From a virus, in the IMG/VR virus record IMGVR_UViG_3300031825_000038, positions 1 to 40,097 of that record: a stretch of 40,097 bases of DNA; one strand, written 5' to 3'. Positions within the stretch are counted from its first letter, which is position 1, and every line of letters starts with the position of its first letter. Positions 1 through 40,097 of this stretch are shown piece after piece. The notes under the pieces were generated by a model. That model did no database searches and was not told where the DNA came from. It saw only the letters and a program-made list of their open reading frames with translations. The translations under genes were made by a program, and so were the position numbers.

Positions 1-261
1 CACTTCGACTCGATCGAGGACGCCCTCGCGAGCATTGCGGACGACGACGACGACGCGGACCACGTGGTCATCGGCGACGAACTGCTGTGCCGCAACTGCC
101 GCGACAAGCGCGAGTGTGAGCGCGTCGGCCACGACTGGGTCCACCACGAGTCGTTCCTCGGCCCCTACGACAGCCGGACGGTTCCCGAGTTCTGGACCTG
201 CTCGCTCTGCGGTCACGGGTCGAAGACGGACCCGACCCTCACGCACGAGGTGACCACGTGA
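1..261 (+). CDS. Cys-rich protein, 5'-truncated by the window edge
   Basis: The frame is open from base 1 and ends in TGA at 259-261, giving the last 86 residues of a protein whose start lies outside. Two CxxC pairs are visible (CRNC, then CSLC in WTCSLCGHG), suggesting a zinc-ribbon fold; an Asp run (DDDDD) lies upstream. It is nearly identical to the C-terminal third of the 39198-39941 product, differing by a few substitutions and one extra codon (TAC GAC AGC against TAC AGC). It is therefore probably another allele of that gene rather than a separate locus. Its stop overlaps the GTG of the next gene. Function unknown. Confidence 0.75.
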   Translation, partial: HFDSIEDALASIADDDDDADHVVIGDELLCRNCRDKRECERVGHDWVHHESFLGPYDSRTVPEFWTCSLCGHGSKTDPTLTHEVTT

Positions 262-286
262 CCGACCCGACGCCCCGCGAGCAGGC
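1..286 (+). repeat. Imperfect direct repeat of 39684-39966
   Basis: The first ~286 bases align with 39684-39966 with a few substitutions and one 3-base indel (extra GAC around 168). The copies diverge after the shared start MTDPTPREQA of the next gene. Because identity is not complete, they are either two alleles from different molecules or two diverged copies in one genome. Confidence 0.8.
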
Positions 287-626
287 GCTGGAGATGCTGT
301 CGTTGCACGGCTCGTCCTCTTGGTCCGAAGACGCCCGGGGGATGATCTGCGACGGCTGCTCCACCCGCATCCAGGGCGTCGGTCTGGCGCGTCACCAAAT
401 CGAGATTCTCGCCGCCGCCGCGCTGCTGCCGGACCGCGAGGAGTGGGGCGTGCAGTTCGAGCGAACAACTGACCCGACGATGGACAACCCGAGCGGCGTC
501 ATCACAGTCGAGCAGGGGGTCCACGGCGAGCGGGTCGCTCGCGCTGCGGTCAAGAACGGCGCCCCGATCAGTGCTCGCAACCGACGGGCGGTCCACCGCT
601 ACGTGACCGAATGGAGGACGGCATGA
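258..626 (+). CDS. Hypothetical protein, VHRYVTEWRTA family, copy 1
   Basis: A 122-residue protein starting at GTG 258, overlapping the upstream stop by 4 bases. The N-terminus reads MTDPTPREQALE. A CDGC motif near residue 32 could form half of a zinc site. The C-terminus ends VHRYVTEWRTA, identical to the end of the 1399-1872 product. Its first residues match the truncated gene at 39938, and its body is collinear with the protein produced by joining 40097 to 1673 (HQ..LAAA.LLPD.EEW.V). I do not recognise a function; such small soluble proteins are common between replication and packaging genes of actinophages. Confidence 0.8.
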   Translation: MTDPTPREQALEMLSLHGSSSWSEDARGMICDGCSTRIQGVGLARHQIEILAAAALLPDREEWGVQFERTTDPTMDNPSGVITVEQGVHGERVARAAVKNGAPISARNRRAVHRYVTEWRTA

Positions 627-799
627 GCGACGAGTACACGCCGATGGCGGAGCGCCCGTTCGGCATGGTGCGACTGGTTTGGCATGTCTGGCGTTACGGC
701 CACGCCGTTCGGACAAACCGGGGCATCACCACGCCGCCCGGGTACTCCGGTCGGGGCTGGCTCTACGTGTGCGAGTGCGGAGGGGTGGTGGCGAAATGA
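623..799 (+). CDS. Small hypothetical protein (58 aa)
   Basis: ATG 623 overlaps the previous stop (ATGA), so translation is probably coupled. The product begins MSDEYTP and ends WLYVCECGGVVAK, with one CEC motif. The MSD(D)EY start recurs in the genes at 796 and 32045, suggesting shuffled gene beginnings. No domain recognised. Confidence 0.7.
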   Translation: MSDEYTPMAERPFGMVRLVWHVWRYGHAVRTNRGITTPPGYSGRGWLYVCECGGVVAK

Positions 800-1239
800 G
801 CGACGACGAGTACACGAGCCAGTTCCGCGGGATGGTTCTCGACTGGATGGAACTGCCGACCAAAGAGCAGGTGTTCGCGGCTGTCGCCGCTCACGACGCC
901 GAGGTGGCGCGGGCTGCGCGAGTCCTGCCGAGCGTGGAGGACGGCCTGGGTGACGCCTTCGAGGCGTTGACGGCGGCGCTCAACCGTGGCGATCACAGCC
1001 TCGGGATGGCAGCCCGCGCGGTGATGGACCAGGCGCGCTCAGCTATCCGTGAGGTCGCTACCGCCCTGGCCGACGCCCCGACCCGTGAGCAGGTCGAGCG
1101 AGAGGCGGCGGAGAAGGCGCTGCGAGACGCGGCAGACGATCCGGCGGTGGCCGGCTACGTCCACAACAACCAGGCCGGCAATGCGCGGGCCTACATGCGT
1201 GCCCGCGCCGACCGTCTGGCCGCAGGAGGGGAGGCGTGA
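796..1239 (+). CDS. Hypothetical protein, RAARVLPSVED family, copy 1
   Basis: A 147-residue helical, Ala/Arg/Glu-rich protein; ATG 796 overlaps the preceding TGA. It shares three blocks with the 1869-2414 product: AAHDAExARAARVLPSVED, a PxREQVERxAAEKALR block, and the terminal RADRLAAGG. At DNA level 885-943 is almost identical to 2015-2073, so the two genes arose by duplication. The middle parts differ completely, which suggests mosaic exchange. No known function; likely a coiled-coil or helical bundle. Confidence 0.8.
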   Translation: MSDDEYTSQFRGMVLDWMELPTKEQVFAAVAAHDAEVARAARVLPSVEDGLGDAFEALTAALNRGDHSLGMAARAVMDQARSAIREVATALADAPTREQVEREAAEKALRDAADDPAVAGYVHNNQAGNARAYMRARADRLAAGGEA

Positions 1240-1406
1240 TGGCCCGTCGCCCCGTCGTTCACAAGTTGAACGCCTACACGTTCCTGGGGAGGCGCGCCGA
1301 GTGTGCCCTGACCTCGGAGTGGCTGAACGACACTGACAGTTGGGATGAGGTGACTTGCCCGGACTGCCTGGCGAGCCGAGCGACCCAGGAGGTTCCCCGT
1401 GGCTGA
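1239..1406 (+). CDS. Small CxxC protein (55 aa)
   Basis: ATG 1239 overlaps the TGA of the previous gene; the upstream GGAGGGGAGG is a strong ribosome site. The product MARRPVVHKLN...CPDC...EVPRG has a single Cys near residue 22 and a CPDC pair at 40-43, resembling half of a zinc ribbon. Its end overlaps the next GTG by 8 bases. Function unknown. Confidence 0.7.
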   Translation: MARRPVVHKLNAYTFLGRRAECALTSEWLNDTDSWDEVTCPDCLASRATQEVPRG

Positions 1407-1872
1407 CATCCCCACCCCCGAGCAGGTCGAGGCGATTGGTGACCGCCTCGCCATTGCGAACGGGCTCGCGCCCGACGAGTCGATGGCCCGCTGGTACCGG
1501 AAGGACATCGCCGCCCTCCTGGCCGCCTACGACGCCCTGGCGGCAGAGGTGCTGGCGGCGCACGGGGAGCAGCACATCGCGACTGTCGACGGCGACCTTT
1601 GGTGCACGACCTGCGACCGGACCATCGGGTCGGCTGAGGACGACGCAGAGACCGACCGGGTGATCGCCACCCACCAGGCCGACATGCTCGCCGCTGCCGG
1701 GCTGCTGCCGGACGGTGAGGAGTGGGCCGTGGAGACGACGGGGACGAATCCCGACCACATCGACATGGACGACGAGGCCCAGGCGCTGCTGTGGCTGCCA
1801 CCGGACGGCGTGGACAAGGACCACGGGTGGCACGCCGTCCACCGCTACGTGACCGAATGGAGGACGGCATGA
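1399..1872 (+). CDS. Hypothetical protein, VHRYVTEWRTA family, copy 2
   Basis: A 157-residue protein from GTG 1399. It begins with a PTPEQVEAIGDRLA module, also seen in diverged form in the 2561 product (IPEQVEAIRERF), followed by a CTTC motif (WCTTCDRTIG) and the HQADMLAAAGLLPD...VHRYVTEWRTA C-terminus shared with copy 1. Bases 1546-1672 are identical to the last 127 bases of the window. In the circular interpretation the C-terminal two thirds of this gene would be read from the start at 39938 instead. Function unknown. Confidence 0.8.
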   Translation: MADIPTPEQVEAIGDRLAIANGLAPDESMARWYRKDIAALLAAYDALAAEVLAAHGEQHIATVDGDLWCTTCDRTIGSAEDDAETDRVIATHQADMLAAAGLLPDGEEWAVETTGTNPDHIDMDDEAQALLWLPPDGVDKDHGWHAVHRYVTEWRTA

Positions 1873-2414
1873 GCAAGATTCCCACCGAGGCCATCGAGGC
1901 GGCGAGCGAGGCTGCGCACCGGATCTACGTCCAGGACGTCGGGCAGACGCTGGCGACCCGTGATCTCACGAATGCGATCACCGACGCTGTTCTCGCCGCC
2001 ATCCTGCCGCACCTCGCCGCTCACGACGCCGAGGCTGCGCGGGCTGCGCGAGTCCTGCCGAGCGTGGAGGACGTAGCGGCGGTGCTGTTCGAATGCCTCA
2101 ACCCCGGCGCTCACTGGGCGACGGCGCTCGTTGGCGCGCGAAGGCCGCTCAGCGTTGAGGCGCAGGTGGTTGACACGCATCGGACGGCAGCGGCTGCCGT
2201 CCTCGCCCTGTTCCCCGACGCCCCGTCCCGTGAGCAGGTCGAGCGGGATGCGGCGGAGAAGGCGCTGCGGGAGGCGGCTGCCGAGATCGACTGGACGTGG
2301 GAGACATTCGTCGCCAACGACGGCATCACGTCGATCCGTGAGCACGGCAAGACGCCGGGCGAACTGCTGCGCGAACGCGCCGACCGCCTGGCCGCAGGAG
2401 GGGACCATGCGTGA
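1869..2414 (+). CDS. Hypothetical protein, RAARVLPSVED family, copy 2
   Basis: A 181-residue protein; ATG 1869 overlaps the stop of the preceding gene. It shares AAHDAEAARAARVLPSVED, DAPSREQVERDAAEKALREAA and RADRLAAGG with the 796-1239 product, while the first 45 residues (MSKIPTEAIEAASEAAHR...) and the centre are distinct. Predominantly helical and charged. The order VHRYVTEWRTA gene then RAARVLPSVED gene occurs twice between 258 and 2414, pointing to a tandem cassette duplication. Function unknown. Confidence 0.8.
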   Translation: MSKIPTEAIEAASEAAHRIYVQDVGQTLATRDLTNAITDAVLAAILPHLAAHDAEAARAARVLPSVEDVAAVLFECLNPGAHWATALVGARRPLSVEAQVVDTHRTAAAAVLALFPDAPSREQVERDAAEKALREAAAEIDWTWETFVANDGITSIREHGKTPGELLRERADRLAAGGDHA

Positions 2415-2568
2415 CGGATGGATCGCCCGCCTCGGCTTCCGGCTCGAACAGCACAGGTGGGGTCGTCGCGTTGTCCTGCGACGCCGCCCCGAACTGGACG
2501 GCCCCGGGAACGCGTACATCAACCGCCTGAACGGACACCTGGTCATGACGGAGGCGACCCGTGCCTGA
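2407..2568 (+). CDS. Small basic hypothetical protein (53 aa)
   Basis: ATG 2407 overlaps the previous gene by 8 bases and has GGAGGGG just upstream. The product is Arg-rich (MRDGWIARLGFRLEQHRWGRR...), compatible with nucleic-acid binding, but no domain is recognisable. It ends 8 bases into the next gene. Confidence 0.65.
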   Translation: MRDGWIARLGFRLEQHRWGRRVVLRRRPELDGPGNAYINRLNGHLVMTEATRA

Positions 2569-3034
2569 CACCCTCACCCCCGAGCCGAATGAAGGCGATC
2601 GGGCGCTCCACCAACATTTCGGCTCCGGGAATGAAGGCGAACGAACCCTCATCCCCGAGCAGGTCGAGGCGATCCGGGAGCGGTTCGACCAGCCGCAGAA
2701 CTACGACGAGGGCTCGCTGCTGCGGTACCTGGCCCTTGAGCGGTCGGCGGACGACGTGCTGGCGCTCCTGGCCGACCACGACGCCCTGACGGCGGAGGTG
2801 GGGCGGCTGCGGGAGTCCGCCGAGGCCGCGCGCCACGTCACGCGCATGGAGGAACGTCGCGCTGAGGCTGCCGAGCGGAAGGTGGCGGCCGTGCGGGCGG
2901 GCCACCTCCGGCGCCCGTGGCGCTCTGGTGACTTCGTGGAGTTCGGGCAGAGCGACTTCCCGGACATCTGTGACCACGATCACAACACCTGGCCCTGCGA
3001 GACCATCCGCGCGCTCGACGGCGAGGCCAGCTGA
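2561..3034 (+). CDS. Hypothetical protein with coiled coil and WPC motif
   Basis: A 157-residue protein from GTG 2561. An EQVEAIRERF module follows a low-complexity start that contains a short internal repeat (GNEGER/PNEGDR). A charged helix spans roughly residues 65-110 (LLADHDALTAEVGRLRESAEAARHV), probably a coiled coil. The end, CDHDHNTWPCETIRALDG, resembles the end of the 34797-35174 product (VEWPCRTVRAIATAL), so the two may share a C-terminal module. Function unknown. Confidence 0.75.
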   Translation: MPDTLTPEPNEGDRALHQHFGSGNEGERTLIPEQVEAIRERFDQPQNYDEGSLLRYLALERSADDVLALLADHDALTAEVGRLRESAEAARHVTRMEERRAEAAERKVAAVRAGHLRRPWRSGDFVEFGQSDFPDICDHDHNTWPCETIRALDGEAS

Positions 3035-3120
3035 TGCGCCGGGTGCTCGAGGTGGCACGAGACGGTGAAGTGGTGCGCGCCGACGACTTTGGCACCGACG
3101 ACCAGGAGGGCGACGGGTGA
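3034..3120 (+). CDS. Tiny acidic protein (28 aa)
   Basis: ATG 3034 shares one base with the TGA of the preceding gene, and the frame runs 28 codons to TGA at 3118-3120. The product begins MRRVLEVARDGEVVRADDFG and then becomes acidic. Start-stop coupling argues for translation, but at this length it could be chance. Confidence 0.4.
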   Translation: MRRVLEVARDGEVVRADDFGTDDQEGDG

Positions 3121-3166
3121 CGACCCGACCATCCGTGCGCATGGGATTCCAGCCGAGGGGGACGAC

Positions 3167-4000
3167 GTGACCACCTGCCAGGACTGCCACCTCCAGCGCC
3201 CGTGTGGGTGTGATGACGACCCGGCAGAGCGCCGCCGGGTGCGAACCACCCAGCCGCCACAGATTGCCACCCACGCGCCCGCCTCGCGCCCGAACACCCT
3301 CGGTCTGGACGGGAATACCAACCGTGTCATTCCAACCCCTCAGACGGGCACCAGCGAGGCCGGAGACCACCGCTCGCTCGCGCTGCGCCGTGACCTGACC
3401 GCCATCGCGTCGGCCTGGGACGAGCTGGAGGACGCGCTGGCGCGTGACGGTATGGCCGACCGCTCCGGCGTGCGAGTTCCGCCCACTTCCAGACCGCCCC
3501 TAGACCCGGCCGTCGCGGACGTCGTGGCGGAGGTCGGACAGTGGGTCGTCTTCCTGGCGCACGTGCTGATGGACGAGACCGCCTGGACGCCGCCGGCCGA
3601 CACCTCGACCAAGAGCCTCATCGACGCCATCAAGCCGCGCGCCGGTCACTTCACCGAGCACGGGGACCCGATGCTCGCCCAGGCCGTCCAGGACGACGCC
3701 GACCGCTACGCGGCACTCGTCATCCGCACGGCCCGCCCGTCGGGATCGCGGGTGTGGCGACTAGGGCTTCCCTGCCTGGAGCACGCCACCAGCGACATGG
3801 GCGAGCGAGTGCCCTGCCGCGGCCAGTACGCCACCGTGGTGCGTGCCGACGAGACGATCGGCGACCTGGTGTGCACGAAGGACAGGAGCCACACCCTGAC
3901 GCCCGAGGAGTGGGTGCGTGGGCAGCGCCGCGGATCCTTCGACGAGCAGGCCGTGGACACGTTGCTGCGGCAGATTCGTGTGCGGCACAGCGCGGGATGA
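3167..4000 (+). CDS. Hypothetical zinc-finger-like protein (277 aa)
   Basis: GTG 3167 is preceded by AGGGGG and gives a protein opening MTTCQDCHLQRPCGC, a Cys cluster typical of a zinc knuckle. The centre (about 75-190) is helical, with DLTAIASAWDELEDAL and VGQWVVFLAHVLMDETAW. A second Cys group (LPCLEH...VPCRGQY...LVCTKDRSH, about 203-243) could form another zinc finger, followed by a helical tail. Proteins of this layout commonly precede the HNH/terminase genes in actinophages; their role is not known to me. It is the last gene before the promoter/hairpin region. Confidence 0.8.
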   Translation: MTTCQDCHLQRPCGCDDDPAERRRVRTTQPPQIATHAPASRPNTLGLDGNTNRVIPTPQTGTSEAGDHRSLALRRDLTAIASAWDELEDALARDGMADRSGVRVPPTSRPPLDPAVADVVAEVGQWVVFLAHVLMDETAWTPPADTSTKSLIDAIKPRAGHFTEHGDPMLAQAVQDDADRYAALVIRTARPSGSRVWRLGLPCLEHATSDMGERVPCRGQYATVVRADETIGDLVCTKDRSHTLTPEEWVRGQRRGSFDEQAVDTLLRQIRVRHSAG

Positions 4001-4021
4001 GCATCCACCCAGCGTGTCGGG

Positions 4022-4069
4022 TTGACAGTGGGGGGCTTGACAGGGATCCTGCGATCGTTCCAGTAGTGC
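4022..4069 (+). promoter_or_regulatory. Tandem TTGACA boxes, candidate late promoter
   Basis: Two perfect TTGACA hexamers (4022-4027 and 4037-4042) lie 15 bases apart in the 125-base gap before the head genes. For the first, a 17-base spacer leads to GATCCT; for the second, 16 bases lead to TCCAGT. Both -10 candidates are weak. The placement fits a late promoter, perhaps needing an activator. The identical boxes could also be operator repeats. Confidence 0.45.
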
Positions 4070-4074
4070 ACCCC

Positions 4075-4101
4075 AGGCCCCGAGCGGAGACGCCGGGGCC
4101 T
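4075..4101 (+). terminator. GC-rich hairpin before the head operon
   Basis: AGGCCCCG (4075-4082) pairs with CGGGGCCT (4094-4101) around an 11-base loop and is followed by TCGTGTGTGTG rather than a U tract. It can end transcription coming from the upstream small-gene operon. Because the candidate promoter at 4022-4069 lies just before it, it could also act as an attenuator for late transcription. Confidence 0.6.
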
Positions 4102-4125
4102 TCGTGTGTGTGGGGGTGAGTCCCC

Positions 4126-4500
4126 ATGGCTGGCCGTCGCTGCCCCGGACGTGACCGCATCGGCGAGCGCATCGTCGCCTGTCCCACGATCCTGATCCAC
4201 GGCGAGCCCTACTGCCCACGCCACACCCGCGCCCGAGGCACCCGGCAGCAGCGGGGGTACGGCACCACCCACGACGCACTGCGAGCCGACTGGCAGCGAC
4301 GCATCGACTCCGGCGAGATCATCCACTGCGCAGACGGGTGCGGCGCCCGCATCACCGGCACACGCTGGCAGCTCGGACACACCGCAGACCGACTCAGCTA
4401 CCTCGGGCCTCAGACGATCGCCTGCAACGAACGCGACGGCGGGCGACGCGGCGCACACCTGAGCAACGCGACGCGACGACAGCCCGAACCCGACGCTTGA
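4126..4500 (+). CDS. HNH-type endonuclease next to terminase
   Basis: A 124-residue protein from ATG 4126. Visible features are C30/H33 (YCPRH), a C68-x3-C72 zinc pair (HCADGC), the first His of the HNH fold in WQLGHTADR (H85), and the C-terminal ACNERDGGRRG (C100-N101). This is the compact HNH architecture often coded immediately before terminase genes. In related phages such proteins assist terminase in genome processing by nicking DNA; that role is inferred here from position. The remaining DNA up to 4659 shows small hairpins only and no convincing gene. Confidence 0.8.
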   Translation: MAGRRCPGRDRIGERIVACPTILIHGEPYCPRHTRARGTRQQRGYGTTHDALRADWQRRIDSGEIIHCADGCGARITGTRWQLGHTADRLSYLGPQTIACNERDGGRRGAHLSNATRRQPEPDA

Positions 4501-4659
4501 AGCCCCAGGGGGGCACCCCTCAGGGTGTGTCAGCGGACCGCCGGAGAGGGACGAAAAGTCCGCGGCGGAGGCAAACATCCCCGGCTCGACCCTTGACGAG
4601 TGGCGCGCGAGGCGTCCTCGAGCCCCGTGCTGGCGCGATGCCGGCGAGGAGTGATGGAC

Positions 4660-5217
4660 ATGACCAGCGGTGGACGTCGCAACCGGAACGGCGCGGTCGC
4701 TGACCCGGACTCGGCTCGTTCGGATCGTCGCGGCTACAAGCTGACGGCGCTGCCGGCCGAGGGGTACGCCGGCCAGGCCCCGGACTTCCCGCTGCGCAAG
4801 CGTCTGATCTGGCACGAGTGGTTCGACGGCTCGGGCAAGGATCGCGAGCTGCATCGCGAGGTCGACGATGACGCGACCGAGGGCGTGTGGGAGCGCGAGC
4901 TCGAGCTGTGGTCGTGGCTGTGGCGCACCCCGCAGGCGTGCGCCTGGTCGATGCCGTCGGAGTCGTGGCGGCTGCACACGATCGGGCTGTATGTCCGGAC
5001 CTTCGTGCTGTGCGAGTCGTCGGAGGCGACAGCCGCCGACAAGAACAGCCTGCACCGCTTCGCGGACCAGATCGGCATGACGACCGCCGGTCTGGCCGAG
5101 ATGGGCTGGGCCGTAGCGAAGGACGAGCTGGCCGACCGCCGCGACCCCGAGACTGCGCCGGCCGCTTCGTCGGGCTCACGGTCGCGGATGAAGGTCGTCT
5201 CCGGCAGTGGCGGCTGA
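4660..5217 (+). CDS. terS: Terminase small subunit (probable)
   Basis: Probable DNA-recognition subunit of the packaging motor. The chosen ATG at 4660 is 8 bases after GAGGAG (4646-4651); an in-frame ATG at 4654 lies too close to it. The 185-residue product has a basic N-terminus (GGRRNRNG), then a conserved-looking LPAEGYAGQAPDFPL segment and Trp-rich helices (ELELWSWLWRTPQACAW). Together with its place directly upstream of, and overlapping, the large terminase, this matches actinophage small terminases. Sequence similarity in this family is low, so the call rests largely on synteny. Confidence 0.75.
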   Translation: MTSGGRRNRNGAVADPDSARSDRRGYKLTALPAEGYAGQAPDFPLRKRLIWHEWFDGSGKDRELHREVDDDATEGVWERELELWSWLWRTPQACAWSMPSESWRLHTIGLYVRTFVLCESSEATAADKNSLHRFADQIGMTTAGLAEMGWAVAKDELADRRDPETAPAASSGSRSRMKVVSGSGG

Positions 5218-6841
5218 CGACCTCGCCATCGACTTCGATCCGCTGCACACCCTCGGCTTCCTGGCAACGGACTGGATCGAGGCGCACTGCAAGGTCCCGG
5301 GTGGGGTCTATGAGGGTGATCCGCTGGTCTTCAACGGCTGGCAGCTCTTCGTCACGGCGAGCCACTACCGGATCAAGCCGGACGCCTTGGTCGACCCGCG
5401 TCGGCTACTCGCACCGTTCCACTACCGGCGCTCGGTCGTCGTCGGCCCACAGAAGGCCGGCAAGTCGCCGTGGGGTGCTGGGTTCCTGCTGTTCGAGGGT
5501 GTTGGCCCCGCGCTGTTCGCCGGGTGGGCCAAGGGTGGTGAGGTCTACCGCTGCGCCGACCACGGCTGCGACTGTGGCTGGGAGCGACCATACGAGCTTG
5601 GCGAGGCGATGGGTGTCCCCCGTCGCAAGTCCCTGATTGGGCTCCTGGCGGCGGCGGAGTCGCAGACGGCGAACGTCTACGAGCCGTTGCAGACGCTCAT
5701 CCACAACGGCCCGCTGGGTGCGTTCGTGAAGGTTCGCGAGGGCTTCGTCCGCCTGCCGAACCGTGGCCTCATCGTCCCGCTGACGTCGAAGGCGCGTTCG
5801 AAGCTCGGCCAGCCGCTGACCTGTGCCCTAGGCGACGAGTCGGGCACGTACACCGCCGAGAACGGCGTGTTGGGCACCTGGCAGACGATGCGCCGCGGCG
5901 TTGCCGCGATGCAGGGCCGCACGGTCGAGCTGACCAACCCGTGGGACCCGATGGAGAACTCAGCGGCCCAGCAGGCGTTCGAGTCCCGGCGCCCTGACAT
6001 CTTCCGCTACTACCGCAAGCCGCCGGCCGACCTGTCCTACGGAAGCAGGCGGGATCGGCACAAGATCCATGTGCACGTGTACGCCGACTCCCCGTGGGTC
6101 GACCCCAGCGCGATCGACGCTGAGGCGGCCGAGCTCGTCGAGACGGACCCGACGCAGGCGGAGCGGTTCTACGGCAACAGGCTCGTGCAGGGCCGCGGCG
6201 CCTACCTCACCGAGGCTGAGATCACGGGCCAGCAGGTCTTGGTCACCCGGGAGCCGCTGCGGCGGATCTGCCTTGGCTTCGACGGGTCGTTCTCGAAGGA
6301 CTGGACCGCGATCCGCGCCGAGGATGTCTCGCGGCTGCGATTCACCCCCACCTATGACGTCGGCGGAGACCTGCGCCCGACGTTCTGGAACCCCGATGAG
6401 CACGGCGGTCGCATCCCGCGCGGCGAGGTGCTGTCGGCGTTTGCGTGGCTGTTCGCGAACTACGACGTGGAGCGCGTCTACTGCGACCCGCGCGAGTGGG
6501 AGACCGAGATCGACGACCTCGCCCTCACCTACGGCGAGGAGCGGGTCGTGAAGTGGCCGACGAACCAGATCCCACGCATGTTCGACGCCCTGGTGCGGTA
6601 CCGCACCGACCTGCTGGCCGGCACGACGCACCACCTTGCCGACCAGGCATGGAAGACGCACGTGCTCAACGCGCGGATGGTCGCCAAGGCTGGCGACAAG
6701 TTCATCCTCGGCAAGCCCTCCGAGCACCAGCACATTGACCTGGCCATGGCTGACGTCCTGGCCCACGAGGCCGCCGCGGATGCCCGCGCTGAGGGCTGGT
6801 CGGCCGTACCCGAGCCCGCGTACTTCCGATTGCCGCGCTGA
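5207..6841 (+). CDS. terL: Terminase large subunit
   Basis: ATPase/nuclease that drives DNA into the prohead. GTG 5207 overlaps the small-subunit gene by 11 bases. In the 544-residue product the Walker A-like loop is GPQKAGKS (80-87) and the Walker B-like motif is ALGDES (207-212). The C-terminal RNase H-like nuclease is marked by GFDGS (D359), YCDPREWE (425-432) and HIDLAMADV (D511, D516). A Cys-containing loop, CADHGCDCGW (116-125), lies between the ATPase motifs. Length and motif order are normal for a siphophage large terminase. Confidence 0.95.
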   Translation: MAADDLAIDFDPLHTLGFLATDWIEAHCKVPGGVYEGDPLVFNGWQLFVTASHYRIKPDALVDPRRLLAPFHYRRSVVVGPQKAGKSPWGAGFLLFEGVGPALFAGWAKGGEVYRCADHGCDCGWERPYELGEAMGVPRRKSLIGLLAAAESQTANVYEPLQTLIHNGPLGAFVKVREGFVRLPNRGLIVPLTSKARSKLGQPLTCALGDESGTYTAENGVLGTWQTMRRGVAAMQGRTVELTNPWDPMENSAAQQAFESRRPDIFRYYRKPPADLSYGSRRDRHKIHVHVYADSPWVDPSAIDAEAAELVETDPTQAERFYGNRLVQGRGAYLTEAEITGQQVLVTREPLRRICLGFDGSFSKDWTAIRAEDVSRLRFTPTYDVGGDLRPTFWNPDEHGGRIPRGEVLSAFAWLFANYDVERVYCDPREWETEIDDLALTYGEERVVKWPTNQIPRMFDALVRYRTDLLAGTTHHLADQAWKTHVLNARMVAKAGDKFILGKPSEHQHIDLAMADVLAHEAAADARAEGWSAVPEPAYFRLPR

Positions 6842-6860
6842 TCGACCCGAGGGGGGCGCT

Positions 6861-8225
6861 GTGGCACTCTCCGCCGACGAGCTGGCTCTGATCGCGCGCC
6901 ATGAGCGTCGCCTGGCGTCGACTGCGCTGGCCGACGAGTTGAACGAGCGGTACTACCGCGGCCGACAGCGGGTCGAGCAGCTCGGGATGGCAATCCCGCC
7001 CGAGATGCGCCGGTTCCTGATGATCGCCAACTGGCCACGGGTGGTCGTCGACACCATCAACGCTCGTCAGCAGATGCGGTCGATGATGATACCCGGCGAG
7101 GACGTCGCCGACCCGGTGCTCGACGCTGCGCTGGCCGCGTCGAACTTCCCGGCCCACCTGTCGATGTTCAACCTCTGCAGGCTTATCTACGGCCGGGCGC
7201 TGATGAGCGTCGGCGCGAACGAGGACGACCCGACGCTGCCGCTCGTGCGGGCCGAGTCGCCGCGCGAGCTGTCGGCGATCACCGACACCCGCAAGGAGAC
7301 CGTCACCTCGGCGTGCCGCTTCTACGCCGACGACACCGACGAGACCCTGGCGGCGCTCGACGCGCGGCACGCGACGCTGTACCTGCCGGACGCGACGGTC
7401 TGGTGCGACCGCGACTCGGCTGGCACATGGGTCGAGGTTGACCGCAACGAGCACCGACTGGGCGTCGTGCCGGTCGTCGTGCACCTGAACCGGCGGATGC
7501 CGGGCCAGCTCGTCGGCGAGTCGCAGATGAGCGACGTCATCCCCTTCACGGACGGCGCCGCCCGGTCGCTGACGAACATGCAGTTCGCGCAGGAGGCGCA
7601 GGGCATCCCCCGCATCTTCCTGACCGGCGTGACCCGCGGCGACTTCCTGGACGCCGCGGGCAAGCCCGTGCCCATGTTCGAGGCGTACTTCGACGCCATG
7701 AACACGCTGTCGAAGGAGAACGCGCACGTCTACCAGGTGGACGCCGCCGACCTCAAGAACTTCCAGACGGCGATGGAGATCTACGGCGCCCAGGCGTCGA
7801 TCGTCACCGGCTTCCCCGCCCGGCTGTTCGGCCTGCACCCGGCGAACCCCCCGGCCGAGGGGGCGATCCATGCCGACGAGTCGACGCTGAACCGGTCGGT
7901 GGAGCAGCAAAACGAGGACGTCGGCGTGACGCTCGGAAAGGTCGGCGCGCTCGCCTACCGGTTCGCGACCGGCGTCTGGCCGCAGGGTCGGCGGGTTGGC
8001 GTCGACTGGTTCGACCCGGCCACCCCGACCGTTTCCCAGCGTGAGGACGCCCTGGCAAAGCGGCGTGCGGCAGGGGTGCTCTCCCGTGAGGGCTACTGGG
8101 ACGAGCTCGGGTGGAGCAAGGCGCGCAAGGACAAGGAGCGTGCGTACTTCACCGCCGAGGAGCAGTCGGGCATCTTCGGCGAGACCCTCGACCGCCTGAC
8201 TTCGGTCGGTGCCGCCGGTCAGTGA
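6861..8225 (+). CDS. Portal protein
   Basis: Forms the dodecameric ring at the head vertex through which DNA passes. The start is GTG 6861 after GAGGGGGGC; upstream codons in the same frame lie inside terL and are rejected. The 454-residue product opens with ADELALIARHERRLASTALADELNERYYRG, then RFLMIANWPRVVVDTINARQQMRSM, typical of SPP1 gp6-type portals of actinophages. The LVGESQMSDVIPFTDGAARSLTNMQ segment belongs to the portal core. Its end overlaps the MuF-like gene by 17 bases. Confidence 0.92.
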   Translation: MALSADELALIARHERRLASTALADELNERYYRGRQRVEQLGMAIPPEMRRFLMIANWPRVVVDTINARQQMRSMMIPGEDVADPVLDAALAASNFPAHLSMFNLCRLIYGRALMSVGANEDDPTLPLVRAESPRELSAITDTRKETVTSACRFYADDTDETLAALDARHATLYLPDATVWCDRDSAGTWVEVDRNEHRLGVVPVVVHLNRRMPGQLVGESQMSDVIPFTDGAARSLTNMQFAQEAQGIPRIFLTGVTRGDFLDAAGKPVPMFEAYFDAMNTLSKENAHVYQVDAADLKNFQTAMEIYGAQASIVTGFPARLFGLHPANPPAEGAIHADESTLNRSVEQQNEDVGVTLGKVGALAYRFATGVWPQGRRVGVDWFDPATPTVSQREDALAKRRAAGVLSREGYWDELGWSKARKDKERAYFTAEEQSGIFGETLDRLTSVGAAGQ

Positions 8226-9486
8226 GGCCGCGACCGCCCATGCGGCCCGCGTCCTGGAGGAGCAGGCGCGGTTGATCGCGCAGGGTCGTCGCGCATGGCG
8301 CTTTGTGGACTCGGCGCACATCGGTGAGTCCTGGGACGCTGCCGCACGGAGCCTGCTCCCCGTCGTGACGGCGGCGCAGGAGCGGGTGGCGCTCTCCGGC
8401 TCGCTGTACGCGGCCGACACTCTGGCCGAACAGGGCGCGTGGGTCGCACCCGAGGCCATCACGAACCCTCGGGCGTTCGCCGGCGTCGCACCCGACGGCC
8501 GGGACCTAGCCGGCCTGCTGCACTCCCCGGCGGCGACCGCCAAGACCTTGATCGGCGGCGGCATGGGACCCGCCCCGGCTCTGTCGTCGGCCCGGGGCGC
8601 GCTCGACCGGATCTTGTCCTCGGTCCTGTCCGACACGGCCCGCTCGGCGACGAGCGTGGACATCGCCACCCGCAAGGGCACGGGCTACGTGCGGCAACTC
8701 GTCGGCCAGTCGTGCCCCAACTGCGTGATCCTCGCAGGGCGCTTCTACCGATGGAACGCCGGCTTCCTGCGCCATCCGCATGACGACTGCGTGCATGTGC
8801 CCTGCTCGCAGGCTGCATCGTCGGGACTCGTGGCGGACCCACACGAGCACTTCAACGCCATGAGCGCCGCCGAGCAGGACGCCTTCTGGGGTCCCGGTGA
8901 CGCGCAGGCCATCCGTGACGGCGCCGACATCTACCGCGTCGGCAACGCCCGCCGCGGCGCGAAGGGCCTGACGACCCTGGAAGGCACCGCGCGTGACCGG
9001 CGCGGGCCGCGCACCTACGGCCACGGCTTCGCGCAGGACCTTCGCGGGCGACGCCTGACCCCGGACGGCATCTATGCGCAGGCCACGTCTCGCGAGGAGG
9101 CGCTGGCGCTGCTGGAGCGCCACGGCTACATCGTCCCCGGCGGTCAGATCCCGGGCGGGTCGATCATCGGCGCGGACTACCAGGGCTTCGGCCAGATGGG
9201 TCGCGGCGGGACCCGCCGCGGCGCATCCGATGCGGTGCGACGCGCACAGGCGACCGGGGTCCGTGACCTGCGCGACCCGGCCACGATGACGGCCGCCGAG
9301 CGCCGGGTCTTCGACTCGACGATGCGCTACGAGCAGGTCGTCCACGGCCGCAACCCGTTCACCCGCGATGGCGCCGGCCTCACACCGCAGATCGCCGCGA
9401 AGGTCGAGAAGGACTTCCGCCGCCAGGTCGTGCGCCGAGGTGAGCGCTTCACAGATCCGCTGGACGCGATCCCGCGGTCCCTCTGA
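8209..9486 (+). CDS. MuF-like minor capsid protein
   Basis: A 425-residue head protein coded right after the portal, from GTG 8209. Residues 1-160 are helical and portal-associated in type. SCPNC (169-172) together with HPHDDC (189-194) gives the Cys/His arrangement seen in Mu gpF/VG15-type minor capsid proteins. The C-terminal part (about 250-425) has no recognisable toxin motif, although MuF proteins sometimes carry effector domains there. Probably injected or placed inside the head near the portal. Confidence 0.85.
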   Translation: MPPVSEAATAHAARVLEEQARLIAQGRRAWRFVDSAHIGESWDAAARSLLPVVTAAQERVALSGSLYAADTLAEQGAWVAPEAITNPRAFAGVAPDGRDLAGLLHSPAATAKTLIGGGMGPAPALSSARGALDRILSSVLSDTARSATSVDIATRKGTGYVRQLVGQSCPNCVILAGRFYRWNAGFLRHPHDDCVHVPCSQAASSGLVADPHEHFNAMSAAEQDAFWGPGDAQAIRDGADIYRVGNARRGAKGLTTLEGTARDRRGPRTYGHGFAQDLRGRRLTPDGIYAQATSREEALALLERHGYIVPGGQIPGGSIIGADYQGFGQMGRGGTRRGASDAVRRAQATGVRDLRDPATMTAAERRVFDSTMRYEQVVHGRNPFTRDGAGLTPQIAAKVEKDFRRQVVRRGERFTDPLDAIPRSL

Positions 9487-9541
9487 CCCCCGGCCGCGCG
9501 ATGCGGCACGGGTCCATCCCGAGCGATTCGGAGACGTCACC

Positions 9542-10090
9542 ATGCCCGACGACCCGACGGCCGCCACCACGACGGACGCGACCACCACCGCGACGCCAGC
9601 CGCGCCCACCCAGACGTCCGCCCCGGCCCGCCCCGACGGCGTGTCGGAGGCCGAGTGGACCGCACTGGGCGACCCCGGCAAGGCCGCGCTCGTGCGCGAG
9701 CGCACCGCCAAGACCGAGGCCGACAAGGCGCTGGCCGATGCGCTGGCGAAGGTCAAGACATTCGAGGATGCGCAGAAGACCGACGCCCAGAAGGCGGCGG
9801 ACGCGCTCAAGGCAGCGCAGGACGAGGCCGCGAGGGCCACTGCCCAGGCGCTGCGCCTCCAGGCCGCCGCAAACAAGGGCCTGGACCTGTCCCTCGCACC
9901 CCGGCTCGTCGGCACGACGCTCGCCGAGCTCGAGGCCGACGCCGAGGGACTCAAGTCGAAGGTGACGCCGACCAGCACCACCCCGCGACCCGACCGCACC
10001 CAGGGCGGCACCGGCGCCACGCCGGCTACCGGCCCCGCGGCGGACTTCGCGGCATTCCTGTCCCAGCAGCTCGGCACCGGCCGAGCCTGA
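9542..10090 (+). CDS. Capsid scaffolding protein (probable)
   Basis: A 182-residue protein from ATG 9542, with GGAGA upstream. The first 45 residues are Thr/Ala/Pro-rich and disordered; residues 55-115 form a long charged coiled coil (LVRERTAKTEADKALADALAKVKTFED). The end contains PAADFAAFLSQQLGTGRA, a likely capsid-binding helix. Composition, length and place directly before the major capsid gene are those of siphophage scaffolds. Confidence 0.85.
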   Translation: MPDDPTAATTTDATTTATPAAPTQTSAPARPDGVSEAEWTALGDPGKAALVRERTAKTEADKALADALAKVKTFEDAQKTDAQKAADALKAAQDEAARATAQALRLQAAANKGLDLSLAPRLVGTTLAELEADAEGLKSKVTPTSTTPRPDRTQGGTGATPATGPAADFAAFLSQQLGTGRA

Positions 10091-10105
10091 CCGAAAGGGC
10101 CAATC

Positions 10106-11308
10106 ATGCCCGCACTGCTCTCGAGCGTCGCCGCGACGCTCCTGCCCCCGACCGTCACGGGGCCGATCTTCGAGAAGACCAACGAGCTGTCCGTCGTGCA
10201 GTCCCTCGCGCGTCGCGTCCCGCTGGCGATCACCGCCCAGACGGAGATCCCCGTCAGCATGGACGTCCCGGTCGCCGGATGGGTCGGCGAGGGCGCCCGC
10301 AAGCCGGTCGGCGCCTCCGGTTCCGGCGTGCGGACGATGAAGGGCAAGAAGCTGGCCCTCCTCGTCCCCGTCAGCCAGGAGGTCGCGGCCACCAACGCGG
10401 CCGGGCTGTACGCCCAGCTGTCCCAGGATCTGCCGCTGTCCCTGTCGCGGGCGTTCGACCACGCCTGCATCCACGGCAAGGACCTGCGCACGGGCGGTGC
10501 CGGGCCGTTCGACGACTACTTGCTCAAGGGCGCCGGCTCGGTCGAGCTCGGCACCGCGAGCCAGGCGACCGGCGGCATCCGCACCGACCTGGTGAACGGC
10601 GAGAAGCTGGTCGTCGACGCAGGGTTCGACTTCTCCGGCTTCGGTGCCGACCCTCGTCTGCGTCCGACGCTCAAGCTCGCGACGGACACCACCGGCCGCG
10701 CGCTGATGCCCGACGACGCGACCAGCCTGATCGGCTACCCGGCCGCATTCAACCGGGGCGTGAGCGGCGCGTACCGGCGCCACGGCTCGCGGGTGCAGGT
10801 CGTCACGGTCACCGGCACGCCGACCGGCGGCACCTTCACCCTGTCGATCGGCGGGGCGGCCACGACCGCGCTGGCCTACAACGCGGCTGCGGCCACGGTG
10901 CAGACGGCGGTCCGCGCGCTCGGTGCCCTGTGGGCGGCGGCGACGGTCGCCGGCGCGGCTGGTGGTCCGTACACGGTCACGCTGGCTCCGGTCGGCGGCC
11001 CGGCCGCTCCGATCCTCGCGGACGGTTCGGCACTGACCGGCGGCACCACCCCGGCGGTCGTGGTCACCCAGACCCCCGAGGCCGACACGAAGCTGCGGGC
11101 CATCGGCGGCGACTGGACCCAGGCCGCCTGGGGCCAGGGCATGGCGATCACCATCAAGGTGTCGGACGTCGCGTCCTACGTCGACGAGGCGGACGTCACC
11201 CACAGCGCCTTCCAGGAGAACCTCGTGATCCTCCTGGTCGAGGCCTACTACGGCTTCGTGACCAGCGGCGCGGCGGGTGCCTTCGTGGCGTACACCGACG
11301 CCGCCTGA
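10106..11308 (+). CDS. Major capsid protein, HK97 fold, with inserted domain
   Basis: A 400-residue main shell protein. Residues 1-228 and 328-400 read as a standard actinophage HK97-fold capsid protein (FEKTNELSVVQSLARRVPL, PVAGWVGEGARKPVG, then RAIGGDWTQAAWGQGMAITIKVSD and FQENLVILLVEAYYGFV). Between them, residues about 230-325 (10793-11080) form a separate beta-rich domain, starting VVTVTGTPTGGTFTLSIGG and ending LTGGTTPAVVVTQT. Homologous domains occur in other actinophage structural proteins. The insertion would project from the shell and may act as a built-in decoration. No N-terminal delta domain is seen; a separate scaffold gene lies upstream. Confidence 0.93.
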   Translation: MPALLSSVAATLLPPTVTGPIFEKTNELSVVQSLARRVPLAITAQTEIPVSMDVPVAGWVGEGARKPVGASGSGVRTMKGKKLALLVPVSQEVAATNAAGLYAQLSQDLPLSLSRAFDHACIHGKDLRTGGAGPFDDYLLKGAGSVELGTASQATGGIRTDLVNGEKLVVDAGFDFSGFGADPRLRPTLKLATDTTGRALMPDDATSLIGYPAAFNRGVSGAYRRHGSRVQVVTVTGTPTGGTFTLSIGGAATTALAYNAAAATVQTAVRALGALWAAATVAGAAGGPYTVTLAPVGGPAAPILADGSALTGGTTPAVVVTQTPEADTKLRAIGGDWTQAAWGQGMAITIKVSDVASYVDEADVTHSAFQENLVILLVEAYYGFVTSGAAGAFVAYTDAA

Positions 11309-11338
11309 TCCGGGACCGATGGAGGGGGTGGGGCGGTC

Positions 11339-11743
11339 ATGACGCTTGCCAACGTCTCTGACGTGGCGGCCGAGCTTGGCCGCCCTACTCCCTCCGACGT
11401 CGAGACTCTCACCCAGTGGAATCGCTGGCTGATGCGGGTCGAGGCGACCATCCGGGCGCGCGTGCGCGACCTTGACGCGCGTATCGCCGATGGCGACCTG
11501 GCGTCCGACCTGGTTTCCGGCATCGAGTCTGCGGCCGTGGCTCGCGTCGTCCGCAACCCTGAGGGTCTGCGGCAGGTCTCCAAGACCGTCGACGACGGCA
11601 CCGTGTCCAAGACGCGCGACGCCGTGCTCTCGGACGGGCAGCTCCGCATCACCGACGAGGAGTGGGCGCTGCTGCTCCCGCCCGCGCCCATGGGCTCGAT
11701 CCGCCCCGGCTTCGAGCCCGACGTTGCCTGGTGGCCGCTGTGA
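11339..11743 (+). CDS. Head-tail connector protein
   Basis: A 134-residue helical protein from ATG 11339 with a GGAGGGGG ribosome site. The pattern LANVSDVAAELGRP...LTQWNRWLMRVEATIRARV, then AAVARVVRNPEGLRQVSKTVDDGTVSKTRD, is characteristic of the Gp19/Gp15-like adaptors that attach below the portal in actinophages. It heads a run of four overlapping connector genes. The stop overlaps the next GTG. Confidence 0.85.
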   Translation: MTLANVSDVAAELGRPTPSDVETLTQWNRWLMRVEATIRARVRDLDARIADGDLASDLVSGIESAAVARVVRNPEGLRQVSKTVDDGTVSKTRDAVLSDGQLRITDEEWALLLPPAPMGSIRPGFEPDVAWWPL

Positions 11744-12144
11744 CCTTCGGTGACGACCTGGCCGCGGCCACGCTCGAGCTCCAGGCCGAGGCCCTGACCC
11801 GGATGCGCGACACGGCCCTCGTCGAGCGCCCCGACCCCACGGCCGAGCCTGACCCGCTGACGGGCCAGCCGCCGTTCCTGCCGGTCGGTTCCTTCCCCTG
11901 CTCGGTGAAGCCGCCGGTCTATGCGCGCTCGACTCCCGAGGCGGGTGGTCACGAGTGGACCGTGCTGCCTGCCACGATCAGTTTCCCCGCGGGCGCGTTC
12001 GTCGCCGCGGTGGGTCAACGCGTCACCCTGACCGCCTGCCCGGGCCACCCGCTCGACGTCGGGCGTCAGTTCCGGGTCGTGCAGCCCGGCGGGGGCACGC
12101 TCGTCACGGCGCTGCGGGTGACCGTCGAGGAGGTCGTCGCGTGA
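11740..12144 (+). CDS. Head-closure protein, DUF6093-like
   Basis: GTG 11740 overlaps the previous TGA; an in-frame GTG at 11731 is an alternative. The 134-residue product starts MTFGDDLAAATLELQAEALTRMRDT, then has a proline-rich stretch and a beta-rich second half (WTVLPATISFPAGAFVAAVGQRVTLT). This matches the head-tail stopper type protein usually found at this place in actinophage genomes. Assignment from pattern and synteny. Confidence 0.75.
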   Translation: MTFGDDLAAATLELQAEALTRMRDTALVERPDPTAEPDPLTGQPPFLPVGSFPCSVKPPVYARSTPEAGGHEWTVLPATISFPAGAFVAAVGQRVTLTACPGHPLDVGRQFRVVQPGGGTLVTALRVTVEEVVA

Positions 12145-12530
12145 CCGACTCGATCAGCATCGACACCTCGGAGATCCAGCGCCTCACGGTCGACCTGGGC
12201 AAGGCGGCCGCGCGCCTCTTCCCGGAGACGGTCAAGGTCCTGGAGCACGGCGCGGTGAACATCAAGGACGAGATGAAGTCTGACGCCGACCAGTCCCCGT
12301 CGTTCCACAGGATCGCCCGCTCGATCACCTACGACCGCGCCGACCGCCTCGGTCAGATCGGTTTCGAGGTCGGCCCGGACCGCGACCGGGACCCGTCGGC
12401 GGGCCTGGCGGGCGCGTACCTCGGCTGGCCCGACGGCGGTGGCGCGACGCTGCCCCTGGACGGCCCGCTCGACCATGAGGGGCCGCGGCTGGAGAAGGCC
12501 CTCGGAGACCTCCTCGGCGGGCTGCTGTGA
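12141..12530 (+). CDS. Tail completion protein, HK97 gp10-like
   Basis: A 129-residue protein from GTG 12141. The helical opening, TSEIQRLTVDLGKAAARLFPETVKVLEHGAVNIKDEM, is followed by SPSFHRIARSITYD and ends in a helix (LEKALGDLLGGLL). This is the usual layout of HK97 gp10-like minor tail/joining proteins. Overlaps at both ends indicate coupled translation with the neighbouring connector genes. Confidence 0.8.
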   Translation: MTDSISIDTSEIQRLTVDLGKAAARLFPETVKVLEHGAVNIKDEMKSDADQSPSFHRIARSITYDRADRLGQIGFEVGPDRDRDPSAGLAGAYLGWPDGGGATLPLDGPLDHEGPRLEKALGDLLGGLL

Positions 12531-12952
12531 GCGCCCTCACCGACGCCATCAAGGCGCTGATCCCCACCTCGGACGCAACTGGTCGCACGTGGGTCGTGTA
12601 CCACGGCGACGCGACCGGGGTGACGGCGACGACGCCCCACTGGGTCGTGATGAACGCAGCGACACCGGGCGGGTCGCATCGATCCGAGGCTCAGACCCGC
12701 CAGGCGGGCGACCTCATCGTCACTGTCCGGGCGGTTGCCGTGACGGAGGGGTTCGCGGGGGACATCCTGCGCACCGTCCTGGACGCGCTCGATGGTGCCC
12801 GACCCATTGCGGCGGGCTGGTCGTGCGGCGCCCTGATCCCAATCAGTGACCCCCGCACGGACGTGACGGACTTCTCCCCCACGTCGGGCGGGTCACGCCG
12901 GGTGTGGCAAGCGACCGCCACGTTCCGGCTCACCGCCTCTCCGCTTTCCTGA
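12527..12952 (+). CDS. Tail terminator protein (probable)
   Basis: A 141-residue protein from GTG 12527. It begins with a helix (MSALTDAIKALIPTSD) followed by alternating beta strands (VIVTVRAVAVTE...), ending in RVWQATATFRLTA. This is the fold pattern of tail terminators, which cap the tail tube at the head end. Position immediately before the major tail gene supports the call; direct family motifs are weak. Confidence 0.7.
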   Translation: MSALTDAIKALIPTSDATGRTWVVYHGDATGVTATTPHWVVMNAATPGGSHRSEAQTRQAGDLIVTVRAVAVTEGFAGDILRTVLDALDGARPIAAGWSCGALIPISDPRTDVTDFSPTSGGSRRVWQATATFRLTASPLS

Positions 12953-12965
12953 GCGGACCCGTAGA

Positions 12966-12984
12966 CCACCCCCCGCCGGGGTGG
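12966..12984 (+). terminator. Short hairpin before the major tail gene
   Basis: CCACCCC (12966-12972) pairs with GGGGTGG (12978-12984) around a 5-base loop in the 64-base gap. No T tract follows. It may be a partial terminator or a processing/stability element for the abundant downstream mRNA. Confidence 0.4.
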
Positions 12985-13016
12985 AAGTGCACTCACCCCA
13001 ACCCTAGGAGCACGCC

Positions 13017-13775
13017 ATGACGACGATTCCGTCGACCCCGGCGGACGGCAACGTTCGCACGGACATCCTCACGGTCGAGCCCGCCGACCTGACCGCCCTG
13101 ACCCTCTCCGAGCTGACGGCCGGCAGCGTCGCGCAGATCAGCCTCTACTTGGTCCCCGGCGGTTTCGCGGGGACGACGCAGCAGGCGACGATCGCCGACC
13201 CGCGCGAGCCGTCCACCGAGGACTTCGGGCAGCCGGGCCGCAAGACCCGCTCCCTGTCGATCACGGGCATCGACAACACGAACAGCGTGAACGACGCGTC
13301 GTTCAACCTGCTCGTCGACACGATGACGGAGGACGCGCCCCGCTGGGCCGTGCGTCGTCGTGGCATCGCGTGGGACACCCCCTGGGCGGCCGGCCAGGAG
13401 TACGAGGCGTGGCCGTTCAAGCCGGGCGTGCGCCAGGAGGTCGTCGCCGCGGCGAACGAGACGCAGCGGTCCACGTGGTCCTGCTTCGTCGTCGGCCAGG
13501 TCGTCAAGGGCGTCGTCGCTGGCACCGCCCCCGTCCCGACGATCTCGACGGTCCTGCCCTCGGGTGCGTCCGCCGCGGAGCTCGTCACCATCACCGGCGA
13601 CTACTTCATCGGTGCGACCGCCGTCACCTTCGGAGGCACGGCGGCGGCGGACTTCGAAGTCGTGTCGGCCACGAAGATCGTCGCCTCCCTGCCGACGGGC
13701 TCGGCCGGGTCGGCCGCGGTGATCGTCACCACCCCGTCCGGCGCGTCCACCGCCAAGGCGTACACGCGCGCCTGA
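13017..13775 (+). CDS. Major tail protein with C-terminal IPT/TIG domain
   Basis: A 252-residue protein from ATG 13017. Residues 1-165 are the tube domain (DLTALTLSELTAG..., then SLSITGIDNTNSVND). Residues about 173-252 (PTISTVLPSGASAAELVTITGDYF...FGGTAAADF...VIVTTPSGAS) have the hallmarks of an immunoglobulin-like IPT/TIG domain, which would decorate the tail surface. Such C-terminal Ig domains on tube proteins are known to bind carbohydrate or host surface weakly. A strong terminator follows the gene. Confidence 0.9.
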   Translation: MTTIPSTPADGNVRTDILTVEPADLTALTLSELTAGSVAQISLYLVPGGFAGTTQQATIADPREPSTEDFGQPGRKTRSLSITGIDNTNSVNDASFNLLVDTMTEDAPRWAVRRRGIAWDTPWAAGQEYEAWPFKPGVRQEVVAAANETQRSTWSCFVVGQVVKGVVAGTAPVPTISTVLPSGASAAELVTITGDYFIGATAVTFGGTAAADFEVVSATKIVASLPTGSAGSAAVIVTTPSGASTAKAYTRA

Positions 13776-13780
13776 TCCAC

Positions 13781-13821
13781 CACCCCACCCCGGCCGCCCT
13801 CCGCTCGGCCGGGGTGGGGTG
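13781..13821 (+). terminator. Strong hairpin after the major tail gene
   Basis: A perfect 15-bp inverted repeat, CACCCCACCCCGGCC at 13781-13795 and its complement at 13807-13821, with an 11-base loop. It sits in the 84-base gap before the chaperone genes and would reduce read-through from the highly expressed capsid/tail-tube genes into genes needed in smaller amounts. Confidence 0.75.
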
Positions 13822-13859
13822 CTCACCTCGCGGAGACCAGCGGAGAGCGGAGAGGCACC

Positions 13860-14432
13860 ATGAGCATCACCCTGACCCGACCCACGAAGGTCGTCAACCT
13901 TGTGACGAACCTCGGGCTGGTGGCAGAGCACGACGCCACCCAAGCCGCGTTCGACGAGGCACGGAACCTGGACGTGACCGACCCGCGGGAGGTGCCGCGC
14001 GCACCCGAGGCGGCGCGCGCGGTGCAGGCCGTCGAGGCACGGATGAAGGACTCGACGCTGCGCTTCACGCTCCAGGCGGAGCCCCGTTCGATCTGGAGCG
14101 TCTGGGAGGCGACGCACCCGCCGGTCAAGGGCGATCCGGTCGACGAGCAGTTCCGCCTCCACGTCGCCGATCTCGACGAGGTGATCGCCCGCTCGATCAT
14201 CTCCGTCACGGACCACGAGGGCGCCCCGGTCGACTTCGACCCGCGCACCGAGTGGGTACCGCTGGCGGACTCCATGACCCAGGGCCAGTGGGAGGACTTC
14301 GCGCTCGCGGTGATGGGCCTGAACCGCGGCGTCAAGGAGACCCCTTTCTCCGCGAGCGCATCGCGCACGATCCTGCTTTCCGAGCGGACCTCGAAGCCGC
14401 AGAACGACGTGGGATCAGCCTCAAGCGACTGA
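13860..14432 (+). CDS. Tail assembly chaperone, short form (G-like)
   Basis: A 190-residue protein from ATG 13860, preceded by GGAGAG. It occupies the gpG position between major tail and tape measure. It is helical and acidic, opening SITLTRPTKVVNLVTNLGLVAEHDATQ. It contains the slippery heptamer at 14342-14348; ribosomes that do not slip continue to the stop at 14430-14432. It should bind and guide the tape measure during tail assembly. Confidence 0.85.
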   Translation: MSITLTRPTKVVNLVTNLGLVAEHDATQAAFDEARNLDVTDPREVPRAPEAARAVQAVEARMKDSTLRFTLQAEPRSIWSVWEATHPPVKGDPVDEQFRLHVADLDEVIARSIISVTDHEGAPVDFDPRTEWVPLADSMTQGQWEDFALAVMGLNRGVKETPFSASASRTILLSERTSKPQNDVGSASSD

Positions 14433-14782
14433 ACGGGTGGGAGCCCCGCACGCAGATCGTCCGGGAGCCGGACGGGAGCGTGTTCCTGGTCCCTGAGGTC
14501 GAGTGGGATGACGTGGAGCGGGCCGGTATCGAGGCTCTACGTTGGTACCGGGACGAGTACCTGTGCCCATGCGGCTGCGGCTGGCCCAGGTCGATCACGC
14601 TCGACCCGGCCACGGAGTTCGCGCTCGACGTGCCCCAGCAGCCGCAGGTCTGCATGGTGACGAAGCGGATCGCCGTCGCCGCCAAGGCATGGTCGAAGCA
14701 GGATGGGGCGGACTCGGCTGGGCTGCTGTGGAGCGTTCGGCTAGGCGGCGACGGCCCAGGCCACGAGGGCGACCAGGGATAG
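13860..14782 (+). CDS. Tail assembly chaperone, frameshifted long form (GT-like)
   Basis: Ribosomes slipping -1 at 14342-14348 continue in the overlapping frame from 14348 to the TAG at 14780-14782, giving about 307 residues (163 shared plus about 144 new). The extension reads LRERIAHDPAFRADLEAAERRG..., then EALRWYRDEYLCPCGCGWPRS and AAKAWSKQDGADSAGLLWS; its own frame has no well-placed start. This reproduces the conserved gpG/gpGT arrangement of siphophages. The extension's 3' end overlaps the convergent minus-strand gene by 42 bases. Confidence 0.8.
14342..14348 (+). promoter_or_regulatory. -1 ribosomal slippery site CCCTTTC
   Basis: In the zero frame the codons are ACC CCT TTC. Slipping back one base places Pro tRNA on CCC and Phe tRNA on TTT, fitting the X XXY YYZ rule. 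The new frame is open for a further 144 codons, while the zero frame stops at 14430-14432. Confidence 0.8.
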
Positions 14783-14905
14783 AGCGACGACGCCGATCAC
14801 GACAGCGAGCGCCACAAACGCCCCAGTCGCGCGGCGTCCGGCTCTACGCGACGCCTCCCATGTCGCCCGGTCGGCCCGCTCCCAGGGCCGCTCGACGTCA
14901 ACCAT
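14741..14905 (-). CDS. Small single-pass membrane protein (54 aa), antisense in tail operon
   Basis: ATG at 14905 (minus) is preceded by GGGAGG. The product has a basic N-terminus (VERPWERADRATWEASRRAGRR) followed by one hydrophobic helix (AFVALAVVIGVVALSLVALVAWAVAA, residues 29-54) that runs to the end. Its start overlaps the stop of the other minus gene by 8 bases, so the two form a tiny operon opposing all surrounding genes. An in-frame upstream extension to 15022 is rejected because it reads through that neighbour. Possible membrane-exclusion or inhibitory role; function unknown. Confidence 0.7.
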   Translation of the reverse strand: MVDVERPWERADRATWEASRRAGRRATGAFVALAVVIGVVALSLVALVAWAVAA

Positions 14906-15074
14906 CGGTCGCCTCCCGCTCGAACACGGCGAACGCCCCGAAGTGGCCGTCCGCCTGGACCGTGACGAGCCGCCAGCCGTGTGAGGCGACCGCGTTGATC
15001 TGCTCCGTGTAGCGCCGGTCACGGTCCCGCGCGCCGTTCGCGCTGAGCTCGATGGTCACGTACTCGAACGCCAT
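14898..15074 (-). CDS. DUF4177-like small protein, antisense in tail operon
   Basis: A 58-residue protein, ATG at 15074 (minus). The sequence MAFEYVTIELS...RRYTEQINAVASHGWRLVTVQ...GAFAVFERE matches the DUF4177 pattern: an N-terminal EY.V strand, a helix ending in a GW(R/E)LV turn, and a final aromatic strand. The family has no defined activity. It is the first gene of the two-gene minus operon between the chaperone and tape-measure genes. Confidence 0.75.
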   Translation of the reverse strand: MAFEYVTIELSANGARDRDRRYTEQINAVASHGWRLVTVQADGHFGAFAVFEREATDG

Positions 15075-15117
15075 CACCCCATGGTGCCCCGTTTCACCGA
15101 CTCGCAGGGGGTGAATC

Positions 15118-17820
15118 GTGGCAGACCGTACGATCACCCTCCGCATCGGCGCGAACGTCACCGACGCCCTCTCGAAGATTCGCACCCTGGACTCGGCGAC
15201 CCGGCAGTGGGTGAACAACAACACCGCCGGTGTCTCCACCCTCTCGACGGGTCTGCTGGGGATCGGCGCGGCGGTCACCGCTGCCGTCGGCGTCGGCGTG
15301 AAGAAGTTCGCCGACTTCGACCAGGCGATGAGCAACGTCAAGGCCGCCACGATGGAGACGACCCAGAACATGGGCCTGCTCCGCGAGGCCGCGATCGTCG
15401 CCGGTGCGGACACCCAGTTCTCGGCGACCGAGGCTGCTGGCGCCATCGAGAACATGGGCAAGGCCGGTGTGGCGACGGACGACATCCTCCGGGGCGGGCT
15501 GTCCGGCGCGCTGGACCTCGCCGCCGCCTCCGGGATGGGCGTCGCCGAAGCCGGCGAGGCCATGGCGACGACGCTGAACCAGTTCAAGCTTCCCGGCACC
15601 GACGCCGCGCACGTCGCCGACCTGCTTGCCGCCGCCGCCGGCAAGGCGATGGGCGAAGTCTCCGACATGACCGGCGCCCTGAAGTTCGTCGGCCCCGTCG
15701 CCAACCAGATGCACATCCCGCTGGAGCAGACCGTCGGTGTCATCGCGGAGCTGGCGCAGCAGGGCATCCTCGGCTTCCAGGCGGGGACCTCCCTGCGCGG
15801 CATCCTCGTGGGCCTCACGTCCCCGTCGAAGACTGCCGCCGACGAGATGAAGAGGCTCGGCATCGAGGTCTACGGCGCGAACGGGCAGTTCGTCGGGCTC
15901 GCCGGGCTCGCCGAGCAGATGCGCTCGAAGATGGAGAACCTGACCGACGCCGAGCGCGACGAGGCGTTCGGCAGGATGTTCGGCAACGAGCAGATCACGG
16001 CGGCCCGGATCCTCTACGACGGCGGCCGTGAGGCTGTCGAGAAGTGGACCTCGGCGGTCAACGACTCCGGCTACGCGTCCGAGGTCGCCTCGACGAAGAC
16101 CGACAACCTCAAGGGCGACATCGAGCGTCTGGGCGGCTCGATCGACTCCGCTTTCATCAACAGCGGAACGGGTGCCAACGAGGCGCTGCGGACCATCGTG
16201 CAGGGCGCCGAGGCTGTGGTCGACGCCATCGGCAACATCTCCCCGGAGGCGCTGAACGCAGCCTTCGTGATCGCCGGTGCGGGTGGATTGTCAGCACTCG
16301 CAGTAGGTGGGCTGGGGAAGATCGTCGTGGCGGTCAACAACGTGCGCGTCGCGATGGCGGCGATGAAGATCTCGATGTCCGTCGCCGGCGGCGCGGCCGG
16401 TCTCCTGTCCGGGGCGATCGCGCTTGGCGCCGTGGTCTTCGCCGACTGGGCCGAGGGTCAGCAGATTGCCAAGCAGCGGACCGACGACCTCAAGGAATCG
16501 CTCGACCAGGCGACGGGCGCGATCACCGAGAACACGCGCGCGACGATCTTCAACGACCTGGAGAAGAGCGGCTGGGTCAACAAGGCCAAGGCGATGGGCG
16601 TTGCGCTGCACGACCTCGTGGACGCAGCGCTCGATCCCACCTCTGCGGCGATGGGCCGCGTCAAGGCCGCGACGGATGCCTACGTGGCGTCGGCCCAGGC
16701 CCATCTCGACGCGGAGATGGCCGTCGCGGACGGGATGGGCGACACGGCCGGCGCCGCAACCGGCCTGTCTGATGCGATCTGGGCACAGGAGGATCTGCTC
16801 AAGGCGCTCGGTGTCCAAACCGGGGCAGTCGCAGCCTCGCAGGTCAAGTGGCGCGACCAGCAGGCTGCTGTCCTGGGGACGACGGCCAACCTCACCTCGG
16901 CGGCGCAGGAGCAGGCGATTGCGGCGCAGGGAGCCCAGTCCGCGTTCGACCGGTTCCGCGGCTCCCAGGGTGCAGGGATCTCCACGACAAAGGAGTACAC
17001 CGACGCACTCAAGGACCTGATCGACGCGCAGAAGGAAGCGGCGGGCGTCGCCCTCTCGGACGAGGAGGCGCAGATCCGCCTCGAACAGGCGATCGACGAC
17101 GCCACCCAGTCAGTGAAGGACAACGGCCGGACTCTCGACATCACGACCGACGCGGGCCGGGCGAACCGGTCGGCGCTGCTGGACATCGCGGATGCCTCGT
17201 GGGCGGCTGTGGACGCGGCGAAGGCGCACGGCGCCTCTGAGGACGAGTTGGTCGACAAGATGGACGCCTCTCGTCAGGCGTTCGTCGATGCGGCCGTGGC
17301 GGCGGGGATGACGACGGCCGAGGCGAGTGCGTTGGCCGACGAGCTGAACTTGATCCCGGCGAACGTGACGACCACGTTCGTGGTGGACGACTCGCAGGTC
17401 CAGGCGCTGCTCGGGCTGCTGTCGAAGCCGATCTACGCGCACGTGGCGGTCGGGGCGGGCGGTGCCGGTGGTATCACTCGCGCGTCGGGTGGCATCCTGC
17501 CGGGCGCTCCGTCGTCGGTGGACAACATGGTGATTCGCGCGGCGAGCGGTGAGTTCGTGGTCAACGCGCGCCAGACGGCCAAGCATCGCCCGTTGCTGGA
17601 GGCGATCAACTCCGGGGCTCCCGCCTACGCCGCCGGTGGGTACGTGCAGCCGGCGCGGTACATGTCGGCCCCGGCGTACTTCCCCGCTGCGGCACCCGCG
17701 CCCATGTCCCTGGTGGGCCTGGAGATCAGCGGCACGCTCGACACCCCGTGGGGTCCGTCGCAGATGCGCGGTGTGGTGCGTCAGGAGATGGCGTCGGCGA
17801 TCCGGAAGGCGGTCCGCTGA
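15118..17820 (+). CDS. Tail tape measure protein
   Basis: GTG 15118 after AGGGGG gives 900 residues. Residues about 60-300 contain the TP901-type tape-measure domain (FDQAMSNVKAATMETTQNMG..., AGADTQFSATEAAGAIENMGKAG, LLAAAAGKAMGEVSDMTGALKFVGPVA). Two hydrophobic segments follow near 381-400 and 420-444, then a long helical region and a Gly-rich C-terminal part (GAGGAGGITRASGGILPGAP). No peptidase or lysozyme motif seen. By the usual relation of about 0.15 nm per residue it would set a tail of about 135 nm. Confidence 0.93.
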   Translation: MADRTITLRIGANVTDALSKIRTLDSATRQWVNNNTAGVSTLSTGLLGIGAAVTAAVGVGVKKFADFDQAMSNVKAATMETTQNMGLLREAAIVAGADTQFSATEAAGAIENMGKAGVATDDILRGGLSGALDLAAASGMGVAEAGEAMATTLNQFKLPGTDAAHVADLLAAAAGKAMGEVSDMTGALKFVGPVANQMHIPLEQTVGVIAELAQQGILGFQAGTSLRGILVGLTSPSKTAADEMKRLGIEVYGANGQFVGLAGLAEQMRSKMENLTDAERDEAFGRMFGNEQITAARILYDGGREAVEKWTSAVNDSGYASEVASTKTDNLKGDIERLGGSIDSAFINSGTGANEALRTIVQGAEAVVDAIGNISPEALNAAFVIAGAGGLSALAVGGLGKIVVAVNNVRVAMAAMKISMSVAGGAAGLLSGAIALGAVVFADWAEGQQIAKQRTDDLKESLDQATGAITENTRATIFNDLEKSGWVNKAKAMGVALHDLVDAALDPTSAAMGRVKAATDAYVASAQAHLDAEMAVADGMGDTAGAATGLSDAIWAQEDLLKALGVQTGAVAASQVKWRDQQAAVLGTTANLTSAAQEQAIAAQGAQSAFDRFRGSQGAGISTTKEYTDALKDLIDAQKEAAGVALSDEEAQIRLEQAIDDATQSVKDNGRTLDITTDAGRANRSALLDIADASWAAVDAAKAHGASEDELVDKMDASRQAFVDAAVAAGMTTAEASALADELNLIPANVTTTFVVDDSQVQALLGLLSKPIYAHVAVGAGGAGGITRASGGILPGAPSSVDNMVIRAASGEFVVNARQTAKHRPLLEAINSGAPAYAAGGYVQPARYMSAPAYFPAAAPAPMSLVGLEISGTLDTPWGPSQMRGVVRQEMASAIRKAVR

Positions 17821-18620
17821 TGGTCGCGACCCTGACGGCGACGCTGCTGGGGTCGGTGCAGCCGCGTCCGGTGTCGCTGGCCCTGTCGGGGCTGGTGGCC
17901 GGTGATGTGTGGTCGCTGTCGGGAACGGCGGCGGGTGCGTCGTGGGCGGTCCCGGGCGGGTCCGGGGTGGCGTCCGGCTCGCAGGTAGTCCTGGTCGACA
18001 ACCGCGCCCCACTGAACCTCCCGCTGACCTACCGGGCGCTGGTCAACGGTGCGCCGGTGGCGGCGTCGCCGGTCACCGTGGCCTACCCGGCGCGCTACCT
18101 GCTCCAGTCACTGGACGGCCGGACGGTCGTGCCGTTCGTGTGGCAGCGCGACGGCCTGGCTCGCGGCTACGTCGTGCGTGGCGCGACGTTGGCGGTGCCC
18201 GGACGTGCGCGCCCACCCAGGTTCTACGCCCCGGGCGGGGACGGTGGCGGCAGCCTGACGCTGCGCACCGACCGGGCGGGCACGGCCGGGATGCAGACCC
18301 TGCTGCGTTCGGGCGGTCCGGTGGTGCTGCGCACGGACGGGGCGATCCGCGACCTGCCCGCGGTGGACCTGCTGGCGCTCGACGCGGCCTCGACGGTCAC
18401 CTGGGATGCCGTGGTGACGGGTGTCGACGGCCCGCAGATGTCGACCGACCGCATGTGGTCGCTGACCTTCACGCTGGTGGACGACCCGGAGCCCTCGCGT
18501 GTCCTGTCGGCCTTCACCTGGGACGACATCGACGCCCTGGCGATGACGTGGAGCGCGATGGACGCCCTGGCCCTGACGTGGGACCAGGCCGAGGCGTTCG
18601 ACTGGAGCACCCTGGCATGA
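17820..18620 (+). CDS. Minor tail protein (distal-tail-like)
   Basis: A 266-residue protein from ATG 17820, sharing one base with the tape-measure stop. Beta-rich throughout, with LTLRTDRAGTAGMQTLLRSGGPVVLRTDG and DRMWSLTFTLVDDPEPS in the second half. It ends with a curious Trp-containing mini-repeat, TWDDIDALAMTWSAMDALALTWDQAEAFDW. The first gene after the tape measure normally codes the distal tail protein. Assignment by position and fold pattern. Confidence 0.8.
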   Translation: MVATLTATLLGSVQPRPVSLALSGLVAGDVWSLSGTAAGASWAVPGGSGVASGSQVVLVDNRAPLNLPLTYRALVNGAPVAASPVTVAYPARYLLQSLDGRTVVPFVWQRDGLARGYVVRGATLAVPGRARPPRFYAPGGDGGGSLTLRTDRAGTAGMQTLLRSGGPVVLRTDGAIRDLPAVDLLALDAASTVTWDAVVTGVDGPQMSTDRMWSLTFTLVDDPEPSRVLSAFTWDDIDALAMTWSAMDALALTWDQAEAFDWSTLA

Positions 18621-19723
18621 GGGTCCTCGACGGCCTGAGCGACGAGGTGCTGTCCGGGTCGGTGTCGTGGGGCTGCCGGGTCGCCTCGTGGCTGGGCAGC
18701 ACCTGGCTGGGTGACGTGCCGGTGGTGTCGGGCCGGGTGGTCTCGAGGGTGCCGCGCAGCGCCGGGGATGTGCAGCACACGCTCACCCTGGCCGTGCCGC
18801 GCGCCGACGGGCGGGACTGGCGCCCCGGGATCGACCCTGGTCATCCGCTGGCGAGGTTCGGTCAGCAGCTCGACGTGACGGTCCTGGTCGGCTCGTCGGT
18901 CACCGGGCAGGTGTGGGAGGTCCATGTCGGCCGCTTCCTGGTCACCGGCTGGGACGACGACGACGCGGGCACGGTCAGCGTGTCCGGGGAGTCGCTGCTG
19001 CGGCGGGTCGCCGAGGACCGTCCGGCCACGCTGCGGGCCCCGGTGCCGGGCGGGACGATGGCCTCGGAGGCGCGTCGGATCATGCCCCCGGGCATCGGCC
19101 TGTCGGTGGACCCGACACTGAGCGACCGGACCGTGCCGTCCTCGATGGCGTGGTCGACGGACCGTCTGGCGGCGCTGACCGAGATCGCGGACGCCTGGCC
19201 GGCGCTGCTGCGCATCGACGAGTGGGGGCAGGTCGTGATGCGCGCACCTCTGCCCGCTGTCCCCTCCCCGATCGTCACCCTGCACGACGGGGCGCGCGGC
19301 ACCCTGGTGTCCGCTCCCCGTGCCGACACCAGGGACGACGCACCCAACCGTGTCGTGGCCCGCTCGTCTGCGGCAGGCACCGAGGACGTCCAGGCCGTCG
19401 CCGAGGTCACCTCCGGGCCGATGCGCATCTCCGGCCCCTATGGAGCGGTGACGCGCGAGTGGTCCTCGCCGCTGATCGCCACCACCGCCGCGGCCAAGGC
19501 AGCCGCCAGCACGATGCTGCGTCGCCTGACCGACCCATCGCGGTCCATGTCTGCGCTGGTGGCACCCGACCCGCGGCTCCAGCTGGACGACCCGGTGGCC
19601 CTGGTGACCACGCGTGACGACCAGGCCGAGACGGTCTGGGGCTGGGTGACCGGGATCGACCTGCCGCTGACCGTCCGGGACATCGGTGAGGGTATGCGCC
19701 TGGATGTGGCGGTGTCGGCGTGA
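18617..19723 (+). CDS. Minor tail protein (tail-hub-like, DUF5047 type)
   Basis: A 368-residue protein from ATG 18617. Beta-rich domains carry WEVHVGRFLVTGWDDDDAGTVSVSGESLLRRVAEDR, then DRLAALTEIADAWPALLRIDEWGQVVM and DAPNRVVARSSAAGT. This order is that of hub/baseplate proteins of the gp27-like type found second after the tape measure in actinophages. Overlaps on both sides by 4 bases. Confidence 0.78.
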   Translation: MRVLDGLSDEVLSGSVSWGCRVASWLGSTWLGDVPVVSGRVVSRVPRSAGDVQHTLTLAVPRADGRDWRPGIDPGHPLARFGQQLDVTVLVGSSVTGQVWEVHVGRFLVTGWDDDDAGTVSVSGESLLRRVAEDRPATLRAPVPGGTMASEARRIMPPGIGLSVDPTLSDRTVPSSMAWSTDRLAALTEIADAWPALLRIDEWGQVVMRAPLPAVPSPIVTLHDGARGTLVSAPRADTRDDAPNRVVARSSAAGTEDVQAVAEVTSGPMRISGPYGAVTREWSSPLIATTAAAKAAASTMLRRLTDPSRSMSALVAPDPRLQLDDPVALVTTRDDQAETVWGWVTGIDLPLTVRDIGEGMRLDVAVSA

Positions 19724-20709
19724 GCGACCTGGACGTCCTGGGCGTGGTGTCGGCGGCGATGCCCCAGGGGCCGTCAGCCGACGCGGACCCGGCGCTGACC
19801 GTCATCGGACCGGTCTACGCGGTCTCCTCGCCGCTGGTGCAGGTGGGTGTGCGCGGGATCGCGGTGTGGCTGCCCGCCCAGCCGGGCCACTACCGGGTGC
19901 AGGCCGGGGGGACCGGGACCACCCAGGGCCTGGCGCGGGTGCTGCTGTCGCCCACGACAGGTCGCCCGGTGCTGGTGCTGGGGCCGGTCGATCCGCGCGC
20001 ATCGGCGGTCGCGGCCACCATGACCGCCTCGGGTGCGACGACCTGCACCGTGACCCTCGACGGCGCGACCCTCACGCTGCCGTTCCTGGCGGGCACCTAC
20101 GGGACCCTCCCGCGGGCGGTGTGGGTGGCCCTGGACGACTGGGGCGCGCCGATCCTGGTGCTGGGCCCGTCCGCCATCGCTGACCAGTCGCAGACCCCGC
20201 CGCCCGTGCCCGAGCCGCCCGCCCCGGTCCAGGTGACGACCGTCATCGGACCTCAGTGGTCCGGCACCTGGCGCTCCACCCGGTCGGCCTGGGACCGCTG
20301 GAACGTCGACCGCTACGGCGGACGCTCGACGCTCTACCAGGGCGACGCCTTCGGCTCCGGGTCGCTCAAGGGCCTGGCGACCTACGGCGACCAGCTCGTC
20401 AACCTCGGCGCCACCTCGATCGACGACGTGAAGGTGGCGATCCGCAACGTGGGGCTCGCCTCCGGGTCGCCCGCCGTGACCGTGCAGGGCTCCCCGCACG
20501 GCACACAACCAGCCGGGGCGCCGTCCTCGTCCGGGGACACCGCCACCGGCATGGACGCCTGGGTGTCCCTGCCCGCGACCGTCCGCGAGGCCATGCGCAC
20601 CGGGGCCGTCAAGGGCCTGGCCCTCGTCGGCCTGACCTACAGCGCCTGCGCCGGAGCCGGGAACGGCGACGGCATGGCCCTCGCCGTCACCTACACCCGT
20701 CCGGCCTGA
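19720..20709 (+). CDS. Minor tail protein with C-terminal binding domain
   Basis: A 329-residue protein from GTG 19720. Residues 1-155 contain OB/beta-barrel-like strands (VRGIAVWLPAQPGHYRVQAGG, RPVLVLGPVDPR). A Pro-rich linker (TPPPVPEPPAPVQV, about 157-170) follows, then a C-terminal domain (WSGTWRSTRSAWDRWNVDRYGGRSTLYQG) also seen in other actinophage tail-tip proteins. The linker suggests an exposed, host-facing C-terminal module. Confidence 0.8.
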   Translation: MSDLDVLGVVSAAMPQGPSADADPALTVIGPVYAVSSPLVQVGVRGIAVWLPAQPGHYRVQAGGTGTTQGLARVLLSPTTGRPVLVLGPVDPRASAVAATMTASGATTCTVTLDGATLTLPFLAGTYGTLPRAVWVALDDWGAPILVLGPSAIADQSQTPPPVPEPPAPVQVTTVIGPQWSGTWRSTRSAWDRWNVDRYGGRSTLYQGDAFGSGSLKGLATYGDQLVNLGATSIDDVKVAIRNVGLASGSPAVTVQGSPHGTQPAGAPSSSGDTATGMDAWVSLPATVREAMRTGAVKGLALVGLTYSACAGAGNGDGMALAVTYTRPA

Positions 20710-20727
20710 CGAGGGGAGGCGCCGGTG

Positions 20728-20850
20728 ATGTGGACCATCTGCGCGCTGTGCGGAGCGGTCGTCGCCGACGAGGCGCTGCACACCGACTGGCACACCGCCC
20801 ACGGCGACACGCTGCCCGCACCGGCGGCCACGACAGACCCCACGATCTAG
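20728..20850 (+). CDS. Tiny zinc-finger-like protein (40 aa)
   Basis: ATG 20728 lies 8-9 bases after GAGGGGAGG; GTG 20725 is an alternative in the same frame. The product MWTICALCGAVVADEALHTDWHTAHGDTLP... has a CALC pair and a HTDWHTAH His cluster, giving a possible CCHH zinc site. The stop (TAG) overlaps the AGGAGG of the next gene. Such small finger proteins occur among actinophage tail genes; their role is unknown. Confidence 0.75.
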   Translation: MWTICALCGAVVADEALHTDWHTAHGDTLPAPAATTDPTI

Positions 20851-20860
20851 GAGGCACCCA

Positions 20861-21496
20861 GTGGCTACCGACGCCGCAAAGCACACCGTCCCGGCGGGCA
20901 CCGACGGCATGCGCCGGCAGAACCTCCTCGACCTGTCGCTGTCGATCCACGACATCATCCCCGTCGCCAACGCCACCGAACGCGACACCGTGTACGCCGC
21001 ATTGGTGGCCGCTGGACGTGCGCCCGCCGCGGCGCCGGTCATCGTCGACCGCCTCGACACGGGGGTGCTCGAACGCAACGACGGGTCCGGGTGGGTTCAG
21101 AGCACGACGGACATGGGCGCGTGGACCACATTCACGCCGGGACTGACCAACGCCACGGTGGGCAACGGGATGATCCAGGGATTCTTCAAGTCCTTTGGCT
21201 CGACCGGTTTCATCGAGGCGCACTTCACGCTCGGCTCGACCTCGGCTCTTTCCGTCAGCGCCCTGTTCATGTCCAACCTCCCCTTCAACAGCAGCCCGAT
21301 TGCGGGTGTGCTCTGCGGACAGGGGCTGGCCTTCGACGCCTCGGCCGGCGTTCGCGTCCCGCTCTTCTGCACCGCGTCAGGAACGGCCGTGCAGCTGTGG
21401 CGCTCCAGTGACGGGTCGGCGATCACCTCAACAATCCCATTCGCCTGGACGACCGGGGACCGGATCGATGTGCAGCTGGTGACAAGGGGCGCATGA
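20861..21496 (+). CDS. Minor tail/fibre protein
   Basis: GTG 20861 follows AGGAGG. The 211-residue product has a short N-terminal anchor region (MATDAAKHTVPAGTDGMRRQNLLDLSLSIHDIIPVANATER), a segment reading VIVDRLDTGVLERNDGSGW, then a Thr/Ser/Phe-rich beta domain (about 85-211). The N-terminal layout is common in baseplate-attached receptor-binding proteins of actinophages. Likely contacts the host surface; assignment from position and composition. Confidence 0.7.
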   Translation: MATDAAKHTVPAGTDGMRRQNLLDLSLSIHDIIPVANATERDTVYAALVAAGRAPAAAPVIVDRLDTGVLERNDGSGWVQSTTDMGAWTTFTPGLTNATVGNGMIQGFFKSFGSTGFIEAHFTLGSTSALSVSALFMSNLPFNSSPIAGVLCGQGLAFDASAGVRVPLFCTASGTAVQLWRSSDGSAITSTIPFAWTTGDRIDVQLVTRGA

Positions 21497-22248
21497 TGTC
21501 CTGGTCCCTGCCCGTGGTCGGCGGCTACGTCACCGACGGCTTCGGCCCGCGCACGACGACGATCCCCGGCGCGAGCACCTTCCATCGTGGCGTCGACATC
21601 GGGGGGCGTGGCACCGACTGGCTGGTGCGCTCCATGGGTGACGGCCAGGTGCTCACCACCGGCTGGAACGCCTACCGGGGCCGATGGATCGCGATCCGCC
21701 ACGGCGACGGCACCACGGCGACCTACCAGCACCTGGCCCGCGTCGATGCCGTCAAGGGCCGCAGCGTGTCGGCGGGCAGCGTCCTGGGCCTCATGGGCAA
21801 CAGCGCGACAGCCATCACGGTCGGCGTCCACCTGCACCTCGAGTGGTTCCCCTCCGCGACGTTCCTGCTGTCGGGCGACGGGTTCGCCTCGACCGACCGG
21901 GCCGTGGACCCCGAGCCTGCGCTGCGGGTCCGGGGCGTCGACCTGCGCACCGGCACCGTGACGGCCACCACCGCGACGAGCGTCCCGACCGCACCGACCA
22001 TCACCGTCCCCGACCCGATCGACGCCCTCGTGGAGGCCCTCATGGCTGGACCTAGATTCGTGCAAGCCGCCGGCGACCCGACGCAGTATTTCGTCGACCT
22101 GGACCGGGCGGCGATGGTCGGCGTGCCGTCCCAGGACGCGAAGACGGTCATCGTCGAGATCTCCGGCATCAAGGCCGACCCGATCCAGACGACAGCCCGA
22201 GGCCGCGACGACCTGCGCCGATTCCTCGCCACGCTGGCCCAGGCATGA
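21493..22248 (+). CDS. M23-family endolysin
   Basis: A 251-residue zinc metallopeptidase that should cut peptide bonds in peptidoglycan. The LytM-type site is intact: H31-x3-D35 (FHRGVDIGG), H80 (TYQHLAR) and H113-L-H115 (GVHLHLEW). The C-terminal part (about 150-251) follows a Thr-rich linker and could bind cell wall. There is no signal peptide, so export must rely on the holin-like proteins coded next. ATG 21493 overlaps the previous stop; a second ATG follows at once. Confidence 0.88.
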   Translation: MMSWSLPVVGGYVTDGFGPRTTTIPGASTFHRGVDIGGRGTDWLVRSMGDGQVLTTGWNAYRGRWIAIRHGDGTTATYQHLARVDAVKGRSVSAGSVLGLMGNSATAITVGVHLHLEWFPSATFLLSGDGFASTDRAVDPEPALRVRGVDLRTGTVTATTATSVPTAPTITVPDPIDALVEALMAGPRFVQAAGDPTQYFVDLDRAAMVGVPSQDAKTVIVEISGIKADPIQTTARGRDDLRRFLATLAQA

Positions 22249-22388
22249 TCGTGCGTCACCACCTGGCCGTCGCCGTGGCTGTCCTGGTGCTCATGGTCGC
22301 CGCGTGGCTGCTGACGGTGGCGCTGGTGTCGCTGACGCTGATGGAGCCGGTGCGGCTGCTCGGACGGGTGCTGGGGGCCACCCCGTGA
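22245..22388 (+). CDS. Small membrane protein (47 aa), lysis cassette
   Basis: ATG 22245 overlaps the endolysin stop (ATGA). The product has a short basic start (MIVRHH), a hydrophobic helix (residues 7-31) and a basic tail (RLLGRVLG). It could be a holin-type or spanin-like accessory protein, or only a membrane anchor; no family recognised. Its TGA overlaps the next GTG. Confidence 0.65.
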   Translation: MIVRHHLAVAVAVLVLMVAAWLLTVALVSLTLMEPVRLLGRVLGATP

Positions 22389-22744
22389 CCCCGCAGCAGC
22401 CGCCCGACGAGATCACGCTGGCCGTGGTCGCGGCCCGCCTTGACGACCTGCGCGAGGACGTCAAGGGCGTCCGCTCGGACCTGGCGATCCACCGTGCCGA
22501 ACTCGTCGGCCGCGGCGAGTGGCTGCAACGCAACCAAGCCGTCGATGACCGGTTTCAGGCACAGGGCCGCGAGATCGGCCAGCTCCGCACCGACCTGAAC
22601 ACGAAGACCACGGTGCTCGATGGCGAGATCAAGGCCGTCGACACCAAGGCCGACCAGCGCCGCGCCCCGTGGTGGGCCGTCGCATCCCTCGTCGTCGCCA
22701 CGGTCATGGCGGCGTTGTACATCGTCCCGCTCATCGCCAACTGA
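22385..22744 (+). CDS. Coiled-coil protein with C-terminal membrane helix
   Basis: A 119-residue protein from GTG 22385. Residues about 10-85 form a charged helix (ARLDDLREDVKGVRSDLAIHRAELVGRGEW...), and residues about 96-117 are a membrane segment (WWAVASLVVATVMAALYIVPLI). This tail-anchored layout is common beside actinophage lysins and may help holin function, but that role is inferred from position. Confidence 0.75.
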   Translation: MTPQQPPDEITLAVVAARLDDLREDVKGVRSDLAIHRAELVGRGEWLQRNQAVDDRFQAQGREIGQLRTDLNTKTTVLDGEIKAVDTKADQRRAPWWAVASLVVATVMAALYIVPLIAN

Positions 22745-22761
22745 CCCAGGAGGTCATCGCC

Positions 22762-22998
22762 GTGTCCCAGTCTCTTCGCAACAAGATCTACGGAGTCGTC
22801 GCGGGCGTCTTCGGCCTGCTCGTGGTGCTCGGCGCGGTCGACCAAGCCACCTCCGACGAGGCCACCTCACTGGCGACCGCTGCGCTCGACCTGGCCGAGC
22901 CGGTGATCGGTCTGGTCACCGCACTCCTCGCGTTCGTCAAGAGCCTGCCGTCCCGGGTCACCGTGATCGACAAGCCGAAGCACGCCGTCGAGTCCTGA
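22762..22998 (+). CDS. Holin-like protein (78 aa)
   Basis: GTG 22762 follows CAGGAGG. Two hydrophobic stretches, about residues 9-27 (IYGVVAGVFGLLVVLGAVD) and 43-62 (LDLAEPVIGLVTALLAFVKS), lie between short polar loops, and the tail is basic (VTVIDKPKHA). Two membrane segments, small size and proximity to the endolysin suit a class II holin that would release the leaderless lysin. Confidence 0.75.
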   Translation: MSQSLRNKIYGVVAGVFGLLVVLGAVDQATSDEATSLATAALDLAEPVIGLVTALLAFVKSLPSRVTVIDKPKHAVES

Positions 22999-23186
22999 TG
23001 CCCGACCCCTGCGCGGACCGCTGCACCATCGTGGCCGATCTCGTCGTGCGTCTGGCCCGCGCCGAGGGCAAACCGGAGCGGGCCGTGCGCGTCAGCCTCG
23101 ACCTGAGCCCGGAGTTCGTGCCGCCCACCCCACGACTCACCACGTCGGCCGCCAGCAGGTGGCTGACCGACGAGTTCACCGACTGA
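22998..23186 (+). CDS. Small hypothetical protein (62 aa)
   Basis: ATG 22998 shares one base with the holin stop. The product MPDPCADRCTIVADLVVRLARAEG...SRWLTDEFTD has an early C-x3-C and a helical start. No family recognised; coupled to the lysis genes by overlap. Confidence 0.65.
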   Translation: MPDPCADRCTIVADLVVRLARAEGKPERAVRVSLDLSPEFVPPTPRLTTSAASRWLTDEFTD

Positions 23187-23196
23187 GGGAGAAGTC

Positions 23197-23591
23197 ATGG
23201 CTCTGACCGTCTCTGCCGCCGCGCACAGGCGGAGGGCGCGGCGCTCGCGACCTACATCGGCGCGGGCTCGATCATCGAGATCCGCTCCGGCGCGAAGCCC
23301 GCGACCCCCGAGACGGTCGCATCCGGCACGCTCCTGGTGGCGATCACGATCTCGGGTTCGTTCACGTCCACGGGCGGCGTGCTCACCGCGGCCGACCCGG
23401 CCAGCGTTTCTCCCACCGCGGGCGGCGTCGCGGGACACTTCCGCCTCAAGCAGTCCGGGGGCACCGCCGTGCTGGACGGCGCTGTGACGGCGACCGGAGG
23501 CGGCGGGGACATGCAGCTCGGCTCGACGACGATCACCCTGGGCGTCCCTGTGGACCTGGGCGTGCCGACGATCACCGTGCCTGTGGCCTGA
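23197..23591 (+). pseudogene. Phage structural protein, apparent -1 frameshift near its start
   Basis: ATG 23197, after a GGGAGAAG site, starts MALTVSAAA in one frame. The natural continuation AQAEGAALATYIGAG...IEIRSGAKPATPETVASG lies one base back, in the frame that is open from 23187 to 23591 but has no usable start before GTG 23337. Both parts together give about 131 residues, matching a common actinophage protein with a MALTxSA...AxAxYIGAG opening and a beta-rich body (ITISGSFTSTGGVLT, GHFRLKQSGG). The break lies within the GCCGCCGCG run around 23215-23223. It may be a sequencing or assembly error, a real mutation, or less likely a programmed shift. Confidence 0.7.
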
Positions 23592-23610
23592 GACACGGTC
23601 GGGGGCTGAC

Positions 23611-24978
23611 GTGCCGACCCGGTTCTACCTGCCGTCCGCAGGCGCCCCGGACGTGTCCCCGGCCTGGGGCGGGGCCTGGACGGGCAGCCTGGTCGACGGC
23701 ACCCAGCCGCGCTTCCCGCTGGTCACCACCAAGTCGGACACGGCTCTGGCGACGGCCTCCCACGCCGAGGCCGTCACCTCCAACCCCGCCAAGAACCCGC
23801 TCGCGCAGTTCGTCAGCGCACCTCTGGCCGCACAGACCATCGGCGGCAACGTCTCGGGCGTCATCCTGGCGCGCGAGTCCTCCACGTCGGCCAACGCCTC
23901 CCTGGCCCTCGTCGTGCGCGTGGTGTCCAGTGACGGGCTGACCGAGCGCGCCGTGCTCTACGCCCCCGCCGCCGGCTTCATCAACTCGACGACGGTGGCC
24001 GACGCGTGGGGCTCGGAGTTCGCCACCACCGCCTCGACACGCACCGTCCCCGTGACCGCCCTGACGCCCTACACCTGCGTCGACGGCGACCGGCTGGTGG
24101 TCGAGCTGGGGTCACGCAACGAGAACAGCGTCGCCACCAACTACACCGCGACGCTGACCATCGGCGACCCGGCAGCCACGGCCGACTACGCCCGCACGCC
24201 CGGGCTGACGACGAGCCTGGACCCGTGGATCGAGTTCGACTCCACGATCGCCTTCTCGTCCGGCGCCGGTGTCACGGGGACGCTCTCGGCCGCGCTGCCG
24301 GGCATCGTCGCGAACGCCTCGGGGACCAGCATCAACCCGGCGAGCGTCGCAGCATCCGTGGCGCTCATGGCCGCGGCGCTGGCGGGATTGGCAACAGACC
24401 CGGCGGTCCTGACAACCGCCCTCCCGACGCCTGCCGCCGCCGTCTCGGGCGCGGGCACGAACCCGGCCGGCCTGGGGGCAGCAGTCACCGTTCCGACGGC
24501 TGCGATCGTCGGCACGGCGACCAACCCCGCGTCACTCGCCGCGAACCAGCCGCGCACGACCAGTGCCCTGTCCGATCAGACGATGATCGCTGGCACACTC
24601 GCCGCCGGCCTGCCCCCGACCGCGGCGACCTTCGCCGGGACGAGTCTGAACCCCGCCGCCATGACCTCGGTCGCGCCGTTGGTCGTCGTCGCGGCTGGCG
24701 GGCAGAGCACGAACCCGGCAAGCATCACCGCGGCCGCCCCGATGCTCTCCGCGGACACCGGCGGGACGACGACCAACCCGGGCACGCTCGTCGGCCCGCT
24801 GCCCGTCGTCGCCGCCTCGCTGGGCGATGCCAAACCCCCGCCCGACCATGCCACCGTCACCCTGAACGCGCCCGTCGGGCGCCTGAGCGTCACCGCCCCG
24901 GTCGCCTCGGCCACGCTCACCGCCCCGGTCGCCACAGCCACCATCACCACCACCCGAGGAGAGGCGGCCCTGACGTGA
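23611..24978 (+). CDS. Fibre-like structural protein with 21-residue repeats
   Basis: A 455-residue protein from GTG 23611. Residues 1-210 form a beta-rich head (MPTRFYLPSAGAPDVSPAWGG..., DPWIEFDSTIAF). Residues about 238-405 consist of eight units exactly 21 residues apart. The NP(A) position falls at 242, 263 (DP), 284, 305, a degenerate unit at 326 (IAGTL), 347, 368 and 389. The unit looks like G-T-x-x-N-P-A-S-L-x-A-x-x-P. After this come tandem APVxxxxxTAPVA strands. Likely a trimeric fibre or surface-exposed stalk on the tail tip. No enzymatic motif. Confidence 0.8.
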   Translation: MPTRFYLPSAGAPDVSPAWGGAWTGSLVDGTQPRFPLVTTKSDTALATASHAEAVTSNPAKNPLAQFVSAPLAAQTIGGNVSGVILARESSTSANASLALVVRVVSSDGLTERAVLYAPAAGFINSTTVADAWGSEFATTASTRTVPVTALTPYTCVDGDRLVVELGSRNENSVATNYTATLTIGDPAATADYARTPGLTTSLDPWIEFDSTIAFSSGAGVTGTLSAALPGIVANASGTSINPASVAASVALMAAALAGLATDPAVLTTALPTPAAAVSGAGTNPAGLGAAVTVPTAAIVGTATNPASLAANQPRTTSALSDQTMIAGTLAAGLPPTAATFAGTSLNPAAMTSVAPLVVVAAGGQSTNPASITAAAPMLSADTGGTTTNPGTLVGPLPVVAASLGDAKPPPDHATVTLNAPVGRLSVTAPVASATLTAPVATATITTTRGEAALT

Positions 24979-25280
24979 CCCAGGTCAAGCACGGTGACAC
25001 CCACGACATCACCATCGCCGTCACCAGCGACGGTGCGGCGGTGGACCTGACCGGCGCCACGATCCGCGTCCTGGCCAGACCCACAGGCACCGCCGACACC
25101 GCCACCGTCCTTGCGCACACCGTCACCGACGCGGCCGCCGGCACCCTGAGCCACACCCTCACCGGCACCCTCGCGGTCGGCCCCTGGGATGTCGAGGTCG
25201 AGGTCACCCGCGCCGGGAAGATCACCACCTACCCCACGGCCGGCTACCTGCGGCTCGACGTGGCGGCCGACATCGGCTAA
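24975..25280 (+). CDS. Ig-like baseplate/fibre accessory protein (BppU N-terminal-like)
   Basis: GTG 24975 overlaps the fibre stop. The 101-residue product, VKHGDTHDITIAVTSDGAAVDLTGATIRVLARPTG...GPWDVEVEVTRAGKITTYPTAGYLRLDV, has the strand pattern of the N-terminal domain of BppU-type baseplate proteins. It is the last gene of the rightward late operon, ending just before the bidirectional terminator. Confidence 0.75.
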   Translation: MTQVKHGDTHDITIAVTSDGAAVDLTGATIRVLARPTGTADTATVLAHTVTDAAAGTLSHTLTGTLAVGPWDVEVEVTRAGKITTYPTAGYLRLDVAADIG

Positions 25281-25289
25281 CCCCGGCGC

Positions 25290-25347
25290 GGGCGCACGAA
25301 AGCGGCCCCACTCTCCTTCGGGAGGGTGGGGCCGCTTTCGTGCGCCC
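25290..25347. terminator. Bidirectional terminator between convergent operons
   Basis: Arms 25290-25316 and 25321-25347 are 27 bases each, pair along their whole length with a single G-T wobble, and are closed by a TTCG loop. An inner AAAGCGGCCCC...GGGGCCGCTTT gives A- and T-rich flanks on both strands. It separates the rightward late operon from the leftward gene at 25364-26197. Confidence 0.9.
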
Positions 25348-25363
25348 GGGGGCCAGGTTGGGG

Positions 25364-26197
25364 TCAGCCGCGGCTGAGGTCGGTCGGCAAGATCGGGAAG
25401 TCGGGGAGCGCGAGGTTGCCGTCGGTGCGTTCAAGAGCGGCGATCGTGGCGAACACGTCAGCTCGGGTCAGTCCAGCCCGGGTCAGAAGGCGATCTTCGG
25501 CCTGTGCGCGGGCCTCGTGCGTGAACTCCGGCAGACGCTCGAAGAAGTCCGTGGCGACCGAGACGGCAACGTCGTCGCCGGTGTCGTCGAAGTCGCGGAT
25601 CTCGCCGCGGAAACCGATCCCGCCGCGCATCGTGCCTGGGTGAGCCTGCCCGCGATCCGTGCGCGCGACGGGCCGCAGGACTGCGGCGGCCCTGCCGGCG
25701 CCGTCGGTCTGCCACTCGACGAAGACCGTGCCTGTGAGGTTGAGGGCGGCATCGATCTGCGCGACCAGCTCGTCGCGGTGCGCGTCGAGCATGGCCGCCA
25801 GAAACGCGTCGGGCTCGGTGCCGTCCGGGATCTCCTGGTGGGCGATCGGGGTCCATCCGATGCCGAGCCCGGCGACGCCGATGGCACGGTTGGCGAACCC
25901 CACGTTGCGCAGCAGCCGATCACAGCGAACCTGGTCGGCCCACCCGCCAGGCCACGTCGGCTCGACCCACAGCGTCACCGGGTCCTCGGCTCCGGCAACC
26001 AAGCGGCCGGTGCGGATCGCCCAGGTGCGGATCGTGGCCCAGTGCCAGGCGGGGCGTCCGCCGACCGTCCAGTCCGGGTCGGGCATGCCGCCGCGACGGC
26101 CCGTGCGCCACTGGTCGACGGTGTTGCGCTCGACCCCGAGCGCGGAGGCGATCTCGCGGATGCCGACCGGGGTGTCGGGGTTCAGGTGGCTAGTCAT
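25364..26197 (-). CDS. Helix-turn-helix protein of unknown function (277 aa)
   Basis: ATG at 26197 (minus), with GGAG upstream. Residues 11-35 (VGIREIASALGVERNTVDQWRTGRR) form a clear helix-turn-helix, followed by a wing-like GRPAWHWATIRTWAIRTGR as in AlpA/MerR-type regulators. The remaining 210 residues (CDRLLRNVGFANRAIGVAGLGIGWTPI..., TDFFERLPEFTHEARAQAEDRLL) match no family I know. It is distal in a leftward two-gene unit under the operator-bearing promoter at 26643-26694 and may be the regulator of that promoter. Its place between late genes and integrase is typical of genes expressed from the prophage. Confidence 0.75.
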   Translation of the reverse strand: MTSHLNPDTPVGIREIASALGVERNTVDQWRTGRRGGMPDPDWTVGGRPAWHWATIRTWAIRTGRLVAGAEDPVTLWVEPTWPGGWADQVRCDRLLRNVGFANRAIGVAGLGIGWTPIAHQEIPDGTEPDAFLAAMLDAHRDELVAQIDAALNLTGTVFVEWQTDGAGRAAAVLRPVARTDRGQAHPGTMRGGIGFRGEIRDFDDTGDDVAVSVATDFFERLPEFTHEARAQAEDRLLTRAGLTRADVFATIAALERTDGNLALPDFPILPTDLSRG

Positions 26198-26232
26198 GGC
26201 GCGTGCTCCGTTCGGTTCGGTCGCGGGGGGGG

Positions 26233-26622
26233 TCAGTCGGCGTCGCAGTCGTAGCCGCCACAGGAGCGGCCGGACCCGACGGACGAGCAGTTGCCGCCGG
26301 TGATGCAGGCGTGGCGGCGGCTCGTCGAGCGGCCGTAGTGGCCGTTGCGGAAGGCGATGGCCTGGGCGCGGGTGAAGGTCTCGCTGCTCTGGCGCGGCTT
26401 GCGGCTCGCTGTCGCCGGCTTGGGGTCCAGGGACTCGAAGGCGACCATGAGGAAGGCGCCGCCGTCCATCTGCTCGAACCAGTCGCCGAGCCGGACCCGG
26501 GTGGTCGAGCCGTTCGAACGGGTGGCGACCGCCTCGGCGCCTTCGACCCACTGGTCGGCCGGGACCTTGAGCATCCACTGGCCCTCGTCGCCCTTGGTGA
26601 AGGTGATCCGCTGCTCGCTCAT
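26233..26622 (-). CDS. Hypothetical protein with Cys-rich C-terminus (129 aa)
   Basis: ATG at 26622 (minus) after GGGAGAG. A beta-rich front half (RITFTKGDEGQWMLKVPADQWVEG..., TTRVRLGDWFEQMDGGAFLMVAFE) is followed by a basic linker and a tail with four Cys (ACITGGNCSS...RSCGGYDCDAD) that could bind a metal. First gene after the double-operator promoter, so probably tightly regulated and lysogen-expressed. Function unknown. Confidence 0.7.
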   Translation of the reverse strand: MSEQRITFTKGDEGQWMLKVPADQWVEGAEAVATRSNGSTTRVRLGDWFEQMDGGAFLMVAFESLDPKPATASRKPRQSSETFTRAQAIAFRNGHYGRSTSRRHACITGGNCSSVGSGRSCGGYDCDAD

Positions 26623-26642
26623 CGTCCGATCCGCTCTCCCGC

Positions 26643-26694
26643 TGACAAGACAATCTTGTCATGCGCACGGCGGGATGACAAGAGGGTCTTGTCG
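26643..26694 (-). promoter_or_regulatory. Leftward promoter overlapped by two palindromic operators
   Basis: Operator 1 (26643-26661) is TGACAAGACAATCTTGTCA, a perfect 8-bp inverted repeat around CAA. Operator 2 (26676-26694) is TGACAAGAGGGTCTTGTCG, the same with one end mismatch. Their centres are 33 bp apart, about three helical turns. On the minus strand TTGTCA within operator 2 serves as -35 and, after exactly 17 bases, CAAGAT within operator 1 serves as -10. A repressor bound at both sites would block this promoter completely. Confidence 0.75.
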
Positions 26695-26758
26695 CCCGAC
26701 CGGGTGAATCCTCCGCGCGATCACAGCTCGTCGTCGAGGCCGTGCCGGCGGCGAGCGG

Positions 26759-28000
26759 TCAGTGGCCGATCTGGCGACGCGGGGACAGAAGGTCCCCGAG
26801 GGCAGCGACGGCCCGTGCAGCCGCCTCCGAGGTGATGTGGGTGTACCCGCGCGTCACGGTCGCCGACGAGTGCCCGAGGATCTGCATCCGGGTCTGCTCG
26901 TCCACCCCCAGGTCGGCTAGCAGAGTCGAGCAGGTGTGGCGGGCGCTGTGCAGGGGGACATCCGGCAGGTCCGCCTGGCGCAGGGCGGCATCCCATGCCT
27001 CGGCGTCGTCGCGAGGGTCTGTCACCCCGAAGACCAGTCCCTCTGGGCCTGGAGGGTGCGTGTCGATCCACGCGGACAGTCGGTCGGCTACGCGCGGCAG
27101 GAGCGGGACCTGCCGCCATCCGGCTCGACTCTTGGGGCGCGTGAGCCACAGGCCGCCGGACACGTGCCGCGCCTCCTGGTCGGGCGGGATGAACACCGAC
27201 CGACCAGGGCACTCGGAGCCGCGCTTACGTCCGCAGTCGGGGTCGCACCCATGCCGCCAGGAGAGCCGCTGCAACTGCCACGCCACGGTCAGCATCGGGA
27301 CGTCGAGGTCGAGCATTGGGACGGTGATGCCCAGCCGCTCCCCCTGACGCAGCCCAGCCGTCAGCGCGAGGGCCCACATCAGACTCGCCCGCTCGTCGTC
27401 ATCCACGGACGACAGCAGCTCGCGCGCGTCGTGGGCCGTCAGCGCGGGACGCACGGCAACGGCCCGTCGGGGCGCGTCGGTGTGCGCCTTGTCGGCGACG
27501 TTCTTCGTCACCAGACCGGCTCGCCCTGCGTCTCGCAGAGCCACGGTGAGGATGCGATGCGCCTGGAGGGCCGTCGTGGTGGACAGCCCGAGCCCCGCCG
27601 GCTTGGGGCTCGTGATCGTGTCGCGCAGGTGGTACACGTGCGAGGGAGAGAGCCGCTCGAGGCGCACCTTGCCGAGGATGGGCACGATGTAGCGCTCGCT
27701 GTACCCGCGGTACGTCTCCGCGGTGCGCGGCTTGAGCCCGGGAGCGCTCTGTGCCAGCCACAGCGGCATCCAGGTGGCGACCGTGGGTGACGACGTGGGC
27801 AGGTCGCCGTAGCGCCCGAGGTCGGCGTTCAGCCGCTTGAGCTTGTCGGCTGCCACGTCCTTCGACCGGGACCGCACGACCTTGACGCGGCGCTTCCCGC
27901 CCGGCCCGGGCGGTAGTTCGACGCGGGCGGTCCACAGCCCACGGGAGTCCTGGAAAAGCGCCCCGGCCCCGGCGTCGCGGCGCTTGGTCTTTGACGGCAC
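26759..28000 (-). CDS. int: Tyrosine-family integrase
   Basis: A 413-residue site-specific recombinase from GTG 28000 (minus) with GGAGGTG upstream. It has an N-terminal arm-binding region (ALFQDSRGLWTARVELPPG), a SAM-like core-binding domain (about 73-170) and a catalytic domain with R218 (TAGLRQGE), K290 (TRPKSRAG), H351-x2-R354 (HSARH), H377 (LGHSS) and Y386 (TRGYTHI). An inserted loop, HGCDPDCGRKRGSECPG (C252, C256, C264), could bind zinc. The attP core and arm repeats lie directly upstream of the gene. Confidence 0.95.
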   Translation of the reverse strand: MPSKTKRRDAGAGALFQDSRGLWTARVELPPGPGGKRRVKVVRSRSKDVAADKLKRLNADLGRYGDLPTSSPTVATWMPLWLAQSAPGLKPRTAETYRGYSERYIVPILGKVRLERLSPSHVYHLRDTITSPKPAGLGLSTTTALQAHRILTVALRDAGRAGLVTKNVADKAHTDAPRRAVAVRPALTAHDARELLSSVDDDERASLMWALALTAGLRQGERLGITVPMLDLDVPMLTVAWQLQRLSWRHGCDPDCGRKRGSECPGRSVFIPPDQEARHVSGGLWLTRPKSRAGWRQVPLLPRVADRLSAWIDTHPPGPEGLVFGVTDPRDDAEAWDAALRQADLPDVPLHSARHTCSTLLADLGVDEQTRMQILGHSSATVTRGYTHITSEAAARAVAALGDLLSPRRQIGH

Positions 28001-28016
28001 GGATCACACCTCCGTA

Positions 28017-28036
28017 GGTGTACCCAAGGTGTACCC
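28017..28036. repeat. Left arm-type sites of attP
   Basis: Two direct copies of GGTGTACCC at 28017-28025 and 28028-28036, 11 bp start to start, about 100 bp left of the attP core. With the pair at 28219-28239 they flank the core as integrase arm-binding sites do. They overlap the region before the integrase start and could also mediate autoregulation. Confidence 0.7.
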
Positions 28037-28132
28037 CGGCATATGCCGGAGCAGTTCGGAACACTACCGCACGGCACCCGCTCTGACCTGTGCTTTCACC
28101 TCATCAGCGCTCGTCTCAGGGTACCATGCGAC

Positions 28133-28179
28133 GGACTTTTAATCCGCGGGTTGTGGGTTCGATCCCCACGGGGCCCACC
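28133..28179 (+). other. attP: attP core, 3' half of tRNA-Lys(TTT)
   Basis: The segment reads from the anticodon stem of a tRNA-Lys (CGGACTTTTAATCCG, anticodon TTT at 28138-28140) through the T arm (GTGGGTTCGATCCCCAC) to the acceptor strand and ACC at 28177-28179. No matching 5' half with a complementary acceptor strand lies upstream, so this is not a whole tRNA but the phage copy used to restore the host gene on integration. It lies in one piece next to int, so the sequence represents the excised or virion form. Confidence 0.9.
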
Positions 28180-28218
28180 GTGTCTGACCTCGCCACATAG
28201 GCCGTACCGCGCCGGGTC

Positions 28219-28239
28219 GGTGTACCCGACGGTGTACCC
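28219..28239. repeat. Right arm-type sites of attP
   Basis: Two direct copies of GGTGTACCC at 28219-28227 and 28231-28239, 12 bp start to start, both in the context cGGTGTACCCga. They lie about 40-60 bp right of the core and mirror the left pair. Confidence 0.7.
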
Positions 28240-28347
28240 GAGGCTCGCGCGACACCCCCTCATGTCGAATGTCCCATCTGCCGATGCCGGTGACATAGCC
28301 CCCGGTCGCGGACGTCCGGTCAGCCACTCGCGGGCACGGGTGTCGGC

Positions 28348-28521
28348 GTGGAGGACGTGCTGGCCGCGCTCGGGGTCACTCTCATCGATGTGCCCGGGAT
28401 GCGCCACGAGGGGTGCTGGGTGGGTGCCGAGCGGATCGCGCTCGTCCGCGCCGGCCTACCAGTGGCGGTCAGGGATGACGTGCTCGACCAGATGGTTCAG
28501 CGGGCTCTCTCGTTGGAGTGA
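28348..28521 (+). CDS. Small protein between attP and repressor (57 aa)
   Basis: A GTG at 28348 opens a 57-residue frame, VEDVLAALGVTLIDVPGMRHEGCWVGAERIALVRAGLPVAVRDDVLDQMVQRALSLE, with high third-position GC and protein-like helix/strand spacing. The ribosome site is weak. It converges on the repressor gene and overlaps its 3' end by 53 bases. The pattern faintly recalls short ImmA/IrrE-like remnants, but no HExxH is present. Treat as a probable small gene of unknown role. Confidence 0.5.
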   Translation: MEDVLAALGVTLIDVPGMRHEGCWVGAERIALVRAGLPVAVRDDVLDQMVQRALSLE

Positions 28522-29023
28522 TGGGCTCGCCGCTATCGACTACGAGTCGACCGGGCGGGTCGACGAGCTCGATGCCGCGGCTCGCCAGGGCGAGGGCGAG
28601 ACCCTTGCGCGCCGCCACCGCTAGCGAGTCGCCGGCGAGCATCATCTCTATGCCGCCCTCGATCGCCGCGGCGACGATCGCCACCCTGTCGAGCTTTCCC
28701 CCGTAGGCGTCGAGCGTCCGCTCGGCGGCGCCGCGGAGCGCGTCGATATCGCGCCGCGAGGGGAACATCCGCGCCGGCGGCGGGTACGCGCTCCGAGAGC
28801 GGTACCCGGTGTCGACCAAGGCCGCGTCGAGGACCCGTTCGTACTCAACCTGGATCTCCCGTGCGGCGGCGACCAGCAGCCACGGTTCAGGCGGTCGCTT
28901 CAGGCCTCGCTTCTTCCATGAGTTCAGCGTCTGCGCCGACGTGCCCATGCGCCGAGCCAGCGCCGCGTCGCGGACGCCGTACTGGTCCAGGTGTCCCTGG
29001 ATGAGGTCCCACAGCATGCCCAT
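28469..29023 (-). CDS. Immunity repressor (CI-like)
   Basis: ATG at 29023 (minus), 8 bases after GGGAGGG. The 184-residue product has an N-terminal helix-turn-helix (RDAALARRMGTSAQTLNSWKKRG, about 18-40) with a basic extension, then a helical C-terminal domain (IDALRGAAERTLDAYGGKLDRVAIVAAAIEGGIEMMLAG) probably for dimerisation. No LexA-like Ser/Lys protease site is evident, so induction may depend on the antirepressor at 29552. It is divergent from the Cro-like gene across the 235-base switch region, the normal place for the lysogeny repressor. Confidence 0.8.
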   Translation of the reverse strand: MGMLWDLIQGHLDQYGVRDAALARRMGTSAQTLNSWKKRGLKRPPEPWLLVAAAREIQVEYERVLDAALVDTGYRSRSAYPPPARMFPSRRDIDALRGAAERTLDAYGGKLDRVAIVAAAIEGGIEMMLAGDSLAVAARKGLALALASRGIELVDPPGRLVVDSGEPITPTREPAEPSGRARHP

Positions 29024-29258
29024 GTCACCACCCTCCCGACGCTAGGAGCGGTGGCAAGTCCGTGGATACCGACCCGTCTACCGCCACAAGGGCGCTCCGC
29101 GCCAAGAAACGTCTACCAACCGAGAGGCGTCAGTCTGCCGCAAGTCCGCAGGCTGCGGAACGACACGTGTGTAACTTCTTGACAGTCGTCTACCAACCCG
29201 GCAAGAATCATCCGCAGTCAGTTGACACCGAGGCGTCTACCTAGAGAGGATCACCGCA
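29024..29258. promoter_or_regulatory. Lysis-lysogeny switch region with four GTCTACC repeats
   Basis: GTCTACC occurs at 29076-29082, 29111-29117, 29188-29194 and 29235-29241; the two middle copies extend to GTCTACCAAC. A rightward promoter is likely: TTGACA at 29179-29184 and AAGAAT at 29203-29208 (18-base spacer), with the third repeat inside the spacer. A second TTGACA is at 29222-29227. A weak leftward candidate (TTGTGG then TATCCA on the minus strand, 15-base spacer) spans the first repeat. The repeats are the best candidates for repressor/Cro operators. Confidence 0.65.
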
Positions 29259-29552
29259 GTGCAGCAGCACACCGCACGATGGCCGAAGGGAACGTGGATG
29301 AGGCTCACGTCAGCGCAGACGCTGAGGGCGCTGATCGACCAGCGCGGCTTCTCCTACGAGCAGCTCGCCCGCTACGCCGGCTGCTCGAAGTCGTTCGTCA
29401 GCCACCTGACCTCCGGTCGCAAGAACACCTGCACGCCGCGGCTTGCGGTGCGCATCGCGGAGGCGCTCTCGGTCCCCACCGAGATCCTTTTCGTGGCTTC
29501 TGCATCCGCCGTCAGCGGACGTAGCGTCCGCGTTCCAGTGAAGGTGGCCTGA
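29259..29552 (+). CDS. Cro-like XRE-family regulator
   Basis: A 97-residue protein. GTG 29259 has GAGAGG upstream; ATG 29298 after AGGGA is a good alternative that removes 13 residues. The helix-turn-helix is FSYEQLARYAGCSKSFVSHLTSGRK (about 31-55), followed by RLAVRIAEALSVPTEILF, a complete XRE fold. It is first in the rightward operon and divergent from the repressor, so it probably acts as Cro or a secondary regulator on the GTCTACC sites. Confidence 0.85.
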   Translation: MQQHTARWPKGTWMRLTSAQTLRALIDQRGFSYEQLARYAGCSKSFVSHLTSGRKNTCTPRLAVRIAEALSVPTEILFVASASAVSGRSVRVPVKVA

Positions 29553-30343
29553 TGTCAACCGCCCTGATCCAGCACGCGTTCCACGGCCAGGCCATCCGGG
29601 TGGTGCTCGACGAGCACGGAGAGCCGTGGTTCGTCGCCAAGGACGTCACCGCGGTGCTCGGCATCACGAACGGGCGCGACGCGCTCAGCCGCGTCGACTC
29701 CGATGGGGTCGGTACTGCCGACGTCATCGACTCGCTCGGACGGACGCAGGCCGCGAGCACCGTCAACGAGGGAGGCCTGTACGAGCTGATCTTCCAGTCC
29801 CGCCGCCCCGAGGCGCGGGAGTTCCGCCGCTGGGTCACCACCGAGGTGCTGCCGAGCATCCGCCGCACCGGGCACTACGGCCCGGCCGATGTCGCGCAGA
29901 TCACACGCTCCGACCTGGCCCGCTGGGTCATCGAAGCCGAGGCGCGGGCCGAGAAGGCAGAGGCGGCAGTCGCCATCCTCGAGCCGCCAGCCCGCGCATG
30001 GCAGACCCTCGCCGAGGCGACGGGCGACTACAGCCTGCGCGACGCCGCACAGATCCTCGACCGCGACGAGTCGATCAAGACCGGGCAGAACCGCCTCGCG
30101 CAGTACCTCCGGCAGATCGGCTGGCTCGACAAGACCGGAACGCCCTACCAGCGGGTCGTCGAGGTCGGCTACGTGCGATCCCGGGCGCGCACCTACCGCC
30201 ACCACCGGACTGGCGAGGAGATGGTTGCCGAGCCGCAGGTGCGCATCACCGGCAAGGGACTCTCGTGGCTACACAAGCACCTGGGCGGCACCGAACCGCT
30301 CGACGCAGAGCTGCCGGCGCTCCCGCTGGAGGTCGTGCGATGA
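29552..30343 (+). CDS. Phage antirepressor, BRO-N plus KilA-C/ANT domains
   Basis: A 263-residue protein; ATG 29552 shares one base with the previous stop. Residues 5-105 are a BRO-N domain (GEPWFVAKDVTAVLGITNGRDALSRV, STVNEGGLYELIFQSRRPEAREFRRWVTTEVLPSIRRTG). Residues about 140-250 are a KilA-C/ANT domain (YSLRDAAQILDR..., RLAQYLRQIGWL..., VRITGKGLSWLHKHLG). Such proteins inactivate phage repressors or modulate early gene expression. Immediately after the Cro-like gene. Confidence 0.92.
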   Translation: MSTALIQHAFHGQAIRVVLDEHGEPWFVAKDVTAVLGITNGRDALSRVDSDGVGTADVIDSLGRTQAASTVNEGGLYELIFQSRRPEAREFRRWVTTEVLPSIRRTGHYGPADVAQITRSDLARWVIEAEARAEKAEAAVAILEPPARAWQTLAEATGDYSLRDAAQILDRDESIKTGQNRLAQYLRQIGWLDKTGTPYQRVVEVGYVRSRARTYRHHRTGEEMVAEPQVRITGKGLSWLHKHLGGTEPLDAELPALPLEVVR

Positions 30344-30543
30344 CCATCGAGCCGATCTCGCTCCCGCTCGTGGACGCCGCCGCCGCTGTCGGGCTCTCCG
30401 ACCGGACCTTGCGCGACGCCATCGCAGACGGCTCGCTGACCGCGCACTACGCCGGTACGAAGCCGCTCATCGCGCCAGCCGACCTCCGGTCATGGTTCGA
30501 GTCGCTGCCGACCGAGAAGCGTTCCGCCGCGAGGTCCCGATGA
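30340..30543 (+). CDS. Excisionase-like helix-turn-helix protein (67 aa)
   Basis: ATG 30340 overlaps the antirepressor stop. The product, LPLVDAAAAVGLSDRTLRDAIADGSLTAHYAGTKPLIAPADLRSWFESLPTEKR, is a typical MerR/excise-type winged helix. It could direct excision together with the integrase, or act as a DNA-binding regulator. No other excisionase candidate is seen near int. Confidence 0.8.
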   Translation: MTIEPISLPLVDAAAAVGLSDRTLRDAIADGSLTAHYAGTKPLIAPADLRSWFESLPTEKRSAARSR

Positions 30544-30791
30544 CCGCCTACTTCCCGCCGCGCGATGCCACCCAGGGCGTGGTCGACGACGTGCTGCGTC
30601 CGGTCGTGCTGCTGGGCGGTTCGATCTACACCGAGGTGAACTGGCGCCGCGGCGAGGTCCTGACCATGGCCGACGGCTTCGCGTCGAGGTGGCCGGGGGA
30701 GTCGCTGGCGATCGTGCGTCATGGCGCGTCTGCGTGTCGGGCGCTGCTCCTCGAACTGTCGGAGATGCGCGCGGATGCGGGTGTGCGATGA
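30540..30791 (+). CDS. Small hypothetical protein (83 aa)
   Basis: ATG 30540 overlaps the preceding stop. The sequence MTAYFPPRDATQGVVDDVLRPVVLLGGSIYTEVNWRRGEVLTMADGFASRW... shows a short hydrophobic strand and helices. No family recognised. Part of the tightly overlapped early operon. Confidence 0.65.
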   Translation: MTAYFPPRDATQGVVDDVLRPVVLLGGSIYTEVNWRRGEVLTMADGFASRWPGESLAIVRHGASACRALLLELSEMRADAGVR

Positions 30792-31132
30792 CCGCCGCCG
30801 TGCAGGACTCGTTCGACGACGTGATGCACGCGCTCGACAGCAAGTGGCTGCCGATCGACCGGGACTCGCGTGAGGCCGTGCGTGTGGCGATCAACACGGC
30901 TGCTGCGGAGGACCACGGGATGTTCACCGCCGCGACCGTGCGCCGACACCTGCCGCCGTGGGTCGTTCAGGCGCAGATCGGCTCCGTGTTCAACCTGGCG
31001 CGCGTCAAGGGTCTGGCGGTCAACACGGGTCGCCTCGCCGTGAACGGCAACACCCGGACTCGGAACGGTGCGAAGCGCTCGCCTGTGTGGCGGCTGCTCA
31101 AGCCCATCCCGGCCGAGCTCGTCCAGTCCTAG
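30788..31132 (+). CDS. Hypothetical protein, possible winged helix (114 aa)
   Basis: ATG 30788 overlaps the preceding stop. A helical front (DSFDDVMHALDSKWLPIDRDSREAVRVAINTAA) is followed by TAATVRRHLPPWVVQAQIGSVFNLARVKGLAVNTGR, helix-helix-strand spacing like a winged-helix DNA-binding domain, and a basic end (RNGAKRSPVWRLLKP). Function unknown; perhaps DNA-binding. Confidence 0.65.
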   Translation: MTAAVQDSFDDVMHALDSKWLPIDRDSREAVRVAINTAAAEDHGMFTAATVRRHLPPWVVQAQIGSVFNLARVKGLAVNTGRLAVNGNTRTRNGAKRSPVWRLLKPIPAELVQS

Positions 31133-31147
31133 CAGCAACACAACCAA

Positions 31148-31185
31148 GCGCCTCGGCCATTGGGATGCGGTCCCGGCCGAGGCGC
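31148..31185 (+). terminator. Hairpin in the early operon
   Basis: GCGCCTCGGCC (31148-31158) pairs perfectly with GGCCGAGGCGC (31175-31185), 11 bp with a 16-base loop, in the 76-base gap after the 114-residue gene. There is no T tract; an AAGGAAAGGG ribosome site follows. It may be a partial terminator or attenuator dividing regulatory from replication genes. Confidence 0.55.
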
Positions 31186-31208
31186 CCGACAAGGAAAGGG
31201 TAACCCGG

Positions 31209-31514
31209 ATGTCCAGCATGATGACGGACCCGCGCGAGCGGATGGTGAGGGTCGGTAACGACCTGCTCGACACCCTCTACAGGCTCGCTGAGCACGACGA
31301 CTTCAACAAGCGGGTCCGTGAGCTCGCCGACCGTAAGGACGAACCCGGATCTGACCTTGCCGCCAAGGCGCTGATGGACGACACCGGCATCGAGACCATC
31401 GTGCAGGTGCTGACGCTCACCGGACAGCGCGACCGTCTGCTGCGGGAGTACGTGACCATCAGGCAGACCATCGAGGCGTTGTCGGTTCCGCGCACTGACG
31501 GGCTCTCGCTGTGA
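31209..31514 (+). CDS. Hypothetical helical protein (101 aa)
   Basis: ATG 31209 follows GGAAAGGG. The product is charged and helical (ERMVRVGNDLLDTLYRLAEHDDFNKRVRELADRKD..., LTGQRDRLLREYVTIRQTIEAL), compatible with a coiled coil. First gene after the hairpin. No known domain. Confidence 0.7.
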   Translation: MSSMMTDPRERMVRVGNDLLDTLYRLAEHDDFNKRVRELADRKDEPGSDLAAKALMDDTGIETIVQVLTLTGQRDRLLREYVTIRQTIEALSVPRTDGLSL

Positions 31515-31630
31515 CCGCGCCTCTGCGCATCCCCGGTGCTCGTCGTGCCGCGCTACGTGCCGAGCGGCGCTCGGCGGCTCGTCGCAGCTTGAAGCGGGCG
31601 GCTGTGCGTCACTTGCGGGCGACCCGATGA
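31511..31630 (+). CDS. Tiny Arg-rich protein (39 aa)
   Basis: GTG 31511 overlaps the previous TGA, and its own TGA overlaps the next ATG. The product is very basic (MTAPLRIPGARRAALRAERRSAARRSLKRAAVRHLRATR). Back-to-back overlaps favour translation, but Arg-rich frames arise easily in GC-rich DNA. Confidence 0.45.
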   Translation: MTAPLRIPGARRAALRAERRSAARRSLKRAAVRHLRATR

Positions 31631-31830
31631 GCCCCGACGAGTACGCGGCTCGTCGTGCTGAGCGTGACCGTGAGGCCGCTCGTGACGCGATCTCGGCCGG
31701 GTGTGCGACGCCGGACGAGTGGGCGCTGGTGACGGGTCAGGTCGACGCGCTTCGTGGCGACATCGACGCCGACCCGTTCTCGGCTGAGGACTACGCGCTG
31801 CTGGCGTCGTGGCTGGGTGGTCAGCGATGA
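31627..31830 (+). CDS. Small hypothetical protein (67 aa)
   Basis: ATG 31627 overlaps upstream and downstream genes by 4 bases. The helical product MSPDEYAARRAERDREAARDAISAGCATPDEWALVTGQVDALRGD... has no recognisable family. Confidence 0.65.
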   Translation: MSPDEYAARRAERDREAARDAISAGCATPDEWALVTGQVDALRGDIDADPFSAEDYALLASWLGGQR

Positions 31831-32048
31831 CGCGCCCGTGGTGGGGGTGGGCGTCACGTGGGATGACGCCGGAGCAGCAGCGGGCGGTTCGGGTGGCTCG
31901 TGAGCGGCAGATCATCGCCGCCGCGAGTGAGCAGATCTTCCGTTTCGACCTGTCGGACCCGGCGACGTGGCCCGGCGTCGAGGCGGTCATGGCCGGTGCT
32001 GTGTCGAGCCTGCGAGCACTCGGAACCGAGAACGGAGCGGTGAAGTGA
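31827..32048 (+). CDS. Small hypothetical protein (73 aa)
   Basis: ATG 31827 overlaps the previous stop. The product starts MTRPWWGWASRGMTPEQQRAVRVARERQIIAAASEQIF, with a Trp-rich opening and an amphipathic helix. No family recognised. Confidence 0.65.
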   Translation: MTRPWWGWASRGMTPEQQRAVRVARERQIIAAASEQIFRFDLSDPATWPGVEAVMAGAVSSLRALGTENGAVK

Positions 32049-32533
32049 GCGACGACGAGTACCCGCGGGTGTACCCGTGCGTGGCGATCAACGGCAACTG
32101 GGACGTGTTCCGCGAGGGCGAGCCGAGAGACGCCGCCCACAAGGTCGTGCCTGCTGACGCGATCGTCATCGAGCGGGGCGAGATCAATGCCATCGGACCA
32201 GTCGATGTCGGCCGCTACGGCCTTCGCGTCGGTTCCCTGACCGTCGTCCCTGACATCACACCTCCGCAGGGGCCGGGCGAGTCTCCGGCAGGCACCGACC
32301 CGTTCCGACCGGGCTCCGACCTGTCGGCCGCCAGGACCCCAGCCCCTGCGGAGCCCTCCCTGGCGGCATGGGTCAGCCAGATCGGTGAGGCAGAGCGCGC
32401 CGTCATCGTGGCCGCCCGGGAGTGGTTCTCGGCACGGCACAACCCGGACGGGCACATCGACGTCGTGATCCACGCACGCGGTCGCCTCGACGACGCAGTG
32501 GCCGAGCTGAACCGGATCGAGGCGCGGCGATGA
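32045..32533 (+). CDS. Hypothetical protein (162 aa)
   Basis: GTG 32045 overlaps the previous stop. The MSDDEY start is shared with the gene at 796. Residues 1-70 are beta-rich (RVYPCVAINGNWDVFREGEPRD, IVIERGEINAIGPVDVGRYGLRV), the middle is Pro/Gly-rich and the end is helical (AERAVIVAAREWFSARH...). Probably a two-domain protein of unknown role. Confidence 0.7.
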   Translation: MSDDEYPRVYPCVAINGNWDVFREGEPRDAAHKVVPADAIVIERGEINAIGPVDVGRYGLRVGSLTVVPDITPPQGPGESPAGTDPFRPGSDLSAARTPAPAEPSLAAWVSQIGEAERAVIVAAREWFSARHNPDGHIDVVIHARGRLDDAVAELNRIEARR

Positions 32534-32823
32534 GCGACGTCGAGTTCATGGCGTGCGGGTGCCGCATCGCCACCCGGGACCTGGCTGGCGCTCCGGTGTG
32601 CATCATCCACGACACCCGCGAGACGAAGCCCGCGCCCGACCTGACGGGCCGTGTCGCCAGGTGCTCATACGACAACTCCGGGCGCCACTCCGAAGGTCGC
32701 CCCGGAGTGGGTTGGCGCGTCCAGCCAGGCCCGGTCCCCTCCTCGTGGTCGCTGCCGTTCTTCCGGCACCAGCCGGACAGGGCCGAGGACTCCTACTACT
32801 GCGGCTGCTGGGGGTGGGACTGA
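32530..32823 (+). CDS. Cys-containing hypothetical protein (97 aa)
   Basis: ATG 32530 overlaps the previous stop. Early MACGCRIATRD and VCIIHD, then ARCSYDNSGR and a final YYCGCWGWD, give scattered Cys that might coordinate a metal. No family recognised. Confidence 0.65.
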   Translation: MSDVEFMACGCRIATRDLAGAPVCIIHDTRETKPAPDLTGRVARCSYDNSGRHSEGRPGVGWRVQPGPVPSSWSLPFFRHQPDRAEDSYYCGCWGWD

Positions 32824-32978
32824 TGAGCGAGGACTTCCAGGACTCCCTGCGCACCGAGCGTCACGACACCCGCCGCTGCGACATCTGCGGCGAGCGCTAC
32901 GACCGGGCCGACCTGCACTACGGCGTGTGCGACTGGTGCTCCAACGCCGCCATGGACGACGAGGAGGAGGGGCTGTGA
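32823..32978 (+). CDS. Small zinc-ribbon protein (51 aa)
   Basis: ATG 32823 shares one base with the previous stop. CDICGERYDRADLHYGVCDWC contains two CxxC pairs 15 residues apart, a classic zinc ribbon, followed by an acidic tail (MDDEEEGL). Likely nucleic-acid or protein binding. It overlaps the exonuclease gene. Confidence 0.75.
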   Translation: MSEDFQDSLRTERHDTRRCDICGERYDRADLHYGVCDWCSNAAMDDEEEGL

Positions 32979-33649
32979 GCCTGCACGTCTACGACGTCGA
33001 GCAGCGGACGGACGAGTGGCTGGCGCTGCGTCGCGGCATCCTCACCGCATCCACCGTCGGCCAGCTCGTCACACCCACACTCAAGGTCGCCAGCAACGAC
33101 AAGAGCCGCGCGCTCGTGTGGCAACTCGTCGCCGAACGCATCAACGGCCGCGTCGAGGAGACCTACCAGTCCCGCGACATGTGGCGCGGCGTCGTCGACG
33201 AGCCCGTCGCACGAGCCATCTACCGCGAGCACTACGCCCCTGTGGCCGAGTGCGGGTTCATGGTCCGCGAGCAGGACGGGTGGCGGCTCGGCTACTCCCC
33301 TGATGGCCTCGTCGGTGACGACGGACTCATCGAGATCAAGAGCCACGCACCCAAGCGACACGTCGAGATCATCCTGTCCGGCCATGTCCCCGGCGAGCAC
33401 ATGGCACAGATCCAGGCCGGGCTCCTCGTCTCCGGCCGCGCCTGGTGCGACTACCTCTCCTACCGCGACGGCATGCCCATGTGGCGTCAGCGCGTCGAGC
33501 CCGACGAGCGGTGGCACGAGGCGATCACACAGGCCGTCACCCAGTTCGAGGAGACCGCCGCACAGCACATCGCGGACTACGAGCGCGCCGTCCTGGGCCT
33601 CGTCCGCACCGAGCGCATCGACTACGACACGGCAGGAATCGAGTTCTGA
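32975..33649 (+). CDS. YqaJ-type viral recombinase/exonuclease
   Basis: A 224-residue PD-(D/E)xK nuclease from GTG 32975. The opening EQRTDEWLALRRGILTASTVGQLVTP is the family signature. The catalytic core is YSPDGLV...GLIEIKSH, with D110, E120 and K122. It should degrade one strand of double-stranded DNA ends for single-strand annealing recombination, as lambda Exo does. The neighbouring gene is the probable DNA-binding partner. Confidence 0.92.
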   Translation: MSLHVYDVEQRTDEWLALRRGILTASTVGQLVTPTLKVASNDKSRALVWQLVAERINGRVEETYQSRDMWRGVVDEPVARAIYREHYAPVAECGFMVREQDGWRLGYSPDGLVGDDGLIEIKSHAPKRHVEIILSGHVPGEHMAQIQAGLLVSGRAWCDYLSYRDGMPMWRQRVEPDERWHEAITQAVTQFEETAAQHIADYERAVLGLVRTERIDYDTAGIEF

Positions 33650-33650
33650 C

Positions 33651-34223
33651 ATGGACATCACACCGGCACTCGCGCCGACGAGTGACCAGCTGGACGCGGT
33701 GGAGTTGGTCAAGCCGCGCACCTTCACGATCGACACAGGCTCTGCGCTCGGGACGCGCGAGGGCAAGAAGGTGGCCGAGATCCGGCTGGTCGACTTCGAC
33801 CGCGTGTGGCGACCCAGCAAGGGGATGCTCGACGTGCTCGCCGCGTGCTGGGGCACCGACGCCAAGGCGTGGGTCGGCCATCGCGTGACCGTCTACAACG
33901 ACCCGGACGTGATGTTCGGCAGGGAGCGGACTGGTGGTGTGCGGATCAGCCACCTGTCGCACATCGACAAGGCCCGGGATGTGACAATCCGGGCGGCTGG
34001 CGCGGGCCGGAAGCAGAAGTGGCACGTCGAGCCGCTGACCGAGAGTGCACCCGCCCCTCGAGCGCAAGAGTCGTCCGCGCCCACTGACGAGACGGTTGCC
34101 ACCTGCACCGACCGAGCCGTCCTCCGCGAGTGGTGGCAGGCGCACCCGGACTGGCGCGACGTCATCCAGCAGCGCGTGGCTGAGCTCGACGCACTGGCCC
34201 AGCAGGACGGGGGCCAGCGATGA
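33651..34223 (+). CDS. OB-fold-like protein beside the exonuclease
   Basis: A 190-residue protein from ATG 33651, one base after the exonuclease stop. The core (KPRTFTIDTGSALGTREGKKVAEIRLVDFDRVWRPSKGMLDVLAACWG, then WVGHRVTVYNDPDVMFGRERTGGVRISHLSHI) has the strand-rich layout of small OB-fold proteins. The C-terminal quarter is disordered then helical. It has no Erf/RecT/Red-beta signature. Likely a single-stranded-DNA-binding partner of the exonuclease; inferred from fold pattern and position. Confidence 0.65.
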   Translation: MDITPALAPTSDQLDAVELVKPRTFTIDTGSALGTREGKKVAEIRLVDFDRVWRPSKGMLDVLAACWGTDAKAWVGHRVTVYNDPDVMFGRERTGGVRISHLSHIDKARDVTIRAAGAGRKQKWHVEPLTESAPAPRAQESSAPTDETVATCTDRAVLREWWQAHPDWRDVIQQRVAELDALAQQDGGQR

Positions 34224-34771
34224 GCGCGCTCGTCTTCCTGGACACCGAGACCACCGGCCTCGCGCTCACGGACGACATCTGGGAGTTCGCCGCGATCCGC
34301 CGCGAGCAGGACGGCACCGAGACGACGCTGCACCTGTTCGTCGAGCACGACGAGCAGAAGTGCGCCCGGCTCCCACAGTCGTTCCGCGACGACCACTATG
34401 CGCGCTTCCCGTCCCACGGCCGCGAAACGTCGAAGGTGTCAGCCGCGAACACGATCGCAAACTTCCTCGCCGGGAACGACGAGGGAAGGCCGCACATCGT
34501 CGGAGCCGTGCCGAACTTCGACACCGAACGCCTCAGCCTCCTCCTGGACTGGCGCACCCCACCGTGGCACTACCACCTGATCGACGTCGAGAACCTGGCT
34601 GTCGGCTACCTCGCCGCCAAGGGCACCCGCGTCGAGCCGCCGTGGAACTCCGATGACATCTCCCGCCTCGTGGGAGTCGAACCGCCGACCGACCGCCGGC
34701 ACACAGCGATGGGTGACGCCGAGTGGGCGCGCGACGTCTACGACGCCGTTATGTACGGGGGCCAGCGATGA
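34220..34771 (+). CDS. DnaQ-like 3'-5' exonuclease (DEDDh)
   Basis: A 183-residue protein from ATG 34220, overlapping the previous stop. Exo I is FLDTETTG (D8, E10), Exo II is VPNFDTERL (D101) and Exo III is RRHTAMGDAEW (H161, D166), a full DEDDh set. It may trim DNA ends in recombination or act as proofreading or nucleotide-scavenging activity; no phage polymerase is present in the window. Confidence 0.9.
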   Translation: MSALVFLDTETTGLALTDDIWEFAAIRREQDGTETTLHLFVEHDEQKCARLPQSFRDDHYARFPSHGRETSKVSAANTIANFLAGNDEGRPHIVGAVPNFDTERLSLLLDWRTPPWHYHLIDVENLAVGYLAAKGTRVEPPWNSDDISRLVGVEPPTDRRHTAMGDAEWARDVYDAVMYGGQR

Positions 34772-34796
34772 CCGCGCTGCTGTGCCGGTTCCTCGG

Positions 34797-35174
34797 ATGA
34801 CCGCGCTCACGGACCGCCTGGACCAGTGGGCCGCACTGGCAGAGAAGGCGACCGAGGGGCCGTGGGCGGTCGACGAGACGATCGGCGCGACCATCGTCCA
34901 GAGCTGCGAGGGTGAGGTTGCCGACTGTGTGGTGTCGGCCGACGCCGCCTTCATCACCGCGTCCCGTACCGCACTCCCGGCCACCATCGAGGCGCTGCGA
35001 GCCGTGCTGGATCTGCACGTGCCGGGCGACGGCAACTCTGTGGGCTACACGCCGCTTGGCTACAGGAGCATCGAGCCGTACTGCGCCGGGTGCGAGGCGT
35101 GCGACGAGTACGCCGTCGAGTGGCCCTGTCGCACCGTCCGCGCCATCGCCACCGCGCTGGGGGTCCAGCCGTGA
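34797..35174 (+). CDS. Ea22-like hypothetical protein (125 aa)
   Basis: ATG 34797 overlaps the TGA of a 10-codon minicistron (34768-34800). The product, RLDQWAALAEKATEGPWAVDETIG..., VSADAAFITASRTALPATIEALRAVLDLH, follows the pattern of a phage protein type often labelled Ea22-like. A central CAGCEACDEY and a final VEWPCRTVRAIATAL add Cys; the end resembles that of the 2561 product. Role unknown. Confidence 0.75.
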   Translation: MTALTDRLDQWAALAEKATEGPWAVDETIGATIVQSCEGEVADCVVSADAAFITASRTALPATIEALRAVLDLHVPGDGNSVGYTPLGYRSIEPYCAGCEACDEYAVEWPCRTVRAIATALGVQP

Positions 35175-35272
35175 CCGCCTACCTCCTCGGTGTCGCAACC
35201 GGTGCCGTCGTCACCCTCGCCATCGTCCTCGCAGCCGACATCGCCCGGATCATGCAGGAGACGAAGCGATGA
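35171..35272 (+). CDS. Tiny membrane protein (33 aa)
   Basis: GTG 35171 overlaps the previous stop and TGA overlaps the next ATG. MTAYLLGVATGAVVTLAIVLAADIARIMQETKR is a single hydrophobic helix with a charged C-terminal end. Function unknown. Confidence 0.65.
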   Translation: MTAYLLGVATGAVVTLAIVLAADIARIMQETKR

Positions 35273-36591
35273 GCCTCCGAGTCGGCGCCCTGTTCGCAGG
35301 CTACGGCGGCCTCGAGCGAGCCGTGTCGATGGTGTTCCCGACCGCCCGCCCCGTGTGGTTCAGCCAGTACGACCCGGAGGGCGGGGAGCGGCAGGCTCCG
35401 TCGCGCATCCTCGCCCACCACTGGCCCGACGTGCCCAACCACGGGGACATCACCCGCATCGACTGGTCGCAGGTCGAGCCCATCGACATCCTCACCGGCG
35501 GCTTCCCGTGCCAGGACGTGTCGCACGCCGGCAAGCGCGCCGGACTCGGAGCCACCACACGCACCGGCCTGTGGGGCCGTATGGCCGACGCCATCGACAC
35601 GCTGCGGCCGCGCCTGGTCGTCGCGGAGAACGTGAGGGGGTTGCTCAGTGCCCAGGCCGATAGCGACGTGGAGCCGTGCCCGTGGTGCATGGGAGGTGCC
35701 GCAGACGGGGAACCTCCTCTGCGAGCACTCGGAGCTGTTCTCGGAGACCTGGCCGAGCTCGGGTTTGACGCGGCGTGGGTCGGCCTTCGTGCTGCCGATG
35801 TGGGTGCCCCGCATGGGCGCTTCCGGGTCTTCATCCTCGCTTGGCCGCAGTCCGACACCGGGGCGCTGACCTGGCCGCAGTCCGACACCGGGGCGCTACT
35901 ACCCACCCCCGCCGTCAACGACATGGGTGCCGCGTACATGCCCGACGAGTGGGACGAGTGGACCGCCAGGATGCGCGCCGAGCACGGCAACGGCAACGGG
36001 CACGGGAACAGCCTGTCCGTGGAGGCGCTGCGGCTGCTGCCGACGCCGACCGTCTCGGACACGAACGGTGCGGGCGAGCATGGCACCGGCGGGGCAGACC
36101 TGCGCACCGCCGTGAGCCTGCTGCCGACGCCGCGCGCGACGGACGGCACGAAGGGTGGCCCGCACCAGCGCGGCTCGTCCGGAGACCTCATGCTGCCGAG
36201 CGCGGTACTGCTGCCAACGCCTACCGCGATGGACTCCAAGGCGAGCGGGGGCAACCCCGACACGACCGGCACTCATGGAACGACGCTCACCGACGCGACC
36301 GTGCGCCAGTCCGTCGACTTCGGCCAGTACGCGCCCGCCATCGCCCGCTGGGAAGCCATCACCCGACCCGCACCATCGCCCACCGAGCCGACCGGCAAGG
36401 GCGGTGCCCAACGCCTCTCCCCGCGTTTCGTCGAGTGGATGCAAGGACTGCCTGACGGGTGGGTGACCGACGTTCCCGGCATCACCCGCAACGACACGCT
36501 CAAGGCGCTCGGGAACGGCGTCGTACCTCAGCAGGCCGCCGAAGCCATCCGATGGTTGCTGGACGTGCGGGCTACGGCGATGGCCGCATGA
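35269..36591 (+). CDS. C5-cytosine DNA methyltransferase
   Basis: A 440-residue enzyme from ATG 35269. Motif I is LFAGYGGLERA, motif IV is GGFPCQDVS (catalytic C81), motif VI is ENVRG (120-124), motif VIII is APHGRFRVF and the last motif is LGNGVVPQQA. The region between VIII and IX, normally the target-recognition part, contains four LLPTP motifs (210, 256, 284, 314) and a 30-bp tandem duplication (35842-35871, 35872-35898) coding two copies of a TWPQSDTGAL-like segment. No partner endonuclease is coded, so it probably protects phage DNA from host restriction. Confidence 0.93.
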   Translation: MSLRVGALFAGYGGLERAVSMVFPTARPVWFSQYDPEGGERQAPSRILAHHWPDVPNHGDITRIDWSQVEPIDILTGGFPCQDVSHAGKRAGLGATTRTGLWGRMADAIDTLRPRLVVAENVRGLLSAQADSDVEPCPWCMGGAADGEPPLRALGAVLGDLAELGFDAAWVGLRAADVGAPHGRFRVFILAWPQSDTGALTWPQSDTGALLPTPAVNDMGAAYMPDEWDEWTARMRAEHGNGNGHGNSLSVEALRLLPTPTVSDTNGAGEHGTGGADLRTAVSLLPTPRATDGTKGGPHQRGSSGDLMLPSAVLLPTPTAMDSKASGGNPDTTGTHGTTLTDATVRQSVDFGQYAPAIARWEAITRPAPSPTEPTGKGGAQRLSPRFVEWMQGLPDGWVTDVPGITRNDTLKALGNGVVPQQAAEAIRWLLDVRATAMAA

Positions 36592-36761
36592 CCACCACGG
36601 CCACCCCACCAGTCCTCACCCAGGGTGTGTGGCGGGTCCGTCTTGACGACGCGGGCGTGGTCCGTGTCGCACAGATCAGCCCGGCCCGTGTCGACTCCCT
36701 GACCGCTGATCCGGGACTCCTGGGTGATGCGGCACGCGCCGTGAAGGGGATGGCGAAGTGA
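36588..36761 (+). CDS. Small hypothetical protein (57 aa)
   Basis: ATG 36588 overlaps the methyltransferase stop. The product begins MTTTATPPVLTQGVWRVRLDDAGVVRVAQIS (beta-rich) and ends in a helix. No family recognised; overlaps the next GTG. Confidence 0.65.
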   Translation: MTTTATPPVLTQGVWRVRLDDAGVVRVAQISPARVDSLTADPGLLGDAARAVKGMAK

Positions 36762-37021
36762 CAGGCCCGGACGTGCAGGCTGAGTACCTGCGTCAGCGTC
36801 GCAACCTGCGTCGCCGTCAGCTCTACCGTGCCCGCCGGGACGGTGCCCGCGAGGCGAGCGTCTTCATCCAGCGGCAGGCGCAGCGGTACGTCGAGCACGC
36901 GACCCGGCTGGACCGTGCCGACGCTGCTCTATGTGGCTGGCGGGAGCGGGCCGACGCTGCACTGGGTGACTGGCGGGCGCGGATGGACGCGCAGGCCGTG
37001 GAAGCCGCGTGGTCCGCATGA
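36758..37021 (+). CDS. Arg-rich helical protein (87 aa)
   Basis: GTG 36758 overlaps upstream by 4 bases. Long basic helix (AEYLRQRRNLRRRQLYRARRDGAREASVF...) then two similar Trp-containing segments (RADAALCGWRERADAALGDWRARMDA), a small internal repeat. Possibly nucleic-acid binding; unknown. Confidence 0.65.
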   Translation: MTGPDVQAEYLRQRRNLRRRQLYRARRDGAREASVFIQRQAQRYVEHATRLDRADAALCGWRERADAALGDWRARMDAQAVEAAWSA

Positions 37022-37230
37022 CCGGCTGCGGCTGCACCACCGTGACCTACGCCCAGGTCTGCACCCTCACCCCCGGCATCGTCCACGAGACCGGAGACGC
37101 CTACACCATGTGCCCGCCAGAGTCCGACTGCGACGACGCTGTGATGCACAGACCCATCGACGGCTCGCGCGACTGGCACACAGCGGCCGGGACGACGCCC
37201 GAGCAGTGGTACGCGGCGAGGCTGCCATGA
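37018..37230 (+). CDS. Cys-rich hypothetical protein (70 aa)
   Basis: ATG 37018 overlaps the previous TGA; a GTG at 37009 would add three residues. MTGCGCTTVTYAQVCTLTPG...CPPESDCDD has five or more Cys in the first half, possibly a metal site, then a helical end (EQWYAARLP). Unknown function. Confidence 0.6.
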   Translation: MTGCGCTTVTYAQVCTLTPGIVHETGDAYTMCPPESDCDDAVMHRPIDGSRDWHTAAGTTPEQWYAARLP

Positions 37231-37310
37231 CCCGCGACCCGCTCGCCCTCCACGTCGGACAACGCGTCATCCGGGGCCTGACCACCCATCGACCGGTTAG
37301 GGGTCGCTGA
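37227..37310 (+). CDS. Tiny basic protein (27 aa)
   Basis: ATG 37227 overlaps the previous stop. MTRDPLALHVGQRVIRGLTTHRPVRGR ends one base before the HNH gene. Its only support is the gap-free packing; it may merely couple translation. Confidence 0.35.
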   Translation: MTRDPLALHVGQRVIRGLTTHRPVRGR

Positions 37311-37311
37311 A

Positions 37312-37884
37312 ATGGCTGTTTCGAAGCGTACACGTTTCGAGGTCCTGCGGCGTGACGAGCTCACCTGCCGCTACTGCCGATCCAGGGACAACGCGCTGAC
37401 CGTTGACCACGTGGTCCCGGTCGCTCTCGGTGGATCAGACGACCCGAGCAACCTCGTTGCCGCGTGCAAGGACTGCAACGCCGGCAAGGCGAGCGCCAGC
37501 CCCGACGAGGCGATGGTGGCACAGGTCGAGGCATCGGCGGTGGTGTGGGCGGCTGCGATCAAGGCGGCGGCGCTAAAGCGGGCATCCGAACGGGCAGAGC
37601 GCGACGCCTATGTACGGGAGTTCGACGAGGCGTGGTGTGTCTGGCACTACACGTCCGACACGGAGCGGGTCGTTGACCGTGACGACGAGTGGCTGATGTC
37701 GGTCTGGCGCTTCTACGAGCTCGGCCTTCCGATCGGAGACCTTCTCGACGGAATCCAGATCGCGATGCGAAACACGAGGGTCGCCAACCGCGACAAGTGG
37801 AAGTACACGTGCGGCGTCGCATGGCGCTCGCTCGACAAGATCCAGGGAGACGCCAAGAAGATGGCCGACTGGGGGGCGTTCTGA
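37312..37884 (+). CDS. HNH endonuclease with C-terminal extension
   Basis: A 190-residue protein from ATG 37312. Residues 8-60 are a complete HNH nuclease: C19-x2-C22, VDHVVPVALGG (D32-H33), NL at 48 and C52-x2-C55-N56. Residues 75-190 form a separate helical domain (ERAERDAYVREFDEAWCVWHYTSDTERVVDRDDEWL, KWKYTCGVAWRSLDKIQ) not part of the nuclease. It overlaps the start of the replication gene by one base and may be a homing-type enzyme or an early DNA-processing enzyme. Confidence 0.88.
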   Translation: MAVSKRTRFEVLRRDELTCRYCRSRDNALTVDHVVPVALGGSDDPSNLVAACKDCNAGKASASPDEAMVAQVEASAVVWAAAIKAAALKRASERAERDAYVREFDEAWCVWHYTSDTERVVDRDDEWLMSVWRFYELGLPIGDLLDGIQIAMRNTRVANRDKWKYTCGVAWRSLDKIQGDAKKMADWGAF

Positions 37885-38537
37885 TGGCCCGCACCCACGC
37901 CCGCGTGCACCTGGATATCTGGTCCGACGATGACTGGCGCGCGCTGTCGCACGACGGACAGTGGCTCTACGTGGCGCTCCTCACCTCACCAACGCTCTCA
38001 TTCTGCGGCGTGGCCGACTGGCGGCCGGCGCGCATCGCCCCGCTCTCATCGGACATGACTCCAGAGGCCGTGTGCTACTGCGCCGAGGAGCTGATCCAGG
38101 GCCGGTTCATCCTGCCCGACCCGTCCACCGAGGAAGTGTTGATCCGGTCGTTCGTCAAGTGGGACGGTCTCATGGCGACACCCAACATCGCCAAGGCCAT
38201 GGCTCGCGACCACGGAGCCACCGCATCCTCGGTCCTCCGAGCCGTCGCGGTTGACGAACTGACGAAGCTCAAGCGGAAGACGTCGGATCTCGGCGGGTGG
38301 AAGTCGATCGGCGACCTCCTCAAGAAGTCGCGCATGACGTTCGACGAGGGCCTGTCGCAACTATGCCGGGAACCTTTGGGGGAAGGTTCGGACCAAGGTT
38401 CGGGAGAACCATACGACCAACGTTCCCGAATCCGTCGCCTACTCCTTTCTCCTATCTCCCTGCTCCCTTCTCCAGTTGACTCGCCTTCATCATCGATCGT
38501 TAGGAAATACCCCGCGGGCGGGGAGACGGCCCGATGA
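37884..38537 (+). CDS. Replication initiator-like protein (winged helix)
   Basis: A 217-residue protein from ATG 37884. MARTHARVHLDIWSDDDWRALSHDGQWLYVALLTSPTLSFCGVADWRPARIA is the opening of phage replication proteins with a DnaD/GntR-like winged helix. EVLIRSFVKWDGLMATPNIAKAMA follows in the same domain. From about residue 160 the sequence turns low-complexity (EPLGEGSDQGSGEPYDQRSR, then SPISLLPSPVDSPSSS). In that stretch the DNA carries iteron-like repeats and a pyrimidine-rich tract, resembling the origin inside lambda gene O. No helicase gene is found, so host DnaB would be required. Confidence 0.75.
   Translation: MARTHARVHLDIWSDDDWRALSHDGQWLYVALLTSPTLSFCGVADWRPARIAPLSSDMTPEAVCYCAEELIQGRFILPDPSTEEVLIRSFVKWDGLMATPNIAKAMARDHGATASSVLRAVAVDELTKLKRKTSDLGGWKSIGDLLKKSRMTFDEGLSQLCREPLGEGSDQGSGEPYDQRSRIRRLLLSPISLLPSPVDSPSSSIVRKYPAGGETAR
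38368..38515. other. Candidate origin of replication inside the initiator gene
   Basis: AAGGTTCGG at 38383-38391 and 38395-38403 (12 bp apart), an inverted relative GGGAACCTT at 38368-38376, and CAACGTTCCCG near 38418-38428 form an iteron-like group. Next comes a pyrimidine-rich, lower-GC tract (about 38440-38515; CTCCTTTCTCCTATCTCCC then TCATCATCGATCGTTAGGAA) unlike the rest of the genome. Position and order mirror lambda ori within O. Confidence 0.5.
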
Positions 38538-39022
38538 TGACCGGCTACCTGTCCGACTCGGAGGCGCACGTCCGCATCGCAGAGCTCATGCGGCGCATCG
38601 CCCATGACTGCGGCAAGGACTTCGACTTCGCGGGGTGTCGAGCGGCCATCGCGGCCGACCGGCACGACGGTCTCGACGAGCTGATGCGCGCGGCTGCGCT
38701 GTGTGCGGCAGACCGGGACGCCGCTACGCCGGCGGCGCTGTCGTGGGACCGGTTCTGGACGTCGGCCTCGGTCCACATGCGTTCACAGCGCCCCTCGGAC
38801 CCGGCGTGGCCGTTCTGCTCGATCCCTGGTCATCCGCGGATCAAGCGGGGCTCGAGGTGCTGGCGCTGTGACGCGGAGGCGGTGACGGATTCGAAGGCCG
38901 CGCCGCCGGTTGAGCTCGACGGGTTGCGGGCCGACGAGGCGGAGGCGGATCGGGCGGCCGTGTCGTCCGGTGCGGCTGTGGTGCGGGCTGCGTTGGCTGC
39001 GACGAGAGGCGGTGCGGCGTGA
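38534..39022 (+). CDS. Hypothetical protein following the initiator (162 aa)
   Basis: ATG 38534 overlaps the previous stop. Helical front (AHVRIAELMRRIAHDCGKDFDFAGCRAAIA), a Cys/His group in WPFCSIPGHPRIKRGSRCWRC that could bind zinc, and an Ala-rich helical tail. It takes the place of a helicase-loader gene (lambda P position) but has no AAA+ motifs. Function unknown. Confidence 0.7.
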   Translation: MMTGYLSDSEAHVRIAELMRRIAHDCGKDFDFAGCRAAIAADRHDGLDELMRAAALCAADRDAATPAALSWDRFWTSASVHMRSQRPSDPAWPFCSIPGHPRIKRGSRCWRCDAEAVTDSKAAPPVELDGLRADEAEADRAAVSSGAAVVRAALAATRGGAA

Positions 39023-39201
39023 CCGCCCTCGTATCCCGCGCCTGGTGTCTGGTGGATCCGTGGACTCCGTGTCCGTGGACGACATCGGGCACACCGGCGG
39101 AGGTGGAGCGTGCGGTGGCTCGGCACATTCGTGAGCAGCCGACGCATGCGGTGCAGACGAGCAGCAGACCGAGCGAGACGAGCGAGAGGACGACGACATG
39201 A
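39019..39201 (+). CDS. Small hypothetical protein (60 aa)
   Basis: GTG 39019 overlaps the previous stop and its own stop overlaps the next ATG. MTALVSRAWCLVDPWTPCPWTTSGTPAEVERAVARHIREQP then a Ser/Thr-rich tail. No family recognised. Confidence 0.55.
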   Translation: MTALVSRAWCLVDPWTPCPWTTSGTPAEVERAVARHIREQPTHAVQTSSRPSETSERTTT

Positions 39202-39941
39202 GCGAGACGAGCATGACGGCCAGCGACGAGGACCGGGACGCGCTGGCGCGGGCGCTTCACGACGCCTCCGAGATCGGGGGGGTGACCCCGCCATGGGATC
39301 GTGAGCAACCCGAGGGCCGTCAGCATTGGCTCGCGCTCTCCGACGCTGCCCTGGCCTGGTTCGCCTCCCGTCCCCAGGCCGCACCGAGTGCCTGCTGCGA
39401 GGCGACCGATGTGGTTGACGGCCACTGGCTGGTCGAGGTCCACCAGCACTGCACGTGCGGTGACGGCGGTCCGATGGGTCACGAGCCCGGATGTGGCACG
39501 GTTCCGTTGATCGACCTCGCGGGCCTTCCGGGCGGGGAGCACCTGCTGGCAGCACCGAGCGTGAGCCGGCCAGAGGCGGACGCGCTTCCGTCATGGGCGA
39601 CCGCGCTGGATCACGTCTGCATCACGGCGAAGTGCAGTGGCTGCGGTGAGCACGTGTCCCAGTTCGAGGACTCAGGAGTGGCCCACTTCGACTCGATCGA
39701 GGACGCCCTCGCGAGCATTGCGGACGACGACGACGACGCGGACCACGTGGTCATCGGCGACGAACTACTGTGCCGCAACTGCCGCGACAAGCGCGAGTGT
39801 GAGCGCGTCGGCCACGACTGGGTCCACCACGAGTCGTTCCTCGGCCCCTACAGCCGGACGGTTCCCGAGTTCTGGACCTGCTCGCTCTGCGGTCACGGGT
39901 CGAAGACGGACCCGACCCTCACGCACGAGGTGACCCCGTGA
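39198..39941 (+). CDS. Cys-rich multi-zinc-finger-like protein (247 aa)
   Basis: ATG 39198 opens a 247-residue acidic protein. Residues 1-60 are helical (EDRDALARALHDASEIGG, LSDAALAWFASRP). CC and CTCGDGGPMGHEPGC follow, then CSGC, CRNC and CSLC pairs spread over residues 147-235, suggesting two or more zinc ribbons. The Asp run (DDDDD) is unusual. Bases 39684-39941 recur at 1-261 with small differences, so this is the complete form of the truncated gene at the window start. Function unknown. Confidence 0.75.
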   Translation: MSETSMTASDEDRDALARALHDASEIGGVTPPWDREQPEGRQHWLALSDAALAWFASRPQAAPSACCEATDVVDGHWLVEVHQHCTCGDGGPMGHEPGCGTVPLIDLAGLPGGEHLLAAPSVSRPEADALPSWATALDHVCITAKCSGCGEHVSQFEDSGVAHFDSIEDALASIADDDDDADHVVIGDELLCRNCRDKRECERVGHDWVHHESFLGPYSRTVPEFWTCSLCGHGSKTDPTLTHEVTP

Positions 39942-40097
39942 CCGACCCGACGCCCCGTGAGCAGGCGGCGGAGGTGCTGGCGGCGCACGGGGAGCAGCAC
40001 ATCGCGACTGTCGACGGCGACCTTTGGTGCACGACCTGCGACCGGACCATCGGGTCGGCTGAGGACGACGCAGAGACCGACCGGGTGATCGCCACCC
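39938..40097 (+). CDS. VHRYVTEWRTA-family protein, 3'-truncated by the window edge
   Basis: GTG 39938 overlaps the previous stop. MTDPTPREQAAEVLAAHGEQHIATVDGDLWCTTC... starts like the 258-626 gene and then, from 39971, is base-for-base identical to 1546-1672 inside the 1399-1872 gene. If the molecule is circular with 40097 joined to 1673, the frame is kept and the gene ends at 1872 as a 119-residue protein. That protein would be collinear with the 258-626 product. Confidence 0.75.
   Translation, partial: MTDPTPREQAAEVLAAHGEQHIATVDGDLWCTTCDRTIGSAEDDAETDRVIAT
39971..40097 (+). repeat. 127-bp terminal repeat identical to 1546-1672
   Basis: The last 127 bases match 1546-1672 without a mismatch; the base before differs (39970 G, 1545 A). 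Together with the imperfect 1-261 / 39684-39941 repeat this indicates overlapping ends of a circular or circularly permuted genome assembled from mixed alleles. Confidence 0.8.

What the first reader, a model, noticed from the sequence alone, without database searches (positions are those of the whole stretch)
26643..26694. Two palindromic operators placed exactly on the -35 and -10 of a leftward promoter
TGACAAGA-N3-TCTTGTCR occurs twice with centres 33 bp apart. One copy supplies the -35 (TTGTCA), the other the -10 (CAAGAT), with a 17-base spacer. I noticed no other copy in the window, so this looks like a dedicated circuit separate from the GTCTACC switch. Candidate binders are the HTH protein at 25364-26197 (autoregulation) or a host factor.
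Basis: partly seen in the sequence, partly recalled or inferred. Interest (0 to 1): 0.6.

Follow-up and report, generated by a model that had tools for sequence, protein, structure and literature searches.

The report
Twin repressor sites on phage promoter
A temperate phage, probably of a high-GC actinobacterium, carries two near-identical mirror-image DNA sites laid over the likely promoter of a small two-gene operon beside its integrase, which looks like an ordinary repressor-controlled switch, apart from the phage's main immunity switch, whose controlling protein is not yet known.

Summary
TGACAAGACAATCTTGTCA (26643-26661) and TGACAAGAGGGTCTTGTCG (26676-26694) are the window's only copies; none is expected by chance. 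On the minus strand they supply TTGTCA and CAAGAT, 17 bases apart, the second or fourth best sigma70-like site of the 40 kb by two scorings, though a stricter scan misses it. The proximal dyad ends 20 bases before the ATG of a 129-aa gene; a 277-aa HTH gene follows, both leftward, between tail genes and integrase. Best reading: tandem dyad operators that sterically repress this two-gene promoter. The immunity repressor is an unlikely binder: its probable operators are asymmetric GTCTACC repeats, three of which keep the spacing (77, 47) of GTACACC repeats in Gordonia phage Malibo. Autoregulation by the HTH protein leads but is untested. A widespread host factor is not supported: the site is no commoner in viral contigs than one N4-spaced control (26 against 55 stretches); host genomes could not be searched. 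Palindromic operators on phage promoters are a known design, so this is a new member of a known kind.

The parts
26643..26661 (.). Promoter-proximal palindromic operator TGACAAGACAATCTTGTCA (8-bp arms, 3-bp centre); covers the -10 and the predicted start point
26676..26694 (.). Promoter-distal palindromic operator TGACAAGAGGGTCTTGTCG (7-bp perfect arms); covers the -35
26653..26681 (-). Sigma70-like promoter TTGTCA-17-CAAGAT with TG upstream of the -10
   Evidence: rank 2 of all positions, both strands; fourth distinct site with other weights; not listed. Weights recalled, not from a call
26233..26622 (-). 129-aa protein P0001 with Cys-rich C terminus (CITGGNCSS..GRSC..YDCD); first gene of the operon, no family found
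   Evidence: GC by codon position 0.59/0.58/0.96
25364..26197 (-). 277-aa protein P0002: N-terminal AlpA/excisionase-like HTH, rest without relatives found; candidate autoregulator
   Evidence: GC by codon position 0.72/0.55/0.88
25285..25355 (.). Very strong hairpin (-71.7 kcal/mol) between the tail genes and P0002, probable bidirectional terminator closing the operon (inferred)
26759..28000 (-). Tyrosine integrase; its 3' end lies 64 bases upstream of the distal operator
28469..29023 (-). Immunity repressor homologue (Malibo gp44, CarolAnn gp45); judged not to be the binder
29076..29241 (+). Four GTCTACC heptamers (29076, 29111, 29188, 29235), likely operators of the immunity repressor; shown for contrast

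Best explanation
The two dyads are tandem operators for a homodimeric DNA-binding protein that represses, by steric hindrance, a minus-strand promoter driving the two-gene operon P0001-P0002 at the tail/integrase junction. The distal dimer covers the -35, the proximal one the -10 and the start point (predicted near 26646, about 24 nt before the ATG). Centres 33 bp apart are about 3.1 helical turns, so two dimers would sit on nearly the same face and could cooperate. The circuit is separate from the phage immunity switch. Most likely single binder: P0002 itself (autoregulation, about 40%). Shown: the sites, identity of their arms, geometry, gene order, and no enrichment of the site in viral contigs. 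Inferred: promoter activity, repression, cooperativity, the binder, and that the operon is a prophage-expressed accessory module.
For: Only two sites, none expected by chance, and no identical-arm pair in 60 shuffles. Both arms are the same in both copies while the centres differ (CAA, GGG), as expected for sequence-specific dimer recognition. The promoter ranks second in the window (below 29179) or fourth (below 29179, 4022 and 29222). The ATG follows at 26622 in a gene with strong codon bias. P0002 is the only protein of the operon with an HTH hit. The repressor homologue of Malibo goes with asymmetric heptamers instead, at the spacing of three of the window's four. In CarolAnn, leftward genes 38 and 39, left of its integrase, are expressed in the lysogen (PMC6426606, passages; map).
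Against: The -10 matches only 3 of 6 and a standard scan misses the site. Hexamers come with the palindrome, so the fit is less independent than it looks. P0002's Pfam hits are below the cut-offs, its best PHROG (phrog_597) is a broad HTH family found in 8 of 14 control genomes, and AlpA/excisionase-type domains (recalled) usually bind short repeated or asymmetric sites rather than 19-bp dyads. No relative with the same operon was found, so there is no conservation test. CarolAnn's integrase is of the serine type, so its position match is loose.
Confidence: 0.62

Rival explanations
1. The dyads are sites of a host regulator (for example a TetR-, MarR- or GntR-type protein) that lets the phage sense host state and tune P0001-P0002.
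For: A perfect dyad with a 3-bp centre suits dimeric regulators; [quoted passage not shown] The phage proteins scanned offer no obvious dyad-binding dimer beyond the Cro-like 29259-29552 product (not every ORF was scanned).
Against: The exact site is no commoner in viral contigs than one N4-spaced control (26 against 55 stretches). Tandem pairs with 5-35 bases between occur in 1 viral contig (L123) and 2 genome contigs (L124 Saccharibacteria, L125 Desulfobacterales), none high-GC (0.51, 0.42, 0.53); a second pair pattern gave 0. Nothing in phage records; in plasmid records 1 weak hit inside a gene. Host genomes were not searched, and the genome collection was scanned for pairs only.
Confidence: 0.22
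2. The dyads act as RNA hairpins (terminator, processing or anti-termination signal after the integrase message) rather than as operators.
For: Each folds alone (-11.7 and -10.5 kcal/mol) and the two can pair with each other (-29 and -31.4 kcal/mol on the two strands; z -3.3 and -5.0). They lie between two co-directional genes.
Against: No T run follows and the terminator scan lists none on this strand. The stems are not GC-rich in a 70.5% GC genome. Sequence identity of the arms is kept, which hairpin formation does not need. The predicted start point lies inside the proximal dyad. No Rfam match at this place.
Confidence: 0.1
3. The phage's Cro-like protein (29259-29552) or immunity repressor (28469-29023) binds here as a remote operator, as mycobacteriophage BPs repressor does at P6, P27 and P55.
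For: BPs precedent for remote operators made of two palindromes (PMC4557955, passages). The Cro-like product has a clear HTH_3/HTH_31 domain.
Against: The immunity region holds no TGACAAG or CTTGTCA and carries GTCTACC heptamers, three of them conserved in spacing with Malibo's GTACACC. The half-site is absent from the 12.4 kb of Malibo around its repressor and HTH genes.
Confidence: 0.12

Closest known systems
Mycobacteriophage BPs gp33 operators (PMC4557955, abstract and passages seen)
   Same: Pairs of short palindromes near a phage promoter, bound by a phage HTH repressor, with cooperativity that depends on spacing; also used at promoters away from the immunity region
   Different: BPs half-sites are 12 bp, 5 or 8 bp apart, one often degenerate, with OR between the -10 and -35 of PR. 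Here 19-bp near-perfect dyads, 14 bp apart, sit on the -35 and the -10, and the sites are not shared with the immunity region
Mycobacteriophage Jabbawokkie repressor/HTH intergenic palindromes TTGCGTGCACGCAA (seen here)
   Same: Actinophage with tandem identical dyads (37 bp apart) and a third copy whose arm supplies a -35-like TTGCGT, 17 bases from TACATT (rank 8 of its 13.2-kb stretch)
   Different: Located at the annotated repressor, not at an accessory operon; sequence unrelated; I read no paper on their function
Prophage-expressed genes of CarolAnn (38, 39; 43, 44) and Sbash (30, 31) (PMC6426606 passages; PMC6426596 passages and section 7)
   Same: Accessory genes near the integrase or repressor, expressed from the prophage; Sbash 30/31 from their own promoter
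   Different: P0001 and P0002 match nothing in the CarolAnn stretch nor in the phage collection (I did not check that Sbash is held). Sbash 30/31 run rightward. No defence function is shown here
MarR/TetR-type dual-operator promoters (recalled; the MarR statement seen in PMC5401885 passages)
   Same: 16-20 bp palindromes over -10 and -35 that block RNA polymerase
   Different: Regulator here unidentified; P0002 has no MarR or TetR family match in Pfam at E up to 1

Membership tests
Tandem-dyad, sterically repressed sigma70-type promoter | Two symmetric sites of the same sequence overlapping promoter elements | tested here: met
Tandem-dyad, sterically repressed sigma70-type promoter | Recognisable -35 and -10 with 16-18 bp spacer | tested here: inconclusive
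   5 of 6 and 3 of 6, spacer 17; ranks 2 and 4, but missed
Tandem-dyad, sterically repressed sigma70-type promoter | A protein binds both dyads and lowers transcription | not testable with these tools
   needs gel shift and reporter
Remote operator of the phage's own immunity repressor (BPs type) | Same site occurs in the immunity region | tested here: not met
   no TGACAAG/CTTGTCA there; GTCTACC heptamers instead
Autoregulated operon (P0002 as binder) | A DNA-binding protein is encoded in the operon | tested here: met
   N-terminal HTH, phrog_597 'DNA binding protein' E 7e-9, a broad family (8 of 14 control genomes); Pfam hits below cut-off. Binding itself not tested
Autoregulated operon (P0002 as binder) | Site travels with the gene in relatives | tested here: inconclusive
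   no relative of P0002 or related site pair found; the hit is spurious, the hit covers the HTH only
Intrinsic terminator | GC-rich stem followed by T run | tested here: not met
   none listed on the minus strand of 25200-29500
Actinobacterial LexA (SOS) box | CGAAC-N4-GTTCG type site (recalled) | tested here: not met
   sequence read directly

The most novel reading that the evidence does not exclude
P0001-P0002 is an undescribed autoregulated accessory (possibly defence or toxin-like) module carried at the tail/integrase junction, with a Cys-rich small protein and an HTH protein of new families, whose twin dyads form a self-contained on/off switch independent of prophage immunity.
Probability: 0.25. 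Interest if true: 0.5.

Novelty: new member of a known kind. Interest (0 to 1): 0.3.

Why it matters
If right, it marks a repressor-controlled accessory operon that a temperate actinophage would run independently of its immunity repressor, and gives a compact 62-bp promoter/operator fragment to fish for the regulator. It also points to two proteins without known families in a place where a phage with a related repressor keeps prophage-expressed genes.

Tried and rejected
Host factor through commonness: the exact site with N3, against one N4 control, gave 26 and 55 stretches of viral contigs, so no enrichment; one control spacing only. This is weak, because the window's own sites also lie under such mechanical ORFs.

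Pairs elsewhere: L123 (between a terminase-like ORF and a small ORF, centres 39 bp), L124 (Saccharibacteria; the arms continue as a different palindrome) and L125 (Desulfobacterales; a tandem 39-bp duplication of a consensus promoter upstream of formate-dehydrogenase-like ORFs) were read and judged unrelated; the gene names there are by eye, no family search was made. L101, L084 and L074 carry GTGACAAG/CTTGTCAC sites, clustered in L101 and L084, also judged unrelated.

L126, returned as a relative of P0002, is a tail-region ORF by eye, sharing only a short stretch; rejected. Structure predictions of P0002 and P0001 from single sequences were of very low confidence (mean pLDDT 39.4 and 40.9), so no fold search was run. 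A literature search with the two half sites gave 80 papers; the 20 listed look unrelated by title. A search with CTTGTCA and operator words gave 2; in PMC5401885 the letters are in primers, not in a site, and the other was not opened. A PADLOC hit of P0002 (PDC-M06B, E 6e-4, residues 6-64) covers only the HTH and was not taken as a defence assignment. The Rfam mir-4854 hit at 25285-25355 (35.6 against a gathering score of 100) is only the hairpin.

Corrections made on re-reading the calls: distances to the ATG (20 bases) and to the integrase (64), and the heptamer comparison, which holds for Malibo but not for CarolAnn.

Full report
The observation. The window is a virus record of 40097 bases, 70.5% GC. 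TGACAAGA-N3-TCTTGTCA occurs at 26643-26661 without mismatch and at 26676-26694 with one, and nowhere else with up to 3 mismatches; 100 shuffles gave none. The centres are 33 bp apart. In 60 dinucleotide shuffles of the window, 10 looser tandem palindrome pairs appeared but none with identical arms of 7 or more. The arms are the same in both copies while the 3-bp centres differ (CAA, GGG).

The promoter. On the minus strand TTGTCA (26681-26676) and CAAGAT (26658-26653) are 17 bases apart, with TG one base before the -10. Scoring every position of both strands with recalled sigma70 weights puts this second in the window, behind TTGACA-18-AAGAAT at 29179 in the immunity region. With flatter, actinobacterial-like weights (also recalled) it is the fourth distinct site, behind 29179, 4022 and 29222. 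A stricter consensus scan that needs 4 of 6 in the -10 misses it. The mirror-image rightward pair (TTGTCA/CAAGAG) ranks only 35th, and a transcript from it would run antisense to the integrase. The hexamers are part of the palindrome arms, so their presence is not independent evidence; the 33-bp spacing, which turns them into a 17-base spacer, is.

What it controls. The predicted start (near 26646, inferred) is about 24 nt before the ATG of P0001 (26622-26233), a 129-aa protein with a Cys-rich C terminus, no Pfam or PHROGs match and strong codon bias. P0002 follows (26197-25364, 277 aa): an N-terminal HTH (phrog_597 E 7e-9; phrog_2620 excisionase E 0.0016; phrog_597 is broad, 8 of 14 control genomes) and a C-terminal part without relatives found. 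Relatives of P0002 were not found in phage records; in plasmid records there was one hit to the HTH only, E 8e-3; in viral contigs the one hit was rejected. P0001 had no phage-record hit and one viral-contig hit, to its Cys motif (L122, 73% over 22 residues). A 71-nt hairpin of -71.7 kcal/mol separates the operon from the tail genes. The integrase (26759-28000) lies upstream, and a tRNA-like stretch at 28119-28177 is the probable attachment site. An actinobacterial host is inferred from GC and from integrase matches (534 phage records, 439 of them Mycobacterium and 45 Gordonia, all below 60% identity).

Who binds. The immunity repressor is an unlikely candidate: the 28469-29023 product matches Malibo gp44 (62% over 73 aa) and CarolAnn gp45 (54% over 79 aa). 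GTCTACC occurs at 29076, 29111, 29188 and 29235 in the repressor-Cro gap (and at 5543 and 7728). Malibo has GTACACC at 6217, 6294 and 6341 of L128, in its own gap (and at 2954, 10314, 10924). The last three of the window and these three have the same spacings, 77 and 47. The heptamer has changed while its places have not, as expected for operators that follow repressor specificity. CarolAnn has neither heptamer in its gap, only one GTNNACCA at 8211 of L197, so it does not add to this. No TGACAAG or CTTGTCA is found in the 12.4 kb of Malibo read. The Cro-like product (29259-29552) is not ruled out, but the dyad is absent from its own region. A widespread host factor is not supported by the viral counts (26 stretches for the site, 55 for an N4 control), but host genomes could not be searched. 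P0002 is left as the best single candidate, at about 40%.

Comparison. Palindromic operators on phage promoters are a known design. BPs repressor binds five regulatory regions and regulates four promoters, with full sites made of two half-sites (PMC4557955, abstract and passages). In Jabbawokkie I found two identical dyads 37 bp apart and a third whose arm supplies a -35-like hexamer, all between its repressor and HTH genes. Of the five other actinophage regions scanned (L128, L194-L197), only Jabbawokkie had an identical-arm tandem pair. In CarolAnn, leftward genes 38 and 39 left of its serine integrase are expressed in the lysogen (PMC6426606, passages; map). [quoted passage not shown] own promoter). 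The position of P0001-P0002 suggests, but does not show, a similar role.

Verdict. A real, non-random pair of likely operators on a plausible promoter, probably the switch of a small accessory operon. New member of a known kind; the binder and the two proteins' functions are open.

Noticed in passing
1-310 and 39684-39990; 1539-1672 and 39964-40097: The window end shares 307-310 bp at 96% with the window start and a further 134 bp at 99% with 1539-1672, repeating a Cys-rich ORF; redundant or near-repeated ends, hinting at an assembly overlap of variants or a repeat family.
   Followed up: partly
28119-28177: Part of a tRNA-Lys-like gene beside the integrase (Rfam tRNA 29.8 bits), probable attP core; the top-listed phage records are unannotated faecal phages.
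   Followed up: partly
29076, 29111, 29188, 29235: GTCTACC heptamers; three of the four have the same spacing (77, 47) as GTACACC heptamers in Gordonia phage Malibo: operator sequence changed while positions stayed. Not seen in CarolAnn.
   Followed up: partly
25285-25355: Near-perfect 71-nt hairpin, -71.7 kcal/mol, between convergent tail and P0002 genes.
   Followed up: partly
29552-30343: Bro-N plus ANT (KilAC) antirepressor-like protein next to the Cro-like gene.
   Followed up: no
34912-36591 and 37312-37884: C-5 cytosine methylase and HNH endonuclease in the early region.
   Followed up: no
L125 3585-3643: In a Desulfobacterales contig, a tandem 39-bp duplication of TTGACA-17-TATAAT enclosing TGACAAGACTATCTTGTCA upstream of ORFs that look like formate dehydrogenase by eye.
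   Followed up: partly
L101 5138-5430; L084 1027-1270: Clusters of GTGACAAG/CTTGTCAC half-sites and dyads in two viral contigs, beside ORFs that look like HNH and ATPase genes by eye; L074 has one dyad identical to L084's. A separate repeat system.
   Followed up: partly

Follow-up and report, generated by a model that had tools for sequence, protein, structure and literature searches.

The window analysed here, the whole 40,097-nucleotide stretch of IMG/VR virus record IMGVR_UViG_3300031825_000038, is best read as a looped assembly-graph contig of an unintegrated cos-type actinophage, the first 1,545 bases of which form a branch from a co-occurring strain with one extra unit of a gene array; we give this whole reading a probability of roughly 0.78. 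The path of the de Bruijn contig would begin on the branch 1-1545, enter the genome cycle at 1546, circle the genome once and halt on meeting the same 127-mer again. Accordingly read, the main genome would be one unit of ~38,425 bp from a temperate phage, and the branch would most likely be the right-arm allele of a close strain. The short allele would be the product of unequal homologous recombination between two paralogues, A and E, which lost the equivalent of 291-1545. Novelty is low, as phage and assembly effect are both of familiar kinds and the proposed recombination event is plausible but ordinary. The case illustrates that a phage genome may be complete even though its contig lacks end repeats, and that an overlap from end to interior escapes the usual circularity test. 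Furthermore, the junction resolves the loss of a cassette from a phage right arm down to the codon, and 1-1545 should be kept out of same-molecule gene counts and completeness estimates.

An overlap of probable assembler k-mer length

The features around the two copies of the overlap are:

1546 to 1672, plus strand: second copy of the 127-base overlap, within gene 1399-1872
39684 to 39970, plus strand: short-allele counterpart of 1-290, with variants up to 287 and the junction at 288-290
39938 to 40097, plus strand: 5' part of a 119-codon fused gene, continuing at 1673-1872 in the short allele
39971 to 40097, plus strand: putative loop-closing graph vertex, a 127-base exact copy of 1546-1672

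The final 127 bases of the window are identical to 1546-1672; the match extends by 0 bases to the left, and the right copy ends with the contig. Upstream of it, the alignment of 1-287 to 39684-39967 is broken by SNPs at three positions (84, 256 and 278) and by one 3-base in-frame gap, until the alleles part at 288-290 and 39968-39970, respectively. The blastn value of 96.1% over 1-310/39684-39990 includes a final 20 bases that already lie beyond this divergence point. Both the exact copy and the imperfect one (described as 39684-39966 against 1-286) had been recognised in a first-pass annotation of this DNA, and both hold. Within the open reading frame 39198-39941, the allele differences (a synonymous CTG/CTA change, one Asp codon and a last residue of T or P) leave the frame open, so they are likely real alleles and not sequencing noise. 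Among phage records, the protein encoded by this frame had no match beyond 37 residues in Gordonia phage Lilbeanie, and among viral contigs it had none.

The same annotation had taken the exact overlap for a graph overlap, which fits its length: of the k values 33, 55, 77, 99 and 127 used for metaSPAdes in the JGI workflow (PMC10604447), 127 is the largest. We infer from this that the window was assembled by metaSPAdes with a k of 127. Contigs that metaSPAdes breaks at repeats or strain variants have end sequences of maxK length in common (PMC10914622), and strain variants are known to show up as bubbles in phage assembly graphs (PMC10563150). In the other loci compared, no exact terminal overlaps were found. 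At base 1 itself, branch and short path do not fork at k = 127, since their match runs for just 83 bases up to the first SNP; low coverage or trimming are the sole explanations we offer for the start of the branch there.

When 39970 is joined to 1546 (or, to the same effect, 40097 to 1673), the product is an open reading frame of 119 codons, VTDPTPREQAAEVLAAHG...AVHRYVTEWRTA, which combines the start of gene A (258-626) with the end of gene E (1399-1872). That this join stays in frame and yields a 119-residue protein collinear with the 258-626 product had been proposed before, and the alignment bears it out (37.7% identity, 130 aligned columns, E=7e-20). Counting the overlap once, the circle measures 38,425 bp, in agreement with the earlier estimate of ~38.4 kb, and 39,683 bp if it is closed via 1-1545.

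Genome end, gene order and DNA state

Packaging and integration features of the window are:

4126 to 4500, plus strand: HNH-like packaging-associated gene, named by its position and by homology to the relatives' end gene
4548 to 4575, plus strand: left genome end (cos), by homology, with GACCGCCGGAGA preceding and GGGACGAAAAGTCCGCGGCGGAGGC following the boundary
4600 to 5217, plus strand: first gene of the linear genome, in the position of a terminase small subunit
5207 to 6841, plus strand: terminase large subunit (PHROG 19179, E=5e-124)
26759 to 28000, minus strand: tyrosine integrase
28132 to 28179, plus strand: attP core, the 3' half of a tRNA-Lys(TTT) gene, with phage DNA on both sides

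At 4547/4548 the homologous end sequence, GACCGCCGGAGA continued by GGGACGAAAAGTCCGCGGCGGAGGC, runs through the window uninterrupted. The records of Arthrobacter phage Richie and Streptomyces phage Dubu begin at the base homologous to this point, the conserved end of Richie reading ...CCGGTGA before and GGTGTCTGGATGGTGCGGAGGGTTC after the boundary, and in these two phages as well as in Arthrobacter phage EvePickles, base 1 lies ~0.6 kb upstream of the terminase large subunit. Furthermore, 13 of 61 related viral contigs, by a manual count from the listed contig start positions, begin no more than 1 base from the homologous cos point. Two relatives (G001 and G003, of 41,867 and 39,952 bp) carry the terminase ~0.6 kb from one end and an HNH-like gene at the other; in the window, the HNH-like gene 4126-4500, for which Pfam and PHROGs gave no match, directly precedes the cos site. 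With a cos inside the window at ~4547/4548 and this layout in the relatives, 1-4547 would thus be the right end of the linear genome, despite its place at the left of the contig.

As judged from this homology, the window is a permuted contig of a predicted cos phage with a linear genome of ~38,425 bp, whose virion DNA would probably be linear, from 4548 round to 4547, and circular only in the cell. The former description as a circular genome is therefore retained for the joining of the ends and restated in these terms for circularity. As a practical aside, the cos-like end at 4548 is useful for orienting actinobacterial phage and metagenomic contigs of this type.

Permuted contigs are typical of headful phages, which would speak for headful packaging with permuted ends, or else the overlap might be a true terminal repeat. 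Such an origin is hardly credible, however, as the repeat does not stand at both ends but begins at 1546, its length equals an assembler k, and the ends of the relatives are fixed at one base; on account of this conserved fixed end, headful packaging was rejected.

Gene order in relatives points the same way as the proposed join. In one viral contig (G002) and in the Cellulomonadaceae prophages G126, G115, G053 and G108, a single stretch carries the genes that are split between the window ends, namely homologues of the genes at 29-38.5 kb followed by homologues of those at 3-6.8 kb, and the gap from rep to the HNH-like gene is ~4.1 kb in G002 versus 4.0 kb predicted for the joined short path. 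Since the relatives place the right-end genes of the window beside its left-end genes, the two ends appear to be neighbours. The earlier claim that the ends join is thus supported independently of the overlap, by the internal cos/terminase boundary and by the neighbour order in related phages and prophages.

The presence of both a tyrosine integrase gene and an attP indicates that the phage is temperate, with predicted integration at tRNA-Lys. Because phage genes flank the tRNA-Lys half on both sides, this site is taken as attP and the assembled DNA not as an integrated prophage; ARAGORN found no complete tRNA in the window, as expected for a half gene. The 48-base core occurs exactly at no fewer than 119 places (at least) in actinobacterial genomes, many of them in Cellulomonas or Geodermatophilaceae, including Geodermatophilus. 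Uninterrupted cos and attP sites would fit circular or concatemeric DNA, or virion ends joined in the library. As Cellulomonadaceae harbour prophages with a terminase 61-75% identical, this family is a likely host. In addition, a 60-base palindrome-like inverted repeat (25289-25348, 90% identical to its own reverse complement) lies downstream of the gene ending at 25280 and is perhaps a terminator.

A tandem gene array with two proposed alleles

The branch and the array genes discussed below are:

1 to 1545, plus strand: branch, long allele, holding the end of a gene of the 39198-39941 type and the genes listed below
258 to 626, plus strand: array paralogue A, ending in AVHRYVTEWRTA
796 to 1239, plus strand: array gene C, paralogue of 1869-2414 (45% identity, 140 aligned positions, E=2e-23)
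1399 to 1872, plus strand: array paralogue E, proposed crossover partner of A at codon register 291/1546
1869 to 2414, plus strand: array gene F, paralogue of 796-1239

The genes on the branch are 258-626, ~623-799, 796-1239, ~1239-1406 and the 5' part of 1399-1872. Positions 1-4100 form a diverged tandem array with a period of ~1.1-1.28 kb and units ~65-68% identical. The best 50-base offset bin (1100-1149) holds 71 pairs of shared 9-mers, versus a maximum of 18 both across 200 codon shuffles and elsewhere in the window. In the same right-arm region of the related prophage G238 (L224, 6338-7415), tandem duplicates of recent origin were also observed, 98% identical over 81 bases and with a spacing of ~400.

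The short path departs from the long one at 288-290 and rejoins it from 1546, where the register is codon-exact: the GAG of gene A at base 291 and the GAG of gene E at 1546 are paralogous codons. The alleles hence differ by one array unit, that is 1,255 bp (291-1545) plus the codon indel, and the missing 1,255 bp equal the offset between paralogues A and E, as expected of unequal crossing-over. Unequal recombination between paralogues would explain three features together: the size, the in-register junction and a fused frame that stays open. Both the layout and the SNPs between the alleles suggest that 1-1545 derives from a coexisting second strain, with the alleles on different molecules; the branch from a second haplotype that had been proposed earlier therefore stands, refined in that it is not arbitrary but carries exactly one diverged array unit more. 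With units only ~65-68% identical, the extra one cannot be a fresh duplication; more probably, the short lineage lost a unit or the extra one was acquired from another phage, so that the change would be one of loss or exchange. It is also possible, albeit doubtful, that the array is a standing copy-number polymorphism of the phage population, in which unequal recombination at conserved gene ends gains and sheds whole cassettes so frequently that one sample contains both states.

Alternatively, both copies might reside on one genome, after a tandem duplication, longer than k and so not bridged by the assembler, of part of the 39198-39941 gene together with A/E-type genes, which would imply a genome of at least ~40 kb with additional sequence linking 40097 to base 1. 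Although the region already is an array of tandem paralogues and the G238 prophage has recent duplicates there, we regard this as quite improbable: the contig runs on from 1672 with no visible second exit marking a divergence, 1-287 is a close allele of 39684-39967 and not a diverged unit, and the contig already has the total length and gene set of a single genome as large as those of the relatives.

Exchange with more distant phages is documented by the viral contig G018, which (L078, 1-305) matches 1771-1875 exactly (105 bases) and 2013-2129 at 98%, and beyond this stretch has other genes and another terminase. As it carries the 105-base end of gene E joined to another downstream gene, recombination at such gene ends seems to reach beyond this phage; a role of short boundary sequences in phage mosaicism has been proposed before (PMC3029335). 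By analogy, 1-1545 might stem from a more distant mosaic phage sharing only ~1546-1875. This is unlikely, however. Bases 1-287 share ~98.6% identity and the gene order with the right end of the genome, which is what a close strain would show; the G018 match sets in at 1771 and not at a 127-mer junction; and no other viral contig matched the branch.

The only relatives of the A/E array family found were G018 and three weak host-genome matches, and a sample of 115 genomes of one Geodermatophilus family gave no match. Phage records held neither DNA similar to 1-2500 nor a protein similar to 1399-1872, and in viral contigs the exact patterns of genes D and E (1549 onwards), and gene F, were found only in G018. 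Neither allele turned up in any other public viral contig, in a search from which near-identical records may be omitted.

Comparison with known systems

Contigs of the type handled by COBRA and Phables (PMC10914622, PMC10563150) resemble the window in having an exact sequence of maxK length at the contig end, and in a fork from within-population variation whose path loops back. In contrast to those, the overlap here is end-to-interior instead of end-to-end, and it would therefore be missed by a simple end-repeat test for circularity. With known gene-end mosaicism, the window has in common near-identical gene-end stretches of 40-120 bases followed by different downstream genes (A/B, E/F and G018), but the exchange took place, by our reading, between paralogues of a tandem array with the codon register kept.

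Among cos-type actinophages, Richie, EvePickles, Dubu and phiSASD1 likewise have a genome end ~0.6 kb upstream of the terminase large subunit, and the group has a conserved end sequence (GGTGTCTGGATGGTGCGGAGGGTTCAAA in Richie) and an HNH gene in the right-end region (in Richie, the last gene). The window departs from them by its 38.4 kb and a tyrosine integrase at tRNA-Lys, and its terminase DNA is only ~65% identical to theirs. Finally, the Cellulomonadaceae prophages G126, G238, G115, G053, G108 and G231, with terminases 61-75% identical to that of the window, keep the HNH-like gene, the cos region and the terminase in the same order, four of the six with rep or recombination genes upstream as in the window, whereas they differ from it in lying inside bacterial genomes and in their small-gene content.
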